This document shows positions 1 through 64,000 of a DNA stretch of 64,000 nt, in pieces (the first letter of the stretch is position 1; every line of letters begins with the position of its first letter). A program made the translations under genes and the position numbers. The notes beneath the pieces were generated by a model. It saw only the letters and a list, made by a program, of their open reading frames with translations, did no database searches and had not been told where the DNA came from. This stretch comes from Sulfurovum sp. (GTDB taxonomy: Bacteria > Campylobacterota > Campylobacteria > Campylobacterales > Sulfurovaceae), in the NCBI GenBank assembly GCA_011391015.1, contig JAABRH010000003.1:1-64000 (forward strand). Direction: 5' to 3'.

Positions 1-234
1 ATCCCCCGGCCCTGCACCCGTCAAATATACTTTGCCCATCATTTCTGCCTTGCATTTTTTTGAGTATTTTATCTATATTAACCACTTTTTACTTGATTAA
101 AAAATAAGCGTATAGTCCATAGAGCATGGCTTTAACAGCAGCCCAAAATACAACATCCTCAAGCGACACAAGAAACACTATGCTATAATCGCCCGAGTTA
201 AACAGGTACAGAACAATTTTTTTAAAGGCGAAAC

Positions 235-960
235 ATGGATTTAAGTATAAGTTATCACCCTATTACCAAGGAACAAATGCAAACGTGGTATTTTGATGCG
301 TTTGAAGATATCGGTGTAGCCGATACACTCAAAGTCAAGATTCCGGATGAACAGCTAAGACACCACAAACTTGAAGAGGTAGAAGCATTTTACCAAGAGA
401 AATACAAAACAATGATCAAGCGTTCACGAGCGCTTGACTATGACAATTTCAACAAATGGCATGCGTATTTTCTTGCCATCACACAGGGTTTCTTTGAAAA
501 ATTTTATTTTATTCACGGAAGTGCACTCTCGGCCATACTCGATAAAACATTTCACGATACCTACGTTACTTCGTGGGAAGAAGTAGTGGCGAGCGAATAT
601 CTTGAAGATATGATTGTGAGCAAAAAACTTGAAGGCCCTTTCAGCGGTGGTGCGTATCTCTCGCCTGAGCAGGTCAAACAACTGCTTCATGACTACAAGA
701 ATGATAAGGACATCAAAGAGATACTCGATGAACAATTCCCCGGCAGAAAAATAGATGTCTTACTCGCTGCACTCAACTATGCAAGTGACAATAATCAGGG
801 TCTGCTTGAAGCTGCCAAAGTGATCGAACAGACTGGAGAGCTGTTTGAAGAACCTTCTTGCTATAGCAATCTCTTTAACTGTGATGTTATCAGCGCAGCT
901 GTCTATACCTCAGATTTGGCAGCGCACTTTGATGAAATCTATAAAGGTACGGGAGATTGA
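235..960 (+). CDS. hypothetical protein (241 aa), upstream of truncated hemoglobin
   Basis: Long ORF preceded by a purine-rich leader (aaaggcgaaac) and followed within ~10 bp by the hemoglobin ORF; no family recognised. Confidence 0.75.
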   Translation: MDLSISYHPITKEQMQTWYFDAFEDIGVADTLKVKIPDEQLRHHKLEEVEAFYQEKYKTMIKRSRALDYDNFNKWHAYFLAITQGFFEKFYFIHGSALSAILDKTFHDTYVTSWEEVVASEYLEDMIVSKKLEGPFSGGAYLSPEQVKQLLHDYKNDKDIKEILDEQFPGRKIDVLLAALNYASDNNQGLLEAAKVIEQTGELFEEPSCYSNLFNCDVISAAVYTSDLAAHFDEIYKGTGD

Positions 961-967
961 TATCCCG

Positions 968-1372
968 ATGAGCCCAATTTTATTTACTTCCATCAATGAA
1001 GAGAATATTGAAATACTCGTAAGGACCTTTTACCCTGAAGTACTCAAAGATGATCTGCTGGCTCCCTATTTTATAGCAAAGCTGGGCGATGATATACACA
1101 GTGATGAATGGGAAGAACATTTGGTTTTACTCACAGAGTTTTGGAAATTTGTATCTTTAGGTTACGATAACTACATCGGCAACCCCTTGCAGCCACACTT
1201 TCACATCGCAGATCTAAGTGCTGAAGCCTTTGCGCGTTGGCTCAGCGTTTTTCATCAAACCATTGATAGGCTCTATACACCATCCGTTGGTGAATACTTC
1301 AAACAAAAAAGCACCAATATCGCTGAGAACTTCATGCGAAAACTGGGTATTTCACGTCCAAATCCCTTTTGA
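968..1372 (+). CDS. group III truncated hemoglobin
   Basis: MSPILFTSINEENIEILVRTFYPEVLKDDLLAPYF...HLVLLTEFWKFVSLG...NPLQPHFHI has a trHb III-like pattern. Start moved from 845 in the ORF track to ATG 968, because 845 overlaps the upstream gene. Confidence 0.8.
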   Translation: MSPILFTSINEENIEILVRTFYPEVLKDDLLAPYFIAKLGDDIHSDEWEEHLVLLTEFWKFVSLGYDNYIGNPLQPHFHIADLSAEAFARWLSVFHQTIDRLYTPSVGEYFKQKSTNIAENFMRKLGISRPNPF

Positions 1373-1670
1373 TTTTTTAAATCAGACAAATTTTGTGTGT
1401 TTCATTTTATCTCAAATACATCCCAATCTAAGTATTCCTTCTCTACATACTAAGTAACTCTGCACTAATTTGGTTATGATGCTTATATATTTGAGACGTT
1501 ATGCTACACATAAGTGCCTCTTATGGTTTGTACTACAAACAACACCACTCATATATGCTCATCCTCTGCTAATATATGAAGCAGCATTATAGAAATCGAA
1601 AGACTTTCACTATAACTTAAGTCTTCATTTATTATAAGTATATATAATTAATATTTTAGGGAGTTTTACT

Positions 1671-3281
1671 ATGGAAAAACTAGTGTTACTGATACCATTT
1701 CTACCTATTGTGATAGCTACCATGATAGGCTTTTTAAACAAAAAAGAGCATATGCCCAAAGTGGCTATCTTTTTTTCCTCCATGGTTGCACTTTTGGCGC
1801 TGTATGGTACCTATTATGTGATGAGTACCGATCAAGACATTGATGGTTTCGGCGGCTATCTTATCTACAATGAACTCTCTGCCATACTTGTACCTTATGT
1901 TGCTATATTGGGGCTAGTCATACGCAAATACTCTACCAAATATATGTGGGATGAACCGGGATACAAACGATTTTTTGTCCTCTTAAACTTTATCTTCTCT
2001 GCCATTTATCTGCTTGTGATGAGTAACAATCTGATCATCCTGACCATCGCATGGCAATTGATGAGTATCAGTCTGTATCTGCTTATCTCATTTAACGTTG
2101 AATCCAAATCTGCCATCAAAAACGGGGGCTGGACGATGCTTGTACACAAGCTTGCAGACCTCTTCTTTATTATCGCTGTGATTCTTACCTACAAAACATT
2201 TGGCAGTTTTGAGTTGAGCGAGCTGAGTCAAAAATGGTTGACACTCTTCCAAAGCGGGCCTGTTGATGATGCCATGATTTACCTCATCGGTTTTCTCTTC
2301 CTGTTTGCTGCGATGATGAAATCAGCCATCATGCCCTTTCACCTTTGGCTGCCCTATACTTCAGAAGCACCCACACCCGTCTCAGCACTCATGCACGCTG
2401 GGGTAGTAAATGTTGGCGGGATTCTTTTGAACAAAATGGCATTTTTGCTTCTTTTAACCCCGGCTGTACTCAATGTAGCCTTTGTCATGGGTTTAATCAC
2501 CGCTGTTTTTGCTTCCATCCTGATGCTTGCCGTATCAGATATCAAACGTTCACTGGGCTATTCAACAGTGGGTCAAATGGGATACATGATCATGGAAGTG
2601 GGTCTAGGTGCCTTCAGTCTTGCTATCTATCATCTTATGGTACACGGTATCTTTAAAGCCTCTTTATTTTTGGAGTCCGGAAGCCTTATCAACCAAGCAA
2701 GAAAAGAGCCCAATGTACCAAGAAGGCTTTCACACGAAATCTTTTGGGAAGAAAAACCGCAGTACAACAGCATCAATATGTTCCGTATGATCGCCTTTTT
2801 TGCGGTATTTCCTGTCATTGTATTTACAGGCGTGAAGTTTTTACTCGGAGAAGACCTGTTCCATTTTAATGCAGCAACACTGATTATTGCCTTTGCCTGG
2901 CTCACTGGGACACAACTCTTTTTATCCTTTTTTGAGGTCTCCAAAGCCAATTCACCTAAAGTGATTCTTGCCCTGATAAGCTCTTTCATACTGGTACTGT
3001 TTACCTACGAATTTGTGGGTCTGGCGCTGGAGCATTTCCTCTATGGCGAAAATGGGGCATTGTTTTATGAAGTGGCTACCCTGCATGTATCAGGTACCAT
3101 GACGATATTGATGCTCATAGCCATCATGCTGGTCGGTTGGTATTTCACCTATAGACAACATTTTGTCGGTGTGCCGCTAGGTGAACACAAACCCAATAAA
3201 TCAAAATGGCGTATCTATAAGATGCTGGCAAAAGAAGGCTACATCTCAGATTGGTATGTCAAATATTTTAAAATTTTCTAA
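1671..3281 (+). CDS. dabB: NuoL/MrpA-like proton-conducting membrane subunit, DabB-type
   Basis: Multi-TM antiporter-like protein with AAMMKSAIMPFHLWLPYTSEAPTPVSALMHAGVVNVGGILL motif; located two genes upstream of DabA. Confidence 0.88.
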   Translation: MEKLVLLIPFLPIVIATMIGFLNKKEHMPKVAIFFSSMVALLALYGTYYVMSTDQDIDGFGGYLIYNELSAILVPYVAILGLVIRKYSTKYMWDEPGYKRFFVLLNFIFSAIYLLVMSNNLIILTIAWQLMSISLYLLISFNVESKSAIKNGGWTMLVHKLADLFFIIAVILTYKTFGSFELSELSQKWLTLFQSGPVDDAMIYLIGFLFLFAAMMKSAIMPFHLWLPYTSEAPTPVSALMHAGVVNVGGILLNKMAFLLLLTPAVLNVAFVMGLITAVFASILMLAVSDIKRSLGYSTVGQMGYMIMEVGLGAFSLAIYHLMVHGIFKASLFLESGSLINQARKEPNVPRRLSHEIFWEEKPQYNSINMFRMIAFFAVFPVIVFTGVKFLLGEDLFHFNAATLIIAFAWLTGTQLFLSFFEVSKANSPKVILALISSFILVLFTYEFVGLALEHFLYGENGALFYEVATLHVSGTMTILMLIAIMLVGWYFTYRQHFVGVPLGEHKPNKSKWRIYKMLAKEGYISDWYVKYFKIF

Positions 3282-3293
3282 AGGGGAGAATGG

Positions 3294-4028
3294 ATGCTTA
3301 TAGATTTTATACTATTATTTTTATTTGCGGGAGTACCCTATTATCTCGTTTTTGAAAACATACCCGTCATGAGAAAAGACAAAATTTTTCCTCTTGCCGC
3401 TCTGCTTGTCATTGCCGGTATGTTTATCTCTTACCAATTTCCGCAAGAGACATCCATGCCTTTTGTTATGGTTGCCTTCTTTGCTTCTTTGTTTTCGCTT
3501 CACAAGGCAAACCAGACAAACAATCTGTGTAAACTGACCTATTATATCCTGTTCTTTAACGCGCCTTTACTTATCATGTTCAAGACAAAAGAGAGTATCT
3601 TGTACGGTGTATCCCTTATTGTAGCACTCATGGGTGTTTATCTGATGGGCAAATATTATGCACGAAGTTATGGCAGCCCGAACTATCAGTCAGTCAGCGG
3701 TATTACCTTGGTGACTCCTTATGCCGGGCTCATTTTAACCGTCTACTTTACTGCATTGGCCCTCTATCCGCCGTTTCCCAATGCCTTGCTCTTTCTTAAC
3801 GGTATTTTGAAGTCAGAAATCAGCATCCTGTGGTATCTGATTGTCATCGTTATCTTTTTTGGAAATTTTCTGATTGCAGTGAGAGTCATGGCAAAAACCG
3901 TATTTGGCAAACCCAATGATAATGTGCATTACATTGATATATCACCAACGGAAAGAGTAGTACATCTGCTGATCATTGCAGTGTTATTGCTTCTAAGCGT
4001 TATAGGACTACAGGAGGTACTTTCATGA
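3294..4028 (+). CDS. multi-TM membrane protein between dabB and dabA (possible degenerate antiporter-like subunit)
   Basis: 244 aa, very hydrophobic, overlaps the dabA start by 4 bp (4025-4028), so probably translationally coupled. Confidence 0.8.
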   Translation: MLIDFILLFLFAGVPYYLVFENIPVMRKDKIFPLAALLVIAGMFISYQFPQETSMPFVMVAFFASLFSLHKANQTNNLCKLTYYILFFNAPLLIMFKTKESILYGVSLIVALMGVYLMGKYYARSYGSPNYQSVSGITLVTPYAGLILTVYFTALALYPPFPNALLFLNGILKSEISILWYLIVIVIFFGNFLIAVRVMAKTVFGKPNDNVHYIDISPTERVVHLLIIAVLLLLSVIGLQEVLS

Positions 4029-6898
4029 GTATACTTGAAAAATTAAATGCAATTAAAGATACAGTGCCACACTATTGGCCAATTGGTGCTTTTATCCACC
4101 ACAATCCGCTCAAAGGGTTTGAACACCTCAATTTTAAAGAAGCGCTCATTAAAGCACAACAGACTTTCGGCGGCAAAGTTTATATGGATCCGGACTATTA
4201 TATCGGGCTCTTTAAAGAGGGTAAAATCAGCTCTGAAATGTTAGAAAAAAACCTACTTAGGGTACTCAAAGAAGCAAAACTTGAACGCTATTTAGAGCAG
4301 GCTAAGACCTTTATGCTTGAAGTAAGCCCGCTATGGAACAGCTATAGAAGCTATGAAGACTTAAAGATAAACGAGATAGATGAAACCCTGCATAGCTATC
4401 TTGAAGAAAACGCTATTTACAAAGATGAAGAAGCATGGATTGCTTCACTCACCAAAAATATGACACTCTACGAGATTCATGATGCATTGTTTGGTACCAG
4501 TAAAAAAGAGCTCATAGAAAAAGATGTCATAGAATTTGTCGCACGTTTTCTTGATCAGCAGCAAACCACGCTGAGTATGACCGACAGAGATTTGGGTATG
4601 TTTGAAACCTTTAAACTGTATGAAAATATCGACTATATCATTGATGTAGAAGAATTTGTGCAAGAAGCACTCGATACGCTCAAAGTACAAGATGTGCAGA
4701 CCTACTTCCTCACACACATCCTCAAACTGCACGGATGGGCGGGCTATATTAAATACCGATCTGAATCCAAAGAGTATTATGCCCAGCAGGAACATCCTTC
4801 AACACTGATGGACTATATTGCGATCCGCTTACACTTTGAAGTCAAATATTTACGCAAAAAAAAGATCAATGATTTTGAAAAACTGCAAGCCTATATCAAA
4901 AGCAATACTCCTTACGCCATACTCAAACTCTTACAGGCAAAAGGCAAACTGACCGGTACCTACAACGATGCCATGGAAGAGCATCAAGACTATCAAGAGA
5001 TTGTAGATGCCTATGCCAAAGATGAGATCAATCTCAATTCTCTTCAGGTTCAGCTTGCACAAAAAGCCGTGCAACTGGACGATATGATGCCTGTAGCCTT
5101 TTCCAATTTTGCCAATTTGCTTAAAAAAGAAGAAGGATTTATGTGGCTAAAGTCTTTGGAAGACTCTTATATCGCAACCCATGTCGATGCATTTACTTCA
5201 CCGCATACCTACGACAAAAAACCGCTTTCCTCAACCATATTTTGTCTGGATGTTAGATCCGAAGTGATACGACGCAAAGTAGAAGAATCAGGTCCATACA
5301 CTACCTATGGTGCGGGCGGTTTTTTGGGGATTCCCATCTTGTTTGTCGAGTTTGACAAAGCCCATGCACTCTCACTGGCACCTGCAGTGATCAAACCTGA
5401 GAATATTGTTTTTGAAATACCCGTCGAATCACATGAAACATATAATTCCCAAAAAAGTGTAACCAAAACGACTAAAAAGGTATTAAGTGATCTTAAAAAC
5501 AATCCTTATACTCCCTACGTGATGGTGGAAGCAATCGGATGGCTTTTTGGCTTCAAACTTTTTGGCAAAACTTTCTTTCCTAAAAAAACGCATATGATTT
5601 TCAGTAAGTCAAAACCCGTCAAACCGAAAACCACTTACACACTAGACAAGCTCTCAGAAGAAGAGATAGAGAAGTATGTCAAAAGACTTCATACCAATAT
5701 CATCAATGAAGTCTTAACAACGCAATTTGGTACAGGACTCAACAGTTCAGACATCATCCTGCTTTGGGAACATCTGGTGTTTGACAAACCACTCAAGATA
5801 AGAATCTCATCTGATATCATAGACAATCTCAAACAAGCCTATCATATCACCAGTGAGGACTATGAGATCCAAAAAGTCAATCTCGCCAAAGTAGGCTTTA
5901 CTATTGAAGAACAGGTGATGTATATCGAAAATCTTCTCAAGATGATTGGGCTTATCGATGCGTTTCCGAAATTTGTTATTATCTCCGGGCACGGAAGCTG
6001 CTCAGACAATAACCCGTTTGAATCAGCCCTTGACTGCGGTGCCTGTGGGGGCAGTATTTCGCTTCCCAATGCACGTGCACTGAGCATGATAGCCAACAAA
6101 GCTGAAATACGCGAAAAACTCATATACAGGGGAATATCCATACCAGAAGATACACGTTTTATCCCGGCTTTGCATATCACCACTACTGATGAGATGACAT
6201 TTTACGATACGGAGATACTAAACACCAAAGAGTTAGAACTCTTTTTGGGTATGCAAGAAGACTTTAAAAATGCATCACTCGCTTCAAGAGAAGAAAGAGC
6301 CAAAGTTCTGCCCAATGCAAAAAATGAGAAAGATTTGTTTATTAAGACGATGGATTGGTCTGAGCCTAGACCAGAATGGGGACTAGCGGGCAATATGGGC
6401 GTATTTGCAGGACCAAGAGACTCTTGCAGACATATGGCTCTGCACAATAGACTCTTTCTTCACTCCTATGATGCCACAATCGATAACGAAAATGCCGACA
6501 TACTCACCCGTATCTTCAACGGACCTTTGGTTGTAGGTCAATGGATCAATCTTGAGCATTATTTCTCGACCGTTGACAATAAAGTCTACGGAGCAGGATC
6601 AAAAGTCTATCACAATGTTGTCTCTAAAATCGGTGTTTATAATGGAAACTACAGTGATTTAAAGATCGGTCTTCCAACCCAAAGTGTCATAGAAGAAGGG
6701 AAAGCCTATCATGAGCCTGTTCGTCTGCTTACCTATATGGAAGCACCGCTTGAGACGGTTGCCAAAGCCGTGGAAAATTCGGTGGCAAAAGAGTTTATCC
6801 TCAACGAATGGATACGACCTGTCATCATAGACAAAGCAGCCAAAAAAGTCTATTCTTACGAGTTTGGAGAATTTATTGTCATCAAAGAACTTGTTTAG
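4025..6898 (+). CDS. dabA: DabA-like DUF2309 (UPF0753) protein, inorganic carbon transporter subunit
   Basis: 957 aa. Contains FCLDVRSEVIRRKVE and GHGSCSDNNPFESALDCGACGG, matching the zinc-site motifs of the DabA family. Confidence 0.92.
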   Translation: MSILEKLNAIKDTVPHYWPIGAFIHHNPLKGFEHLNFKEALIKAQQTFGGKVYMDPDYYIGLFKEGKISSEMLEKNLLRVLKEAKLERYLEQAKTFMLEVSPLWNSYRSYEDLKINEIDETLHSYLEENAIYKDEEAWIASLTKNMTLYEIHDALFGTSKKELIEKDVIEFVARFLDQQQTTLSMTDRDLGMFETFKLYENIDYIIDVEEFVQEALDTLKVQDVQTYFLTHILKLHGWAGYIKYRSESKEYYAQQEHPSTLMDYIAIRLHFEVKYLRKKKINDFEKLQAYIKSNTPYAILKLLQAKGKLTGTYNDAMEEHQDYQEIVDAYAKDEINLNSLQVQLAQKAVQLDDMMPVAFSNFANLLKKEEGFMWLKSLEDSYIATHVDAFTSPHTYDKKPLSSTIFCLDVRSEVIRRKVEESGPYTTYGAGGFLGIPILFVEFDKAHALSLAPAVIKPENIVFEIPVESHETYNSQKSVTKTTKKVLSDLKNNPYTPYVMVEAIGWLFGFKLFGKTFFPKKTHMIFSKSKPVKPKTTYTLDKLSEEEIEKYVKRLHTNIINEVLTTQFGTGLNSSDIILLWEHLVFDKPLKIRISSDIIDNLKQAYHITSEDYEIQKVNLAKVGFTIEEQVMYIENLLKMIGLIDAFPKFVIISGHGSCSDNNPFESALDCGACGGSISLPNARALSMIANKAEIREKLIYRGISIPEDTRFIPALHITTTDEMTFYDTEILNTKELELFLGMQEDFKNASLASREERAKVLPNAKNEKDLFIKTMDWSEPRPEWGLAGNMGVFAGPRDSCRHMALHNRLFLHSYDATIDNENADILTRIFNGPLVVGQWINLEHYFSTVDNKVYGAGSKVYHNVVSKIGVYNGNYSDLKIGLPTQSVIEEGKAYHEPVRLLTYMEAPLETVAKAVENSVAKEFILNEWIRPVIIDKAAKKVYSYEFGEFIVIKELV

Positions 6899-6947
6899 CA
6901 TAGTGATGCTATAACTTAGGTGTGAAATGCAGTGAATGCTTTACACC
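6896..6947 (+). other. two consecutive hairpins between dabA and the small Cys-rich gene
   Basis: TAGCAT-AGTG-ATGCTA (6896-6911) overlapping the dabA stop, then GGTGTGAA...TTTACACC (6919-6947). Confidence 0.5.
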
Positions 6948-6962
6948 ATTTAAAGGAAAAAA

Positions 6963-7190
6963 ATGTACAAAATTCACATTGAGAACGAATGCAGTTGTTT
7001 TAAAAAAAGCACATTTGAAAATGACATGACGTTCAAAAATAAACCTGATGCGCTGATGCAAGCCAAAATTATGGAGTGTCGGATGAATCAGGAGTTCTGC
7101 CATACTCACTATTTTGAGGCAGAAGATATAGGGGAAGATATTATTATAAGAAGTATTGTTCGCCCCATAGATGATGAGGATGAAGACTAA
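6963..7190 (+). CDS. small Cys-containing protein (75 aa), paralogue of 7285-7527 and 28529-28774, without the GGCCGGGHC tail
   Basis: MYKIHIENECSCFKKSTFEN..TFKNKPDALMQAKIMECRMNQEFCHTHYF shares CxCF, DA, MN..FC.xH positions with the other two; acidic C-terminus. Confidence 0.85.
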   Translation: MYKIHIENECSCFKKSTFENDMTFKNKPDALMQAKIMECRMNQEFCHTHYFEAEDIGEDIIIRSIVRPIDDEDED

Positions 7191-7284
7191 ATCAAGCAGA
7201 AAAATTCTGCGTTTTTATCTTTAATCTTTATTTAAGCTCTTGATGCTATTATCGCTCATTAATTTATTTATAAAAGGATACTAT

Positions 7285-7527
7285 ATGTTCACAGTACAAG
7301 TTGAAAGAGAGTGCGGATGTTTCCGTAGAAGCGAAATCGAAAAAGAGAAAACGTTTCAAAACAGAGAAGATGCTATCTCTTACTCAAGAGCGATAGCAGA
7401 AATCATGAATGAAGACTTCTGTAAAAAACATCATTTTACAGCCAAAGCAAGTGCAGGAAATGAATTTGTGATTGGCGTAGCTGAAGGCTCAGGTGGCGGA
7501 TGTTGCGGTGGTGGACACTGCGGCTAA
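7285..7527 (+). CDS. small Cys-rich protein with GGGCCGGGHCG tail (80 aa)
   Basis: MFTVQVERECGCFRRSEIEKEKTFQNREDAISYSRAIAEIMNEDFCKKHHF...GSGGGCCGGGHCG. ATG at 7285 is preceded by aaaagga; the ORF-track start at 7240 adds a non-conserved leader. Confidence 0.88.
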   Translation: MFTVQVERECGCFRRSEIEKEKTFQNREDAISYSRAIAEIMNEDFCKKHHFTAKASAGNEFVIGVAEGSGGGCCGGGHCG

Positions 7528-7533
7528 AAAATG

Positions 7534-7565
7534 GTATACCCGATACAAGTATGTATTGGGTATAC
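7534..7565. terminator. bidirectional terminator-like hairpin
   Basis: GTATACCC-g-ATAC...GTAT-t-GGGTATAC between convergent genes. Confidence 0.7.
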
Positions 7566-7577
7566 ATACTCCTCAGT

Positions 7578-8549
7578 CTAGCTTTTTAATGAGAATCTAG
7601 GTAAAGAGAGAATCTCAAACTTTTCACACAGCTCTTCAACATCTGCTTCAATATTTTCACCGATTAAAATAAGCAACGATTTCCCCTCATAAACATCAAG
7701 CTCCTCAAATGTCACATCGCCAAATGCATAATTCACAACGATAGCCTGAGGTACATCTTTCACTTTGACTACACCCTTAACCCGATAAATAGACACGGGG
7801 ATATTTTGTAATACTGCATCCACGTCAGCAAAAGAACAATCATTTTTCAGGTAGACAACTTTTTGACCCAGAGAGTCTTTTGCCGTGTGGTCATGGTGAC
7901 TGAAGTCTTCTGCAAATTTCAGCACTTCATCAAGCCTGTAAACGCCCTCAAAAACCTCTTTATTGACCAGTCCATGCTCTGCCCTATGTATAACATACTG
8001 ATTGAAAATTGGCTTGCCTGTCATCGTATTTTTAATGTTATATTGCGCTTTAATTTCCCTAATCTCACTCTCAACCTCTAGAACCTCAGTGTCGTTGACA
8101 AGATCCGTTTTATTGAGAACTAATATATTTGCACCACCAAGTTGATACTTCGCCGTAGAATTTTCTTTATAGGAAGAAAAATTTTTTGCATCTACCACAC
8201 AGATAACGCCTTCAACAGTGACACCGAGATTTTGCAAAGACATATAAATCGGAAAAGGCTCAGATGCTCCGGAAGTTTCCACAAAAATAAGTTCAGGATT
8301 GTAATTGGCGATAATCTCTGTAACTCCTTTTTCAAACTCTTCAGATAATTGGCAACAAATACACCCCTCTGATATCTCAAGTACCTCACTATAGACATTC
8401 GTAAGAATTTTACTATCTATACCAATATCACCAAACTCATTGACGATCACTGCAATTTTTTTATCCGGAAAATAGTGTTGTACACTGTTTGTAAGCATTG
8501 TCGTTTTACCAACACCCAAAAAACCTGTTATAACAAAAGAAGAAATCAT
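7578..8549 (-). CDS. CobW/G3E family GTPase (putative metallochaperone)
   Basis: GFLGVGKTT Walker A; GCICCQL CxCC motif; NKTD G4 motif. Confidence 0.92.
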   Translation of the reverse strand: MISSFVITGFLGVGKTTMLTNSVQHYFPDKKIAVIVNEFGDIGIDSKILTNVYSEVLEISEGCICCQLSEEFEKGVTEIIANYNPELIFVETSGASEPFPIYMSLQNLGVTVEGVICVVDAKNFSSYKENSTAKYQLGGANILVLNKTDLVNDTEVLEVESEIREIKAQYNIKNTMTGKPIFNQYVIHRAEHGLVNKEVFEGVYRLDEVLKFAEDFSHHDHTAKDSLGQKVVYLKNDCSFADVDAVLQNIPVSIYRVKGVVKVKDVPQAIVVNYAFGDVTFEELDVYEGKSLLILIGENIEADVEELCEKFEILSLPRFSLKS

Positions 8550-8652
8550 AGGAATACCTCGAAAAGATAGATGAAAGAATGAAGATACTCTCTATAAAAA
8601 GTTTTATGAAGAGTAGGAAGCACTATCTGTGTGAAACACACAGATAGAAAAA

Positions 8653-9354
8653 TTATTGAGCTACAGGATCAAGAAGTGGAGCCAATCCAACTTCTTTTGC
8701 CCAATCTGCAGTTAAATCATAGGCTGCTGATGCAGTATCTAGGTTACTCTGAATTAAATCAAGTTTCTTTTTAAACTTTTTTTCGATAACAGAGTCAAGT
8801 GATGCAGTACCACCTGAAGCAACATATTTTTTAAGGAATCTGTCTTTAATTCCTTCTTCGATCGCTGACTTACCGACTGTTCCCAATGCACCAAATAATG
8901 CACCCAACATTGCCATGTTTGTAGCAAGTTCAGTTCCTGCAATTTCGACGGCAAATTTCGTAAAGTCTCTTGTAAGAACCTTAACATTTTTTGATTCCAA
9001 GAATTTTCTGTCAGAATCTGTTACAAGCTCATGATCACTGTTAATAAGAACCAAACCATTCTCTTTTATACCAGAGTAAAAAGGCATCGTATAGGATTTA
9101 CCCATCGTGATAACCTGTGGATGATACACCATAATGATATCAGGGTAAATAACCTCGCCTCTGTCATAAATAGGCACTGTTCCTATTCTTGTATAACTTT
9201 CAGAAGGTGCCATTCTTTTTTCAGCACCAAAAAATGGATTTGAAACAGCATAGTACCCTTCTGTATCAGCAGCAGTAGCCGCAATATGTGCAGCAGTAAC
9301 TGCACCCTGCCCCCCAAGGGCAGGCATTCTGATTTTAATTGAATCTTTTGACAT
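8653..9354 (-). CDS. 2-oxoacid:ferredoxin oxidoreductase gamma subunit (copy 2)
   Basis: RMPALGGQGAVTAAHIAATAA... typical gamma-domain start; close paralogue of 12433-13137. Confidence 0.92.
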   Translation of the reverse strand: MSKDSIKIRMPALGGQGAVTAAHIAATAADTEGYYAVSNPFFGAEKRMAPSESYTRIGTVPIYDRGEVIYPDIIMVYHPQVITMGKSYTMPFYSGIKENGLVLINSDHELVTDSDRKFLESKNVKVLTRDFTKFAVEIAGTELATNMAMLGALFGALGTVGKSAIEEGIKDRFLKKYVASGGTASLDSVIEKKFKKKLDLIQSNLDTASAAYDLTADWAKEVGLAPLLDPVAQ

Positions 9355-10214
9355 TAAAGAATTCCCTCCTTCTTACAGTTTTTCAAGTACTCTTCAGCTT
9401 CTGGAGAAACATATTTGAATGAAACAAATCTGTCTTTATCTTGCTCTTTCATCTCCCATAGACCTTCATTGGCATCCAAACCAATTTCAAGAATACATGG
9501 TGTATAGAGGTGGATATAGCTAGGTCCCATTTCTCTTGCAATTAAAATTGCTTCTCTTACAACTTTTGCAACTGATTTTGGTGCAGAAGCTGTCAATTTA
9601 ACAGAATACTGACAACCTGAAGTAACAGCCAATTCCCACATAGGTACTTTATCAAATACCTTACCTTTAGGAGCCATTTTAAACACTTGACCTTTAGGCG
9701 TAGAACCACTCTCTTGACCACCTGTGTTCGCATACACTTCGTTGTCAAAACAAATCGTAGTGATTTTTTCTTGTCTGAAGAATGACTGCAAAGTATAGTC
9801 AAGACCGATATCGATAGTCGCACCGTCACCAGCTAGAACAACGACATCTTTTGTTTTATCTGGGAATCTCCAGTCTAATACTCTTTTGATACCAGAAGCG
9901 ACAGCATTTTGGTTACCAAACAATGAGTGCACAGTGTGCAAAGCAATGTGTGGGAACATCAAAGAGGTACAACCAGTAGAGTTAACAATAACAGTCTCAG
10001 ACGGTGTTGGCAATGACGCCAAAATATATCTCAAAGCCGCAGCTTCAGGACATCCTGCACACAAAGAGTGTTCTTCAAGAATCTCTTTTTTATCTGTTAG
10101 GTCATTAATACCGCGTTTTTCGCCATACCAAGTTGCATTATCCTCAAGATCAAGGATCTCTTTAGGCATGATATCTCTGAACTCTGGGTTAATTTTGTAA
10201 ATATCTACTGACAT
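9354..10214 (-). CDS. 2-oxoacid:ferredoxin oxidoreductase beta subunit, TPP-binding (copy 2)
   Basis: EHSLCAGCPEAAALR; VVVLAGDGATIDIGLDYTLQ; DNEVYANTGGQESGSTPKG (TPP motif). Confidence 0.94.
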   Translation of the reverse strand: MSVDIYKINPEFRDIMPKEILDLEDNATWYGEKRGINDLTDKKEILEEHSLCAGCPEAAALRYILASLPTPSETVIVNSTGCTSLMFPHIALHTVHSLFGNQNAVASGIKRVLDWRFPDKTKDVVVLAGDGATIDIGLDYTLQSFFRQEKITTICFDNEVYANTGGQESGSTPKGQVFKMAPKGKVFDKVPMWELAVTSGCQYSVKLTASAPKSVAKVVREAILIAREMGPSYIHLYTPCILEIGLDANEGLWEMKEQDKDRFVSFKYVSPEAEEYLKNCKKEGIL

Positions 10215-10215
10215 A

Positions 10216-11409
10216 TTATGCCCCTTTCTTTACATTTTCTAAAACTTCTTTAAGGATAGCCTCAACTGGCATACTCATACCACCAGCAACTCTAGGTCTA
10301 CCAATAATTTTCGCTTCAGATTTACCATAAAGTGATTGCGTCACTTCTTTATCTAGCCAGCCAACAATGTTAAACTCTGGTACAAAAATATATTTTGCAC
10401 TTTTTGTTGCTTCAAGCAATTCAGCATGTGGGAATGGTCTAATCGTTCTGAGTTTAACCACTTTTGACTTGATACCCATTTTAGTCAATTCTCTATTAGC
10501 TTCTTTTGCCTGGTGAGACGCTGTTCCACACGCAACAAATACGATTTCAGCATCTTGGTCACCCGTTACGTGTGCCAAACCTTTTAAGAAATGTTTTGCA
10601 TAAGGAATAGATCTATCTACAGCAGATCGTACTTCCCACTGCCAACTAGCATGGGTTGCATAAGAGATATAGTTTGATTTCATAACGAATGGATCTCTTA
10701 AAAATCTTCCTGGAGGCATCTCTGAATCAATTGGAGGCAGTGGCGCTTTATAAGGATTGTACGGGAACAATGCGATATCATCAGCAGGAAGCATAACTGA
10801 TTCTCTAGTATGAGATACAAAGAATCCATCAACCGCGGTAATAATCGGCACGTGTACATCCGGCATTTCTGCTACAGTAAATGCTGCAATACTCATATCA
10901 AAAAGTTCTTGAACGTTTTCAGCATACCAAATCATACAACCTGTCTCTAAAAGAAAAGATACTTCAAGGTTATCCGGTTGAATTGTTAGTGGTGAGTTAA
11001 TACCTCTAGCCATCAAAACAAGCTGACATGGGATTCTTGTACCTGACCACATTGGGAAGTTTTCCATCGCTCTAAGTGTACCAGGTCCAGAAGTAGTCGT
11101 AACTGTTCTAGCACCAGCCATTGCACATCCTGCAACTTCAGACATAACACCGAATTCGTTTTCACCTCTAAAGTATGTACCTACATATCCTTCTGCCCAC
11201 AATTCACCAATAAGGTGAGCTGCTTCAGATTGTGGCGTAATAGGATACGATACAGATGCATCTACTGTACATCTTTTCATTGCCTCTTTGAGCACTTCTG
11301 AACCTGTCATAAAGTGTTTTTCTCTTGGTGCTTCAAAAAGTAAATAGTCAGTTGAAACCAAAGTTTGACCTGACCAGTTTTTTTCTTTTGTCATATTTTT
11401 TATACTCAT
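10216..11409 (-). CDS. 2-oxoacid:ferredoxin oxidoreductase alpha subunit (copy 2)
   Basis: SYPITPQSEAAHLIGELW...GARTVTTTSGPGTLRAMENFPMWSG. Confidence 0.94.
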   Translation of the reverse strand: MSIKNMTKEKNWSGQTLVSTDYLLFEAPREKHFMTGSEVLKEAMKRCTVDASVSYPITPQSEAAHLIGELWAEGYVGTYFRGENEFGVMSEVAGCAMAGARTVTTTSGPGTLRAMENFPMWSGTRIPCQLVLMARGINSPLTIQPDNLEVSFLLETGCMIWYAENVQELFDMSIAAFTVAEMPDVHVPIITAVDGFFVSHTRESVMLPADDIALFPYNPYKAPLPPIDSEMPPGRFLRDPFVMKSNYISYATHASWQWEVRSAVDRSIPYAKHFLKGLAHVTGDQDAEIVFVACGTASHQAKEANRELTKMGIKSKVVKLRTIRPFPHAELLEATKSAKYIFVPEFNIVGWLDKEVTQSLYGKSEAKIIGRPRVAGGMSMPVEAILKEVLENVKKGA

Positions 11410-11424
11410 AGTAACCTCCTAGCC

Positions 11425-11994
11425 CTATTTTCCAAGCTCTTGCTTGACTTCTCTGGCAACTTGAATAAATCTTGCCAAATCTTCTGAGTGCTGATCTCTA
11501 ATTGTTGCCATAGCATCCTCATGTCCTGAAAGTGCACACATTGCAGAGGTATAACAATCTGTTTCAGCTCTAACAATTTTTAATGCAACGTTTGCATAAT
11601 GGCAGTGAACACCGATAAAGATACATGCTTTAATGTTGTTATGCCAAATCGTCAAGTTTGGATGGTTGGGGTTGATTTCAACCTCAGCATCAATCTTAGG
11701 ATATTTTGGTCTATAATCATACATCGGTATCATTTTAGCATTCAAAACTTCTGCCATTTCTTTAATCAGCGTTGCTTTTTTCTTTGCTTCTTCATTCCAT
11801 GCGTACAAAACTTGTGGTCCTGGAAAAATAGTCGCGTTTTCGCTTGTCAACATTACTCTAGCAATTTCTCTCATTGCCACTTCTTCATCAACGATATCAG
11901 TCAACAGCAATGCTTTGCCTTCTGGTGGCGTGAGTATGCCATCATACGTAGCAACTGGATATGGTGAATAGTCAGCTGGGCCTAAATTAGCCAT
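11425..11994 (-). CDS. PorE/ForE-like accessory subunit (annotated in many genomes as carbon monoxide dehydrogenase beta subunit family), copy 2, 189 aa
   Basis: Paralogue of 15210-15923 (IIPMYDYRPKYPKIDAEVEINPNHPNLTIWHN.IKA..FIGVHCHYAN); first gene before the alpha subunit. Confidence 0.8.
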   Translation of the reverse strand: MANLGPADYSPYPVATYDGILTPPEGKALLLTDIVDEEVAMREIARVMLTSENATIFPGPQVLYAWNEEAKKKATLIKEMAEVLNAKMIPMYDYRPKYPKIDAEVEINPNHPNLTIWHNNIKACIFIGVHCHYANVALKIVRAETDCYTSAMCALSGHEDAMATIRDQHSEDLARFIQVAREVKQELGK

Positions 11995-12173
11995 TAGTTT
12001 CTCCTTAGTTTTATCTTGTATAGTCTTACGCCGTATGTAGAGTGTTTACTTTTTGGATCTTTTATAGATATGGGAGTAAATCTTGTTTACAAGGCTTAAT
12101 ACCTTATCTTTTTGCCATAAACAAAAAGATGTCTAAATCGCTGTTGGAGGAATAGAATTCCCTCCTTCACGAT

Positions 12174-12419
12174 TTACGCTTCTTCTGTTGTAACCATTAC
12201 CATTTCAATACAATTTCTGTCAAGTAAGTCTGAACATACATATACACAAATTGCACACCCTTTACATCTGTCTTCATCTACCCAAGATGTACCATTTGCA
12301 TTTCCATGTTTTGGTTCTTTATCATACATCAAAGTGTTGGCCTCTGGACAGTAAAGTGTACACATGTTACATTTGTGTGTTGAACACATTTCTGAATTTA
12401 CTTTTGCTACGTAATACAT
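12174..12419 (-). CDS. 4Fe-4S ferredoxin-type delta subunit of 2-oxoacid:ferredoxin oxidoreductase
   Basis: CSTHKCNMCTLYCPE...DEDRCKGCAICVYVC: two cysteine clusters; the only delta gene in the double cluster. Confidence 0.9.
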   Translation of the reverse strand: MYYVAKVNSEMCSTHKCNMCTLYCPEANTLMYDKEPKHGNANGTSWVDEDRCKGCAICVYVCSDLLDRNCIEMVMVTTEEA

Positions 12420-12432
12420 TATTTTTCCTTTA

Positions 12433-13137
12433 TTATGCGTCTAGTTTGATGATAAGTTCATCTGTGTTTAAATCAATAGAGTCTGCCAATTTGAAAGTCT
12501 CATTAATAACCTCCATGTTCTTCTGAAGCAACTCTTCTTTCTTCTTGAACTTTTTCTCAATAGCAGAGTCAAGAGAAGCTGTACCACCTGAAGCAACAAA
12601 CGAATTACCCAAGAATCTTTCTCTTACGGCTTTTTCTATGTTCTCTTTACTTACAAGTTTTGTAATTCCAAGTACCATACCCATCATTGCCATGTTTGTT
12701 GCAAGTTCAGTACCTGCAATTTTAATTGCCAATTCTGTCGCATTAAATTGAACTACTTTTGCTCCAAGATCTTTCAATACTTTTGTATCATCCGGATCAA
12801 GAATATCAACATCGGTGTTAATAATAATCAAACTATTTTTTTTCAAACCTGTATAAAAAGGCATCGTATATGATTTACCATGTGTAACTACCTGAGGGTG
12901 GTAAATCATAATAATATCTGGATATACAACTTCACCCACTTCATAAATAGGCTGTGAAGATGCTCTTACATATGCCTCAACCGGAGCCATTCTTTTTTCA
13001 GAACCGAAAAATGGTACCAAAGAAGCAAATTTACCAGCATTATCCATCGCAGATCCAAGAATGTGAGCAGAGGTAACAACCCCTTGCCCGCCAAGCCCGG
13101 AAATGCGCATATTATATCTTTTTTTATCTACTGCCAT
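12433..13137 (-). CDS. 2-oxoacid:ferredoxin oxidoreductase gamma subunit (copy 1)
   Basis: RISGLGGQGVVTSAHILGSAMDNAG...; paralogue of 8653-9354. Confidence 0.92.
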   Translation of the reverse strand: MAVDKKRYNMRISGLGGQGVVTSAHILGSAMDNAGKFASLVPFFGSEKRMAPVEAYVRASSQPIYEVGEVVYPDIIMIYHPQVVTHGKSYTMPFYTGLKKNSLIIINTDVDILDPDDTKVLKDLGAKVVQFNATELAIKIAGTELATNMAMMGMVLGITKLVSKENIEKAVRERFLGNSFVASGGTASLDSAIEKKFKKKEELLQKNMEVINETFKLADSIDLNTDELIIKLDA

Positions 13138-13138
13138 A

Positions 13139-14014
13139 TTAGCTTACCTCTCTTTTGTTTTTAGATTCAATTTGAGCAAACAACTCTTTTGCTTCATCTG
13201 TCATATATTCTTCATAAGCAAAACGACCCTTTTCCATCTCTTTTGCATCTCTAAATACATCATTGGTAGGGATTGAGTACTCAATGTTACAAGATGTATA
13301 CACGTGAAGGAATGTTGGTCCAAGTGTTCTTGCTGCAAAAATTGCTCTTCTGATTGCTTTTGAAGCTTTATTGATATTGGTTGGTGACATTTTAACAACA
13401 TATACACATCCAGCTGTAATAGCTAGTTGCATTGCTGGCATTTTACCAAACTTTTTACCAGTTGGAGACATCTTAAGAATAGCACCTTCCATACTCATAC
13501 CACTCTCTTGACCACCTGTGTTACCATATACTTCGTTATCCAACATAATAGTAGTAAATCTTTCACGTCTAAACCAAGCATGCATCGTCATAGAGAAACC
13601 GATATCCATCATACCACCATCACCCGCGATAGTGATAACATCTTTATGTCTATCAGGGAATCTTAGTCTAAATGCACGTGTAATACCAGATGCCATAGCA
13701 TTTTGGTCTCCATAGTTACCATAAATAAAAGGTACCGCTGCTTGTGAAATCGCTAGTCTTCCACACCCTGCCGTACCGATAGTTACAGTATCTTCTGGGT
13801 TTGGAAGTGATGCAAAAATTATTTTAATATAATATGCCATCCAGCATCCAGAACACATTGGGTGTTCTTCAATCAATTCTTTGTAAGTACCCATATTTTT
13901 TACGCCTACATCATTGTAGTCTTTACCAAATGGACCGTAATCTACCAACTCGACATAGTCTTTTGGTAAATATTTCTTAAATTTTGACGCTGGAATCATA
14001 TATCTTAAACTCAT
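13139..14014 (-). CDS. 2-oxoacid:ferredoxin oxidoreductase beta subunit, TPP-binding (copy 1)
   Basis: EHPMCSGCWMAYYIK; VITIAGDGGMMDIGFSMTMHAWFRRE; DNEVYGNTGGQESGMS. Confidence 0.94.
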   Translation of the reverse strand: MSLRYMIPASKFKKYLPKDYVELVDYGPFGKDYNDVGVKNMGTYKELIEEHPMCSGCWMAYYIKIIFASLPNPEDTVTIGTAGCGRLAISQAAVPFIYGNYGDQNAMASGITRAFRLRFPDRHKDVITIAGDGGMMDIGFSMTMHAWFRRERFTTIMLDNEVYGNTGGQESGMSMEGAILKMSPTGKKFGKMPAMQLAITAGCVYVVKMSPTNINKASKAIRRAIFAARTLGPTFLHVYTSCNIEYSIPTNDVFRDAKEMEKGRFAYEEYMTDEAKELFAQIESKNKREVS

Positions 14015-14024
14015 TGTAACTCCC

Positions 14025-15194
14025 TTATGCTTGTAGTGTTTCGGATTTCATACCAAGAGCCATATAGACTTGCTCCATGATCAATTCCACAGGTAATGTC
14101 ATACCACCATATACTCTTGGACCATCCACTACAATACCACTGTTTGGAATAGCTGCTTTTACTTCTGTAGCCAACCAGCCAATAATATTATGTTCTGGAA
14201 TAATGACTTTTTTAGCATTTTTCAACGCTGCACGAATCTCTTCTTTAGGGAAAGGTCTAATCGCTCTTACTTTAATAAATCCGACACTCAACTCTTCTTC
14301 TTGTGCATATCTGTGTGCTTCTCTTGCTTGTGCCGCTGCACAGCCTGATGCAAGAACAAATACATCAGCATCTGGATTTTGGACTTCAATTGGTCCACCA
14401 AGATATTGATAGATATATTTCATTGCTCTTTTGTTTGAGTCCCAAATCTCTTGCTGCCATACTGAGTGAATCAAATAAGACATGAAGTTAGATTTTTGAA
14501 CCGGTGCATCTCTTTGAATTCTTGCTGGTGGCACTTCGTTGTCCATTGCTGGAACTGGCGCCGCATACGGATCTGGCTCGTTGAATGCCAACTCTTCAGA
14601 AGTCATATCAACATAACCCTTCGCATGTGTTACAAAGAATCCTTCAGTTGCAACCGCTACGGGGATATACACATCTACTTTTTCAGTAATGGCAAATGCT
14701 GCCAAAGTCATATCAAATGTATCTTGCTGATTTTCTGCATGCAAGAGAACAACACCACTATGAAGAAGGTATGCCATCTCAATATTATCTGGTTGAATTG
14801 AAAGTGGTGCGTTAACAACTCTTGTAAGAACACCCAATACACATGGTACTCTGTGTCCTGGCCAAGAAACAATTGCCTCAAGTCCTCTTAACAGTCCCGG
14901 TCCTGATGTTGCCGTGAACAGACGTACACCTGCTCTTGCAGCACCTGCAATCGCCGACATTGTACCAAGCTCTTCTTCAGCTCTGTAGTACTCTTTGATG
15001 TGTCCTTGTGCATAAATATCACCAACAAGGTGCATTACTTCAGACTGTGGTGTAATAGGATAGGCAATAGCCATATCAACACTTGCTCTTTTAACAGCTT
15101 CAGCCATTGCCTGAGCACCAGTAATAAAATGCTTTTCTCTTGGAGCCTCTTTTAAAAGGTATTCCATACTTACTAATGTTTTATTTAAACTCAT
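14025..15194 (-). CDS. 2-oxoacid:ferredoxin oxidoreductase alpha subunit (copy 1)
   Basis: AYPITPQSEVMHLVGDIY...GVRLFTATSGPGLLRGLEAIVSWPGHRVPCV. Confidence 0.94.
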   Translation of the reverse strand: MSLNKTLVSMEYLLKEAPREKHFITGAQAMAEAVKRASVDMAIAYPITPQSEVMHLVGDIYAQGHIKEYYRAEEELGTMSAIAGAARAGVRLFTATSGPGLLRGLEAIVSWPGHRVPCVLGVLTRVVNAPLSIQPDNIEMAYLLHSGVVLLHAENQQDTFDMTLAAFAITEKVDVYIPVAVATEGFFVTHAKGYVDMTSEELAFNEPDPYAAPVPAMDNEVPPARIQRDAPVQKSNFMSYLIHSVWQQEIWDSNKRAMKYIYQYLGGPIEVQNPDADVFVLASGCAAAQAREAHRYAQEEELSVGFIKVRAIRPFPKEEIRAALKNAKKVIIPEHNIIGWLATEVKAAIPNSGIVVDGPRVYGGMTLPVELIMEQVYMALGMKSETLQA

Positions 15195-15209
15195 TTATCT
15201 CTCCTTATC

Positions 15210-15923
15210 TTATTCAACATCTGCGATGTGTTCGCCTTTTTTACTCATGAGGAGACTTCTGTACTCACCATAATCAGCCGGCGTAAGTGTTCCCCAATCC
15301 TCTTTTGGCAAAGATGGGTTTTCTGGTGGCATTTTTGCTGTCCACTCAATACCTAGTTCATTTCTTACTTGAACAAGGATGTCTCTAAATCTAAGTACAT
15401 CTTCAGCATGAACATCTCTGATAGAAGCCATTGCTTCTTCGTGACCCATAAATGCACACATTGCTATTGTGTAACAATCTGTACCGGCTCTAATCATTCT
15501 TAGTGAAAGGTTTGCATAATGACAGTGCACACCGATGAAAACAGCTGCTTTAATCTTGTTGTGCAAAATTGTCAAGTTCGGGTGATTCGGATTGATTTCC
15601 GCTTCTGCATCAATTTTTGGATACTTAGGTCTATAGTCTGGCATAGGGATGATTTTACAGTTTGGAATCTCAGATGCAAGTTCTAAAATCGCTGCAGATT
15701 TTTCAGCTACGTCATCTTTCCAATCCCATAATACTTGTGGTCCAGGGAATATCGTCGGATTGGCCATCGTCAACAAAGCTTTTGCAGCATCTCTCATCGC
15801 CTCTTCTTCTTCTACGATGTTGCCATATAGCAACGCCTTACCTTCGGGCGAAAGCTCAACTCCCATAGATGGTGCCGATTGTGGCATATAACCCACTGGA
15901 CCAACTGTTATTTTCTTTGACAT
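15210..15923 (-). CDS. PorE/ForE-like accessory subunit (carbon monoxide dehydrogenase beta subunit family), copy 1, 237 aa
   Basis: Same core as 11425-11994 plus a ~45-aa C-terminal extension; first gene of the nine-gene operon. Confidence 0.8.
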   Translation of the reverse strand: MSKKITVGPVGYMPQSAPSMGVELSPEGKALLYGNIVEEEEAMRDAAKALLTMANPTIFPGPQVLWDWKDDVAEKSAAILELASEIPNCKIIPMPDYRPKYPKIDAEAEINPNHPNLTILHNKIKAAVFIGVHCHYANLSLRMIRAGTDCYTIAMCAFMGHEEAMASIRDVHAEDVLRFRDILVQVRNELGIEWTAKMPPENPSLPKEDWGTLTPADYGEYRSLLMSKKGEHIADVE

Positions 15924-16392
15924 ATTTGATTCTCCTTAGTAATTGTTATCAAAAATGATTTTGACTTCAGCCTTAAGCTAACGCATCCTATCCAAAATAT
16001 ATCTAAAACCTTACTAAGAAGATACTATTTATATTTCGAATTCCAATAAGTGTGTAATATAGTAATTATATTTTAACTACGATTACATCTGATTCTAGAT
16101 AAAACCTACGATAAGATAAAATAACCCTTTGAAAGCAAACTAAATTGAACCTCGAGTTGCCTCTAAAAATTATGTTAATTATTGATGTTTTTTTCTAACA
16201 ATCCTTATACTACTTACTTTAATCACATTTAATTAATCTTAGATTAAATAGGAAGTCTAAGAAACGTGCATTTTTTCTGTTGTGTAGAATCTTCCCAGTA
16301 ATCAGTTGCTTCATTGTGACATAAAAAAACGCCCAAAAAATTCTATTACTTTACCCTTTTTATGACTCTCAGTACACTCTCAAACTATTACT

Positions 16393-17250
16393 TTATCTAA
16401 TATGTTTTTTTGATAAATAACTGTAAATTCCCAAAGATACAATAATACAGGCGATACCTATAATGAGATAAAGCGCATGTATCATTTGCGAATAGTCGTG
16501 CAGCGCAATCTTAAATACTACCATGAGTGCTTCAATAGAGAGTGCAATAATAATCGCGACTGAAAACTTTGTCAATACATTTGCATCTTCATTTTCTTTA
16601 CTGTAATTTTTAAAAAACACTTCTCTTTCCAGTATTGTTTTGGCTAAATCAAAGATGGCAAGTCCCAAAGTAAGCGCTACAATGGGCTTAAATAAGGTAT
16701 CAAGAGAAAAGTTTCTTTCAATAAATATACTAGATATATACCCGAATATGGCATAGATGATGGCAAAAAAAGCAAAGGTCATCAAAGAAAAACCTACTGC
16801 CTTATAAAAGAATGTTGTATATTCATTAAAGGTTGGATTCAACTCAATGAGACCCAATCTTCCCAACAATGCAGAAAGTCTGAGATCCAGAAAAATATAT
16901 TTATCTTCCTCTTTCTTCATCACGGTAATACAGGTATGTCCTGTTGCAGAACTAATATAAGGTGTACTTATTGAAAAATCATCATCTTGTTGTATCATTT
17001 TTGTACTCATATAGACTCTGCTTTGCCCCTTGGCAGACGCTTCGATTTTGTTTCTAAAGAAGTTTGCTCCGCATTGATTAAATGCCTGATCGGTAACATA
17101 AGCCAGCTCCAAAGAAGGGAAAGACTTAAACACTTTTTTAAAATGACCGGAAGTCTCTGCCAATATCGAACCGTTATTTTTCAAAGTTGTAATCACAAAC
17201 TTTTCGATATTTTCCTGATTGTCTTCATATACAGAAATAAACTCTTTCAT
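16393..17250 (-). CDS. PDC/Cache-like sensor domain protein with C-terminal transmembrane helices
   Basis: N-terminal soluble PDC-like region (ELAYVTDQAFNQCGANFF...ISTPYISSATGHTCITVMKKEEDKYIFLDLRLSALLGRLGLIE), then about four TM helices. Start set at ATG 17250; track ORF begins 17292. Confidence 0.65.
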   Translation of the reverse strand: MKEFISVYEDNQENIEKFVITTLKNNGSILAETSGHFKKVFKSFPSLELAYVTDQAFNQCGANFFRNKIEASAKGQSRVYMSTKMIQQDDDFSISTPYISSATGHTCITVMKKEEDKYIFLDLRLSALLGRLGLIELNPTFNEYTTFFYKAVGFSLMTFAFFAIIYAIFGYISSIFIERNFSLDTLFKPIVALTLGLAIFDLAKTILEREVFFKNYSKENEDANVLTKFSVAIIIALSIEALMVVFKIALHDYSQMIHALYLIIGIACIIVSLGIYSYLSKKHIR

Positions 17251-17501
17251 ACTTTCTCTTTTGATTTTATTTGGACACGTTGCTAACCGCATCGTTACCT
17301 CTTTTAGGATTATAGCGTTCTGTTGGGAAAAATATAACTTGAAACATGATTAGTTTTTCTACAATATCCCTCAAAACTCCTACCATGCCTGCATTATACG
17401 TTTATTCATTTATGTTTCATAACCAAGGATTAACAACAGTTTGGCTAAAATAAATCCACTAATTTTGACTACCCTAAGGGTATGTTGTTGGAGCCTAAAC
17501 G

Positions 17502-18422
17502 ATGAATAAAGCAAAATATATTTGGATGGATGGCGAACTTACGCCTTGGGATGATGCTACAGTGCATGTACTTTCACATACCCTGCATTACGGCAATGGT
17601 GCAATAGAAGGAACAAAAGCATACAAAACAGTAGATGGAAGATGTGCTATCTTTAAGTTGCATGAACACACAAAAAGACTGCTCAACTCATCAAAAATGA
17701 CACTGATGAATGTACCGTTTACACTTGATGAGCTCAAGGAAGCACAAGTGGAACTGTTGCAAGAGAATGAATTGTTTAATGGTGCTTATATCAGACCACT
17801 GGTGTATCTAGGATATGGTATTATGGGGCTTTATCACAAGGATGCGCCGGTAAAAGTATCGATTGCATCGTGGGAATGGGGTGCCTACCTCGGCGAAGAA
17901 GGGCTAAAGAAAGGCATAAGACTCAAAATATCTTCATTTACAAGAACACCCAATACTTCAGGCATGGGCAAAGCAAAAGCCGTAGCAAACTATCTTAACT
18001 CTCAAATGGCAAAATACGAAGCAGTGGAAGCAGGATATGATGAAGCACTGCTAAGAGACGATCAAGGATATATCGCCGAAGCATCGGGTGCTGCCTTTTT
18101 CATCGTAAGAGATGGTGTTCTTATCTCTCCTCCTAGTGACAATACACTGGAATCTATCACACAACAAACCATCATTGATCTTGCCAAAGACATGGGCATA
18201 GAAGTACTCAGACGTCGTGTGACCAGAGAGGAAGTTTATATCGCAGATGAAGCCTTTTTGACAGGAACGGCTGCAGAAGTAACCCCCATACGCGAAGTCG
18301 ATGCACGCATCATTGGTGCAGGAGAAAGAGGTCCTATGACTGAACTGCTGCAAACAGCATATTTTGATGTGGTTGCAGGTAAAAATCCAGCTTATATTCA
18401 TCATTTAACCTATATTAACTAA
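17502..18422 (+). CDS. ilvE: branched-chain amino acid aminotransferase
   Basis: YIWMDGELTPWDDATVHVLSHTLHYGNGAIEGTKAY; EALLRDDQGYIAEASGAAFFIVRDG. Confidence 0.95.
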   Translation: MNKAKYIWMDGELTPWDDATVHVLSHTLHYGNGAIEGTKAYKTVDGRCAIFKLHEHTKRLLNSSKMTLMNVPFTLDELKEAQVELLQENELFNGAYIRPLVYLGYGIMGLYHKDAPVKVSIASWEWGAYLGEEGLKKGIRLKISSFTRTPNTSGMGKAKAVANYLNSQMAKYEAVEAGYDEALLRDDQGYIAEASGAAFFIVRDGVLISPPSDNTLESITQQTIIDLAKDMGIEVLRRRVTREEVYIADEAFLTGTAAEVTPIREVDARIIGAGERGPMTELLQTAYFDVVAGKNPAYIHHLTYIN

Positions 18423-18431
18423 GGATACTTT

Positions 18432-19550
18432 ATGCCAGCAGATATGAATGACTACTTTAAAAAGAAAAGACCGAATACCGGCTCAAGCAACGCGGGTGAA
18501 AACAATAATCAAAGTGGAAACTTTAACATCAATAACCCTCTAAATGGAGCAGGAAAAGGGATGTCTTGGCTTATTGTTATTGGTGCGATTGTTTTTGCTG
18601 TGGTAGCTTTTAAACCGTTTACGATCATCAATTCTGGTGAAGTGGGCATCAAGGTGCGAACCGGTAAATTTAACGAAACACCCCTTTATGCGGGACTTCA
18701 TTTTTTTATCCCTGTTTTTGAAAAAATCATACCTGTCAATACACGTATCAGACTCATTACCTACTCTGACACGGAGACCAGCACCATTGGAGATACCTAC
18801 AATAAAGGTCTCTCTTCAGGGGATGGATTTGAAGGGGGTCTTAAACGAAATCCTGCCATTCAAGTCCTTGACAAAAGAGGTTTGACCGTCAATATAGACA
18901 TCGCCGTGCAATACAGTCTGAAAGCAGAGAGTGCACCTAGAACGATTGAAACATGGGGTTCAAGCTGGGAAGAAAAAATCATCAATTCCAAAGTCAGAGA
19001 GGTCGTGCGTGATGTGGTAGGACAATATACCGCTGAACAGCTTCCGGAAATGAGAAACGAAATTGCTTCGGCGATTCAAACCAAAGTAAGACAAAGTATA
19101 GACTCTCTTGAGAACCAACCGGTTGTTCTCTCTTCAGTTGAACTTAGAACGATTGTTTTACCACCTAAAATCAAAGGTAAAATCGAAGAAGTACAAGCAG
19201 CAAAACAAGATGTAACCATTGCTGAACAACAAAAAGAAAGAGCAAAACAAGAAGCATTTACAAGAGCTGAAGTCGCACGTGGTGAAGCTGAAAGAAACCG
19301 TATCGAAGCGCAAGGTCAAGCAGACAAAATCCGTATCGAGGCTGAAGAACAAGCCAAAGCCAATGCTCTCATCTCCCACTCACTAACAGCCGAACTTCTT
19401 CAACTGGAGCAGATCAAAACACAGGGGAAATTTAACGAAGCACTTCAAGTGAACAAAGATGCGCGTATATTTCTTACACCTGGTGGTGCAGTACCAAACA
19501 TTTGGGTCGATGCCAAAGGTGACCAGCAGCGTTTAATGGGCAAACAATAA
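18432..19550 (+). CDS. SPFH/prohibitin family membrane protein
   Basis: N-terminal TM, FTIINSGEVGIKVRTGKFNETPLYAGLHFFIPVFEKI, Ala/Glu-rich coiled coil. Confidence 0.88.
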   Translation: MPADMNDYFKKKRPNTGSSNAGENNNQSGNFNINNPLNGAGKGMSWLIVIGAIVFAVVAFKPFTIINSGEVGIKVRTGKFNETPLYAGLHFFIPVFEKIIPVNTRIRLITYSDTETSTIGDTYNKGLSSGDGFEGGLKRNPAIQVLDKRGLTVNIDIAVQYSLKAESAPRTIETWGSSWEEKIINSKVREVVRDVVGQYTAEQLPEMRNEIASAIQTKVRQSIDSLENQPVVLSSVELRTIVLPPKIKGKIEEVQAAKQDVTIAEQQKERAKQEAFTRAEVARGEAERNRIEAQGQADKIRIEAEEQAKANALISHSLTAELLQLEQIKTQGKFNEALQVNKDARIFLTPGGAVPNIWVDAKGDQQRLMGKQ

Positions 19551-19562
19551 TTCCTCATTCAT

Positions 19563-19588
19563 CTTCGTGCAATTTGGCACGAAGAGTT
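19563..19588 (+). terminator. Rho-independent terminator-like hairpin
   Basis: CTTCGTGC-aatttg-GCACGAAG followed by agtttt. Confidence 0.75.
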
Positions 19589-19591
19589 TTC

Positions 19592-20383
19592 CTAAAGAGC
19601 ATCATGCCATTGCACCAAAGTAAGCCTGTAACCCTCTTCAACCGGTAAAACTTCATGTGAAAAGTATGGATTACTGGGGAAAATAATCATATCCCCTGCC
19701 TCAGGCTTTATCATGACCGGTTCACCCTCGGCACCGAACAGATAATTAAACAGTAACTCACCCCCGCTGAAACTGTCGCTTTTGCTGGATGCTGTGTTCT
19801 CATGGCTTGTCGCAAAAAGCACCGTCGATAATTTTCTTTGCGGTGCAACAAGCTTAAACCCTATCGTCTTTTTATCTTTATCTATGATTTCATTTGAATC
19901 ATCTGCGTGTTTAATGTAGAAATACCCTTGTTTATACTCGAGTACCTGCACATCTGTCGAGAGTGTCAAGCCGACACTGAAATAGGCTTCTATGTCAGTT
20001 TTATATTTCATCCATTGTGTATCATAATAATTTCTATAAAAGGTATCCAGTGCATAACTATTGGTTTTACGATAGGCTTCGACGATATCTGCTTGAATGA
20101 TGCCTGTCATACTCTCTTTTTTGACTCGTGCTTTTTGTTTGCTTCTTTCATCTTTTTGAACTAAAGCAACAAGTCTCTGGCATGATTGTTGCGAAAAAAA
20201 GTTTTTGATAATCAAATATGGAAAGTCTTTATATTGGCTGGGTAAAAGCTTGTTTTCTAATTCTATCGTTTCAAATAAAGAATCACAGTAAACATGTGTG
20301 CTGATCTGTATCATGCAGTTTGAGCTCATTCGCTTGGATTTTAAAGTAATGCCATGCAGGAATGCCTCTAAGTGTGGGGACAT
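19592..20383 (-). CDS. 2-oxoglutarate/Fe(II) prolyl 4-hydroxylase-like oxygenase
   Basis: YIKHADDSNE (HxD) ... FSHEVLPVEEGYRLTLVQW (distal His/Arg). Exact start uncertain. Confidence 0.72.
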   Translation of the reverse strand: MSPHLEAFLHGITLKSKRMSSNCMIQISTHVYCDSLFETIELENKLLPSQYKDFPYLIIKNFFSQQSCQRLVALVQKDERSKQKARVKKESMTGIIQADIVEAYRKTNSYALDTFYRNYYDTQWMKYKTDIEAYFSVGLTLSTDVQVLEYKQGYFYIKHADDSNEIIDKDKKTIGFKLVAPQRKLSTVLFATSHENTASSKSDSFSGGELLFNYLFGAEGEPVMIKPEAGDMIIFPSNPYFSHEVLPVEEGYRLTLVQWHDAL

Positions 20384-20476
20384 TATAGTGCAAAGTAAAA
20401 CGATCTATCTTAAAAGCTCCGATAATGCATACAATCGCTATAATGGCAGCACTATTTTCCTGATGGAGACTTTACT

Positions 20477-21142
20477 TTGCACATAGACTGGAACAAAACC
20501 CCTCTCATCCCTGCTATTGCCCAAGATCATGAAAGCTCTGAGATACTCATGCTGGCCTACATCAATGAAGAAGCATATAACCTTACTCTCTCTACTGGCT
20601 ATGCACACTACTTCAGCAGGAGCAAGCAACGCATCTGGAAAAAAGGCGAAAGCTCCCATCACACACAAGAAGTAAAAGACATACTCCTTGATTGCGATGC
20701 TGATACGGTTATATTCAAGATACATCAAAATGGCGTAGCCTGTCATACAGGTAGAAGAAGCTGTTTTTTCACATCTGTCAAAGAAGACAAAATCATACTG
20801 GATAAAGAAGTCAATACAGACGCTATTTACGGTGTGGTAGATACGCTTTACCATACCATTTTAGAGCGTAAAAATGCCTCTAACGAGGTAAAATCATGGA
20901 CCAAAAAACTGTTAGATGATAAAGCGCTTCTCTTAAGTAAAATTCGCGAAGAAGCCGATGAAGTCTGTGTTGCTATCAATGAAGAGAGTGATGAGCAGGT
21001 TATCTATGAATCTGCTGATTTGCTCTATCATGCTTTGGTAGGATTGGGGTACAGAGAAATCTCCCCCGATAGAGTCAAACAAGAACTATCAAGAAGATTT
21101 GGGTTAAGCGGCATTACCGAAAAAGAAAATCGAAAAAAATGA
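20477..21142 (+). CDS. hisIE: bifunctional phosphoribosyl-AMP cyclohydrolase / phosphoribosyl-ATP pyrophosphatase
   Basis: HisI-like N-terminus (LMLAYINEEAYNLTLSTGYAHYFSRSKQRIWKKGESS) fused to HisE-like C-terminus (KIREEADEVCVAINEESDEQVIYESADLLYHALV). Apparent TTG start. Confidence 0.93.
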   Translation: MHIDWNKTPLIPAIAQDHESSEILMLAYINEEAYNLTLSTGYAHYFSRSKQRIWKKGESSHHTQEVKDILLDCDADTVIFKIHQNGVACHTGRRSCFFTSVKEDKIILDKEVNTDAIYGVVDTLYHTILERKNASNEVKSWTKKLLDDKALLLSKIREEADEVCVAINEESDEQVIYESADLLYHALVGLGYREISPDRVKQELSRRFGLSGITEKENRKK

Positions 21143-21164
21143 TTCTAGCTCCAACAAAGAAGCC

Positions 21165-22535
21165 TTAGCAGCTACCGCTGCATCCTGGGCTCTCTGCGTT
21201 GCCGCCTGCAAAATACTTTCCGTCAAAACTGACCAAAGAGTAGTTTCTCTCTTTTCCTAAAGACTCTTTTAAACCCTCAATAGAAAGAAAACCTAACGAT
21301 GATGCACCAATCATATGGGCAATCTCATCCACACCGTAGCTGGAAGAGATCAGCTCAGACTGTGTTGGGGTATCTATACCATAGCGACAAGGATACTTTA
21401 TCTCTGGAGAGGCGATACGCATATGCACCTCTTTCGCGCCTGCATCAAGCAGCATACGCACAATCTGCTTAGACGTGGTTCCGCGCACCAAAGAATCGTC
21501 GATGATTGCTACACGTTTTCCGGCAATAAGATGTTTAACCGGAGAAAGTTTTAATTTTACTTTTAAGTCCCTTATCGCTTGAGTAGGCTCTATGAAGGTT
21601 CGACCTACATAGTGATTACGCACAATACCCATTTCAAACGCAACACCAAGACCTTCGGCATACCCTCTTGCTGCCGCAACACCGGAATCCGGAACTGGCA
21701 GAACCAAATCTACCTCAGCAGGTACCTCTAGTGCCAACTTCCTACCCATTTCCAAACGCATCTGATAGACATTTTTACCATCAATAATAGAGTCTGGTCT
21801 TGCAAAATAAATATATTCAAATGCACAAGGATGAAAATCGGGTTCAAAGACCTTTTCAGAGACAGGCTCTTTACCCTCTTCAAATATCAGCATCTCTCCA
21901 GGCTCAACATCACGGATAAACTCCGCACCTACCAGATCAAAAGCACAGGTCTCAGAAGCGACAATATACCCGCCGTCTTTAAACTTGCCCAAACTCAAAG
22001 GGCGTATACCAAAACGATCGCGAATCACGAACATTTTGGAACGGCTTTGGATCGCCAAACAATATGCCCCTTCGATTTTACTCAGCATATCTTTGATTCT
22101 GTCCACTAAAGAATCTTTTTGTGATTTTGCAATCAAATGGATAATATTTTCCGTGTCCATATCGGTTTGAAAAATAGCGCCTTTGTCGATGAGCTGATTT
22201 CTTACTTCATGCTTATTGACAAGATTACCATTGTGCACGACTGAAATCTCACCCAATTTGTATTTGGCAAAAACAGGCTGGGAGTCTCCGGCAGATTCAC
22301 TGCCAGCGGTTGAATAGCGGTTGTGTCCGACTGCACATTCGCCTTTGAGATCATCCAGTATATCTTGGGAAAAGACATCGGCTACCATACCGCGTTTTTT
22401 GTAGATAGAGATACGCTCTCCATTTGAAGCTGAGATGCCCGTCGCTTCCTGTCCGCGGTGCTGCATTGAAAACAACGAATAATACGCAACTGTTGACGCT
22501 TTTTTTACACCAAATACACCCACTATTGCACACAT
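21165..22535 (-). CDS. purF: amidophosphoribosyltransferase
   Basis: MCAIVGVFG N-terminal nucleophile Cys; VAIIDDSLVRGTTSKQIVRML PRPP motif. Confidence 0.96.
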   Translation of the reverse strand: MCAIVGVFGVKKASTVAYYSLFSMQHRGQEATGISASNGERISIYKKRGMVADVFSQDILDDLKGECAVGHNRYSTAGSESAGDSQPVFAKYKLGEISVVHNGNLVNKHEVRNQLIDKGAIFQTDMDTENIIHLIAKSQKDSLVDRIKDMLSKIEGAYCLAIQSRSKMFVIRDRFGIRPLSLGKFKDGGYIVASETCAFDLVGAEFIRDVEPGEMLIFEEGKEPVSEKVFEPDFHPCAFEYIYFARPDSIIDGKNVYQMRLEMGRKLALEVPAEVDLVLPVPDSGVAAARGYAEGLGVAFEMGIVRNHYVGRTFIEPTQAIRDLKVKLKLSPVKHLIAGKRVAIIDDSLVRGTTSKQIVRMLLDAGAKEVHMRIASPEIKYPCRYGIDTPTQSELISSSYGVDEIAHMIGASSLGFLSIEGLKESLGKERNYSLVSFDGKYFAGGNAESPGCSGSC

Positions 22536-22536
22536 A

Positions 22537-23304
22537 TTAAATTCCTAAACAATCGTTAATAGAGTAGAGCCCACTCTCTTGATTAACCAGCCATTTGGCA
22601 GCCCTAATCGCACCTTTTGAAAACGTCTCTCTGCTAGTTGCTGTATGGTTAAGCTCCAAGAACTCACCGTCATTGTAAAACCCAACCGTATGTCTGCCAA
22701 CGATATCACCGCCACGCAGTGCCATCACAGCGATTTCTTCTTTGCTTCGCGCACCGATCTGCCCGTCTCTACCACTCACGCGTACCGCATCCAAGTCCAA
22801 ACCCCTGCCCTTTGCAGCAAACTCACCCAAAGTCAATGCTGTCCCTGATGGAGCATCCACTTTATGTCTATGATGCTGCTCTACAATTTCAATATCAAAA
22901 TCTTTGAGTGTTGCAGCAACCTTTTCAACCAGTTGTTTAAGGAGTGCAATACCGGCCGACATATTTGAAGCGTACAATACCGGCATTTCCTGTGAAGCCT
23001 CTTTGAGAAGATTTTGCTGATGCGCCGTAAACCCTGTTGTGGCTATCACCAGTGCTGTATGATTTTTAAGCGCAGCTTCACAAAGTTCCTGTGTTGCTTG
23101 GGGTGCAGAAAAGTCTATCACAACATCACAATTTTCAAGCAGCGCCTTCATGCTGTTTGTCACCAATATATCAGATGGTAACGTTCTCTTGAGTTCTCCA
23201 TACACATGCACTGTGCTCAAAGTCAATTCTGTATCCTCCAAGAGACTCTCTATGAGAAGATTACCTACTCTTCCTGTACTGCCTACTATGCCTACTCTTG
23301 CCAC
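22537..23304 (-). CDS. dapB: 4-hydroxy-tetrahydrodipicolinate reductase
   Basis: VGIVGSTGRVGNLL; EIVEQHHRHKVDAPSGTAL. Confidence 0.96.
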   Translation of the reverse strand: MARVGIVGSTGRVGNLLIESLLEDTELTLSTVHVYGELKRTLPSDILVTNSMKALLENCDVVIDFSAPQATQELCEAALKNHTALVIATTGFTAHQQNLLKEASQEMPVLYASNMSAGIALLKQLVEKVAATLKDFDIEIVEQHHRHKVDAPSGTALTLGEFAAKGRGLDLDAVRVSGRDGQIGARSKEEIAVMALRGGDIVGRHTVGFYNDGEFLELNHTATSRETFSKGAIRAAKWLVNQESGLYSINDCLGI

Positions 23305-23314
23305 TATTGAATCC

Positions 23315-24253
23315 TTATGCTTTTTCTTGAAGATATGAAATGACCTGTAGTGCCGCTATGGAACCGTCACCTGCAGCAGAGACCACTTGTTTGGGCGCTT
23401 CAGTGCGTATATCACCTGCCGCGAACAGACCAGACACAGATGTTCTCATCGATAAATCTACAATCACCTGTCCCCGTTCATTCATTTCACAGATAAACAT
23501 ACCCTTTTCATCTTTAAGTACCTCATTTCGTACAGTTTGTCCGACAAATACAAACAGTCCCGTATTGTCCATATGCTCTATGGAACCATCTGCTTTTTTG
23601 ATATCAACACCGCTTAAACCTCTTGCATCGCCGATTGCTTCTTTAATGACTGCATTGGTCATCAGATGAATATTTTCTTTTCTCTTTGCACGATCGAGTG
23701 TCGGGGGTGCAGCCCTAAATGTGTCACTTCGGTGGACGACATACACTTCAGAACAAATATTTGAGAGATAATAAGCTTCTTCAAGCGCTGTGTCTCCGCC
23801 GCCCAGTACCGTTACTGGTTTATTTTTATAAAAAAATCCATCGCAGGTTGCACAAGTACTGACACCTTTGCCAAAATAGGTATCTTCACCTTTAAATCCC
23901 GCTCTTTTGGGTACAGAACCTGTACATACGATGACTGTCATTGCTTCTACTATTTGACCGCCTTCAAGTATGACAGTAAAATGCTCGCCTGTTTTACTCA
24001 CCTTTTCTACTTTTTTCATCTCATGTTTGAGTCCAAAATGAAAACACTGTTTCTGCCACATATCCATAAAATCCATACCTGTTTTGGTATGGTCAAAAAA
24101 ACCGGGATAATTTTCTATCTCTGAACTCTGCGTAATCTGTCCGCCGGGCAATCCCATCTCAAAAAGGGTAACATTTGTTAAGCCACCGCGTGTAGCATAA
24201 AGTCCCGCTGTAAGTCCTGCTGGTCCACCACCGATGATTGCACAATCCAACAT
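23315..24253 (-). CDS. trxB: thioredoxin reductase
   Basis: [29 protein letters not shown] redox centre. Probable start at the [13 protein letters not shown] methionine rather than track start 24292. Confidence 0.95.
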
Positions 24254-24408
24254 AGTAATGCATCCTTTGTAAAATATAAAAATTTTAAACAAATAAATTT
24301 AATTATACACTGAATATACTTGGTCAAAAATTTTAAGAGATTGTATCTAAATGTAAGTGTAAAAAGGGTGTAGCAAAAGAGGCGTTACCCCTTTTGCCAA
24401 CAGAATCA

Positions 24409-24726
24409 TTAAAGTATTGCGTTTAATTTTTCTGCGAATGCATCTTTAGAAGCCGCACCGATCATTTGATCTACCACTTCACCATCTTTGAAGAAAAGAA
24501 TTGCAGGAATAGATCTGATACCGTACTGAACAGCAATTTCTTGTTGCTCGTCTGTATTTACCTTAGCGATAGTCGCTTTGCCTTCAAAGTCTTCTGCCAA
24601 CTCTTCAATCACTGGAGCAATCATTCTACAAGGCCCACACCATGGAGCCCAAAAGTCTACCATTGTTACGCCTTCAGCGATTGTTGCATCAAAATTTTCT
24701 TTGCTTAACTCTACATATTTTGCCAT
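24409..24726 (-). CDS. trxA: thioredoxin
   Basis: MVDFWAPWCGPCRMIAPVIEELA. Confidence 0.97.
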   Translation of the reverse strand: MAKYVELSKENFDATIAEGVTMVDFWAPWCGPCRMIAPVIEELAEDFEGKATIAKVNTDEQQEIAVQYGIRSIPAILFFKDGEVVDQMIGAASKDAFAEKLNAIL

Positions 24727-24858
24727 ATTTAGTCCTTTAATATTGGTTTAAAAGGAGTATAACCTAATTTCTTATAAAACCTATTGTTATAACTTATATT
24801 TTTTAGACTGCCAATGAAATTGTACCGATACTATACATTTAAGACTAAATTGCTCTGA

Positions 24859-25130
24859 TTATAGTCTCTGTGAACTACCCCGACATAAATGACGGAGCTT
24901 CCTAGAAACTCCCAAGTATTCTTAGGATATTAAAAGGCTTTAACGGTAGTCCCTACCGCATTTTGTACTTTTTATGTTCACAGACTATAGTTTGGTTTTC
25001 GCTTTAGTCATATAACGCAAACATGGTGTATTATAGCAACTCTTACTTTTTGTGTTAAAAAATATGCCAAATTGACATATTTTTTACCATACCCCTTATA
25101 TCCCCGTCTTAAAAGACGAGGGTTTACGGG
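24859..25130. mobile_element. candidate IS200/IS605-end-like noncoding relic or MITE-like structured element
   Basis: gtgaactaccccgacataaatgacggagcttcctag (24870-24905) and tccccgtcttaaaagacgagggtttacggg (25101-25130) resemble IS200/IS605 subterminal hairpins. Inverted repeat ttatagtctctgtgaac / gttcacagactata (24859-24875 / 24976-24989). No transposase or TnpB ORF. Confidence 0.42.
25059..25086. repeat. AT-rich hairpin
   Basis: aaaaaatatgcca-aat-tgacatatttttt, near-perfect inverted repeat. Confidence 0.6.
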
Positions 25131-25915
25131 ATGATTGCTAAAGTAATCTCTGGATACTCCGCTGAACGTGAGCCTTCTAGTGCTTTGGTAGCTGCACCTT
25201 TTACTGTATATACAAATGATATCTTTACCTTATCCGTACTGTTTTTATTGGCACGGTGGAGTAGCAGAGCATGAAAAATGACTATATCTCCTTTTTCCAG
25301 ATTCATCGATACTTTTTGCGCAATGATTAGCTTATTTTGGTCTGTATCTTCCCTGAAATACTCTTTGTCATCAAACTGTTCAGGCGTAAATTGCATCGTG
25401 TGGCTTCCGGGTATAAATTCTAAAACCCCATTATCACTATGTTCATTATCCAAAGCAAGCCATACACTGACCAGATTGTCGTCGCTATAGCGCCAATATC
25501 GCCTGTCCTGATGCCACGAAGTTGCTTGACTAAGATGAGGCATTTTAGTCATAATAGAGTTATGGTGTCCTGTGGTAATGACTACGGAATCACCCAATAT
25601 TTGCTGCAAAACAGGGCGTATCTCTGCATCTTCCATCCACTCTTTAAAGAGAATGTCCCTGTTGTACACTTGACGCAGTCTTCGTACAATTACACAAGGT
25701 TCTTCTGACATACTTGTATAGTCTTTTACATGCGTACGATACTCTTTGGATCGCTCTTGGTATCCGATTTCGGTTTCAAGCGGTTCTATTTTGCCTTTTA
25801 AATGGGCTTTGGCAACATCCAAAATGGCATCGCATTGTTCTGTCGGTGCAAACTGTTTGATATGGATAAAACCATCTTGCCTAAATTGTTGAAGCTGCTC
25901 ATCCGAGAGTCTCAT
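25124..25915 (-). CDS. phytanoyl-CoA dioxygenase (PhyH) family protein
   Basis: SWHQDRRYWRYSDDNLVSVWLALDNEHSDNGVLEFIPGSH; HALLLHRANKNSTDK. Confidence 0.88.
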   Translation of the reverse strand: MRLSDEQLQQFRQDGFIHIKQFAPTEQCDAILDVAKAHLKGKIEPLETEIGYQERSKEYRTHVKDYTSMSEEPCVIVRRLRQVYNRDILFKEWMEDAEIRPVLQQILGDSVVITTGHHNSIMTKMPHLSQATSWHQDRRYWRYSDDNLVSVWLALDNEHSDNGVLEFIPGSHTMQFTPEQFDDKEYFREDTDQNKLIIAQKVSMNLEKGDIVIFHALLLHRANKNSTDKVKISFVYTVKGAATKALEGSRSAEYPEITLAIIP

Positions 25916-25956
25916 AGTGATGCCCTTATAGTATAAATAATCATAGATTATAGCAT

Positions 25957-26301
25957 TTAAAGTGTGACATTTTGTATAAACTCCACTTCATCATGCCGGA
26001 TAATCAGCGCATCAATACTGAATGCCATATCAAGTTTTTTGCTTTTCATGTAGTAGTGTGAAGAGTTGATGACTTTTCGTAGTTTGGCAGGTGTAAGATT
26101 GTAAATCGGGTCAAAATCGGTTTTACCACTTTTAACCTCGATAAAATGCAACACATCCTCCCGCAAAGCGATGATATCTATCTCACCCAGTTTACGCGCA
26201 AAGTAATTGCGCTCCAGTATGACAAAACCCTCCTGTTCCAAAAAACGTGTCGCAAGCGTTTCACTCTTATCTCCGTATTGCTTGGGGAGTTCGCGTGGCA
26301 T
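25957..26301 (-). CDS. YraN/UPF0102 family endonuclease-like protein
   Basis: ATRFLEQEGFVILERNYFARKLGEIDIIALREDVLHFIEVKSG (nuclease-fold motif). ATG overlaps the FDH stop codon (TAATG). Confidence 0.85.
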   Translation of the reverse strand: MPRELPKQYGDKSETLATRFLEQEGFVILERNYFARKLGEIDIIALREDVLHFIEVKSGKTDFDPIYNLTPAKLRKVINSSHYYMKSKKLDMAFSIDALIIRHDEVEFIQNVTL

Positions 26302-28418
26302 TATCCGCACGCCACCTCATCGCTTACAGGGAGTATGTCCACTTTGACAGATTTAAACCGTGCGGTTAAAATGAGCTCATCACACTCATCACCAAAAAGC
26401 GCATTGAGTTTGGAAGCTGCATGGTGGAAAGTGCAGAAGAGTGTGCGTGATTTGACTTTACTTGTATATTTCACACTCAGTGCTTCACTCTCTCCGTACT
26501 GACTTCGCAAAATAACCTTATCACCCAGTTTGCCTTCATCTTCAAGCGGGGCTAGAAGCAGATCTTCATCATACTTGTCCCACAATGCACCCGTCTGTTT
26601 GGTTTGCGCTGCGTTATTGTAGTGTGCCAGTGTCCGCCCTGTTGTAAGATAATACCCCTCATAAGAATCTTTATAGAAATTTTTATCGAGTATCTCCTGT
26701 ACCATGCCGCGCGGTTCATACTGCTTGTAGACATATTTACCCAAACCATCTTCTGTACGGAAGTCAAGCAGATGCAAAACAGGTGTGTCTTCATGGTAAA
26801 TAGGCCACTGCATCCCTCTTTTTCTATGGCGAGCCAGTCTGTAATAATCCGCGCCTGAAAATCTTCTAGGTGCCACGGTTCTTACTTCATTCCAAACATC
26901 TTCAGACGTTTTAAAATGAAAGTTTTCACCGTCACCCAGTTTTTCTGCCATTTGGGTCAATACTTCCCAATCATCTGGCAAATCACTGTGCACGAGAGGC
27001 TGAGAAAGATGCAGCCTTCTCATCGCATTCACATAGACACCTGTTTTTTCATACGCTGACTTCACCCCTATGATGATGTCGGCTTTTTTTGTCACGTCCG
27101 TCATGAAAAGCTCTTGCACCATCACAAACTCCAGTTGATCCATGGCTTTATCTATTTTGTTGATATTGGGATGAATGTGTGTAATGTCCTCTCCCATATT
27201 GAGCAATGCCTTTATACGTCCGTCCAACATGGCATCCATCAGCTGCGGTGTCATAAGACCTTCCACTTTTGGCAACTGGTAATCAGGCGCAAAGTACGGT
27301 AAACAACCCATATCACAAGCGCCCTGAACATTGTTCTGTCCTCGAAGCGGCATTAGACCTGCACCTGTCTTGCCTACATTGCCCGTCATCAATGCCATGT
27401 GTGTGATCGCCATCACCGCGTGTGAGCCGTCAAGATTTTGCGTGATGCCAAGACCCCAAAAGATCATCGATTTCTTCACTGCATATTCTCTGGCAATGTT
27501 AGGTATCATTTTTGCCAGATATTCATACCCCTCAATGTTATGAAAATACTCCGGATTGGCATAAGGGTCGCTCAGAATCTTTGCTTTAAAATCATCAAAA
27601 CCTTTGGTGCGATTGTCAATAAAACTTTGGCTGTACAGCTCTTCATCGATAATCACATACGCCATCATATTGAGCACAAGCAGATTGGACTCAAAAGGTA
27701 TCACACAATTGTATTTGGCAAGTTTTGCCATCTTTGTCTCACGCACATCAATCACAGCTAAATTGTTGTGCGTTCTTGCCTGCGCTACCATACGGTTTGA
27801 GATGATAGGATGCGCCTCCATTGTGTTAGAACCGATCACCACCATAAACTCTGTTTCATAAATGTCATTATACGGATTAGTCGCAGCACCCTCACCCATG
27901 GTTGCTCTCATACCCTTTAGCGAAGGTGAGTGACACACTCTTGCACAGTTATCCACATGCGGAGAGTCCATCGTTTCACGGCAAAATTTCTGAAATGCAT
28001 ACGCAGACTCACAGGAAGTTCTTGCCCCGCCTATGGCACAAAAACTGTCACCGCCGTACTTTTTTTTGATTTCATCAAGTTTCATGGTTGCCATACTTGT
28101 GGCAGTATCTAGGTCACAGGTGAGAAACTCTGCATTAAATTCTGAAAGTTTATCTGCAAATGCTTCTTTTATTTGGGGATTTTTTTCTAAAAATGTTTTA
28201 CGAATACGCGGTTCTCGAATACGCTCTTTGGAGTCCACAAAGTCATACCCGTATTTACCCTTTATACATAAATTGCCTTCTGAGACCAAACCGTCTTTTT
28301 GTGCATATATCTTGACAATCTTGTTATTTTCTACTACCCCGGTAATGTCACAACCCACACCGCAATAAGTACATACACTTTCTATCTCTTTTGTTTCAGT
28401 ATCAATTTTTTTTGTCAT
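26301..28418 (-). CDS. molybdopterin oxidoreductase, formate dehydrogenase-like catalytic subunit (Cys form)
   Basis: CTYCGVGCDITGVVENNKIVKIYAQKDGLVSEGNLCIKG Fe-S motif; DNCARVCHSPSLKGMRATMGEGAATN active-site region; GVYVNAMRRLHLSQPLV. Confidence 0.85.
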   Translation of the reverse strand: MTKKIDTETKEIESVCTYCGVGCDITGVVENNKIVKIYAQKDGLVSEGNLCIKGKYGYDFVDSKERIREPRIRKTFLEKNPQIKEAFADKLSEFNAEFLTCDLDTATSMATMKLDEIKKKYGGDSFCAIGGARTSCESAYAFQKFCRETMDSPHVDNCARVCHSPSLKGMRATMGEGAATNPYNDIYETEFMVVIGSNTMEAHPIISNRMVAQARTHNNLAVIDVRETKMAKLAKYNCVIPFESNLLVLNMMAYVIIDEELYSQSFIDNRTKGFDDFKAKILSDPYANPEYFHNIEGYEYLAKMIPNIAREYAVKKSMIFWGLGITQNLDGSHAVMAITHMALMTGNVGKTGAGLMPLRGQNNVQGACDMGCLPYFAPDYQLPKVEGLMTPQLMDAMLDGRIKALLNMGEDITHIHPNINKIDKAMDQLEFVMVQELFMTDVTKKADIIIGVKSAYEKTGVYVNAMRRLHLSQPLVHSDLPDDWEVLTQMAEKLGDGENFHFKTSEDVWNEVRTVAPRRFSGADYYRLARHRKRGMQWPIYHEDTPVLHLLDFRTEDGLGKYVYKQYEPRGMVQEILDKNFYKDSYEGYYLTTGRTLAHYNNAAQTKQTGALWDKYDEDLLLAPLEDEGKLGDKVILRSQYGESEALSVKYTSKVKSRTLFCTFHHAASKLNALFGDECDELILTARFKSVKVDILPVSDEVACG

Positions 28419-28528
28419 TTCTGCACCTTTTTCACTAATAAGAGTAATTTTATCCTATTAGCAGTTAAATTCAAGTTTCTTTAATAATATTTCGTTAATA
28501 TCGGGAAAATTATACCAAAAGGATTACA

Positions 28529-28774
28529 ATGTCAACAATTAATATCGTTCAAGAATGTGGATGCTTCAAAAGAAGTGACCTAGAAAACAACACCTCTTTC
28601 GAGAGCAAAGATGATGCGATGATGAAGGCACAAGAGATGCTTAATCATATGAACAATAAATTTTGTGGGAAACATGGTTTTGAACTTAGTGAGAACGGTC
28701 ATGACTTCAGTATCGCTATGAAAGCACCACAAGCTGCATCTGGCGGCTGCTGTGGCGGCGGTCACTGTAGCTAA
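28529..28774 (+). CDS. small Cys-rich protein with GGCCGGGHCS tail (81 aa)
   Basis: MSTINIVQECGCFKRSDLENNTSFESKDDAMMKAQEMLNHMNNKFCGKHGFEL...ASGGCCGGGHCS; paralogue of 7285-7527. Divergent from the FDH gene. Confidence 0.88.
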   Translation: MSTINIVQECGCFKRSDLENNTSFESKDDAMMKAQEMLNHMNNKFCGKHGFELSENGHDFSIAMKAPQAASGGCCGGGHCS

Positions 28775-28782
28775 GCCTATCC

Positions 28783-28807
28783 TTGCGACAAGTCACGCTT
28801 GTCGCAA
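28783..28807. terminator. terminator-like hairpin between convergent genes
   Basis: TTGCGACAAG-tcacg-CTTGTCGCAA, perfect 10-bp stem. Confidence 0.72.
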
Positions 28808-28818
28808 CACACACTCAC

Positions 28819-29316
28819 TTATTTAAAATTACCAAACACCAACGGCGCTTTGAGGTCTAAAGTTTTTACTTCAGCCATAACAGCCTGCAAATCATCTATC
28901 TTTTTTCCTGTCACACGTACCTCATCACCTTGTATCGATGGAGTCACTTTTATCTTCAACTCTTTAATGGCTTTTACTATCTGCTTGGCTTCATCTTTGT
29001 CGATAGTATCTACGATACGGTAAATCACTTTGGTATTTCCGCCACTGATTCCTTCCGTTTTCACTTCTTCCAGTGACTTGCCTGCTATGCCGCGTTTGAT
29101 GAGTTTGGAGATAAGGATGTCTTTGAGCGCATCGATTTTCGCATCTGTAGAGGCACTTAGACTAAGCGTTTTTGCCGCTTCATTGAGCTTAAACTCAGCC
29201 AACAATCCCTTAAAATCAAAGCGTGTCGCCACCTCTTTCTCCGCCATAATCAGTGCATTTTTAAATTCCATCATATCAAGCTTCGCCGTGATATCAAAAT
29301 AGTGGTCTTTTGCCAT
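28819..29316 (-). CDS. YajQ family nucleotide-binding protein
   Basis: DHYFDITAKLDMMEFKNALIMAEKEVATRFDFKG...VRVTGKKIDDLQAVMAEVK. Confidence 0.93.
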   Translation of the reverse strand: MAKDHYFDITAKLDMMEFKNALIMAEKEVATRFDFKGLLAEFKLNEAAKTLSLSASTDAKIDALKDILISKLIKRGIAGKSLEEVKTEGISGGNTKVIYRIVDTIDKDEAKQIVKAIKELKIKVTPSIQGDEVRVTGKKIDDLQAVMAEVKTLDLKAPLVFGNFK

Positions 29317-29388
29317 TTTAGTTCTCCTAATACTACAAGGTCATGATAAATAATCAACCAGTTAGATTATACGTTTCATTGTATTATT

Positions 29389-30669
29389 CTACTGCTCAAT
29401 CCTTATCATCGCTACATTGCCATAGATGACTTCCAGTCTCTCTAGCGCTTGGATGGCCTCTTGTATCATCTTCTCTTGGCACTCATGCGTAATAAAGAGC
29501 AGTTCTACTCGTTCGTCGTGGTCGTTGTCAGGGTTTTGCATCATGGCTTCGATGGAGATGTCATGTTCGCTGAAAAGTTGCGTCACGGTAGCCAGTACCC
29601 CTTTTTTGTCATCAACACTCATGCGCAGGTAGTAGTGGGAGCAGATCTCTTCTTTGGGTAGCAGTTTGAGTCCAAACTCCAATCCTTTTTTGTACCCCAG
29701 CATCGGTCCCTGGTTGCCTCTGACAATGTCGATGATATCAGAGATAACCGCAGAGGCAGTCGCGTCGCCCCCAGCACCTGCACCATAGTACAGTGTTTCA
29801 CCTACTCTGTCACCGACAACGGCTACGGCATTCATCACACCGTCCACTTTGGCTATCATACTCTCTTGGGGTATCATGGTGGCATGTACGCGCAATTCTA
29901 CACCCTCACCGTAAGTTTCATTGTGTACTTTTTTGGCAATGCCAAGCAGTTTGATGGCATAACCGAAATCTTTAGCAAATGCCACATCGGTTTGGTTGAT
30001 GTTTTGTATCCCTTCGATAAGTATATCTTCGGGTTTTGCATCGATACCAAACGCGATGCTAGCCAAAATGAGCAGCTTATGGGACGCATCAAAACCACCC
30101 ACATCAAAAGTAGGGTCGGCTTCTGCATACCCCAACTCTTGCGCTTCTTGCAAGATAGCTTCATACTGCGCACCCTCGTTTATCATCTTGGTGAGCATGT
30201 AGTTACAAGTACCGTTCATGATACCCTGAATGGATTGGATGTGATTGGCAGAGAGTCCGTTTCGCAATGCGCCTATGATAGGGATGCCTCCAGCTGTACT
30301 GGCTTCGTACATCAACGGGATGTCACCAGCCAATTCTTGCAACTCGTAACGATGATAGGCAAGCAGTGCTTTGTTTGCCGTGACAACCGCTTTACCGTTT
30401 TGCAGTGCTTTTTTGACAAGCATATAAGGCTCTTCCACTCCGCCCATCAGCTCCACGACGATGTCTATCTGGGGGTCGTCCACAATGTCCAAAGGGTTGT
30501 TACTGAGTTTGATGCTCAATCCACGCTCTTTGGCAAGATTTTTCACCACACCTGATGTGACGACTATCTTTTTACCTGCTCTGGCTTCTATGATGTCTGC
30601 ATTTTCTTCGAGTATCTTAACAACACTCGCACCGACTGTACCTACACCCAATATACCGATTTTTACCAT
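29389..30669 (-). CDS. hom: homoserine dehydrogenase
   Basis: MVKIGILGVGTVGASVVKILEEN; QGIMNGTCNYMLTKM; C-terminal ACT domain. Start corrected to ATG 30669; the track ORF overlaps the upstream gene. Confidence 0.95.
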   Translation of the reverse strand: MVKIGILGVGTVGASVVKILEENADIIEARAGKKIVVTSGVVKNLAKERGLSIKLSNNPLDIVDDPQIDIVVELMGGVEEPYMLVKKALQNGKAVVTANKALLAYHRYELQELAGDIPLMYEASTAGGIPIIGALRNGLSANHIQSIQGIMNGTCNYMLTKMINEGAQYEAILQEAQELGYAEADPTFDVGGFDASHKLLILASIAFGIDAKPEDILIEGIQNINQTDVAFAKDFGYAIKLLGIAKKVHNETYGEGVELRVHATMIPQESMIAKVDGVMNAVAVVGDRVGETLYYGAGAGGDATASAVISDIIDIVRGNQGPMLGYKKGLEFGLKLLPKEEICSHYYLRMSVDDKKGVLATVTQLFSEHDISIEAMMQNPDNDHDERVELLFITHECQEKMIQEAIQALERLEVIYGNVAMIRIEQ

Positions 30670-30670
30670 C

Positions 30671-31897
30671 TTATTTTTTCGCTTCTTCCAAGTCTTTGAG
30701 GAACTTTTTGATGTTGCGTGCTGCCTGTCTGATACGGTTTTCATTTTCTATGAGGGCGATACGCACATACTCATCGCCGTACTTTCCAAATCCAATCCCT
30801 GGACTCACGGCTACACCCGCATGGAGCAAAAGCTGTTTTGCAAACTCCAAAGAACCCATATCTCTGGCTATCTCAGGAATCTTTGCCCAGATAAACATCG
30901 ACGCGTTTGGCTTGGCTAGACGCCATCCGGCATTGGTAAATGCTTCTATCATCACGTCACGTCTTTTTTCATATCGTGGGATGATCTGCTCTTCGGGGAT
31001 ATAGCCATGCTCGTCAAGTGCAACCGTAGCTGCTACCTGAATCGGTGTAAACATACCATAATCCAACCATGATTTGATGCTTTGAAGCGCCCCGATAAGT
31101 CTTTTATTGCCCACGATGAAACCAACTCTCCATCCCGCCATGTTGTAAGACTTAGAAAGGGTGTAACACTCCACTGCTACATCTTTGGCACCCTCTACAC
31201 TCATGATGGAAGGTGTTTTGTACCCATCAAAAGTGATGTCCGCATAGGCAATATCTGAGATAATGTAAAAACGTTTTTCTCTTGCCAATGCAACCAGTCT
31301 TTCGTAAAATTGCGGTGTTACTGTTGCCGTACTTGGGTTGTGAGGGAAGTTGACTACCAAAAACTTGGCTTGAGGCACCGAGTTGTTGAGTGAATCTTCC
31401 ACATCAGCCAAAAATCTGTCTTCATCCACTTCAAAGGTCTCTTCATCAAAAATGAGTTGCATTTTTTCTACGTTAGCCCCTGCCAAAATAAAGGCCTGAG
31501 AGTGGATAGGGTAAGTCGGATCAGGCACAATAGCCACATCACCGGGGTTTGAGATCGCCTGTACCAAATGCACATAGCCCTCTTTGCTTCCCATCGTGGC
31601 AACGATTTCAGTATCGGGGTCCAAGTCCACATCATATTTACGTTTATACCATTTCGCCATAGCCAGTCTAAGTTTATATATCCCTTTACTGGCTGAGTAA
31701 CCGTGTGTTTTTGGCTTTTGCGCTGTCTCGCAGAGCTTATCGATAATCGGCTGTGGCGTAGACGCATCAGGGTTGCCCATAGAAAAATCGATGATATCGA
31801 TACCGTCTCGTCTGAGTTGCATTTTAATCTCATTGATCTCTGCAAAAAGATACTTCGGTAAGCGGTTTATTTTCTCAAATTGGATTTCATCAAACAT
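30671..31897 (-). CDS. class I/II PLP aminotransferase (AlaC/aspartate aminotransferase-like)
   Basis: IDFSMGNPDASTPQPIID; AYADITFDG; TLSKSYNMAGWRVGFIVGN (PLP lysine). Confidence 0.92.
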   Translation of the reverse strand: MFDEIQFEKINRLPKYLFAEINEIKMQLRRDGIDIIDFSMGNPDASTPQPIIDKLCETAQKPKTHGYSASKGIYKLRLAMAKWYKRKYDVDLDPDTEIVATMGSKEGYVHLVQAISNPGDVAIVPDPTYPIHSQAFILAGANVEKMQLIFDEETFEVDEDRFLADVEDSLNNSVPQAKFLVVNFPHNPSTATVTPQFYERLVALAREKRFYIISDIAYADITFDGYKTPSIMSVEGAKDVAVECYTLSKSYNMAGWRVGFIVGNKRLIGALQSIKSWLDYGMFTPIQVAATVALDEHGYIPEEQIIPRYEKRRDVMIEAFTNAGWRLAKPNASMFIWAKIPEIARDMGSLEFAKQLLLHAGVAVSPGIGFGKYGDEYVRIALIENENRIRQAARNIKKFLKDLEEAKK

Positions 31898-31899
31898 TG

Positions 31900-32469
31900 T
31901 TATCTCTCTTTACTGTAATTTTCATCTTTAGATTGTAGCTGCTCTAAGGCATCATCCTGAAGCACTGCACCTGCATTTGCATCATCAATCACCATCTCGT
32001 CACTGCTTAACTCTATGCTGATAACTTCTGGTTGCGACTCTATTTTTTGACCTTCAACTTCTGGAACCGGTATGCTTTCTATCTGCTGCGTATCAGAGAA
32101 GGGGATCATTTTATTGAAATGTTTTTTATCAAACTGGGTAAAAAAATACCAAGAAGCATACGCCAAAATAGCTAAAACAATCAATACAAACACCAAAGAT
32201 TTACTCTTTTTCTCTTCTATCATCGCTAAAGAGGCGGAAAATCCCTTTTGCTCTTCGTGCTGTGCATAATACTCCGATGCTTGCTTTCTCAATGCATTTA
32301 ATTTAGTATCGTATTCACGCTCCAAAATAGAGATGAACCCAAAAGTTTTGACTTTTTTGAACCTGCCAAACTTTCCCTCAACAAGGGCTTGAAGATCCTC
32401 TTGAGATATTTTGGTTTTTTGGCTAATGCCTTTGATGCTATGTTCTTCAAGAATATCATTGAACGGCAT
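31900..32469 (-). CDS. single-TM protein with helical N-terminus (possibly HTH-like)
   Basis: One TM (SLVFVLIVLAILAYASWYFF) between charged N- and acidic C-terminal regions. Confidence 0.65.
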   Translation of the reverse strand: MPFNDILEEHSIKGISQKTKISQEDLQALVEGKFGRFKKVKTFGFISILEREYDTKLNALRKQASEYYAQHEEQKGFSASLAMIEEKKSKSLVFVLIVLAILAYASWYFFTQFDKKHFNKMIPFSDTQQIESIPVPEVEGQKIESQPEVISIELSSDEMVIDDANAGAVLQDDALEQLQSKDENYSKER

Positions 32470-33157
32470 GACTCATCCTGTGTATTAAGATTGCTGCAGC
32501 TGCGCTTACGTTGAGCGAATCAAATGCATGTTTCATCTGTATCGAAACCTTATGATTAATTTTAGGTATCACCCTTTTGGACAGTCCTTTGCCTTCGCTT
32601 CCCATAATGAGAACGCGTCTTGCTGCAAAGGTCATATCCTGTACATTTTCACCTTCCATCGAAGCCCCATACAATACAAACCCCAGCTGCCCCAGTTCAT
32701 TGAGCGTGTCGAGGATAGTAGGGATAACCATAAATGGCATATCAAGCAACGCCCCTGAACTGCTTCGTGTGATCGCTTCGATATTGAGCTGATTGACCCC
32801 TGTAGCAATGACGGCATCCGCACCCAATGCATAGGCAGAACGTATGACTGCACCGATATTCCCGACATCGGTCAACCCATCAAGCACGACAATAAAATCA
32901 TAAGTTTTTATCTGTGCCGTAGTAGCAAACACCAAGTCATCCATCTCAACCAGCAAGCCCTGATGATTGCCGCCTTTGCTCATCGACTGTGCCCACTTCT
33001 CTTCGAGAAATTTGATTTTGTCATGAAAGCGGTGAAACAACTCTTTAGGAAGTAGACCTTTTGCATGGGCACCCGACTTCGCAACATAAACCGTTTTTAT
33101 TTTCTCTGAGTGGTGCTGCAATGCATGCAAACAGACTTGTTTTCCATATAGTATCAT
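32456..33157 (-). CDS. rlmB: TrmH/SpoU family 23S rRNA 2'-O-methyltransferase
   Basis: VVLDGLTDVGNIGAVIRSAYALGADAVI; LIMGSEGKGLSKRV; LNVSAAAAILIHRM. Confidence 0.88.
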   Translation of the reverse strand: MILYGKQVCLHALQHHSEKIKTVYVAKSGAHAKGLLPKELFHRFHDKIKFLEEKWAQSMSKGGNHQGLLVEMDDLVFATTAQIKTYDFIVVLDGLTDVGNIGAVIRSAYALGADAVIATGVNQLNIEAITRSSSGALLDMPFMVIPTILDTLNELGQLGFVLYGASMEGENVQDMTFAARRVLIMGSEGKGLSKRVIPKINHKVSIQMKHAFDSLNVSAAAAILIHRMSHAVQ

Positions 33158-33191
33158 GGAGTGATTTTACCTTTTTTTTGCTTGCACTGCG

Positions 33192-34007
33192 TTAAGAAGA
33201 TGCCACAAGCTCACTGTACCATTCTTTGACACTTTTGTCGCTCAGATGAGCAAGAAGTTTGGCTTTTATCTTGGGGGGGAGTTCCAGTCCAAGCAGCTCT
33301 GTAAAGCTCAGGTTTTTCTCAATTTTTTGCTGTGCTTTGATGATGACGACCCACTCTCCGCGTATGGTCAGTGACTGCAGCTGTATCTGAAGTGCTTTGG
33401 CTGTACCCCTGTAGTATCTTTGGTACTTTTTACTGATCTCTTTAGCTAAAAAAAGCTCTCTGTGTTCATCCAGCGCTACTATCTCTTCTAAAAGTTTTTC
33501 TAAGCGGTGAGGAGACTCATAAAGGACCGTATTGTAACCATTGCTCATCGCTTCGCTGAGTGCTGTTACTCTCTCTTTACCCTTGTGGGGCAAAAATGCA
33601 TAAAAGAGAAATTTGCCCTCTTCAAAACCACTGGCAGCATACGCGGTTGTCACCGCAGATGCACCCGGCAAGACATCGTAAGGGATCTGATTCTCTTGTG
33701 CATAAGCAACAAGCAGTTGTCCCGGGTCTGAAATAACAGGCATACCTGCATCACTCACATACACCACCTCTTTTTCACCCAACAGCACACCAAACTCCGT
33801 CAAACGCTCAGCGCCATTGTGTTCGTTAAATGAATAAAACTGGGCACCAGGGTATACCATCGCAAAACGCTCTTCCAAGAGCCGTAAAAGCCGCTTGGTT
33901 TCACGGGTATCTTCACAGAAAAAAATCTCTGCTTTTTCAAACAGTCTCATCGCACGAATCGTAATATCTTGGGGGTTGCCAATAGGCGTTGGAATAAAAG
34001 TAATCAT
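33192..34007 (-). CDS. rsmI: 16S rRNA 2'-O-ribose C1402 methyltransferase
   Basis: FIPTPIGNPQDITIRAMRLFEKAEIFFCEDTRETKRLL; VSDAGMPVISDPG. Confidence 0.95.
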   Translation of the reverse strand: MITFIPTPIGNPQDITIRAMRLFEKAEIFFCEDTRETKRLLRLLEERFAMVYPGAQFYSFNEHNGAERLTEFGVLLGEKEVVYVSDAGMPVISDPGQLLVAYAQENQIPYDVLPGASAVTTAYAASGFEEGKFLFYAFLPHKGKERVTALSEAMSNGYNTVLYESPHRLEKLLEEIVALDEHRELFLAKEISKKYQRYYRGTAKALQIQLQSLTIRGEWVVIIKAQQKIEKNLSFTELLGLELPPKIKAKLLAHLSDKSVKEWYSELVASS

Positions 34008-34051
34008 CGTATGCCTTTAGGCAATTTTGTAAAAAGGTGGTGCAGTGATGA

Positions 34052-34074
34052 TGCAAGAAGTGACACTTCTTGCA
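34052..34074. terminator. hairpin between rpmE and rsmI
   Basis: TGCAAGAAGT-gac-ACTTCTTGCA, perfect 10-bp stem just after the rpmE stop. Confidence 0.5.
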
Positions 34075-34081
34075 ATCTTAT

Positions 34082-34282
34082 TTAGCTCAATTTGTACTTG
34101 TTTTTGAACTTCTCTACTCTACCGGCAGCATCAACAATCTTCTCAGAACCTGTGAAGAATGGGTGACATTCATTACAAATATCGATGCTCAACGCTTCTT
34201 TGTTGCTTTTTGTCTCAAATGTGTTTCCGCATGCACATGTCACTTTGCACAGCATATAGTCTGGGTGAATCTCTTTTTTCAT
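34082..34282 (-). CDS. rpmE: 50S ribosomal protein L31
   Basis: [63 protein letters not shown]. Confidence 0.97.
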
Positions 34283-34433
34283 TTTTCTATCCTCTAGTTA
34301 TTTTGTGTGTCAGGCAACTAACCTGCTCTAGCCTTTGGCTCTTCCTTTTGGGTTAAAAAGGGGTATTGCAACGCTCTTGGCGAGACAATGAAGAACGACA
34401 TTTTATCACAATAGATTTAAAAAAATCTAAAAC

Positions 34434-35171
34434 CTATTCGTCTTCATCCTCTTCAAAGAACGCTTCAGCCTCTTGCTCAGACGCTGCATCTTTTTCTTTT
34501 TGCAGTTGTGCATCTGTCAACACTGCTTCATGCAGAAACTCACCAAAAAAGGTTTGCGGTTTTGAATACGCCAAAAAGAGATAGGTACCTGCCACAATCC
34601 CTGTCATGGTCAAGAATGCTATCACTTTTTGCACAGGATTGAAAAGTTGAATAGGCTCTTTGGTGCGCACTTCACAAACCCCGCCAGGACAATGTATGGG
34701 GTCTTCTTTGGTGAAAAATTTATAAATCATACAGCCTACACAGATAGAAAATGCACTTTCAAAAAATACCAATGTCAGACACAGCACGCAGATAAGGACT
34801 TTATAAAAGTTGATATCCCAGTTAATGACAAACCACCACATCATCGGAAGCGCAATAAACCAGCCCATAATCCATGCAAAACGTTTTTGTGCCGCACCGA
34901 CATACTCAGGCTTTTGGTTTCGTACAAAAAATTTGCCCATCAGCATCGAGGGTGCATAGGCAGGATTGATAATCCGCACTGTAAAATCAAAAAACAGAAA
35001 TGCCAGATAGACCCGTGCAACTATCGTATGGTTAAAACCAATACCCACGAAAATGACAATCATCCCCAGCATACCAAGTATTCCTGCAGCTGCCCTTGCC
35101 TCTCTTTCGTTTATGACACCGATGTCATATCCAGGGACTTTTGCACCGTAATCTGATATAAAATTCATCAA
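34434..35171 (-). CDS. DUF4395-like membrane protein
   Basis: GVINEREARAAAGILGMLGMIVIFVGIGFNHTIVARVYLAFLFFDFTVRIINPAYAPSMLMGKFFV. Confidence 0.75.
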   Translation of the reverse strand: MMNFISDYGAKVPGYDIGVINEREARAAAGILGMLGMIVIFVGIGFNHTIVARVYLAFLFFDFTVRIINPAYAPSMLMGKFFVRNQKPEYVGAAQKRFAWIMGWFIALPMMWWFVINWDINFYKVLICVLCLTLVFFESAFSICVGCMIYKFFTKEDPIHCPGGVCEVRTKEPIQLFNPVQKVIAFLTMTGIVAGTYLFLAYSKPQTFFGEFLHEAVLTDAQLQKEKDAASEQEAEAFFEEDEDE

Positions 35172-35201
35172 AATCTCCTTATTTCACTATTCGCTGCCCA
35201 A

Positions 35202-35870
35202 CTATAGCAGCAGTTTTGCAGCAACCGCACACACTGCACTTTCGCTTTTAAGCACCAAAGGGGTATCCAATCCTATGACCTTATGCACTTCAAACAGTGC
35301 TGTCTCCTCTTCGCTCAATCCGCCTTCACATCCTACTACAATCGTATCGATTGAGAGTGCACTGTCCAACTTATCTTTTGAAAAATTGAGTAGATAGCTT
35401 TGAGGGTTTTGGCTTAGAAATGCCTGAAGATTATCGGCTGTATCGAGTTGCATCATCGTACTTCTTCCAGACTGCTGTGAAGAGTTCAAGAGTATTTTTT
35501 CCAAGCGTTTAAAGTCTGGCATAAAACTATTTTGAGAACGTTTACAGTAAATAAACGTAATTCGTTCAACACCCATTTCATTTAAAGAAGGAAGTACCTT
35601 TTCAATATTTTTAGGATCAATCACACACCAGCCGATATGAAGAGGGGCTTTGGCCTGAACTTCATGTATCTGGCTCTCCTGCAAGACAAGAAAAACCGAT
35701 TGTTTGTCAAGTGCTGCAATTAGGTAACGATGCAGAAGCCCGTCTTCAAGATTGCGCAGGTACAAAGTATCACCCGCTTTGTGTCTACGTACTTTGAAGA
35801 TATAGCGATGCTCATCTCCAAGCAATGTAAGCTGAGGCTTTCCTGCCTCTTTATGAAAAAGATACACCAT
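35202..35870 (-). CDS. rsmE: 16S rRNA (uracil1498-N3)-methyltransferase
   Basis: DEHRYIFKVRRHKAGDTLYL; ERITFIYCKRSQ; VGCEGGLSEEE; VLKSESAVCAVAAKLL. Confidence 0.92.
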   Translation of the reverse strand: MVYLFHKEAGKPQLTLLGDEHRYIFKVRRHKAGDTLYLRNLEDGLLHRYLIAALDKQSVFLVLQESQIHEVQAKAPLHIGWCVIDPKNIEKVLPSLNEMGVERITFIYCKRSQNSFMPDFKRLEKILLNSSQQSGRSTMMQLDTADNLQAFLSQNPQSYLLNFSKDKLDSALSIDTIVVGCEGGLSEEETALFEVHKVIGLDTPLVLKSESAVCAVAAKLLL

Positions 35871-35872
35871 GA

Positions 35873-36298
35873 CTACAGAGCAATCATACCTTTGGCTTTA
35901 AATACCATCAGCACGACCATCCCGGCTACCAGTACAATCTGTACAAGGGAAATCTTCAAAAATGCACCTTTGAGCATCTGATGGGTTTGTGCATTTTCCA
36001 GATTTGCCAGCTTAATCGCTTTGTGTTTTTTAATCTCAATTGCCATCAGTGCTGCCCAAACCACCACCATAATAATCGTCGTTACCGACCAGCCCAAATC
36101 ACCCGTAAAAATAGCCACAATTCCTGCAAAAGCGATCATCGTTGCGAGTGCCTGGAAAATCATCGTATAGATAAAACTTGCCTTTTTAAAACCCAATGGA
36201 TTTGCAGCTGTCATCACAGGAATCGCCAGTCCACCCACTAAAAAACCTAAAAAAACTTTCACCAAAATACTGTGCGCTGCCAACATCTCTTCTACCAT
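35873..36298 (-). CDS. hypothetical membrane protein (141 aa)
   Basis: Four probable TM helices; immediately upstream of rsmE in the same direction. Confidence 0.7.
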   Translation of the reverse strand: MVEEMLAAHSILVKVFLGFLVGGLAIPVMTAANPLGFKKASFIYTMIFQALATMIAFAGIVAIFTGDLGWSVTTIIMVVVWAALMAIEIKKHKAIKLANLENAQTHQMLKGAFLKISLVQIVLVAGMVVLMVFKAKGMIAL

Positions 36299-36382
36299 AT
36301 TTTGTCCTTGCCTCTGTATGTTTAAAAGGGGATTATACCCTATTTAGCTATAATCAACCTAAGAAAAACATGAAGGCGGATT

Positions 36383-37600
36383 ATGGCTATTTCGATTACC
36401 AAAGCACTGGAGATCATCTATGAACATACCCCGACGGTAGGCTTTGAGCTCTTACCTATAGAGATGACCGTAGGACGTATTTTGTATGAAGATGCTGTTG
36501 CCAGCTTTGATCTGCCACGTTTTGACAATTCGGCGATGGACGGTTACGCTGTTAAATGTGCAGATGCAGGGAAACGTGTAGCTTGTACAGAGGTTATCTA
36601 CGCCGGCGACAACCCTCAGATGACGCTACACGCCACACAGGCCATCAAAATCATGACCGGTGCACCGCTTCCCAAAGGGTGTGAAGCTATTGTACCCGTG
36701 GAAATGGTAACGCCCAATCAGGCACACATCACCTTGCCTGAGGAGATACACAAAATAGCACACATGAGATTTGCAGGCGAAGATGTCAGATGCGGTGAAG
36801 TGTATCTACATAAAGGAGAAAAAGTCACTGCCTACAGTATCGCTCTGCTTGCAAGCCAAGGGGTAACCCATATCTATGTAACTCGGAACATAAAAGTCGC
36901 CGTCTTTGGCACAGGAGATGAGCTCCGTCCACACTTTGAGAAGATAGCCACCCATCAGCTCTACAACTCCAATACCCCGATGTTTTTAGCACGGGCGCAA
37001 GCCTTAGGGTGTGAAGTCTCTTACATAGGAAGTTCTGCAGATACCTTAGATGCATTAACTGCTTCGATTAAAATGGCATTGGATGCAGATATCATCATCA
37101 CTTCAGGCGGGATCAGTATGGGAGACAAAGATTTTACCAAAGATGCGTTTATTGCACTGGGAATGAAACTGCACTTTGACAAAGTAGATATAAAACCCGG
37201 TAAACCGACGTCATTTGGTACTTTAGGAAAAACGGCGGTTATCAATCTGCCCGGAAACCCATTGGCATCAATGGTCAACTTTGAACTTTTTGTTCGGGCT
37301 GTCATACGCAAGATGTCCGGAATGAATGCCTATCATCATGCTGCACTCATGATGCCTATCAAAGAAGATCTGACCTTGCAAGAAGGTAAATACAGTGTGC
37401 GACTGGGGCAATTTGATGGTGAAAGTTTTATGCCTTTTGCAAAGCAGCTCCCCGGCATGATTTCACCCCTGAGAGATGCCAATGCACTGATGATCACCAC
37501 ACCCCAGAGCAAAAATCTAAAAAAAGGCTCAAAAGTAAAAATAATACCTATCAACTGGGAATTTACAAGTCAACAGGAAGAAGATTTTTTCACCTACTAA
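36383..37600 (+). CDS. moeA: molybdopterin molybdenumtransferase
   Basis: FDNSAMDGYAVKCAD; KIMTGAPLPKGCEAIVPVE; ITSGGISMGDKDFT; NLPGNPLASMVNFELF. Confidence 0.95.
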   Translation: MAISITKALEIIYEHTPTVGFELLPIEMTVGRILYEDAVASFDLPRFDNSAMDGYAVKCADAGKRVACTEVIYAGDNPQMTLHATQAIKIMTGAPLPKGCEAIVPVEMVTPNQAHITLPEEIHKIAHMRFAGEDVRCGEVYLHKGEKVTAYSIALLASQGVTHIYVTRNIKVAVFGTGDELRPHFEKIATHQLYNSNTPMFLARAQALGCEVSYIGSSADTLDALTASIKMALDADIIITSGGISMGDKDFTKDAFIALGMKLHFDKVDIKPGKPTSFGTLGKTAVINLPGNPLASMVNFELFVRAVIRKMSGMNAYHHAALMMPIKEDLTLQEGKYSVRLGQFDGESFMPFAKQLPGMISPLRDANALMITTPQSKNLKKGSKVKIIPINWEFTSQQEEDFFTY

Positions 37601-37609
37601 ATGTTATTC

Positions 37610-38194
37610 TTAAACCTTTGCAGGGTTTTGGATGCATGCCTGTGCCAAAAGTTTCTCCCACAGTTTTGGGTCACTCCATTCGCTTTGTACCTGGGGTGAA
37701 AAGACGATCTCTTCAAGCCTTATACTTCCCATCAATTCACTGTGTGCATCTTCTTTAAACCCCTGAGCATACCCTGTTTCGGTCTCATGCACGATAATAC
37801 TGTGAAGCGTCACGTTTCTCTCACCATTTTGCATACCCGTACAGGCCAATATACGTTCTACTATCAGATAAATCACACGTGAGAATTGTTCCGCAGAAGG
37901 CGAAACGGGAAGTTCAATCCATCGATTGCTATAAGTTTTCATCGCAGCCACATAGGCAACATCGTCTTTTGACCAGAGTGTAATGGCATGATCAAAAGAG
38001 TCTATCATCTCTTTGATGGAACGTTTAGTTAGTCCAAAATCATACACCATCTGTCCGTTGTCCAGATAGTTTGATTCTAAAAGCACTTCGATTTTATAAG
38101 AGTGTCCGTGGATATTTTCACTACAGCGTCTGGTGGTACAGTCACGTACGATATGTGCATTTTCAAATTTAAACAGTTTACGTATGAGCATCAA
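37610..38194 (-). CDS. queD: 6-carboxy-5,6,7,8-tetrahydropterin synthase
   Basis: FKFENAHIVRDCTTRRCSENIHGHSYKIEVLLES; MVYDFGLTKRSIKEMIDSFDHAITLW. Confidence 0.9.
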   Translation of the reverse strand: MMLIRKLFKFENAHIVRDCTTRRCSENIHGHSYKIEVLLESNYLDNGQMVYDFGLTKRSIKEMIDSFDHAITLWSKDDVAYVAAMKTYSNRWIELPVSPSAEQFSRVIYLIVERILACTGMQNGERNVTLHSIIVHETETGYAQGFKEDAHSELMGSIRLEEIVFSPQVQSEWSDPKLWEKLLAQACIQNPAKV

Positions 38195-38251
38195 AATCCT
38201 CGCTTGGGTGCATAGTATGTTTGATTGTAACCAAGCTAGCTAAAATTTAGA

Positions 38252-39013
38252 TTATACACCCTGAGTAGTGTCAAAAACACGGATGTGCAGCCTGTCACTG
38301 TAGTAAAAATTGTGCTGCATACAAAAGGCAAAAACTGCTTTGTCATTTTTCCAGATGGCATCCCTGCTCTCACCTACAGGCATGCAATATACATTTAAGT
38401 CGGGCAAAATATCTCTGATGGTCTGTATCTCATCTTTGGCTGTAGTTTCTACGAGATGCTTATCGATTGTAAACTTCAAAAAAGCCTCTTTGGCATTTTT
38501 TTGGATACCCAAAAGTGCGGGGACAAGCAGACGTTTTTCTGTGGTTTCGCCTGAATTGGAAAGTTTCAAAGAAAGTGCAAAGATACACGCTTTATAGCTA
38601 GGATAGGCTTCAAAATCGATTGGTACTGTACCATTAGTCTCAAAGGTAATGGCGACACCCTGAGAAATGAGCCACTCAATGACAGCATAAAAAACCTTGT
38701 CTTGATGATACAACAAAGGCTCGCCTCCCGTGATGACCACATGAGGCAGATAACCTATAGTATTAAATTCATTCTGCAACATATCGATAAATGCTTGGCT
38801 GTTATCTATTTTTGTCCATGATTTGGCAAAGGTACTGTCGACAGAAAAATAAGTATCACATCCATAGCGTACTTCACCATCAACTTCATAGGTGACTGCA
38901 AACCCAGGGCAAGAGAGGTTGCATCCTCCCGTGCGCAAAAAATACGATGGTGTACCTGCATACCTGCCTTCACCTTGTATGGAGAAAAACTGTTCGCTCA
39001 GGTAAAACATCAA
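38252..39013 (-). CDS. queE: 7-carboxy-7-deazaguanine synthase (radical SAM)
   Basis: [54 protein letters not shown]. Confidence 0.9.
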
Positions 39014-39987
39014 CCACCTGTCTCGTAAAAGGCTCTGCTAGAGATCTCTTTTTCTTCATTAGGATTCTCTTCGCTCCAACGATTCTCTTTGGGTTTGTCT
39101 TTAAGTACTTGTGCTAACACATTGGCTGCACCCTGAATGTCGCCTTTTTTAACAGACTCGGCGATGCTCATGGCTTCATCAAAATACAAACAGGGAATCA
39201 GATTGCCCTCAGCGGTGAGACGAATACGGTTACAGTTTTCACAAAAATCATGTTTATGTGGGTCGATGAGTCCAAACTCCGTGCCGTCTTCAAGCGCGTA
39301 ATTGAAAGAGGGGCTTGCCCCTTCTCTTCCCAGTGCGCGTATCGTGTGACCCTCTTTTACTTTTTGAAGTATCTCTTTGCCGTGCATCCCTTTAAGCGAC
39401 TGGTCGGCGTGTCTGTTTTCCATATATTCGATAAAACGGATTTTAATATTTCGTGCCTTACAGTAATCCAGCAAATCCAAAATCTCACTATCATTGATGC
39501 CTTTAAGCGGCACCATATTAATTTTGACTTTCAAGCCGACTTCCAACGCTTTGTCTATGCCCTGAAGCACTCTGTTTAGTACATCTTTACCAGCTATTTT
39601 TGCGGCTACGTCAGGTTTGAGTGAGTCAAGTGAGATGTTCAGTCTTTTAAGCCCCGCATCTTTAAGCCTTTGTGCTGCTTCAGGGAGCAGATAAGCGTTG
39701 GTAGTGAGTGCCAAATCAATATCAGGTTTATAATCTGAGATCATTTTGATGAAGGTATCGAGGTCTTCTCTAAGAAGTGGTTCGCCTCCTGTAAGGCGTA
39801 TTTTTGTTACCCCGCCATCAATGGCTACCTTGACAAATAAAAAAAGCTCTTCAAAGGTCAGCAGGTTTTCTTTAGGTACCCAGGAAAACGGTTTTTCGGG
39901 CATACAGTACTGACATCTAAAATTACAACGCTCAGTCACTGAGATACGAAGATAATTAACAGTGCGACCGTGTCCGTCTATAAGCAT
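39010..39987 (-). CDS. moaA: GTP 3',8-cyclase
   Basis: [71 protein letters not shown]. Confidence 0.96.
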
Positions 39988-40113
39988 ACAATATCCAATA
40001 TATAAGTTTTTTAATCATTATCTCAATAATTTTTCTTAGGGTAGCAGAATGTAGATAAAAAAGGGATGATATCACTCAAGAAGAAAAAAGGGAAACAAAA
40101 CGAGACCAATAAA

Positions 40114-40176
40114 GTGACTAGTCACGTGAGCCGTCTGCTGAAGTCGGCTCATCGCTTGGGCTTTGCCCTAGCGATG
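40114..40176 (-). terminator. three consecutive palindromes downstream of petC, terminator-like
   Basis: GTGACTAGTCAC (40114-40125); GAGCCG...CGGCTC (40128-40150); CATCGCT-t-GGGC-ttt-GCCC-t-AGCGATG (40150-40176). T-rich tract follows on the minus strand. Confidence 0.65.
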
Positions 40177-40178
40177 TA

Positions 40179-41165
40179 TCAATGTAATTCTCTCCACTGA
40201 TACTTTTTCCATAAGAATGCCAACAGTGCAAAGATTACAAAGAAACCAAGAACCCATGGGCCCAACGCTTCTCTGGCTTTTTTACTCGGATCACCTGCTT
40301 CAGTAAGGTATTCTTTGACTTTTTCATACCCTTCATGGTTGAGTCCGACTCTAGGCATGGATGTACCCGCCAATTGCCCCTGTGGATTCTCAATGAATGT
40401 CTCCATAAAGTGTTCCCCTCTTGCTCTAATGATCATCGAAAGATCTGGAGGGAGCGTACCCATATACCCCTTCACTGCATCCTGCTCATCCAATACTTTT
40501 ATCTGATAGGCAAGCGCTTCTTTCTCCTGTTTAAATACAGGTGTCTCTCCTAATTGGGTTGTTTTAGTGTAACGCACTGCATGACATCTCACACAAGCCT
40601 CGGCAAATGCTTCTTTAGGTGTCACCTCTGCTGCTTTTTTCTCAAGCATATAGGCTACGACATCAGCAATTTGCTGATTGTCACTCATCATAGACTTGAT
40701 AGAACCCATCGGATGCATCATTGTATCGACATATTTATGATCCACATTGGATGCCATAGCAGGATCTTTAATGAGTGCTATCAAATAGTTTTTATCATAA
40801 ATTCTACCGGCATGATCAAGGCTTGGTGGTATAACACCGCCCATATTTACATTAGCTCCAGTGTGGCAACCCATACACATAGCAAATCCAGCTTCACCTG
40901 CAACAGCATCGCCTTTAAGTTTTGCCACCTCTGACACTTCTGCCCAAAATGCTTTTTTCTTGTCAACAAGTGCCGAATCTCCCTTACGCTCTGCTTCAGC
41001 AATATCATCTGTTCCGTCATAGGTAAAACCATGACTTTCCAACTTAATTTCAACCCCATGCGCATCTACTTTTTTGTGCATCTCATGGTGCGCATACGGC
41101 TCGACCAAATAATATGTCAACAATGAAAAGGCGACAACAACTGCTGCTATTTTTAATTCTCTCAC
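40179..41165 (-). CDS. petC: diheme cytochrome c subunit of cytochrome bc complex
   Basis: Two CxxCH motifs (CMGCH, CVRCH), N- and C-terminal TM segments, last gene of a petABC-type operon. Confidence 0.9.
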   Translation of the reverse strand: MRELKIAAVVVAFSLLTYYLVEPYAHHEMHKKVDAHGVEIKLESHGFTYDGTDDIAEAERKGDSALVDKKKAFWAEVSEVAKLKGDAVAGEAGFAMCMGCHTGANVNMGGVIPPSLDHAGRIYDKNYLIALIKDPAMASNVDHKYVDTMMHPMGSIKSMMSDNQQIADVVAYMLEKKAAEVTPKEAFAEACVRCHAVRYTKTTQLGETPVFKQEKEALAYQIKVLDEQDAVKGYMGTLPPDLSMIIRARGEHFMETFIENPQGQLAGTSMPRVGLNHEGYEKVKEYLTEAGDPSKKAREALGPWVLGFFVIFALLAFLWKKYQWRELH

Positions 41166-41166
41166 C

Positions 41167-42396
41167 TTATACTCCTTTGCCTATTTTTTTCTCAAACATG
41201 GTAATGAGCACCAACACAGGGCCTAGCGCCAAAAATGTCCATGCAGCAATCTGACCTATCAATGCAAAGGTAGGATCTGTCGGTGGCAGTTTACCCATAG
41301 CAGTCAGGACTATCATATCGATGACCAATACCCAGAACCATACGACAAAAAGTCCTCTTTTATGCGCAGGTGCTACATTGGGGCTTCTGTCGATAAACGG
41401 CAGGAAGAACAGAGCAATCTGAGCGATACCAAAAGCAATCAATCCCGCATCTTTACCAAAAGGACGCAAAATCTCATACGACCACAAAAAATACCACTCA
41501 GGATAAATATGCGCAGGGGTTTTCAGACCGTCTGCAGGATCAAAATTCACCGGATCCATCGCGAAATCAAAGTTATAAAATACCAGATAAAAGAACAGAA
41601 TAAAATACACTCCCATCACGAACACATCTTTACTCAAAAACACTGGTGAAAATGGAATCACTTTGGATTCTTTTTTCTTTCCTGCTTTGTAAAGTGCAGC
41701 TGCCTCTTCAAAGTCAATATCTGCACCCTCTTGGTTGTTTACATGTGGTAGTCTTAATGTACCAAAATGTAGTACTATCAAACCAATAATCACTAAAGGA
41801 ATCAGTAAAACATGCAACATGAAAAATCGTGTCAAAAACGCATCTCCAGGTACATAATCCCCGCGTATCCACTCAACAAGCCCGTATGCTTCAAGCGATC
41901 CTCCTGAGAATAGATTGGTGATAACCATCCCTGCCCAGTAAGACATCTGTCCCCATGGCAACATATAGCCGGAGAATGCTTCAGCAGAGAACGCCACAAA
42001 AAGTGCCATACCAGAGAGCCAAATCAACTCTCTGCCTCTTTTGTATGAACCGTAATAAATACCTGTAAACATATGGATATAGATAATCAAAAAGACAATC
42101 GATGCACCCACACCATGGATGTGTCTCCAAAGCCAGCCGTACCCTACTTCAGACATTATCGTATAGTTCACCGAATCAAATGCCAAATTGGTATCAGGCT
42201 TATAATACATCAGCAAAAAAATACCGGAGATAACCAAAAGACCAAATGTGGCAGCCAGAACCATACCCATCGCCCACAAGAAATTGATATCTTTTGGTAT
42301 CCAATACTCTGTATTGAGCACGCGTTTGAGCGTATTAAGACCGATACGCTGGTCTAACCATTCGTTTAAACTGTTTGCTTTTTCAAAATGTGCCAT
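41167..42396 (-). CDS. petB: cytochrome b
   Basis: HIHGVGASIVFLIIYIHMFTGIYYGSYKRGRELIW; PWGQMSYWAGMVITNLF; HIYPEWYFLWSYEILRPF. Confidence 0.96.
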   Translation of the reverse strand: MAHFEKANSLNEWLDQRIGLNTLKRVLNTEYWIPKDINFLWAMGMVLAATFGLLVISGIFLLMYYKPDTNLAFDSVNYTIMSEVGYGWLWRHIHGVGASIVFLIIYIHMFTGIYYGSYKRGRELIWLSGMALFVAFSAEAFSGYMLPWGQMSYWAGMVITNLFSGGSLEAYGLVEWIRGDYVPGDAFLTRFFMLHVLLIPLVIIGLIVLHFGTLRLPHVNNQEGADIDFEEAAALYKAGKKKESKVIPFSPVFLSKDVFVMGVYFILFFYLVFYNFDFAMDPVNFDPADGLKTPAHIYPEWYFLWSYEILRPFGKDAGLIAFGIAQIALFFLPFIDRSPNVAPAHKRGLFVVWFWVLVIDMIVLTAMGKLPPTDPTFALIGQIAAWTFLALGPVLVLITMFEKKIGKGV

Positions 42397-42406
42397 ATTC
42401 TTCCCC

Positions 42407-42922
42407 TTATACCGTAATGCCAGCAGCTAACATTGCTTTATATTCTGGTCCTTCTTCACCCAATACCAGCTTGGTACCGTCTATCTTAAACGGCGGTATC
42501 TCAAGCGGGCTTGGCGGCGGCAATCCAGGTTCATTGATACCTGAAGTGTCAAACTTTCCGCCATGACAGGCACAGAAAAAGAGAAGATTGTCTTTTTGGT
42601 ACGCAGGGATACAGCCCAAATGCGTACAAAGCCCTATAGTGACCAAAAATCTATCTGAACCGATCACGATATCTCTGGGGTTTTCTTTCATTTCAGGTGT
42701 TTTTTTCAACACAAAGATAGGCTTTCCTCTCCATTTTTCTACCACCAGCTCATTGGGTTTTGCTGCACTTAAATCAATGGTTGTAAAACCCGCGGCCTTG
42801 ACTGAAGGCAATGGATCCCATGTACGCTTGGCTGCATACAGTGCACCTACGCCACCCACGGCAGCACAGGCACCCAATGCCATGCCCAAAAAGTCTCTTC
42901 GTCCTTTTTTTTCCTCTTCCAT
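42407..42922 (-). CDS. petA: Rieske 2Fe-2S protein
   Basis: CTHLGCIP and CACHGGKFD Rieske motifs. Confidence 0.95.
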   Translation of the reverse strand: MEEEKKGRRDFLGMALGACAAVGGVGALYAAKRTWDPLPSVKAAGFTTIDLSAAKPNELVVEKWRGKPIFVLKKTPEMKENPRDIVIGSDRFLVTIGLCTHLGCIPAYQKDNLLFFCACHGGKFDTSGINEPGLPPPSPLEIPPFKIDGTKLVLGEEGPEYKAMLAAGITV

Positions 42923-43048
42923 CTTTCTTCCCTTCTATGATAGTTATAACACGATATTATACTATAAACAAAATTGCATTAACACGTCATTAAGACATAC
43001 TGAAAATAATGCTTTGCAAAAGAGATTTTTCGGGGGTGTTACGATGCG

Positions 43049-43077
43049 TAAATTAAGACTAATATAGTCTTAATTTA
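43049..43077. promoter_or_regulatory. perfect 13-bp inverted repeat upstream of petABC
   Basis: TAAATTAAGACTA-ata-TAGTCTTAATTTA. Confidence 0.45.
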
Positions 43078-43101
43078 TAATTAGTATTATTTTTAATTAT
43101 T

Positions 43102-43896
43102 TTATTGAACTTTGGTATTTTCTTCCAATTTAATTGCTTCAGGGTCAAGAAAGGCTTCAAGATCGGCATTGGTAAGTACCTGTTGCATCAGATGGCTTTT
43201 TTCAAGATCAAGCGGTTTGAAGGTCGATTCTTGCACAAGCTCGGCAAACTCAAATATCTCGTTTGTGAGGGCAAACTCACCCTGAGTTACACGCAATGTT
43301 TTAAAGTACTTTAAAATAGTCTGCGTGGTTTGATTTGGGCTCTCTTCTATGCTTTGGTTTGCAAAAGCGATCACATACACGCCCGCTTTGGCAGCTGATT
43401 CGACAAAATTCTGGATTCGTCGCAGTTCAACTTCCTGCGTAGGGAAGTTTTCAAGATTGATCAGTACCAATTGATACGGCTGTTTGTATTTTGATTTTTG
43501 GTTATGGGTATTGATAGTCGGTCTGTTGCAGCAGATAAGCTCATCGTAGCGGGAGATGATCGTACGCTCTATCTCTTCAAAAAGCTCCAGCATCATCTGA
43601 GGTTTGTGGGCTATTTTGTAGAGTTGCAGATACTGCAAAGGGGAGAGATGATAAAACTTTTTTCTACCAAAATCAAACATCGCGATGCTTAAACTCTCAT
43701 GCGGCATCGTAGTGAGCAGCTCCAAACAGATGCTTTCAAGCATCACATCGGCTTTGGCTTCAGAGTCTTTGTCATACAGCAGACAAAATCCACCCTCTTC
43801 CCTGCTGGTATATAGAGGGATGATTTGATTCTCTTTGTGCAAATCTCCCAGATGAAATCCCCAAGGGAAAGTATAGTTTTCGTTATTCTCAAGCAT
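43102..43896 (-). CDS. hypothetical protein, remotely FtsK/SpoIIIE-like
   Basis: 264-aa ORF; GGFCLLYDKDSEAKADVMLESICLELLTTMPHESLSIAMFDFGRKK...LSPL resembles degenerate translocase-type ATPase modules; no Walker A. Confidence 0.55.
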   Translation of the reverse strand: MLENNENYTFPWGFHLGDLHKENQIIPLYTSREEGGFCLLYDKDSEAKADVMLESICLELLTTMPHESLSIAMFDFGRKKFYHLSPLQYLQLYKIAHKPQMMLELFEEIERTIISRYDELICCNRPTINTHNQKSKYKQPYQLVLINLENFPTQEVELRRIQNFVESAAKAGVYVIAFANQSIEESPNQTTQTILKYFKTLRVTQGEFALTNEIFEFAELVQESTFKPLDLEKSHLMQQVLTNADLEAFLDPEAIKLEENTKVQ

Positions 43897-43944
43897 GGCG
43901 TTATCTCATTTTTTGTCGCATTATAGCATTTTAGTCCCGTAGGC

Positions 43945-44628
43945 TTACAACTTTTCGATAAGCCTAGCCGCCTCAAAAGCATCTGCGACCACAAAGTCTG
44001 CAATCTCATCTAGTGCTTCTTCGTCCATATATCCCGTCAATACACCGATGCTTCCGATCCCTGCCTCTTGTGCTGAGAGCATATCTATAGTGGTATCACC
44101 CACAAAATAGGTCACTTTCCCAAATCGATATCCCAAATGACTTAACGCTTTTTCCACAGGTTCAGGGTGTGGTTTGGGGTGTTCCACATCTTCTCTTCCT
44201 ATAAGCACATCAAAGTACCGCATCAAATCAAAATGCTCAAGCAGTATGCGCGAATACGCACTGGTCTTTGTCGTCACCACACCCAATCTTGCATAAGCAT
44301 GCGCAAACTCCACCGCTTCTTTTGCACGCGGAAGCAGTGTTGTTTTTTGTGTATGTACGGTTTGATAGTGTGCTTTGTAGACTTTGACATACGCCATTGC
44401 CTCATCTTGCGCCACACCCAGCTTCTCAAACATCACATCAAGCGGAAGACCTATAAGGTCCTTAATAGTTTGTGCAGGGGGAACTGCTACACCAAAAGAG
44501 CCAAATGCCGTTGCAAAACTCTCCAGTATCGCTTCGGTTGAGTCTATGATCGTACCATCGAGATCAAAAAGAACGATCTTGCTTCGTGTAGTACCTTCTT
44601 TCATCTGATATATTGTATTTGAGGACAT
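43945..44628 (-). CDS. HAD-superfamily phosphatase (phosphoglycolate phosphatase-like)
   Basis: IVLFDLDGTIIDSTEAILESF; GVVTTKTS; YFVGDTTIDMLSAQEAGI. Confidence 0.9.
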   Translation of the reverse strand: MSSNTIYQMKEGTTRSKIVLFDLDGTIIDSTEAILESFATAFGSFGVAVPPAQTIKDLIGLPLDVMFEKLGVAQDEAMAYVKVYKAHYQTVHTQKTTLLPRAKEAVEFAHAYARLGVVTTKTSAYSRILLEHFDLMRYFDVLIGREDVEHPKPHPEPVEKALSHLGYRFGKVTYFVGDTTIDMLSAQEAGIGSIGVLTGYMDEEALDEIADFVVADAFEAARLIEKL

Positions 44629-44736
44629 TTTTTACCCTTGTAGTGAGATTTAAACCCTTAAAGAAAAAGGCTAATATATAACCGGCATCATACCAAGTAA
44701 AGATAAAATTTTGTGATGGGTATCGTATTTCTCAAA

Positions 44737-45111
44737 TTATTCCAAAAACAGCTCTTGTTCTTGCCCAGAAATCATATGACACTGCTGCGGTTTAAAAAAC
44801 GTATAACGGTATTTGGCTATGAGATCATAAACAGCGTCTCTGATAAAACGCGGGATACCATAAAAGAGAGCGACAATGAACCAAAAGCCACCTAAAGAAC
44901 GAAGTATTTTTAAGATGGCTGAAGATTTGTAGTAGAGTGTACCCTCATCATAAAAGACGATAGAGTCAATATCTGTATTGAGTGGCAATGTTTTAACAAA
45001 CTTGCCTTGAAGTGAGGTGTACCTGAATGTTTTGTGCGTATCGAGTCTTATGAGTAGTCTAAGGCTACGGCTACAGAATCCGCAAGTACCGTCATAGATG
45101 ACAATCTTCAT
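44737..45111 (-). CDS. DCC (DUF393) thiol-disulfide oxidoreductase family protein
   Basis: IVIYDGTCGFCSRSLRLLIRLD. Confidence 0.88.
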   Translation of the reverse strand: MKIVIYDGTCGFCSRSLRLLIRLDTHKTFRYTSLQGKFVKTLPLNTDIDSIVFYDEGTLYYKSSAILKILRSLGGFWFIVALFYGIPRFIRDAVYDLIAKYRYTFFKPQQCHMISGQEQELFLE

Positions 45112-45132
45112 TTTAGACTCCCACTTTTAGTC

Positions 45133-47007
45133 TTACTCTCTTTTGCTCTTTTGTGCCAATCTGATATGTACATGGATAATCTCTAGCGCTGCAGGTGTCA
45201 CGCCTGATATCTGTGAGGCAGCAAAGAGTGTGGGTGGTGTGGCGGTACTCAGTTTTTCGACGATTTCGTTGCTCAGGCCTGAGATGTTTTTATAGGCAAA
45301 TCCCTCGGGTATTTTGATCCTTAGCATATCATCCATGTGCAAGATCTGTTGCTGTTGTTTTTCGATGTAACGGCTGTATTTGGCTTCTACGAGTATCTGT
45401 TCCATCACCTCATCATCGTACTTGTCAAACTCCGGCAAAAGTGTGATGAGTTTTGCTCTGTCAAACTCCCCACGCCCTATAACATCCATCCAACAGGTTC
45501 TGTCGTTTATCTTCACTGCACCGATGGAGTCCAGTTTGGCTAAAAACTCTTTTGTCGGCGTAGCATGATTGATACGCAAAAAGTCCAGTGCCTCCTCGAG
45601 TGCTGCTTTTTTTGCCTCAAATTTTTGCATATACCCCATATCCAAAAGCCCCAATGCTTTGCCGTAGTGAGAAAGCCTCATGTCGGCATTGTCTTCACGC
45701 AAGAGCAGTCTGTACTCTGCACGGCTTGTGAACATACGATACGGCTCTTTGGTTCCTTTGGTCACCAAATCATCGATGAGCACGCCGATATAGGCTTCAT
45801 CACGTCTCAGTACAAAAGGCTCTTTGCCCTGCACGCTAAGGGCTGCATTGATGCCTGCCATCAGTCCCTGTGCGGCGGCTTCTTCATACCCAGTTGTACC
45901 GTTGATCTGCCCTGCGGTGTAGAGTCCTTTTATTTTTTTGGTCTCGAGGGTATGTTTAAGGTCTGTCGGCTGCACATAATCATACTCTATAGCATAGCCG
46001 TAACGCACGATTTTGGCATTTTCCATGCCTGCAACCGAACGTATCATCTCTAATTGTACATCGATGGGCAAAGAGGTACTCATCCCGTTGATGTAGTACT
46101 CCGTCTCATCGATGGTTTGAGGTTCTACAAAGATTTGATGGCGTGGTCTGTCTCTAAAACGGTTGATTTTATCTTCGATGCTGGGGCAGTAACGCGGACC
46201 TATACCTTCTATCTGTCCGGAGAACATCGGTGCACGGTAAAAATTGCTTTCTATGATCTCATGCGTTGTTTCATTCGTATACGTGACATAACAAGGCAGC
46301 TGTTTGGGCTGAAAGGTTTTTTTGTCTGTTCTAAACGAAAAAGGCGGCGGTGGCGTGTCACCCGGTTGCACTTCCATCACAGAGGTATCGACCGATTTTG
46401 CATCGATGCGTGCGCAGGTTCCAGTCTTCAGACGCCCGATGTTCAGACCCAAACTGCGCAGATACTCCGCCAACTCCACAGAAGCAAACTCACCCTGTCT
46501 GCCTGCGGTTTGTTTTTTCTCTCCGATGTGAATCAGCCCGTTCAAAAATGTCCCTGCAGTGATGATGACCTTGGCTGCAGTGTATCGGTTGCCTAGTTGC
46601 GTTGTCACACCTTTTACTTCGCCTTCTTCTATGATGAGACCATCGGCTATCTCCTGCTTTACATCCAGATTGTCCGTGTTGAGCACCACCGTTCGCATAT
46701 AGATACGGTACTGATCCATATCGATCTGAGCGCGGCTGCCTCTTACAGCTGGGCCTTTCGAGGCGTTGAGTGTGCGAAACTGTATGCCTGTTTTGTCTGT
46801 ACACAGACCCATCTCACCGCCCAGTGCGTCGATCTCACGTACCAAATGTCCCTTTGCCAATCCACCAATGGCAGGGTTGCACGAAGATGCCCCTATCTGC
46901 TCTGCCAGTATGGTAATCATCAGTGTTTTGACACCCATACGCGCACTTGCCAAAGAGGCTTCTATACCTGCATGGCCTCCGCCGATAACAATGACATCAT
47001 AATTCAT
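45133..47007 (-). CDS. mnmG: tRNA uridine-5-carboxymethylaminomethyl modification enzyme MnmG
   Basis: [62 protein letters not shown]. Confidence 0.97.
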
Positions 47008-47104
47008 GGTAACACCTTACTATCTGCACCTGCGCCAAAGCAAAGAACAGGAAAAATATATATTTTGCTATAATAATCGCATTATATCGAAAAAAAGAGA
47101 GTCC

Positions 47105-47722
47105 ATGTTTACAGGTCTGATTCGCGAAATTGCCACGGTAAAACGTTACCAAAACAACATCCTTAGAATAAAATCCAAACACAAAGCAAAACTTGGAGAC
47201 TCCATCGCCATCAACGGTGTGTGTCTTACGGTTATCAAAACCCACAGTGACGGCTTTGATCTGGAACTTGCCGATGAAACACGTTCCATCATAGATGAAA
47301 GCAAACTCAAAGGAGAGGTACACATGGAGCCTGCTATGATGATGAATGACCGCTTTGAAGGACATATCGTACAAGGGCATGTGGACTGTGTGGGTACAGT
47401 AGCACAGATAACGCCCAGAGAAAATGCAACTGATTTTATCATCACGGTTGACTCACACTACATCGTCCACATCGTTCCCAAAGGTTCGATTACCATTGAC
47501 GGCATCTCACTCACCGTCAATGATGTCGGCACCAACGATTTCAGGCTCACCATCATCCCCCACACCTTAGAAAATACCCTCATGAAACACTACAAAGTAG
47601 GCACCAAACTCAACATCGAAACCGATGTGTTTGCCCGCTACATTGATCACATCCTTGCACATAGAAGCAATAAAAAAAGTATGGGTTGGAATGAAGTGGA
47701 TGCGATACAGATGTCCTATTGA
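47105..47722 (+). CDS. ribE: riboflavin synthase alpha subunit
   Basis: MFTGLIREIATVKR...SIAINGVCLTV...GHIVQGHVDCVG...SITIDGISLTVN. Start corrected from 47006 to ATG 47105. Confidence 0.95.
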   Translation: MFTGLIREIATVKRYQNNILRIKSKHKAKLGDSIAINGVCLTVIKTHSDGFDLELADETRSIIDESKLKGEVHMEPAMMMNDRFEGHIVQGHVDCVGTVAQITPRENATDFIITVDSHYIVHIVPKGSITIDGISLTVNDVGTNDFRLTIIPHTLENTLMKHYKVGTKLNIETDVFARYIDHILAHRSNKKSMGWNEVDAIQMSY

Positions 47723-48018
47723 TGAACCTATATGATGCATCTTCTCCGCCGCTATGTGGCGAGGTTCTAACCACTCTTTTGGAACACAAAAATGTTAAAA
47801 TCAACCGCATTGTAAGTTCGGATACACTTGAAGAAAAGATTTATATACAAGAAGAAGATGAATGGCTGGTTTTACTTGAAGGAGAAGCTATCTTAGACAT
47901 CGATAACCATAAAAAACAACTCAACAAAGGTGACACACTTTTCATCCCTGCTGGCACGCCACATCAGGTCTCTAAGACAAAAGCAGGCACTATCTGGCTT
48001 ACGGTTCATATCTTTTAG
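47722..48018 (+). CDS. cupin domain protein
   Basis: EEDEWLVLLEGEAILDI...LNKGDTLFIPAGTPHQV. Confidence 0.85.
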   Translation: MNLYDASSPPLCGEVLTTLLEHKNVKINRIVSSDTLEEKIYIQEEDEWLVLLEGEAILDIDNHKKQLNKGDTLFIPAGTPHQVSKTKAGTIWLTVHIF

Positions 48019-48030
48019 AGACATCATACC

Positions 48031-48807
48031 CTACTTTTGTATGTACTCCCCATCCCTCATACTTCTAGCCTCAACATTGCGAATCTTTTTAAGCTCCATA
48101 TCTATGTACTCCAAACCCGCAAGCATTTTTAAACTTGCCACAGTAGAGTAGCGCATCATCTCAGCTCTGTGCACAAAGATGAAAAACCCGTTTTCATAGA
48201 GTCCTAGTCGTATCGCTGCGGCGGTGGAGTAGGTTGTCAAGATGGCATCATCATGGCACTTAGCCCTGATGTCGCTAAACCACTCACGTGTCCAGAGCAT
48301 TGGGTTGTGTGCAGGGCTAAAGGCATCTTGGTAGATGATGTCTATCTTTTCTTGCAAGGTTGGGATACTTTTTCTGGCATCGCCCAGCAGAATCTCTATC
48401 TTGAACTGTTCATCTTCATAGTACAGATTTTTACTGATGGCGTATATGATATGTTTGATACTGTCAAATTGTGAAGGAAAATCAAAGGTATCCAAAGAGC
48501 GGACAAGTCCCTCATCAAACTCGGGAGAAAGTATGTGTACTTTGGTTGAGAGATTCAGTTTTTTAATGATGTACAGGGTTGCAAAGGTGTTGTATCCTAA
48601 ACCGAAACAGATATCCAATATCGTCAGTTTTTGCTTCTCTTGGCTCAAAGCCAAAGCCGGTTTGACATGTTTCTCCAGGCTTTCATGCAAAGCTCCGTCT
48701 TTGGTAGAGTGGTAAGGTTCATCAAACTCTTGAGAAAAGAGGGTGTGACTGCCGTCTTCACAGCGTATGAGCGTTTTTTGAGATCTTAACGTTTCATCGT
48801 ACATCAA
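48031..48807 (-). CDS. MnmC/MnmD-like tRNA aminomethyl-2-thiouridine methyltransferase domain protein
   Basis: DEPYHSTKDGALHESLEKHVKPAL; LDICFGLGYNTFATL; YQDAFSPAHNPMLWTREWFSDI; LTTYSTAAAIRLGL. Confidence 0.85.
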   Translation of the reverse strand: MMYDETLRSQKTLIRCEDGSHTLFSQEFDEPYHSTKDGALHESLEKHVKPALALSQEKQKLTILDICFGLGYNTFATLYIIKKLNLSTKVHILSPEFDEGLVRSLDTFDFPSQFDSIKHIIYAISKNLYYEDEQFKIEILLGDARKSIPTLQEKIDIIYQDAFSPAHNPMLWTREWFSDIRAKCHDDAILTTYSTAAAIRLGLYENGFFIFVHRAEMMRYSTVASLKMLAGLEYIDMELKKIRNVEARSMRDGEYIQK

Positions 48808-48810
48808 AAA

Positions 48811-49329
48811 TCAATGTTTGTTGGCTTCTTTGAGTTGTTTTTTGCTCATCTTCAATGCTTTGTTGTCCATCTCGCCTACCCCTCTTTGGATGACGGTTGC
48901 AGCGATGGCTTTTGCTTCATCGAGTGAGTGCATGTTGCAGGTACCGCACTGATAGAGATTGAGCTCTGGGATATCGGCTTCACTTTTGACACCCAGTACA
49001 TCTTCCATCGATTTTTGCCATGCTTTGGCTACTTTTTTAGCCTTGGGGTGCCCAAGAAGCGACATATAAAACCCTGTTCTGCACCCCATAGGAGAGATAT
49101 CGATGATCTCCACCTTGTCACTGTTGAGATGGTCTCTCATAAATCCTGCAAACAGATGCTCAAGGGTATGGATGCCTTTTTCAGGAAGTATCTCCTGGTT
49201 GGGTACACAAAAACGCAAATCAAATACGGTGATGGCATCACCGCTTGGGCTTTTCATCTTCTTTGCAACACGGACAGCAGGCGCTGTCATCTTGGTATGG
49301 TCTACGGTAAAACTGTCTAAGAGTGGCAT
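48811..49329 (-). CDS. luxS: S-ribosylhomocysteine lyase
   Basis: [50 protein letters not shown]. Confidence 0.96.
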
Positions 49330-49383
49330 AGGGTTTCCTTTTATGTTTTATGGATTATAGCAAGATTTGTCGGGTAAATTTTG

Positions 49384-50856
49384 CTATTTTTTGATGCTTG
49401 GATCAGGATTGAATTTAAGTATGGTTACAATAGGCACAACAAAGCCTACAATAATCACTGTCCATAACAACAATCCCAAATCATCATAGTTAGCCGGTGT
49501 GACGATCATACCCTCATTGGTGGCCTCTCTTGTGATGACAAAAAGCTTATTGAGATAGGTGCTGAAAATACCCCCTGCACTCAGAGCGATATTCATCAAA
49601 CTCGCCATCAGCGCAAACCATGTACCTTTATGTCCAGAAGGCGCATAGATGGCAACTAAAGTCAGCATGAGCACTTGTGCGATATAATCAAAGGGTGAAG
49701 ATATAGCCGTATCCACCAGTGCAACCGTTCTTGCATCAAGCCCCAGCATCGTATGCATATCATAATACATCCCCAGTACAGGCAGTGAAAGTGTCGTGCC
49801 TATAATGGTCATCCAGATCAGTACTTTGCCGATAGACTGATTGATAATATACTTGGAGCTGATCCACATCCCTAAAAGTGCCAATGCAGCACCCAACTGT
49901 CCCAAATCACCAAAAAAATCTTTGTCAAATCCCAAATGGTCTATCTCCCACCAGGTCAGTGCGGGACCCACCGTCGGCATCGCTCTGTAGACAAAGATGA
50001 CGATCATCGCCATCTTGATATGATGAATAGTTGTAGGATCCAAATCAACTACGAGTGTGCGAAGCATATACAGTACAATCCCCAAGGAGACAAAAAAGAC
50101 AATGAGCTGGGAATGCGGCACTTCGTTATAGCCAATGATGATAACAAAGGCAGCAAAGATAAATCCGCCAAAAAAGATCTCTTTTTTGAGCGGAGAACTT
50201 TCCACAGGATTGAGCCTGACCAAAGAAACACCGATAATAGACAACACCGGGATAAATAAGGAAATCGTAAACATGGTCTCATAGGAATAGATCTGTGCCA
50301 GCCAGCCCTTGATGCCTGCGACCGCAAAAACAGCGATACCCAGCGAGAGGCGCGCAAGCACCTGAATCATCGCCAACTCTTTGCGTATCTCTTCTTCGCT
50401 TTGGGTTTTATCGACCACTTCTGTACTCATGGTGTCGGCTACGACATCTTGTATCACAAAGCCCACTACCGTAATAACCGAGGCCAGAATATAGATTTTT
50501 TCTTTGGCATATCCGGCAAGCCATGAAGCATCCGAGACTAAGCCTATCATCATCAACGTACCCAAAACGATCAGCAGTGCACCGATATAGACATAGATCT
50601 TTCTGTTTGATCCAAAAAGCGTAAACGAGTCCACCATCTGACCAAAAATCATTTTAATCGTCCAAGGTACAGTCAGCCAAACACCCAAAGCTATCAGGTT
50701 TTCAGCACTCAAATGCAAATGTTCTTTCACCCAAAATGTTTCAGCTATAGCAGAAAATCCGCTTGCACCATAAGCAAAATAGATAAGAAGTAAGGGAATA
50801 TAGCGCATTTTGATGGCTCTGATCGGAACCATAATCATATCAAGAAAGTTGTGCAT
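49384..50856 (-). CDS. MFS/BT1 (folate-biopterin transporter-like) membrane protein
   Basis: About 12 TM segments; VIQDVVADTMSTEVVDKTQ, GVWLTVPWTIKMIFGQMVDS. Confidence 0.75.
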   Translation of the reverse strand: MHNFLDMIMVPIRAIKMRYIPLLLIYFAYGASGFSAIAETFWVKEHLHLSAENLIALGVWLTVPWTIKMIFGQMVDSFTLFGSNRKIYVYIGALLIVLGTLMMIGLVSDASWLAGYAKEKIYILASVITVVGFVIQDVVADTMSTEVVDKTQSEEEIRKELAMIQVLARLSLGIAVFAVAGIKGWLAQIYSYETMFTISLFIPVLSIIGVSLVRLNPVESSPLKKEIFFGGFIFAAFVIIIGYNEVPHSQLIVFFVSLGIVLYMLRTLVVDLDPTTIHHIKMAMIVIFVYRAMPTVGPALTWWEIDHLGFDKDFFGDLGQLGAALALLGMWISSKYIINQSIGKVLIWMTIIGTTLSLPVLGMYYDMHTMLGLDARTVALVDTAISSPFDYIAQVLMLTLVAIYAPSGHKGTWFALMASLMNIALSAGGIFSTYLNKLFVITREATNEGMIVTPANYDDLGLLLWTVIIVGFVVPIVTILKFNPDPSIKK

Positions 50857-50931
50857 TCAATATCTTTATCAAGTAAATTTGGGGCATTCTAACATAGTAT
50901 TGATTGATAGTGTTTGAAAATAAAGAGAGGC

Positions 50932-50959
50932 TATCTCCCAAGAAAACTCTTGAGAGATA
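50932..50959 (-). terminator. terminator-like hairpin after rpsI
   Basis: TATCTC-cc-AAGA-aaac-TCTT-ga-GAGATA. Confidence 0.6.
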
Positions 50960-50982
50960 TAAAAAGAATGATAAGGTATCGA

Positions 50983-51372
50983 TTATCTTTTTGAGAACTG
51001 TGGAGATCTTCTTGCTTTTTTCTTTCCTGGCTTTTTTCTTTCAACGACTCTTGAGTCTCTGGTTAAAAGTCCCATTGGTTTAAGGATAGCTCTGAAAGTT
51101 GGTTCAAACTCTACCAACGCTTTTGTGATACCGTGTTTCATCGCATCCGCTTGTGCAGAGTAACCGCCACCCAAAGTAGTCGCTTTGATGTTCATAGAAT
51201 CAAGTTGTTTTGTAAGCTCAAGTGGAAGTCTTACTTTCATTTTGAGTGTTTCGTGTCCACCCAACCATTGGTCAAGTGTTTTACCGTTGATGAGCATTTC
51301 ACCATTACCTGGAGTCATCCACACTTTAGCGATAGCCGCTTTTCTTTTTCCTGTTGCATAAATTGTTGCCAT
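50983..51372 (-). CDS. rpsI: 30S ribosomal protein S9
   Basis: [24 protein letters not shown]...[24 protein letters not shown]. Confidence 0.98.
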
Positions 51373-51374
51373 GC

Positions 51375-51800
51375 TTACGCTCCCTTGTTAATTTGTGCTG
51401 TATGTGGATGTTCGCTTCCTGCATACACTTTAAGTTTTTTAAGCATCGCTCTACCAAGTGTAGTCTTAGGAAGCATACCTCTTACGGCAAGTCTAAAAAG
51501 TTTTTCAGTATGGTTTTCTAGCATATCGCCCAATTTTTTACTTTTGGTTGAACCAAAATAGCCAGAGTGCGTAAAGTACTCTTTGTCATCCAGTTTTACA
51601 CCTGTAAATTTTGCTTTTTCCGCATTGATAATCACCACATAGTCACCACAATCTACATTGGGTGTAAAAGATGGTTTGTGTTTACCTCTAAGAAGGGTTG
51701 CTACTTCAGTCAAAATACGACCAAAAGTTTTACCTTCAGCATCGATCAAAACCCAGTCACGCTGTACTTCAGCAGGTTTTAGTACCTTTGTCATTTTCAT
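51375..51800 (-). CDS. rplM: 50S ribosomal protein L13
   Basis: [49 protein letters not shown]. Confidence 0.98.
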
Positions 51801-51878
51801 GATATTTCCTTAATTAAATAAAAGTTTTTACTCTTTTGTGGGCGAATTATAGTGAGTTAAACTTAATATTTATTTAAT

Positions 51879-54611
51879 TTAAGATACTGTTAAGCTTATA
51901 ATCTCTGTTGTCTCTTCTTCCAGATAAACAATCACCCCTTGGCTTTGTTTGCCCGTAATGCTGTCTATGGCTCTTTGGTAGTGCCTTACCTGTTCTTGGT
52001 GTTTGTGTGCAAATTTTTTAGAACTTTTATACTCCACAATGACATAGCCAGCCTCATACGCCAAAAGCAGATCAATCTGTTTGAGTTCACCTTCAAAACT
52101 TATGGTTTGTTCTTTGCGTATCTGCGCTCCTATAAGCAAAGCTTGAAAGCCTTCATGTTGGATGAGTCGCTTTATACGCTCTGTGATCTGCTGGATGCTT
52201 TGGGGCAGCAGTTCTCCTCCGTAACGGTTTTTCACCGCAGTCATAGCATCTTCTATACTCTTTTCATCAAACCGGTTCAACATCTCTAAACCATAGTGCA
52301 ACGCTGTACCAAAAAGAACAGCCTGATACTCTTTTTCCTCCTCTTCATTTGCTTTAGGTGTCTCCTGCACCCCATAATGGCTGATGAACTCAGGCAATAT
52401 TTCTACACTGCGTTCTTGTTCTTTTTTTTGACCTTCTTTGGGCTGCAAGACACCCAGCGAGACAGGAGTCAAATTGATTTCATCAAAAATAGACTCTGTT
52501 GGTTTTTTAATCACAATCAATCCTGAAACTGCACGTGTCAATGCAACATACAAGATGTTTTTTCTGTCTTTGTCTGAGGCGGTTTTACGTGCTTCCAACA
52601 ACTCTAGATAATCACTGTCAAAAGATTCTCTGTTTTTGGTTCTGTAAAAGATTTTATCTATATGCAGACTCTCATCATACCGGTAAAGAAGCGCGGTTTT
52701 ATCATGATTGGGTCGTGTCAGTTTATCCAACACGATCACATACTCAAACTCCAAGCCTTTTGATCCGTGAATCGTCAATATCTTGGCACCATGTACAGAG
52801 TTGGCAGCCACCCCGATAGAAGAAGTCTGAAACTCTTCGATAAAAGTAGGCAAATCCCTAAACCCTGCTGAAAACTCTAAAAGTTTTAAAATGTTCATAT
52901 CCGCATCAAAGTACCCAAATTCACGTACCAGTCTGTCTAGCACCTGCAAAGGAGACATAAACATAGAAAACCATGACAAATCTACCTCATCTAGTGACTT
53001 ACCCACGTTTTGTAACAGGGCATGGGCATCGATCTTTTCACCATAAACGAGGTACGACACCATGGCAACCAATGCAGCGATTTTGGGTATGTATTTCAAA
53101 GAACTGGAAGCCTGCAGCAAGGTATCGATACCTTCAGCGTGGCAGGCTTCTTGCAGTGCAACCCCGTCTTTATTGGTAGTGACTAAAAATGTGATGTCGT
53201 CCGTGCAGATACCCAGCGCCAAAAGTCGCTTGGCTTGCTTTAACGCTTCAGAAATGGGTTCTTCTGACTCCAACACTTCCACATAGCCCTCATCTGCCTC
53301 TTTTTTGCTTTTTTGCGCTACATACTGCGGCATCACACCCTCAAAACTACGATTGACCTGTTCAACAATCTGTTTGGCACTTCGATAATTGGTATCCATC
53401 TGTTCTATTGTCACGCCATAATGCACTGCCACTTTGTCAAACAGTTCTTCTACACCCCCACGAAATCGGTACAAGGACTGCTTCGTATCTCCCACATAAA
53501 AAAAAGACTTAAACTCACTCTGTCCCTTGCCGGAAAATATCTCATCTATAAGCGGTTTAAGCAGTAGAAACTGCAAGGTAGAGGTGTCTTGAAACTCATC
53601 GAGCAGTATATGTTTAAACTTGGAGTCAATCTTAAAATACAAAAACTCTTTACTCAGACTTTCATGCAGCAGCCTGTAGGTAAAATAGGTCAAATCATCA
53701 AAACTCAACACACCAGATGCTTTTACCGAAGCGATAGTTGCATTTCGGTAAGCCTCATACAGACTAAAAAGATTTTTAAGTACCAGTGCTTCTCTATCCT
53801 CAGCCCATTTTAATAATGCCATTTTAAGAGATGCAAACAGCCCTTCTATCTCCTCATTGGCTATTTTTGTAAACCAACTATGTTCTGCTAGGCTCTCCTT
53901 TGCAAACAAGCCTTTGGCAAAAAGTTCTTTGATGTTTGTTGTCTCAAACTGCCCTATACATCGATCAGTAGCCTTTGTGCACATAAGAGCATCTATCATC
54001 TTTAAACGTAACTGTTCACATGCCTCTTCTTGCTGCGACAGAAAACCATGAACGTACGTTTGCTGTGGGAGCAAAGGATCTGCTTTATAGAGGTTTTGCA
54101 TCAAATCAAATATCTTGGTAAAACGCTTGTCTTCGATGTCCATCGCCAGCTTCACTAGGCTAGAAAGCAGTCCACCCGCTTGCACCTCATCCAAAAAATA
54201 GTTTTCCAGCTCCTGCGTACCCTGCTCTTTGGTCACAAAATCAGGCTCAAGTCCTATCTCCAACGAAGCAGAACGCAAGATAGACGAAAAAAAGCTGTCT
54301 AAAGTAACAATATAGCTGCTGCTGGACAAAAATCGAGCCAATACTTCAGGCTGCTTGGCAAACAACTCCTCTCTGCTTAATCCAGTCTGGCTACAGACAG
54401 CATCCAAAAATGCTACATTGTCTCTAAGACTGCGCAAGGATTCAACGACTCTTTGACGCATCTCAGCAGCCGCCTTGTTGGTAAACGTTGCTGCCAAAAT
54501 ACTGCTGGGTGCCTCACCCATAAAAAGCAGTGAGATATACCGTACAGAAAGCGCAAAGGTTTTACCGCTTCCAGCACTTGCGGAGTAGGCTAAAAAGGGT
54601 TTGAAGCTCAC
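51879..54611 (-). CDS. addA: AddA-like UvrD/RecB-family helicase-nuclease
   Basis: YSASAGSGKTFALSVRY Walker A; HILLDEFQDTS; NYRSAKQIVE; AKILTIHGSKGLEFEYVIVLD; C-terminal nuclease region ending LLLAYEAGYVIVEYKSSKK. Confidence 0.9.
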   Translation of the reverse strand: MSFKPFLAYSASAGSGKTFALSVRYISLLFMGEAPSSILAATFTNKAAAEMRQRVVESLRSLRDNVAFLDAVCSQTGLSREELFAKQPEVLARFLSSSSYIVTLDSFFSSILRSASLEIGLEPDFVTKEQGTQELENYFLDEVQAGGLLSSLVKLAMDIEDKRFTKIFDLMQNLYKADPLLPQQTYVHGFLSQQEEACEQLRLKMIDALMCTKATDRCIGQFETTNIKELFAKGLFAKESLAEHSWFTKIANEEIEGLFASLKMALLKWAEDREALVLKNLFSLYEAYRNATIASVKASGVLSFDDLTYFTYRLLHESLSKEFLYFKIDSKFKHILLDEFQDTSTLQFLLLKPLIDEIFSGKGQSEFKSFFYVGDTKQSLYRFRGGVEELFDKVAVHYGVTIEQMDTNYRSAKQIVEQVNRSFEGVMPQYVAQKSKKEADEGYVEVLESEEPISEALKQAKRLLALGICTDDITFLVTTNKDGVALQEACHAEGIDTLLQASSSLKYIPKIAALVAMVSYLVYGEKIDAHALLQNVGKSLDEVDLSWFSMFMSPLQVLDRLVREFGYFDADMNILKLLEFSAGFRDLPTFIEEFQTSSIGVAANSVHGAKILTIHGSKGLEFEYVIVLDKLTRPNHDKTALLYRYDESLHIDKIFYRTKNRESFDSDYLELLEARKTASDKDRKNILYVALTRAVSGLIVIKKPTESIFDEINLTPVSLGVLQPKEGQKKEQERSVEILPEFISHYGVQETPKANEEEEKEYQAVLFGTALHYGLEMLNRFDEKSIEDAMTAVKNRYGGELLPQSIQQITERIKRLIQHEGFQALLIGAQIRKEQTISFEGELKQIDLLLAYEAGYVIVEYKSSKKFAHKHQEQVRHYQRAIDSITGKQSQGVIVYLEEETTEIISLTVS

Positions 54612-56965
54612 AAATACTCTCCTCTCTCACACAAAAGTGCAAATTCGCAATAACTGCACAGATGCAAGGCTTCACACTTGTTTGCCTCAAACTGTTTGGT
54701 CTGCTTTAACTCTTCAATATGCTCAGCCAAGAGTGCATTTTTTTCTTCAAGCATCGTGATCGCTTCAGTGTTTCCGTTCTCAAATATCTTTACAAAAGCA
54801 AAACCAAGATTGTTGTAATCATCTTGAAGCAACTGTGCATAAATACTCATTTGAAAATCACAGAGTGTGTCTAAGTTTTTCGTTTTTTGTGCTTCAGCCG
54901 TACTGCCGCTTTTGTAGTCAAGCGCCAGCGTCTGTGTCTCATTTTGGTCGATGCGGTCGATGCGCCCGGTGAACGTCAAACCACCTATAGTGCCTTGTAC
55001 CTCTTTTTCTCTCTCAACTACACGCCAACCAGACGCAAAATGCTCTATTTGAGTGGCAACAAAGCCTTTGAGCTTCTCTCTCCATAAGCTTTTTTGATAC
55101 GCCGTTTTGGCATCTTCAAAAGGCAGCAAGGTATCCAATAAACTATCGATCTGCTTTTGCATCGTATCTGCACTTGTGTAATAATTCTGCTCTTTATACA
55201 CATGGTCCAAAAGTGTATGCAAAAATGCACCCTCATTGCGTTCTGTCTCCGCTTTGGGCTGAATCTTTAGAATGTAGCGGTAATAATACTTCCGCTTACA
55301 CTCCAGATAGGTTTTGAGCCTGGAAGCCGACCAGACAACCGTTTGCGCATCAAAAGATTTCACCACTGGGGTTTCTTCTTTGATGCATTGTGAGGGCTGT
55401 GTATAAAACAAATGGCTGGGTGGGTGCAGCGACTGGGCTGATGTGAGTCCCAATTCGTAAAGAAACTTTGAAGGTAGTTTATTGTTTGAAGTGCTGTAAA
55501 GAATCACTGCTTCTTTGGCTTGTTCCAGCAAACGCTTATAATACTGTTTTTGCAACGCTTCTCGGTCATTTTTGGTGGGCAGATTTGCAAACGTGCGTAC
55601 AGAGGAGTTCAAAAACTGATCTTTGCTTGAAGAAGCTGGCACAATGCCTTCATTAAAATCGACTATCACAACACCCTCAAATGTAACACCTCTTGTTTCC
55701 AGTACACCCATCACCGTTATCTTTCCGCCTCTTACATCATCAAGTGTGATCTGTGAGAGCGACTTGAGCCACAAAAAAAGCCACTCTTTGAGACTCAGTT
55801 CCGTATCATCAAACAATGCCATGAACTGCATCGCGCGTTCATGCACCTCTTCGCTTGGCTGTTGTTTTGCCTCTGTAGCTGTGCGCAGAGAGTCGTGTAA
55901 ACCCAAGTGCTCTAAAACATCAAACAAATGTGCCGCCTTACACGAAGTGCTTGCATTGAGCACGAAGACCTGCTCCATATCAAACCCATACCGTTGCAGC
56001 AAAAAGATACTTTTGCGATCAAACTGCTGCCAGTAGCCATAAAGCGCTTCAATCATCTGATAGACTCTACTTTTACTGTAGTCGTACCCCATTGCAAAAT
56101 TCAGATTTTTATGGGTATCAAAAAGCGTAAAATGCTCTTTGAAGTCCTCATCAGGAAGTACAAGCACAATCTGCTGAGGCGCCATACCTGAGGCGATCAT
56201 TTTTTCGATGTGCATGAATGCAGAGGCGATTTGCTCATCGCGTTCTTCTGTACAGACCACCTTTGCCTTAATGGGTGCGTTGTTATTCTGCACGCTCAGT
56301 ATCTCTTTATCTGTCATACTAAAAGTCACATACGCATCATTAGGTATGCCCATTCCTATGGCTTTAAAACGTTCCTGCATCTTGAGATTAAAAGCACTGG
56401 TGACATAATGAATACTCAGGGGAACTATCCGGGAGGCTTTATCAATCAACTCCAGTTCAAAATGGCTCAAATAGCCTTCAAGGTGTATCTCTATAGCATC
56501 ATACCTTCCTATAAAACCGCTATTGAGGGTATAAGATTGGGGAATGAAGGCCTTATCTGTAAAGCCCTGTACATCAAGCAGTTCATGATAATTCTTTAAG
56601 AGCCGTTCCAGTATCGCTAGATGGGTGCCGAACTCTGCATACGCATCTGCCTGAATCAAAGATGTAAAATCAACCTTTTCTGCTGCCAACTCTTCAAAAA
56701 ACCGAAAGAGTGCCTCACTCTTGGTAAAAAAACGTACCAGCCCCAAATCTACTTTTAAATCTTCAAAAGCCTTAAATGATGCAGCCTTTTCAAGAAAGAG
56801 TATCCGCCTCAAAGGATCAATCTGTTTTTTACCTTCTATGAGTACCACGCGATGTTCAAATTCATCCATACGCATCACAGTAGGCAAGAAAGCATTCTGT
56901 GTTTTTTGGTTGAGACGTACTGCTCTTAGGGATCGTGATGTAGGATAGATGTGAAGTGTATGCAT
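54608..56965 (-). CDS. addB: AddB-like PD-(D/E)XK nuclease protein
   Basis: WSASRLKTYLECKRKYYYRYIL; FTGRIDRIDQ...LALDYKSG; CSYCEFALLC. 4-bp overlap with addA. Confidence 0.87.
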   Translation of the reverse strand: MHTLHIYPTSRSLRAVRLNQKTQNAFLPTVMRMDEFEHRVVLIEGKKQIDPLRRILFLEKAASFKAFEDLKVDLGLVRFFTKSEALFRFFEELAAEKVDFTSLIQADAYAEFGTHLAILERLLKNYHELLDVQGFTDKAFIPQSYTLNSGFIGRYDAIEIHLEGYLSHFELELIDKASRIVPLSIHYVTSAFNLKMQERFKAIGMGIPNDAYVTFSMTDKEILSVQNNNAPIKAKVVCTEERDEQIASAFMHIEKMIASGMAPQQIVLVLPDEDFKEHFTLFDTHKNLNFAMGYDYSKSRVYQMIEALYGYWQQFDRKSIFLLQRYGFDMEQVFVLNASTSCKAAHLFDVLEHLGLHDSLRTATEAKQQPSEEVHERAMQFMALFDDTELSLKEWLFLWLKSLSQITLDDVRGGKITVMGVLETRGVTFEGVVIVDFNEGIVPASSSKDQFLNSSVRTFANLPTKNDREALQKQYYKRLLEQAKEAVILYSTSNNKLPSKFLYELGLTSAQSLHPPSHLFYTQPSQCIKEETPVVKSFDAQTVVWSASRLKTYLECKRKYYYRYILKIQPKAETERNEGAFLHTLLDHVYKEQNYYTSADTMQKQIDSLLDTLLPFEDAKTAYQKSLWREKLKGFVATQIEHFASGWRVVEREKEVQGTIGGLTFTGRIDRIDQNETQTLALDYKSGSTAEAQKTKNLDTLCDFQMSIYAQLLQDDYNNLGFAFVKIFENGNTEAITMLEEKNALLAEHIEELKQTKQFEANKCEALHLCSYCEFALLCERGEYL

Positions 56966-57025
56966 ACAGGAAGTATAGCACAGTGTCTGTACTAAGCCCT
57001 AAAAAGATGTCACACTGTCATTTTT

Positions 57026-57574
57026 TTAGGGTTTAAGATATGCACTGCTCTCTAAGTATCCGACAGTTCCTGCGACTTCAGCTCTAAACTGAAGCAGGTA
57101 TCTGCCGGGTTTTTGGATGTTTACCTTTGCGATCTCATACTTACCGTTATTGCAGGGTACAGAATAAAATACCTGATCCTCTTTTCTGCTGTGTGGCTGG
57201 GTAAGTACAAATGTTGCATTGACATCACCGACAGGCTTACCTTCTTTACTGAGGACTTCATAAGAAAAAGCGTTATTTCCCTGTAAAAGTTTAACCGCGT
57301 CAGGCTGAGGACGGTTACTGTTGACATTGTCGGTCATCACCATCGTTTCTGCACCAACAAGTGCTATGGTATACGCTTGATCAAATGCCATCTTTTTTTC
57401 TAAAATCTCATTGATATGAATGTCGGCTACCTGATACTTCAGCATATATTGATTGGATTCCTGCACCGGCATCGAAGAGGCAGATTTCACTGTCCAATAG
57501 CTCAAGGTAAGCCCGATCGCAAGGAAACCCAGTATCATATGAGGCCAATACGTTTTTGTGCTATTGTTTGCCAT
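57026..57574 (-). CDS. FixH-like cbb3 oxidase accessory protein
   Basis: N-terminal TM then periplasmic domain with PGRYLLQFRAEV; located in the cco cluster. Confidence 0.72.
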   Translation of the reverse strand: MANNSTKTYWPHMILGFLAIGLTLSYWTVKSASSMPVQESNQYMLKYQVADIHINEILEKKMAFDQAYTIALVGAETMVMTDNVNSNRPQPDAVKLLQGNNAFSYEVLSKEGKPVGDVNATFVLTQPHSRKEDQVFYSVPCNNGKYEIAKVNIQKPGRYLLQFRAEVAGTVGYLESSAYLKP

Positions 57575-58190
57575 ATTTTATCCTCATCCATAGTGATCTA
57601 AATACAAAAATCCAGAGTAGAGCCAGCGTACCGGCATACACCAGCACCCTAAGGATGGTTAGCATGATGCCCATCTCATTAGGGATTGTCGTCTGAAGTA
57701 TTATATCTTTTGAAGAAGCTATCCCGTCACAGAGTTCAGAATACCCCTGAAGGATACCGATGTTGAACTTATCTTCATCTGTGTTGCTGTCTTTGACTGC
57801 CACGATATTGACAGCCGCATCACGTACAGCATCATAATCATATAAAGATTTGATCTCATCTGAAGAGGGAATAATCCCTACCCTTCCACGCATCTCAGAG
57901 TGTTCTGTAATCGTTGCATAAGGAGCAAAAATAAATAATACATACGGCTTACTCATGTTTGCTTCATACTGCTTGGCATACGTTACCAGATTGAATCCTG
58001 CTTCAAAATGCTCATTGGTTGCAATCAAATAGACAGTCACCCCTGTTTTATGCAGCAGTTCCTGACCCATTTGCTCAATCCGTTTTTGCGCCTCTAATTT
58101 TAAGAGATCATTACGTAAAACAGTCTGCGCATCAAGCAAAAAGGGCAGTATTGAAAGTATCAGCACTGCCTTTATGATTGCTTTAATCAT
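57561..58190 (-). CDS. TPM-domain-like membrane protein of the cco cluster
   Basis: Signal peptide, TLP18.3-like region (KTGVTVYLIATNEHFEAG...YVLFIFAPYATITE), C-terminal TM. Confidence 0.65.
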   Translation of the reverse strand: MIKAIIKAVLILSILPFLLDAQTVLRNDLLKLEAQKRIEQMGQELLHKTGVTVYLIATNEHFEAGFNLVTYAKQYEANMSKPYVLFIFAPYATITEHSEMRGRVGIIPSSDEIKSLYDYDAVRDAAVNIVAVKDSNTDEDKFNIGILQGYSELCDGIASSKDIILQTTIPNEMGIMLTILRVLVYAGTLALLWIFVFRSLWMRIKYGKQ

Positions 58191-58191
58191 C

Positions 58192-58293
58192 TCAGCCTAC
58201 GTACAAAAGGTTTTGACTGAATGACAAATAAAGTGCCGCAATAGCAGCAAAAGCCATACACGCAATCAGAACTTTATCCATATATTTAATCAT
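58192..58293 (-). CDS. 33-aa single-TM peptide in the cco cluster (below ORF-track cutoff)
   Basis: Manual translation MIKYMDKVLIACMAFAAIAALYLSFSQNLLYVG*; 2-bp and 1-bp spacings to the flanking co-directional genes. Confidence 0.7.
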   Translation of the reverse strand: MIKYMDKVLIACMAFAAIAALYLSFSQNLLYVG

Positions 58294-58295
58294 CA

Positions 58296-58526
58296 CTAAT
58301 CCTTTTTAGGTTGAAATGCAAATTGTTTGTTATCAACAGAGATCATTTTGACATTATTGACATCTCTAATAGGTGCAGGATCATACGGATTTTCTACCCC
58401 GTTTCTTTGCGATATAACTGCTAAAAGCATAAGAGCAACAAGTATTCCCAACAGCCCTACAATCGATATCAATACGCCTGCTATTCCGTGAAGTCCAAAA
58501 ACACTTCGATTTGTATTTTCTGCCAT
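58296..58526 (-). CDS. DUF4006 family protein
   Basis: 76 aa, NRSVFGLHGIAGVLISIVGLLGILVALMLLAVISQRN; position after ccoP matches other Campylobacterota. Confidence 0.8.
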   Translation of the reverse strand: MAENTNRSVFGLHGIAGVLISIVGLLGILVALMLLAVISQRNGVENPYDPAPIRDVNNVKMISVDNKQFAFQPKKD

Positions 58527-58536
58527 AGTAAACTCC

Positions 58537-59433
58537 TTAGTTTGACAATGACTGAATATATACAGTCAAAGCTTTCTCTTGTACTGATTCTGATGGAATA
58601 AGTGTCTTAAATGATGGCATTTTACCAATAACACCTTTTTTACCGTTTTGCAATACATGGTTCAACACGGCATTGTCATATTCCACTAGGTTTGGCGCCA
58701 TGCCATCCATGCCTTTACCATCCGCACCATGACAAGAAGAACATGCTGCAAACGCTGCAGGCTGCTCACCTTTCATACCTCCAGCAACATAGGCTGCAAT
58801 CGCTTCGGCATCCGCACCGCTTGCCATACCTGGAGGCATCATACCCATCGCATAACCCAATTGGTTTGAACCGTTATTGATCACATCCAATACTTGCTCT
58901 TTTGTCATTCTTGAAGTAAAGTCTTGTGCTTTTCCAGAAAGACCATCACCTATGGTACCATGACACTGTGCACACTGTACCAAATAGATCGATTCACCCA
59001 TCTCTTTAAGTGTTGCGGTATCAGCATCTTTATGTATAGAAGCAAATTTAGCATTGTACGCCAATACTTCTTCGTTGTACTCACCGATTTGACTGTAAGC
59101 ATTTACGGGATAACCTATAAGACCATACCACATAGACCACAAAAAAAGTGCTAAAAACGAGTACGCCCATCCTGAAGGAAGTTCATTTTTATACTCACCG
59201 ATACCATCCCAGTTTTCATCCGCAAGTTCTCCGCTTGCAGTGTCCGTTTTGATCTGATTGATATATTTCACTGCAACTGCCGCTGTAATCGTTGCAACTG
59301 CTATAGCACCGCCCATTGTTATCGCAGTCATATCATCCGCAAGGACATCCATACCAAAATTCATAATTACTGCAATAGTTGCTATAATCAATAATGCTGC
59401 AAATGCCAATGCTTTAATCATTAATGCATTCAT
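58537..59433 (-). CDS. ccoP: cbb3-type cytochrome c oxidase subunit III (diheme)
   Basis: CAQCH and CSSCH heme motifs; ENWDGIGEYKNELPSGWAYSFLALFLWSMWYGLIGYP. Confidence 0.95.
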   Translation of the reverse strand: MNALMIKALAFAALLIIATIAVIMNFGMDVLADDMTAITMGGAIAVATITAAVAVKYINQIKTDTASGELADENWDGIGEYKNELPSGWAYSFLALFLWSMWYGLIGYPVNAYSQIGEYNEEVLAYNAKFASIHKDADTATLKEMGESIYLVQCAQCHGTIGDGLSGKAQDFTSRMTKEQVLDVINNGSNQLGYAMGMMPPGMASGADAEAIAAYVAGGMKGEQPAAFAACSSCHGADGKGMDGMAPNLVEYDNAVLNHVLQNGKKGVIGKMPSFKTLIPSESVQEKALTVYIQSLSN

Positions 59434-59648
59434 TTATTCTCCTCCTTGTATTCTCTTTGTGAAGCGGGTTTATCTTCTATGGGCGTACTGGTGACTTCGT
59501 CATCCAGTGCGATATTACCGTATTTTTCATAATCCCGCTCACCTCTTTTCTCAGATCTGTATAAGTGTATGATGTACCCATACAGCATAATCACCAAAAA
59601 AATGGTCATAAAGAATGAGGCATAGCCTTGAAGTTCTCTAATGTCCAT
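59430..59648 (-). CDS. ccoQ: cbb3-type oxidase CcoQ subunit
   Basis: 72-aa single-TM protein between ccoO and ccoP. Confidence 0.85.
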   Translation of the reverse strand: MDIRELQGYASFFMTIFLVIMLYGYIIHLYRSEKRGERDYEKYGNIALDDEVTSTPIEDKPASQREYKEENK

Positions 59649-59657
59649 TTTACCCTG

Positions 59658-60326
59658 CTACTTTAAGCTGTTAAGATATGCAATCAGCGCTACGATTTCA
59701 GGCACTTCGCCTTTGGCAACTGCATCTTTAACATCTTGATTTTTCATATCTGCTGCTATCGCTGCAGCATCAGCTAAGACTTTTGTCTTATGCGCATCCC
59801 ATGCAGCTCTAGTTCCTTGAAATTCATCGCCATACGGTGTATGAAATGCATTTTTAACCGTGACTGCTTCTGCATACGCTGTTTCGATATCAGCCAAGTT
59901 TGTAAACTGGTGTTTATAAGCTGGCATTATCGATCCAGGTACGATCTCTGCGGGGTTAAGCATATGGTTTTCATGCCAATCTGTAGTTCTGTAGTTTCCT
60001 ACACGGTGCAAGTCCGGACCTGTTCTCTTACTTCCCCAAAGAAATGGTCTATCATATGCATACTCACCAGAGAGTGAATAGTCACCATAACGGTCTGTCT
60101 CTGATTTGAATGGACGAATCATTTGTGAATGGCAGGTCATACAGCCATCTTTCATATAGACATTTTTACCTGCAAGTTCAAGTACGGAACGTGGTTTCAT
60201 GTCCACAAGTGGCTTAGCCGCTTTTGCAAAGTTTGGTACTATCTCGATAAGTCCCGCAAATGAAATAACAATCGATATCGCCGAAGCAAAAAAGAATGGG
60301 TTTTTTTCTAACCAATGAAAAAACAT
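59658..60326 (-). CDS. ccoO: cbb3-type cytochrome c oxidase subunit II (monoheme)
   Basis: DGCMTCHSQMIRPFKSETDRYGDYSLSGEYAYDRPFLWGSKRTGPDLHRVG. Confidence 0.96.
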   Translation of the reverse strand: MFFHWLEKNPFFFASAISIVISFAGLIEIVPNFAKAAKPLVDMKPRSVLELAGKNVYMKDGCMTCHSQMIRPFKSETDRYGDYSLSGEYAYDRPFLWGSKRTGPDLHRVGNYRTTDWHENHMLNPAEIVPGSIMPAYKHQFTNLADIETAYAEAVTVKNAFHTPYGDEFQGTRAAWDAHKTKVLADAAAIAADMKNQDVKDAVAKGEVPEIVALIAYLNSLK

Positions 60327-60340
60327 ACTAACTACCTCCC

Positions 60341-61807
60341 TTATGCCATAGGCGTTCTAAACTGAGGTTCTTGCGTAAGCACTTTACCTGCAGTCATTGT
60401 TTTGTAAATATTGTATGCAAACATCACAAAACCTGTAAGATACAACACACCAGCCACAGTTCTGATCACATAGTACGGGTGCAATACTGTTACGGTATCG
60501 ATAAAGCTATACATCAAGTTACCATACTCATCCACTGCTCTCCACATCATCCCCTGTGTGATACCTGCGATCCACATAGAGGTAAAGTAAAGTACAACAG
60601 CCGTTGTTTGAAGCCAGAACTGTTGTTCCATCATTTTTTTAGAGTACAGTTCTCTTTTGAACATACGTGGTGCCATATGGAAGATTGCAGCCATAATCAT
60701 AAATACAACCCAGCCCAATACACCATCATGTACGTGCCCTGGAATCCAGTCCGTAAAGTGTGCAATCGCATTAACAGATTTAATCGCCTGAATAGGACCT
60801 TCAATCGTGGAAAGCATATAGAATGTAGAAGCAAGTACCATAAACTTAATCAATGGATTTTCTGTCAATTGATTCCACTCACCCTTCATCGTAAGAAGCA
60901 TGTTGATAGCAGATCCCCATGATGGCAATATGAGTACCACAGAAAACGCTGAACCCATGGTTTGCATCCAGTCTGGAACGGTTGACCAAAGTAGGTGGTG
61001 TGAACCAGCCCATAGATAGACAAACATCAAACCCCAAAATGAAAGTAAAGAGAGTTTATACGAATAAATCGCCTGTCCTGACTCTTTTGGAAGGAAGTAG
61101 TAAATCATACCAACGATAGGTACAGTAAATCCAAATGCCACCGCATTGTGTCCATACCACCATTGCACAAGCGCATCATTGGTTCCTGAATACATTGAAA
61201 CTGAATGTAACATACTTCCAAGACCTTCAGTAGCAAAATAAGTAGGAATAGACATATTGTTAAACAGATACAGCATAGCAATACCAAGGAAACAAGCAAG
61301 ATAATACCAAACAGAGATATAGAGTGCTTTTTCTCTTCTAATTCCGATCAGTCCCATAATACCGATACCCCATAGTACCCACACCACAACAACGACCAAA
61401 TCAAATGGCCATTCGTACTCTGCATACTCTTTTGATGCAGAAACACCAAAAAGTAAAGAGACTGTTGCAAGAAGTGCACCTACAAAGTAAATCCAAAACT
61501 GAAGATTTCCAATAATCATCAAAAATTTTGATTCAGCCATTGAGACTTTCAGTACTCTTTGCCCCAGATAAAACCATGTTGCAAAAATACCGGATACCGT
61601 AAATCCGAAAACCACTGTATTTGTATGAATCGGTCTTAGTCTAGAAAACGTCCCATACTCTCCCAATAGATAGTTCAATTCAGGAAATGCCATTTGTGCG
61701 GCGATGATTGTGCCGACAAGCATTCCTAAAAATCCAAACAAAATCGTTAAAAAAGTAAACTTTTTTGCCAATGAATAGTCATATTCCAATGCTGCATTTG
61801 ATTGCAT
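60341..61807 (-). CDS. ccoN: cbb3-type cytochrome c oxidase subunit I
   Basis: YGHNAVAFGFTVPIVGMIYYFLPKE; LWAGSHHLLWSTVPDWMQT; DWIPGHVHDGVLGWV. Confidence 0.97.
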   Translation of the reverse strand: MQSNAALEYDYSLAKKFTFLTILFGFLGMLVGTIIAAQMAFPELNYLLGEYGTFSRLRPIHTNTVVFGFTVSGIFATWFYLGQRVLKVSMAESKFLMIIGNLQFWIYFVGALLATVSLLFGVSASKEYAEYEWPFDLVVVVVWVLWGIGIMGLIGIRREKALYISVWYYLACFLGIAMLYLFNNMSIPTYFATEGLGSMLHSVSMYSGTNDALVQWWYGHNAVAFGFTVPIVGMIYYFLPKESGQAIYSYKLSLLSFWGLMFVYLWAGSHHLLWSTVPDWMQTMGSAFSVVLILPSWGSAINMLLTMKGEWNQLTENPLIKFMVLASTFYMLSTIEGPIQAIKSVNAIAHFTDWIPGHVHDGVLGWVVFMIMAAIFHMAPRMFKRELYSKKMMEQQFWLQTTAVVLYFTSMWIAGITQGMMWRAVDEYGNLMYSFIDTVTVLHPYYVIRTVAGVLYLTGFVMFAYNIYKTMTAGKVLTQEPQFRTPMA

Positions 61808-61834
61808 ACATACCCCCTTGTAAAAATTCTATGC

Positions 61835-61944
61835 TGTAATTTGATTACAACACTCAATTATAATTATAATATTATTTGATTATATGGAGACTTAAATAAT
61901 GAATCAATGCCTATACATGGTACTAATCGTTACATTTGATGTAA
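61835..61944. promoter_or_regulatory. candidate operator region upstream of ccoN
   Basis: TGTAAT-TTG-ATTACA (61835-61849), near-palindrome around ATTTGAT (61874-61880), TTACAT-TTG-ATGTAA (61930-61944). Confidence 0.45.
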
Positions 61945-62032
61945 ATATGAAGTGGTTTATTCTATTAAACGATAATTTTAGTCCGATTTAATCTATCAGT
62001 AATATTGATTTTTATCAGACCAATATTCTCTT

Positions 62033-62563
62033 TTATGCTACTCTGGAACTATGGTTTTTCATCGCCTCATACAACTCTTTGTTTTGTTCTTGCATCGTAT
62101 TAAACGCTGTTTGTAATGCATCCTGGAGTGCTTCACCATGCAGGTTTTGATTTAAAGCCGCACTATAGTGCTTAAAAAAATCTTTATACGGTGTTGCACC
62201 CGATGCAAGTACCCATCCCAGTTCATTATTGGGGAAATAATGTTGCCATGACGGGGTAATCTGCCGAATCACTTTATGGTTATTGATAAACCCTAAGGCT
62301 ATGACCATGATCATCAGCATCGAAAGAAATACGATATAAAAAATAATCGCCTGAGCTATTCCCAGCATACCAAATACCCATGGATTAAAAATTCCTGCAT
62401 ATTCCACTACAGGCAAAGCCCAAAAAAATGCTATCACCCACTTGCTACTGATTCCGCCCAATGCAGACTGATCAAAAATCAAACGTTTTTTAGCCACTTG
62501 TTTTTTGTAAGAGCTTACAGATGCCAAAATCGCTTCAAGCGAATAGTTCTTTTCCTGCATCAA
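62033..62563 (-). CDS. hypothetical membrane protein (176 aa)
   Basis: Two or more TM helices; located between cyoE/ctaB and ccoN. Confidence 0.7.
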   Translation of the reverse strand: MMQEKNYSLEAILASVSSYKKQVAKKRLIFDQSALGGISSKWVIAFFWALPVVEYAGIFNPWVFGMLGIAQAIIFYIVFLSMLMIMVIALGFINNHKVIRQITPSWQHYFPNNELGWVLASGATPYKDFFKHYSAALNQNLHGEALQDALQTAFNTMQEQNKELYEAMKNHSSRVA

Positions 62564-62640
62564 TGATCCTTTGATTTAATAATGAATAAAATGATAGATA
62601 TTATAAGGAGTAAAACCAAAGCTACTGCTTTGGTTTTGAG

Positions 62641-63504
62641 TTAAACGATATGATGTTTGATGTACTCATCCATACTGATCAGTATGACTATCAGCAAAAA
62701 AGCTGCATTGATTTTCCAAAAAACCGAACGTGCATTTTTAAGCTCAAATTTTTCGCTTAAAAGCTCTAAGGAGCTAATAAATGCCCATATCCCAACAAGA
62801 ACTGAGGCACCTATGGTTACAGTGTAAACTTGAAAAACCCAAACAAGAAAGACACCTGTCTGAATGGTTAACATTAACCACACAAATGTCAGTCTTTGCA
62901 AGCTGGCTTGACCAAAAAGACGCATCGCTGTAGGGTATCCGCCATCATTATAATCACCGTGAAACAACATCACCAGTAACCAGAAATGTGGAACCTGCCA
63001 AACAAAAAAGTATAGAGCTAAGGCTAAAAACTCTAACTCCATCAGTGAATGACCCGCCACCAGCCAACCGATCGCAGGCGGAATTACACCCAATATTGCT
63101 CCAGGAACAACAGCCAATGCACTCTTTTTTTTCAAAGGTGTATACATCGCGTTATACCAAATAAAAGCAAACATAAAAATGTTTATACCAGTCAAACCAA
63201 GCAAGGAGTATATTGAAGCAAGTGAACACACAATAAGTACTGCTGCAATGAGTATTCCCGTTTGCGGGGACATTCTCCCTGCAGCGATTGGACGATTTTT
63301 TGTTCTTTCCATATTCGCATCTGATTTGTACTCTTGCACTTGATTGAGTGTTGAGACACCCATGGCAACTAGAAGTACAGAAAACGTTGCCAACAGCATA
63401 TCAAGCCCAACCTCACCTTTTGCCATAATATAGGCAAAAAGTGCAGAAAGGCTCACTGCAAAAGAGAGTACAAACTTTGTTACGACGAAAAAATCTTTTA
63501 TCAT
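62641..63504 (-). CDS. ctaB: protoheme IX farnesyltransferase
   Basis: NQVQEYKSDANMERTKNRPIAAGRMSP; YNAMYTPLKKKS; GAILGVIPPAIGWLVAG; WQVPHFWLLVMLFHGDYNDGGYP. Confidence 0.95.
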   Translation of the reverse strand: MIKDFFVVTKFVLSFAVSLSALFAYIMAKGEVGLDMLLATFSVLLVAMGVSTLNQVQEYKSDANMERTKNRPIAAGRMSPQTGILIAAVLIVCSLASIYSLLGLTGINIFMFAFIWYNAMYTPLKKKSALAVVPGAILGVIPPAIGWLVAGHSLMELEFLALALYFFVWQVPHFWLLVMLFHGDYNDGGYPTAMRLFGQASLQRLTFVWLMLTIQTGVFLVWVFQVYTVTIGASVLVGIWAFISSLELLSEKFELKNARSVFWKINAAFLLIVILISMDEYIKHHIV

Positions 63505-64000
63505 TTGCTATTTTTTTCGAGATATTCGGCAATAGCTGAAATCTCATCTTCTGGCATATCAGGATATGCTGGCATTCTACCAATTATGCCCTCTTTACCG
63601 TTTTTAAATACATGGCTTAAAAGTGTTGCATCATATCCTACAAGATCAGGAGACATTCCACCCATGCCTTTACCATCTTCACCATGACATGAAGAACACG
63701 CAGCAAATGACGAAGGTTGTTGACCTTTCATGCCACCGGCTACATACGCAGCAATCTCTTCTGCTTCTGCACCTGCTACTAAACCACCAGGCATTGCTCC
63801 CATATCATATCCAAGTTTATTTTGACCATTTTTAATCACGTCCAATACTTGTTCTTTACTCAATCTGGTTTTAAGTGAAGGCCCAATTTTCATTTCATCT
63901 GTTTGTATTGCATGACATTGTGTACATCCATGTCGTAACAACAGTGCATCACCCGTTTTGGTGTAGTTACCTTTAGGTGTATCTTCTGTACTATTGAACC
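63501..64000 (-). CDS. diheme cytochrome c, 5' end outside window
   Basis: CTQCH and CSSCH motifs. The frame is open to the window edge (...FNSTEDTPKGNYTKTGDALLLRHGCTQCH), so the track start at 63941 is an artefact. Confidence 0.88.
   Translation of the reverse strand, partial: FNSTEDTPKGNYTKTGDALLLRHGCTQCHAIQTDEMKIGPSLKTRLSKEQVLDVIKNGQNKLGYDMGAMPGGLVAGAEAEEIAAYVAGGMKGQQPSSFAACSSCHGEDGKGMGGMSPDLVGYDATLLSHVFKNGKEGIIGRMPAYPDMPEDEISAIAEYLEKNSK

Follow-up and report, generated by a model that had tools for sequence, protein, structure and literature searches.

An undescribed family of small Cys/His proteins in Sulfurovum, with one branch tied to DAB1-type CO2 uptake loci

DAB systems are an important non-cyanobacterial route of inorganic carbon accumulation and are of interest for the engineering of CO2 uptake. 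DAB1 was described as a three-subunit system, consisting of DabA1, Hneap_0908 and DabB1 in Halothiobacillus neapolitanus, and the solved DAB2 is a two-subunit complex with one zinc per DabA, held by Cys351, His524 and Cys539 of DabA2 (PMC13144422). In those parts of this source that were accessible to us, DAB2 is described without any additional small protein of the kind reported here, and no small Cys/His protein is mentioned for the DAB1 of H. neapolitanus (PMC13144422), whereas the loci studied here have one or two of them after dabA. COG0523 proteins, the CobW-type metallochaperones among the G3E GTPases, were linked to zinc homeostasis (PMC2770081).

In the present study a stretch of 64,000 nucleotides of a Sulfurovum sp. 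contig (JAABRH010000003.1, positions 1 to 64,000; hereafter the window) was analyzed, the plus strand of which carries dabB (1671..3281; NuoL/Mrp-like membrane subunit, PF00361, E 1.4e-44), a gene for a 244 aa membrane protein (3294..4028) and dabA (4025..6898; beta-carbonic-anhydrase-like subunit, PF10070, E 5.8e-207). The 244 aa protein gave nothing beyond a weak hydrogenase-4-subunit-F-like match and is regarded as the third DAB1-type subunit by its position between dabB and dabA and by its length. The zinc site ascribed to DabA in an earlier, sequence-only reading of this DNA was confirmed: the C/D/R and H/C residues are in place, the motifs FCxDVRSE, GHGS and LDCGAC align to DabA2 (9rd0), and the zinc ligands of the solved protein are conserved. 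With a PF10070 DabA bearing the beta-carbonic-anhydrase ligands C, D, H and C, a NuoL-like DabB and a third small membrane gene, the system is of the DAB1 type and shares both its make-up and the DabA zinc-site residues with that of H. neapolitanus (compared with the accessible parts of PMC13144422). Upstream of dabB, a 175 aa ORF (845-1372), which had no match in Pfam or NCBIfam, resembles by eye small truncated-globin-like ORFs near dab at two other loci (L071, L076).

Three further ORFs of the plus strand, which had been noticed as tiny Cys-rich paralogues, are present: the alpha copy (6963..7190, 75 aa), which starts 64 bp past dabA and combines the core domain C-x-C/C-x-x-H with an acidic tail, the beta copy (7285..7527, 80 aa), in which an alpha-type core is followed by a GGCCGGGHC tail, and a third copy outside the DAB unit (28529..28774, 81 aa) with a CCGGGHC tail. 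Paralogy of the three holds, as 18 invariant columns are common to them and the alignment gives 34-41% identity to the first copy; the proposed family size of three has to be raised, since a fourth member on contig C79 brings the genome to at least four. Likewise, the shared ending, formerly written GGxCCGGGHC(G/S), reads literally GGCCGGGHC(G/S), and the form GGxCC matches the second copy only. A purine-rich, ribosome-binding-like stretch precedes the ATG of each ORF. Differences of the window copies from their relatives fall mostly on third codon positions (4/2/33 at positions 1/2/3 between alpha and its relative in G026), and dN of beta against relatives is well below dS (0.016 vs 0.52). 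This third-position bias and the low dN mark the window copies as selected proteins rather than chance ORFs, and the three ORFs are thus real genes under purifying selection.

The family was supposed to be undescribed, which agrees with our searches: neither the three window copies nor 13 further diverse members had a match over cut-off in Pfam and NCBIfam, none of the solved structures is related to it by sequence, and no paper on it was found in the published literature. A match of one member to NRPS_MxcG (E 1e-4) was dismissed as chance, the model being that of an unrelated large enzyme. Members are present in 67 of 78 Sulfurovum genomes and in 66 of 299 genomes of a sample of the phylum. 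A scan of 85,462 species gave 257 relatives; the 80 listed of these belong by title to Campylobacterota groups, apart from one labelled merely 'bacterium', and among these listed matches the family was found in Campylobacterota only. Spread by phage or plasmid was rejected, as a phage collection gave no family match and a plasmid collection a single one, a Sulfurovum record with the usual yraN/yajQ context. Altogether, the family is a real, undescribed and apparently lineage-restricted group of cytosolic domains of about 70 aa.

Within 187 distinct members, which were picked by a profile and hence in a way that favours conserved columns, the core residues are retained almost without exception: each Cys of C-x-C in 187 members, the Cys of C-x-x-H in 186 and its His in 187; together with one Phe they are the only columns conserved at that level. 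Conservation of the Cys/His residues, on which the sequence-only reading had made its proposal of a metal or redox role depend, is therefore found, but in the core: the compact cluster of the tail, which had been taken for the key feature, is the variable part. Tails may be CCGGGHC, CCGGGCSSH, long and Cys-rich, acidic, or absent, and because many members do without it, the CCGGGHC tail is not a defining metal cluster. C-x-C and C-x-x-H provide four conserved potential ligands, as is characteristic of zinc-binding domains, and their invariance fits a single metal site, so that the three Cys and one His of the core probably hold a metal ion.

AlphaFold models of the 28529 copy and of alpha (mean pLDDT 80.6 and 83.7, tails of low confidence) have an identical core of strand, short helix, short strand, long helix and two strands. 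The first strand is followed by C-x-C, beside which the short helix begins, and the long helix finishes near C-x-x-H, which leads into the third strand. Provided that the first and third strands run antiparallel to each other, an arrangement known from beta-grasp folds, this topology reasoning would place all four core residues at one end of the sheet. No significant fold match was returned by Foldseek (best E 0.37 and 0.51, TM about 0.4-0.5). There is a weak likeness in the order of secondary structures to Protein L B1 and other small beta-grasp domains, for which the Foldseek match is non-significant; protein L has, to our knowledge, no metal site, and the resemblance is likely a coincidence of topology. 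FmdB-type zinc ribbons are an example of small proteins with Gly-Cys-His tails, and the family likewise possesses a flexible Gly/Cys-rich tail; its core differs, however, in having neither a C-x-x-C ribbon nor a Pfam match, and the likeness serves as a lead only. It could also be assumed that C-x-C/C-x-x-H is a redox switch or a labile metal or cluster site, by which sulfide or oxygen is signalled to DAB, POR and nitrogenase. Such a thiol or sulfide sensor would be in keeping with Cys-rich tails of changing pattern and with the redox-sensitive metalloenzymes that recur as neighbours (nifDK, POR), but the invariant His and the retention of all four residues suit metal binding better, and with neither a thioredoxin-like C-x-x-C nor a fold match we consider it very unlikely.

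DabA was detected by profile in 21 of 78 Sulfurovum genomes, to which G508 is added, a genome whose contig covers no more of DabA than the last 40 residues; in G031 dabA (L044 2109-4983) is broken into several frames, by assembly error or decay. There are 23 DAB1-type loci that include the 3' end of dabA, 21 of Sulfurovum and one each of two other families (G411, G310), and in all 23 a member of the small-protein family is the next gene on the same strand, 2-73 bp on. The association with dabA that had been suspected is thereby obligate in the sample: without exception, one branch of the family accompanies DAB1 at the loci studied, and alpha has been retained where DabA identity is as low as 59% and where the locus was rearranged locally. 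In the tree, the copies linked to dabA make up a single clade (support 96/100), the internal branching of which is weak because few columns were available. One might argue that a duplicated housekeeping gene was captured by chance in one dab cassette and then inherited with it, since the single clade, the clustering of dab+ Sulfurovum genomes and the frequent occurrence of the family in unrelated contexts would all be expected from such a hitchhiker; its persistence in 23 of 23 loci of three families, at DabA identities as low as those given and despite rearrangement, together with the purifying selection on the copies, renders this highly improbable. Such a constant place of the small-protein gene after dabA within one lineage implies that a DAB component has gone unrecognised.

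A beta-like copy comes next after alpha in 16 dab loci. In G411, the alpha copy has both the acidic stretch and a GGCCGGGKC tail, which indicates that tails were lost or gained inside the dabA-linked clade. A subgroup of alpha copies (L246 8693-9010 and similar) carries a conserved C-terminal extension, VTIGFD, after the acidic stretch, possibly a binding peptide; in Sulfurovum this subgroup accompanies the divergent POR arrangement (see below) wherever that is visible.

A second DAB type occurs in the order (DabA of about 1011-1093 aa), and no family copy was found beside it; directly after its dabA, a gene of ~103 aa, PII-like by eye, is located in several loci (L110-L115). This bears on the possibility that alpha is a structural or regulatory subunit, which would bind DabA/DabB to stabilise or gate them, would hold a metal of merely structural importance and would take the slot of the PII-like gene. 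The obligate place behind dabA, the filling of the same slot by a PII-like gene in the other type, the acidic tail or VTIGFD extension as a suggested binding peptide, and the dispensable Cys cluster of the tail all favour such a subunit, although it leaves the Cys/His tail of beta and the linked CobW unexplained. We regard it as a serious, if tentative, possibility, a purely structural or regulatory role being nearly as likely as that of a zinc accessory factor.

The CobW in question is a G3E (COG0523) GTPase encoded convergently to dab on the minus strand (7578..8549; PF02492, E 5.3e-46). It has the nucleotide-binding and C-terminal domains (PF02492 and PF07683) as well as the C-x-C-C (GCICC) of the COG0523/CobW metallochaperones, and is under the curated cut-off of all named NCBIfam subtypes (CobW, ZigA, PRK11537). 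It differs from described members in closing a POR operon rather than belonging to a Zur or cobalamin cluster: upstream of it on the same strand lies the POR1 operon (8653..12419) in the order porD, that is a ferredoxin-like subunit (12174-12419), a 189 aa subunit (11425-11994), porA (10216-11409), porB (9354-10214), porG (8653-9354; PF01558) and cobW. To treat cobW as a simple dab gene was therefore rejected. In the window, as in 12 further loci (G411 among them), cobW is convergent to dab, while in G003, G505, G012, G526 and G027 the POR/cobW operon is divergent and upstream of dabB. Orthologues of CobW are present in 20 of 22 dab+ vs one of 56 dab- Sulfurovum genomes (the dab contigs of the two exceptions, G005 and G518, stop nearby), and porA of POR1 in 21 of 22 vs none of 56. 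The naive Fisher values of ~1e-15 (CobW) and ~1e-18 (porA) ignore kinship; as the dab+ genomes cluster together in the tree of the housekeeping copy, these contrasts are confounded by phylogeny and do not amount to 78 independent observations. It is a firmer point that the linkage of CobW to dab has outlasted a rearrangement and is seen again in a further family. Of the association with CobW that had been proposed, the link to the DAB/POR region thus stands in two arrangements, and structurally the gene belongs to the POR operon. A second POR operon (12433-15206) adjoins the first (8653-12419) in the window; relatives of the POR1 and POR2 porA (>=81% and ~45% to window POR1, respectively) were seen in dab+ Sulfurovum genomes only, and dab- genomes have only ~30% porA relatives. 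In G525 cobW (L250 6422-7396) is broken into several frames, by assembly error or decay.

The reading we favour, at a probability of roughly 45%, is that alpha, and usually also beta, are dedicated, putative zinc-binding accessory factors of DAB1-type CO2 uptake, which aid metal loading or assembly. It builds on the invariant core, the position in 23 of 23 loci, the single clade, the lack of family copies beside the second DAB type, the joint presence of acidic stretch and GGCCGGGKC in alpha of G411, the intact zinc ligands of DabA, the confidently predicted core and the linked CobW, which, given the tie of COG0523 GTPases to zinc homeostasis, fits a zinc role without proving it. From these observations we infer both zinc as the metal and the function of the small proteins: C-x-C and C-x-x-H would bind one metal ion, most likely zinc; alpha would be made together with DabA and might help it to obtain or keep its catalytic zinc, or to assemble; the flexible Cys/His tail of beta could act as a metal-catching arm; and CobW may power the same zinc supply. 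Against the accessory role, alpha of the window has no Cys tail, which more than any other feature would point to metal transfer, and the solved two-subunit DAB2 is described with no protein of this kind (PMC13144422). How DabA gets its buried zinc and how it is switched on are questions on which alpha may bear.

Most of the family is found without dab, and with copies in housekeeping contexts, metal delivery to DabA is not a family-wide role. The 28529 copy, the orthologues of which lie genus-wide between yraN/fdhA and yajQ, stands divergent from an FdhA-like molybdopterin oxidoreductase gene (26301..28418, minus strand; TIGR01591, E 1.3e-153, below the curated cut-off), which is a neighbour only. 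This divergent arrangement with fdhA recurs in 22 Sulfurovum loci; in at least five loci of a first set and more of a second, the copy occupies the yraN/yajQ gap without fdhA, and a copy is likewise situated in this gap in Sulfurovum mangrovi. An obligate service to the formate dehydrogenase, which the sequence-only reading had considered, was consequently rejected and the link is merely positional, as the copy keeps its place where fdhA is absent; it is a general housekeeping member of the whole genus. In Arcobacter-like and Sulfurimonas-like genomes, copies lie among unrelated genes, a good many of which have housekeeping roles.

Another branch of the family comes after nifHDK, no more than about 3 kb away from nifD (G029, G110, G223, G238, G331, G370, G386, G460, G488); in most other nifD-bearing families no copy was found near nifD. 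That the family as a whole consists of lineage-specific zinc- or metal-loading adaptors, each paralogue being tuned to one metalloenzyme operon (DAB1, nitrogenase, others) and DAB1 requiring a module of alpha, beta and CobW, seems unlikely to us. With the nif-linked copies included, an unannotated Campylobacterota gene family of testable chemistry is defined. Copies beside nitrogenase genes were seen at L225, L227, L230, L091 and L242, and at some nif loci a conserved, unannotated gene of ~62 aa lies between nifK and the family copy. In some Sulfurimonas-like genomes (L190, L196), the copy adjoins genes that are, by eye, arsenate-reductase-like.
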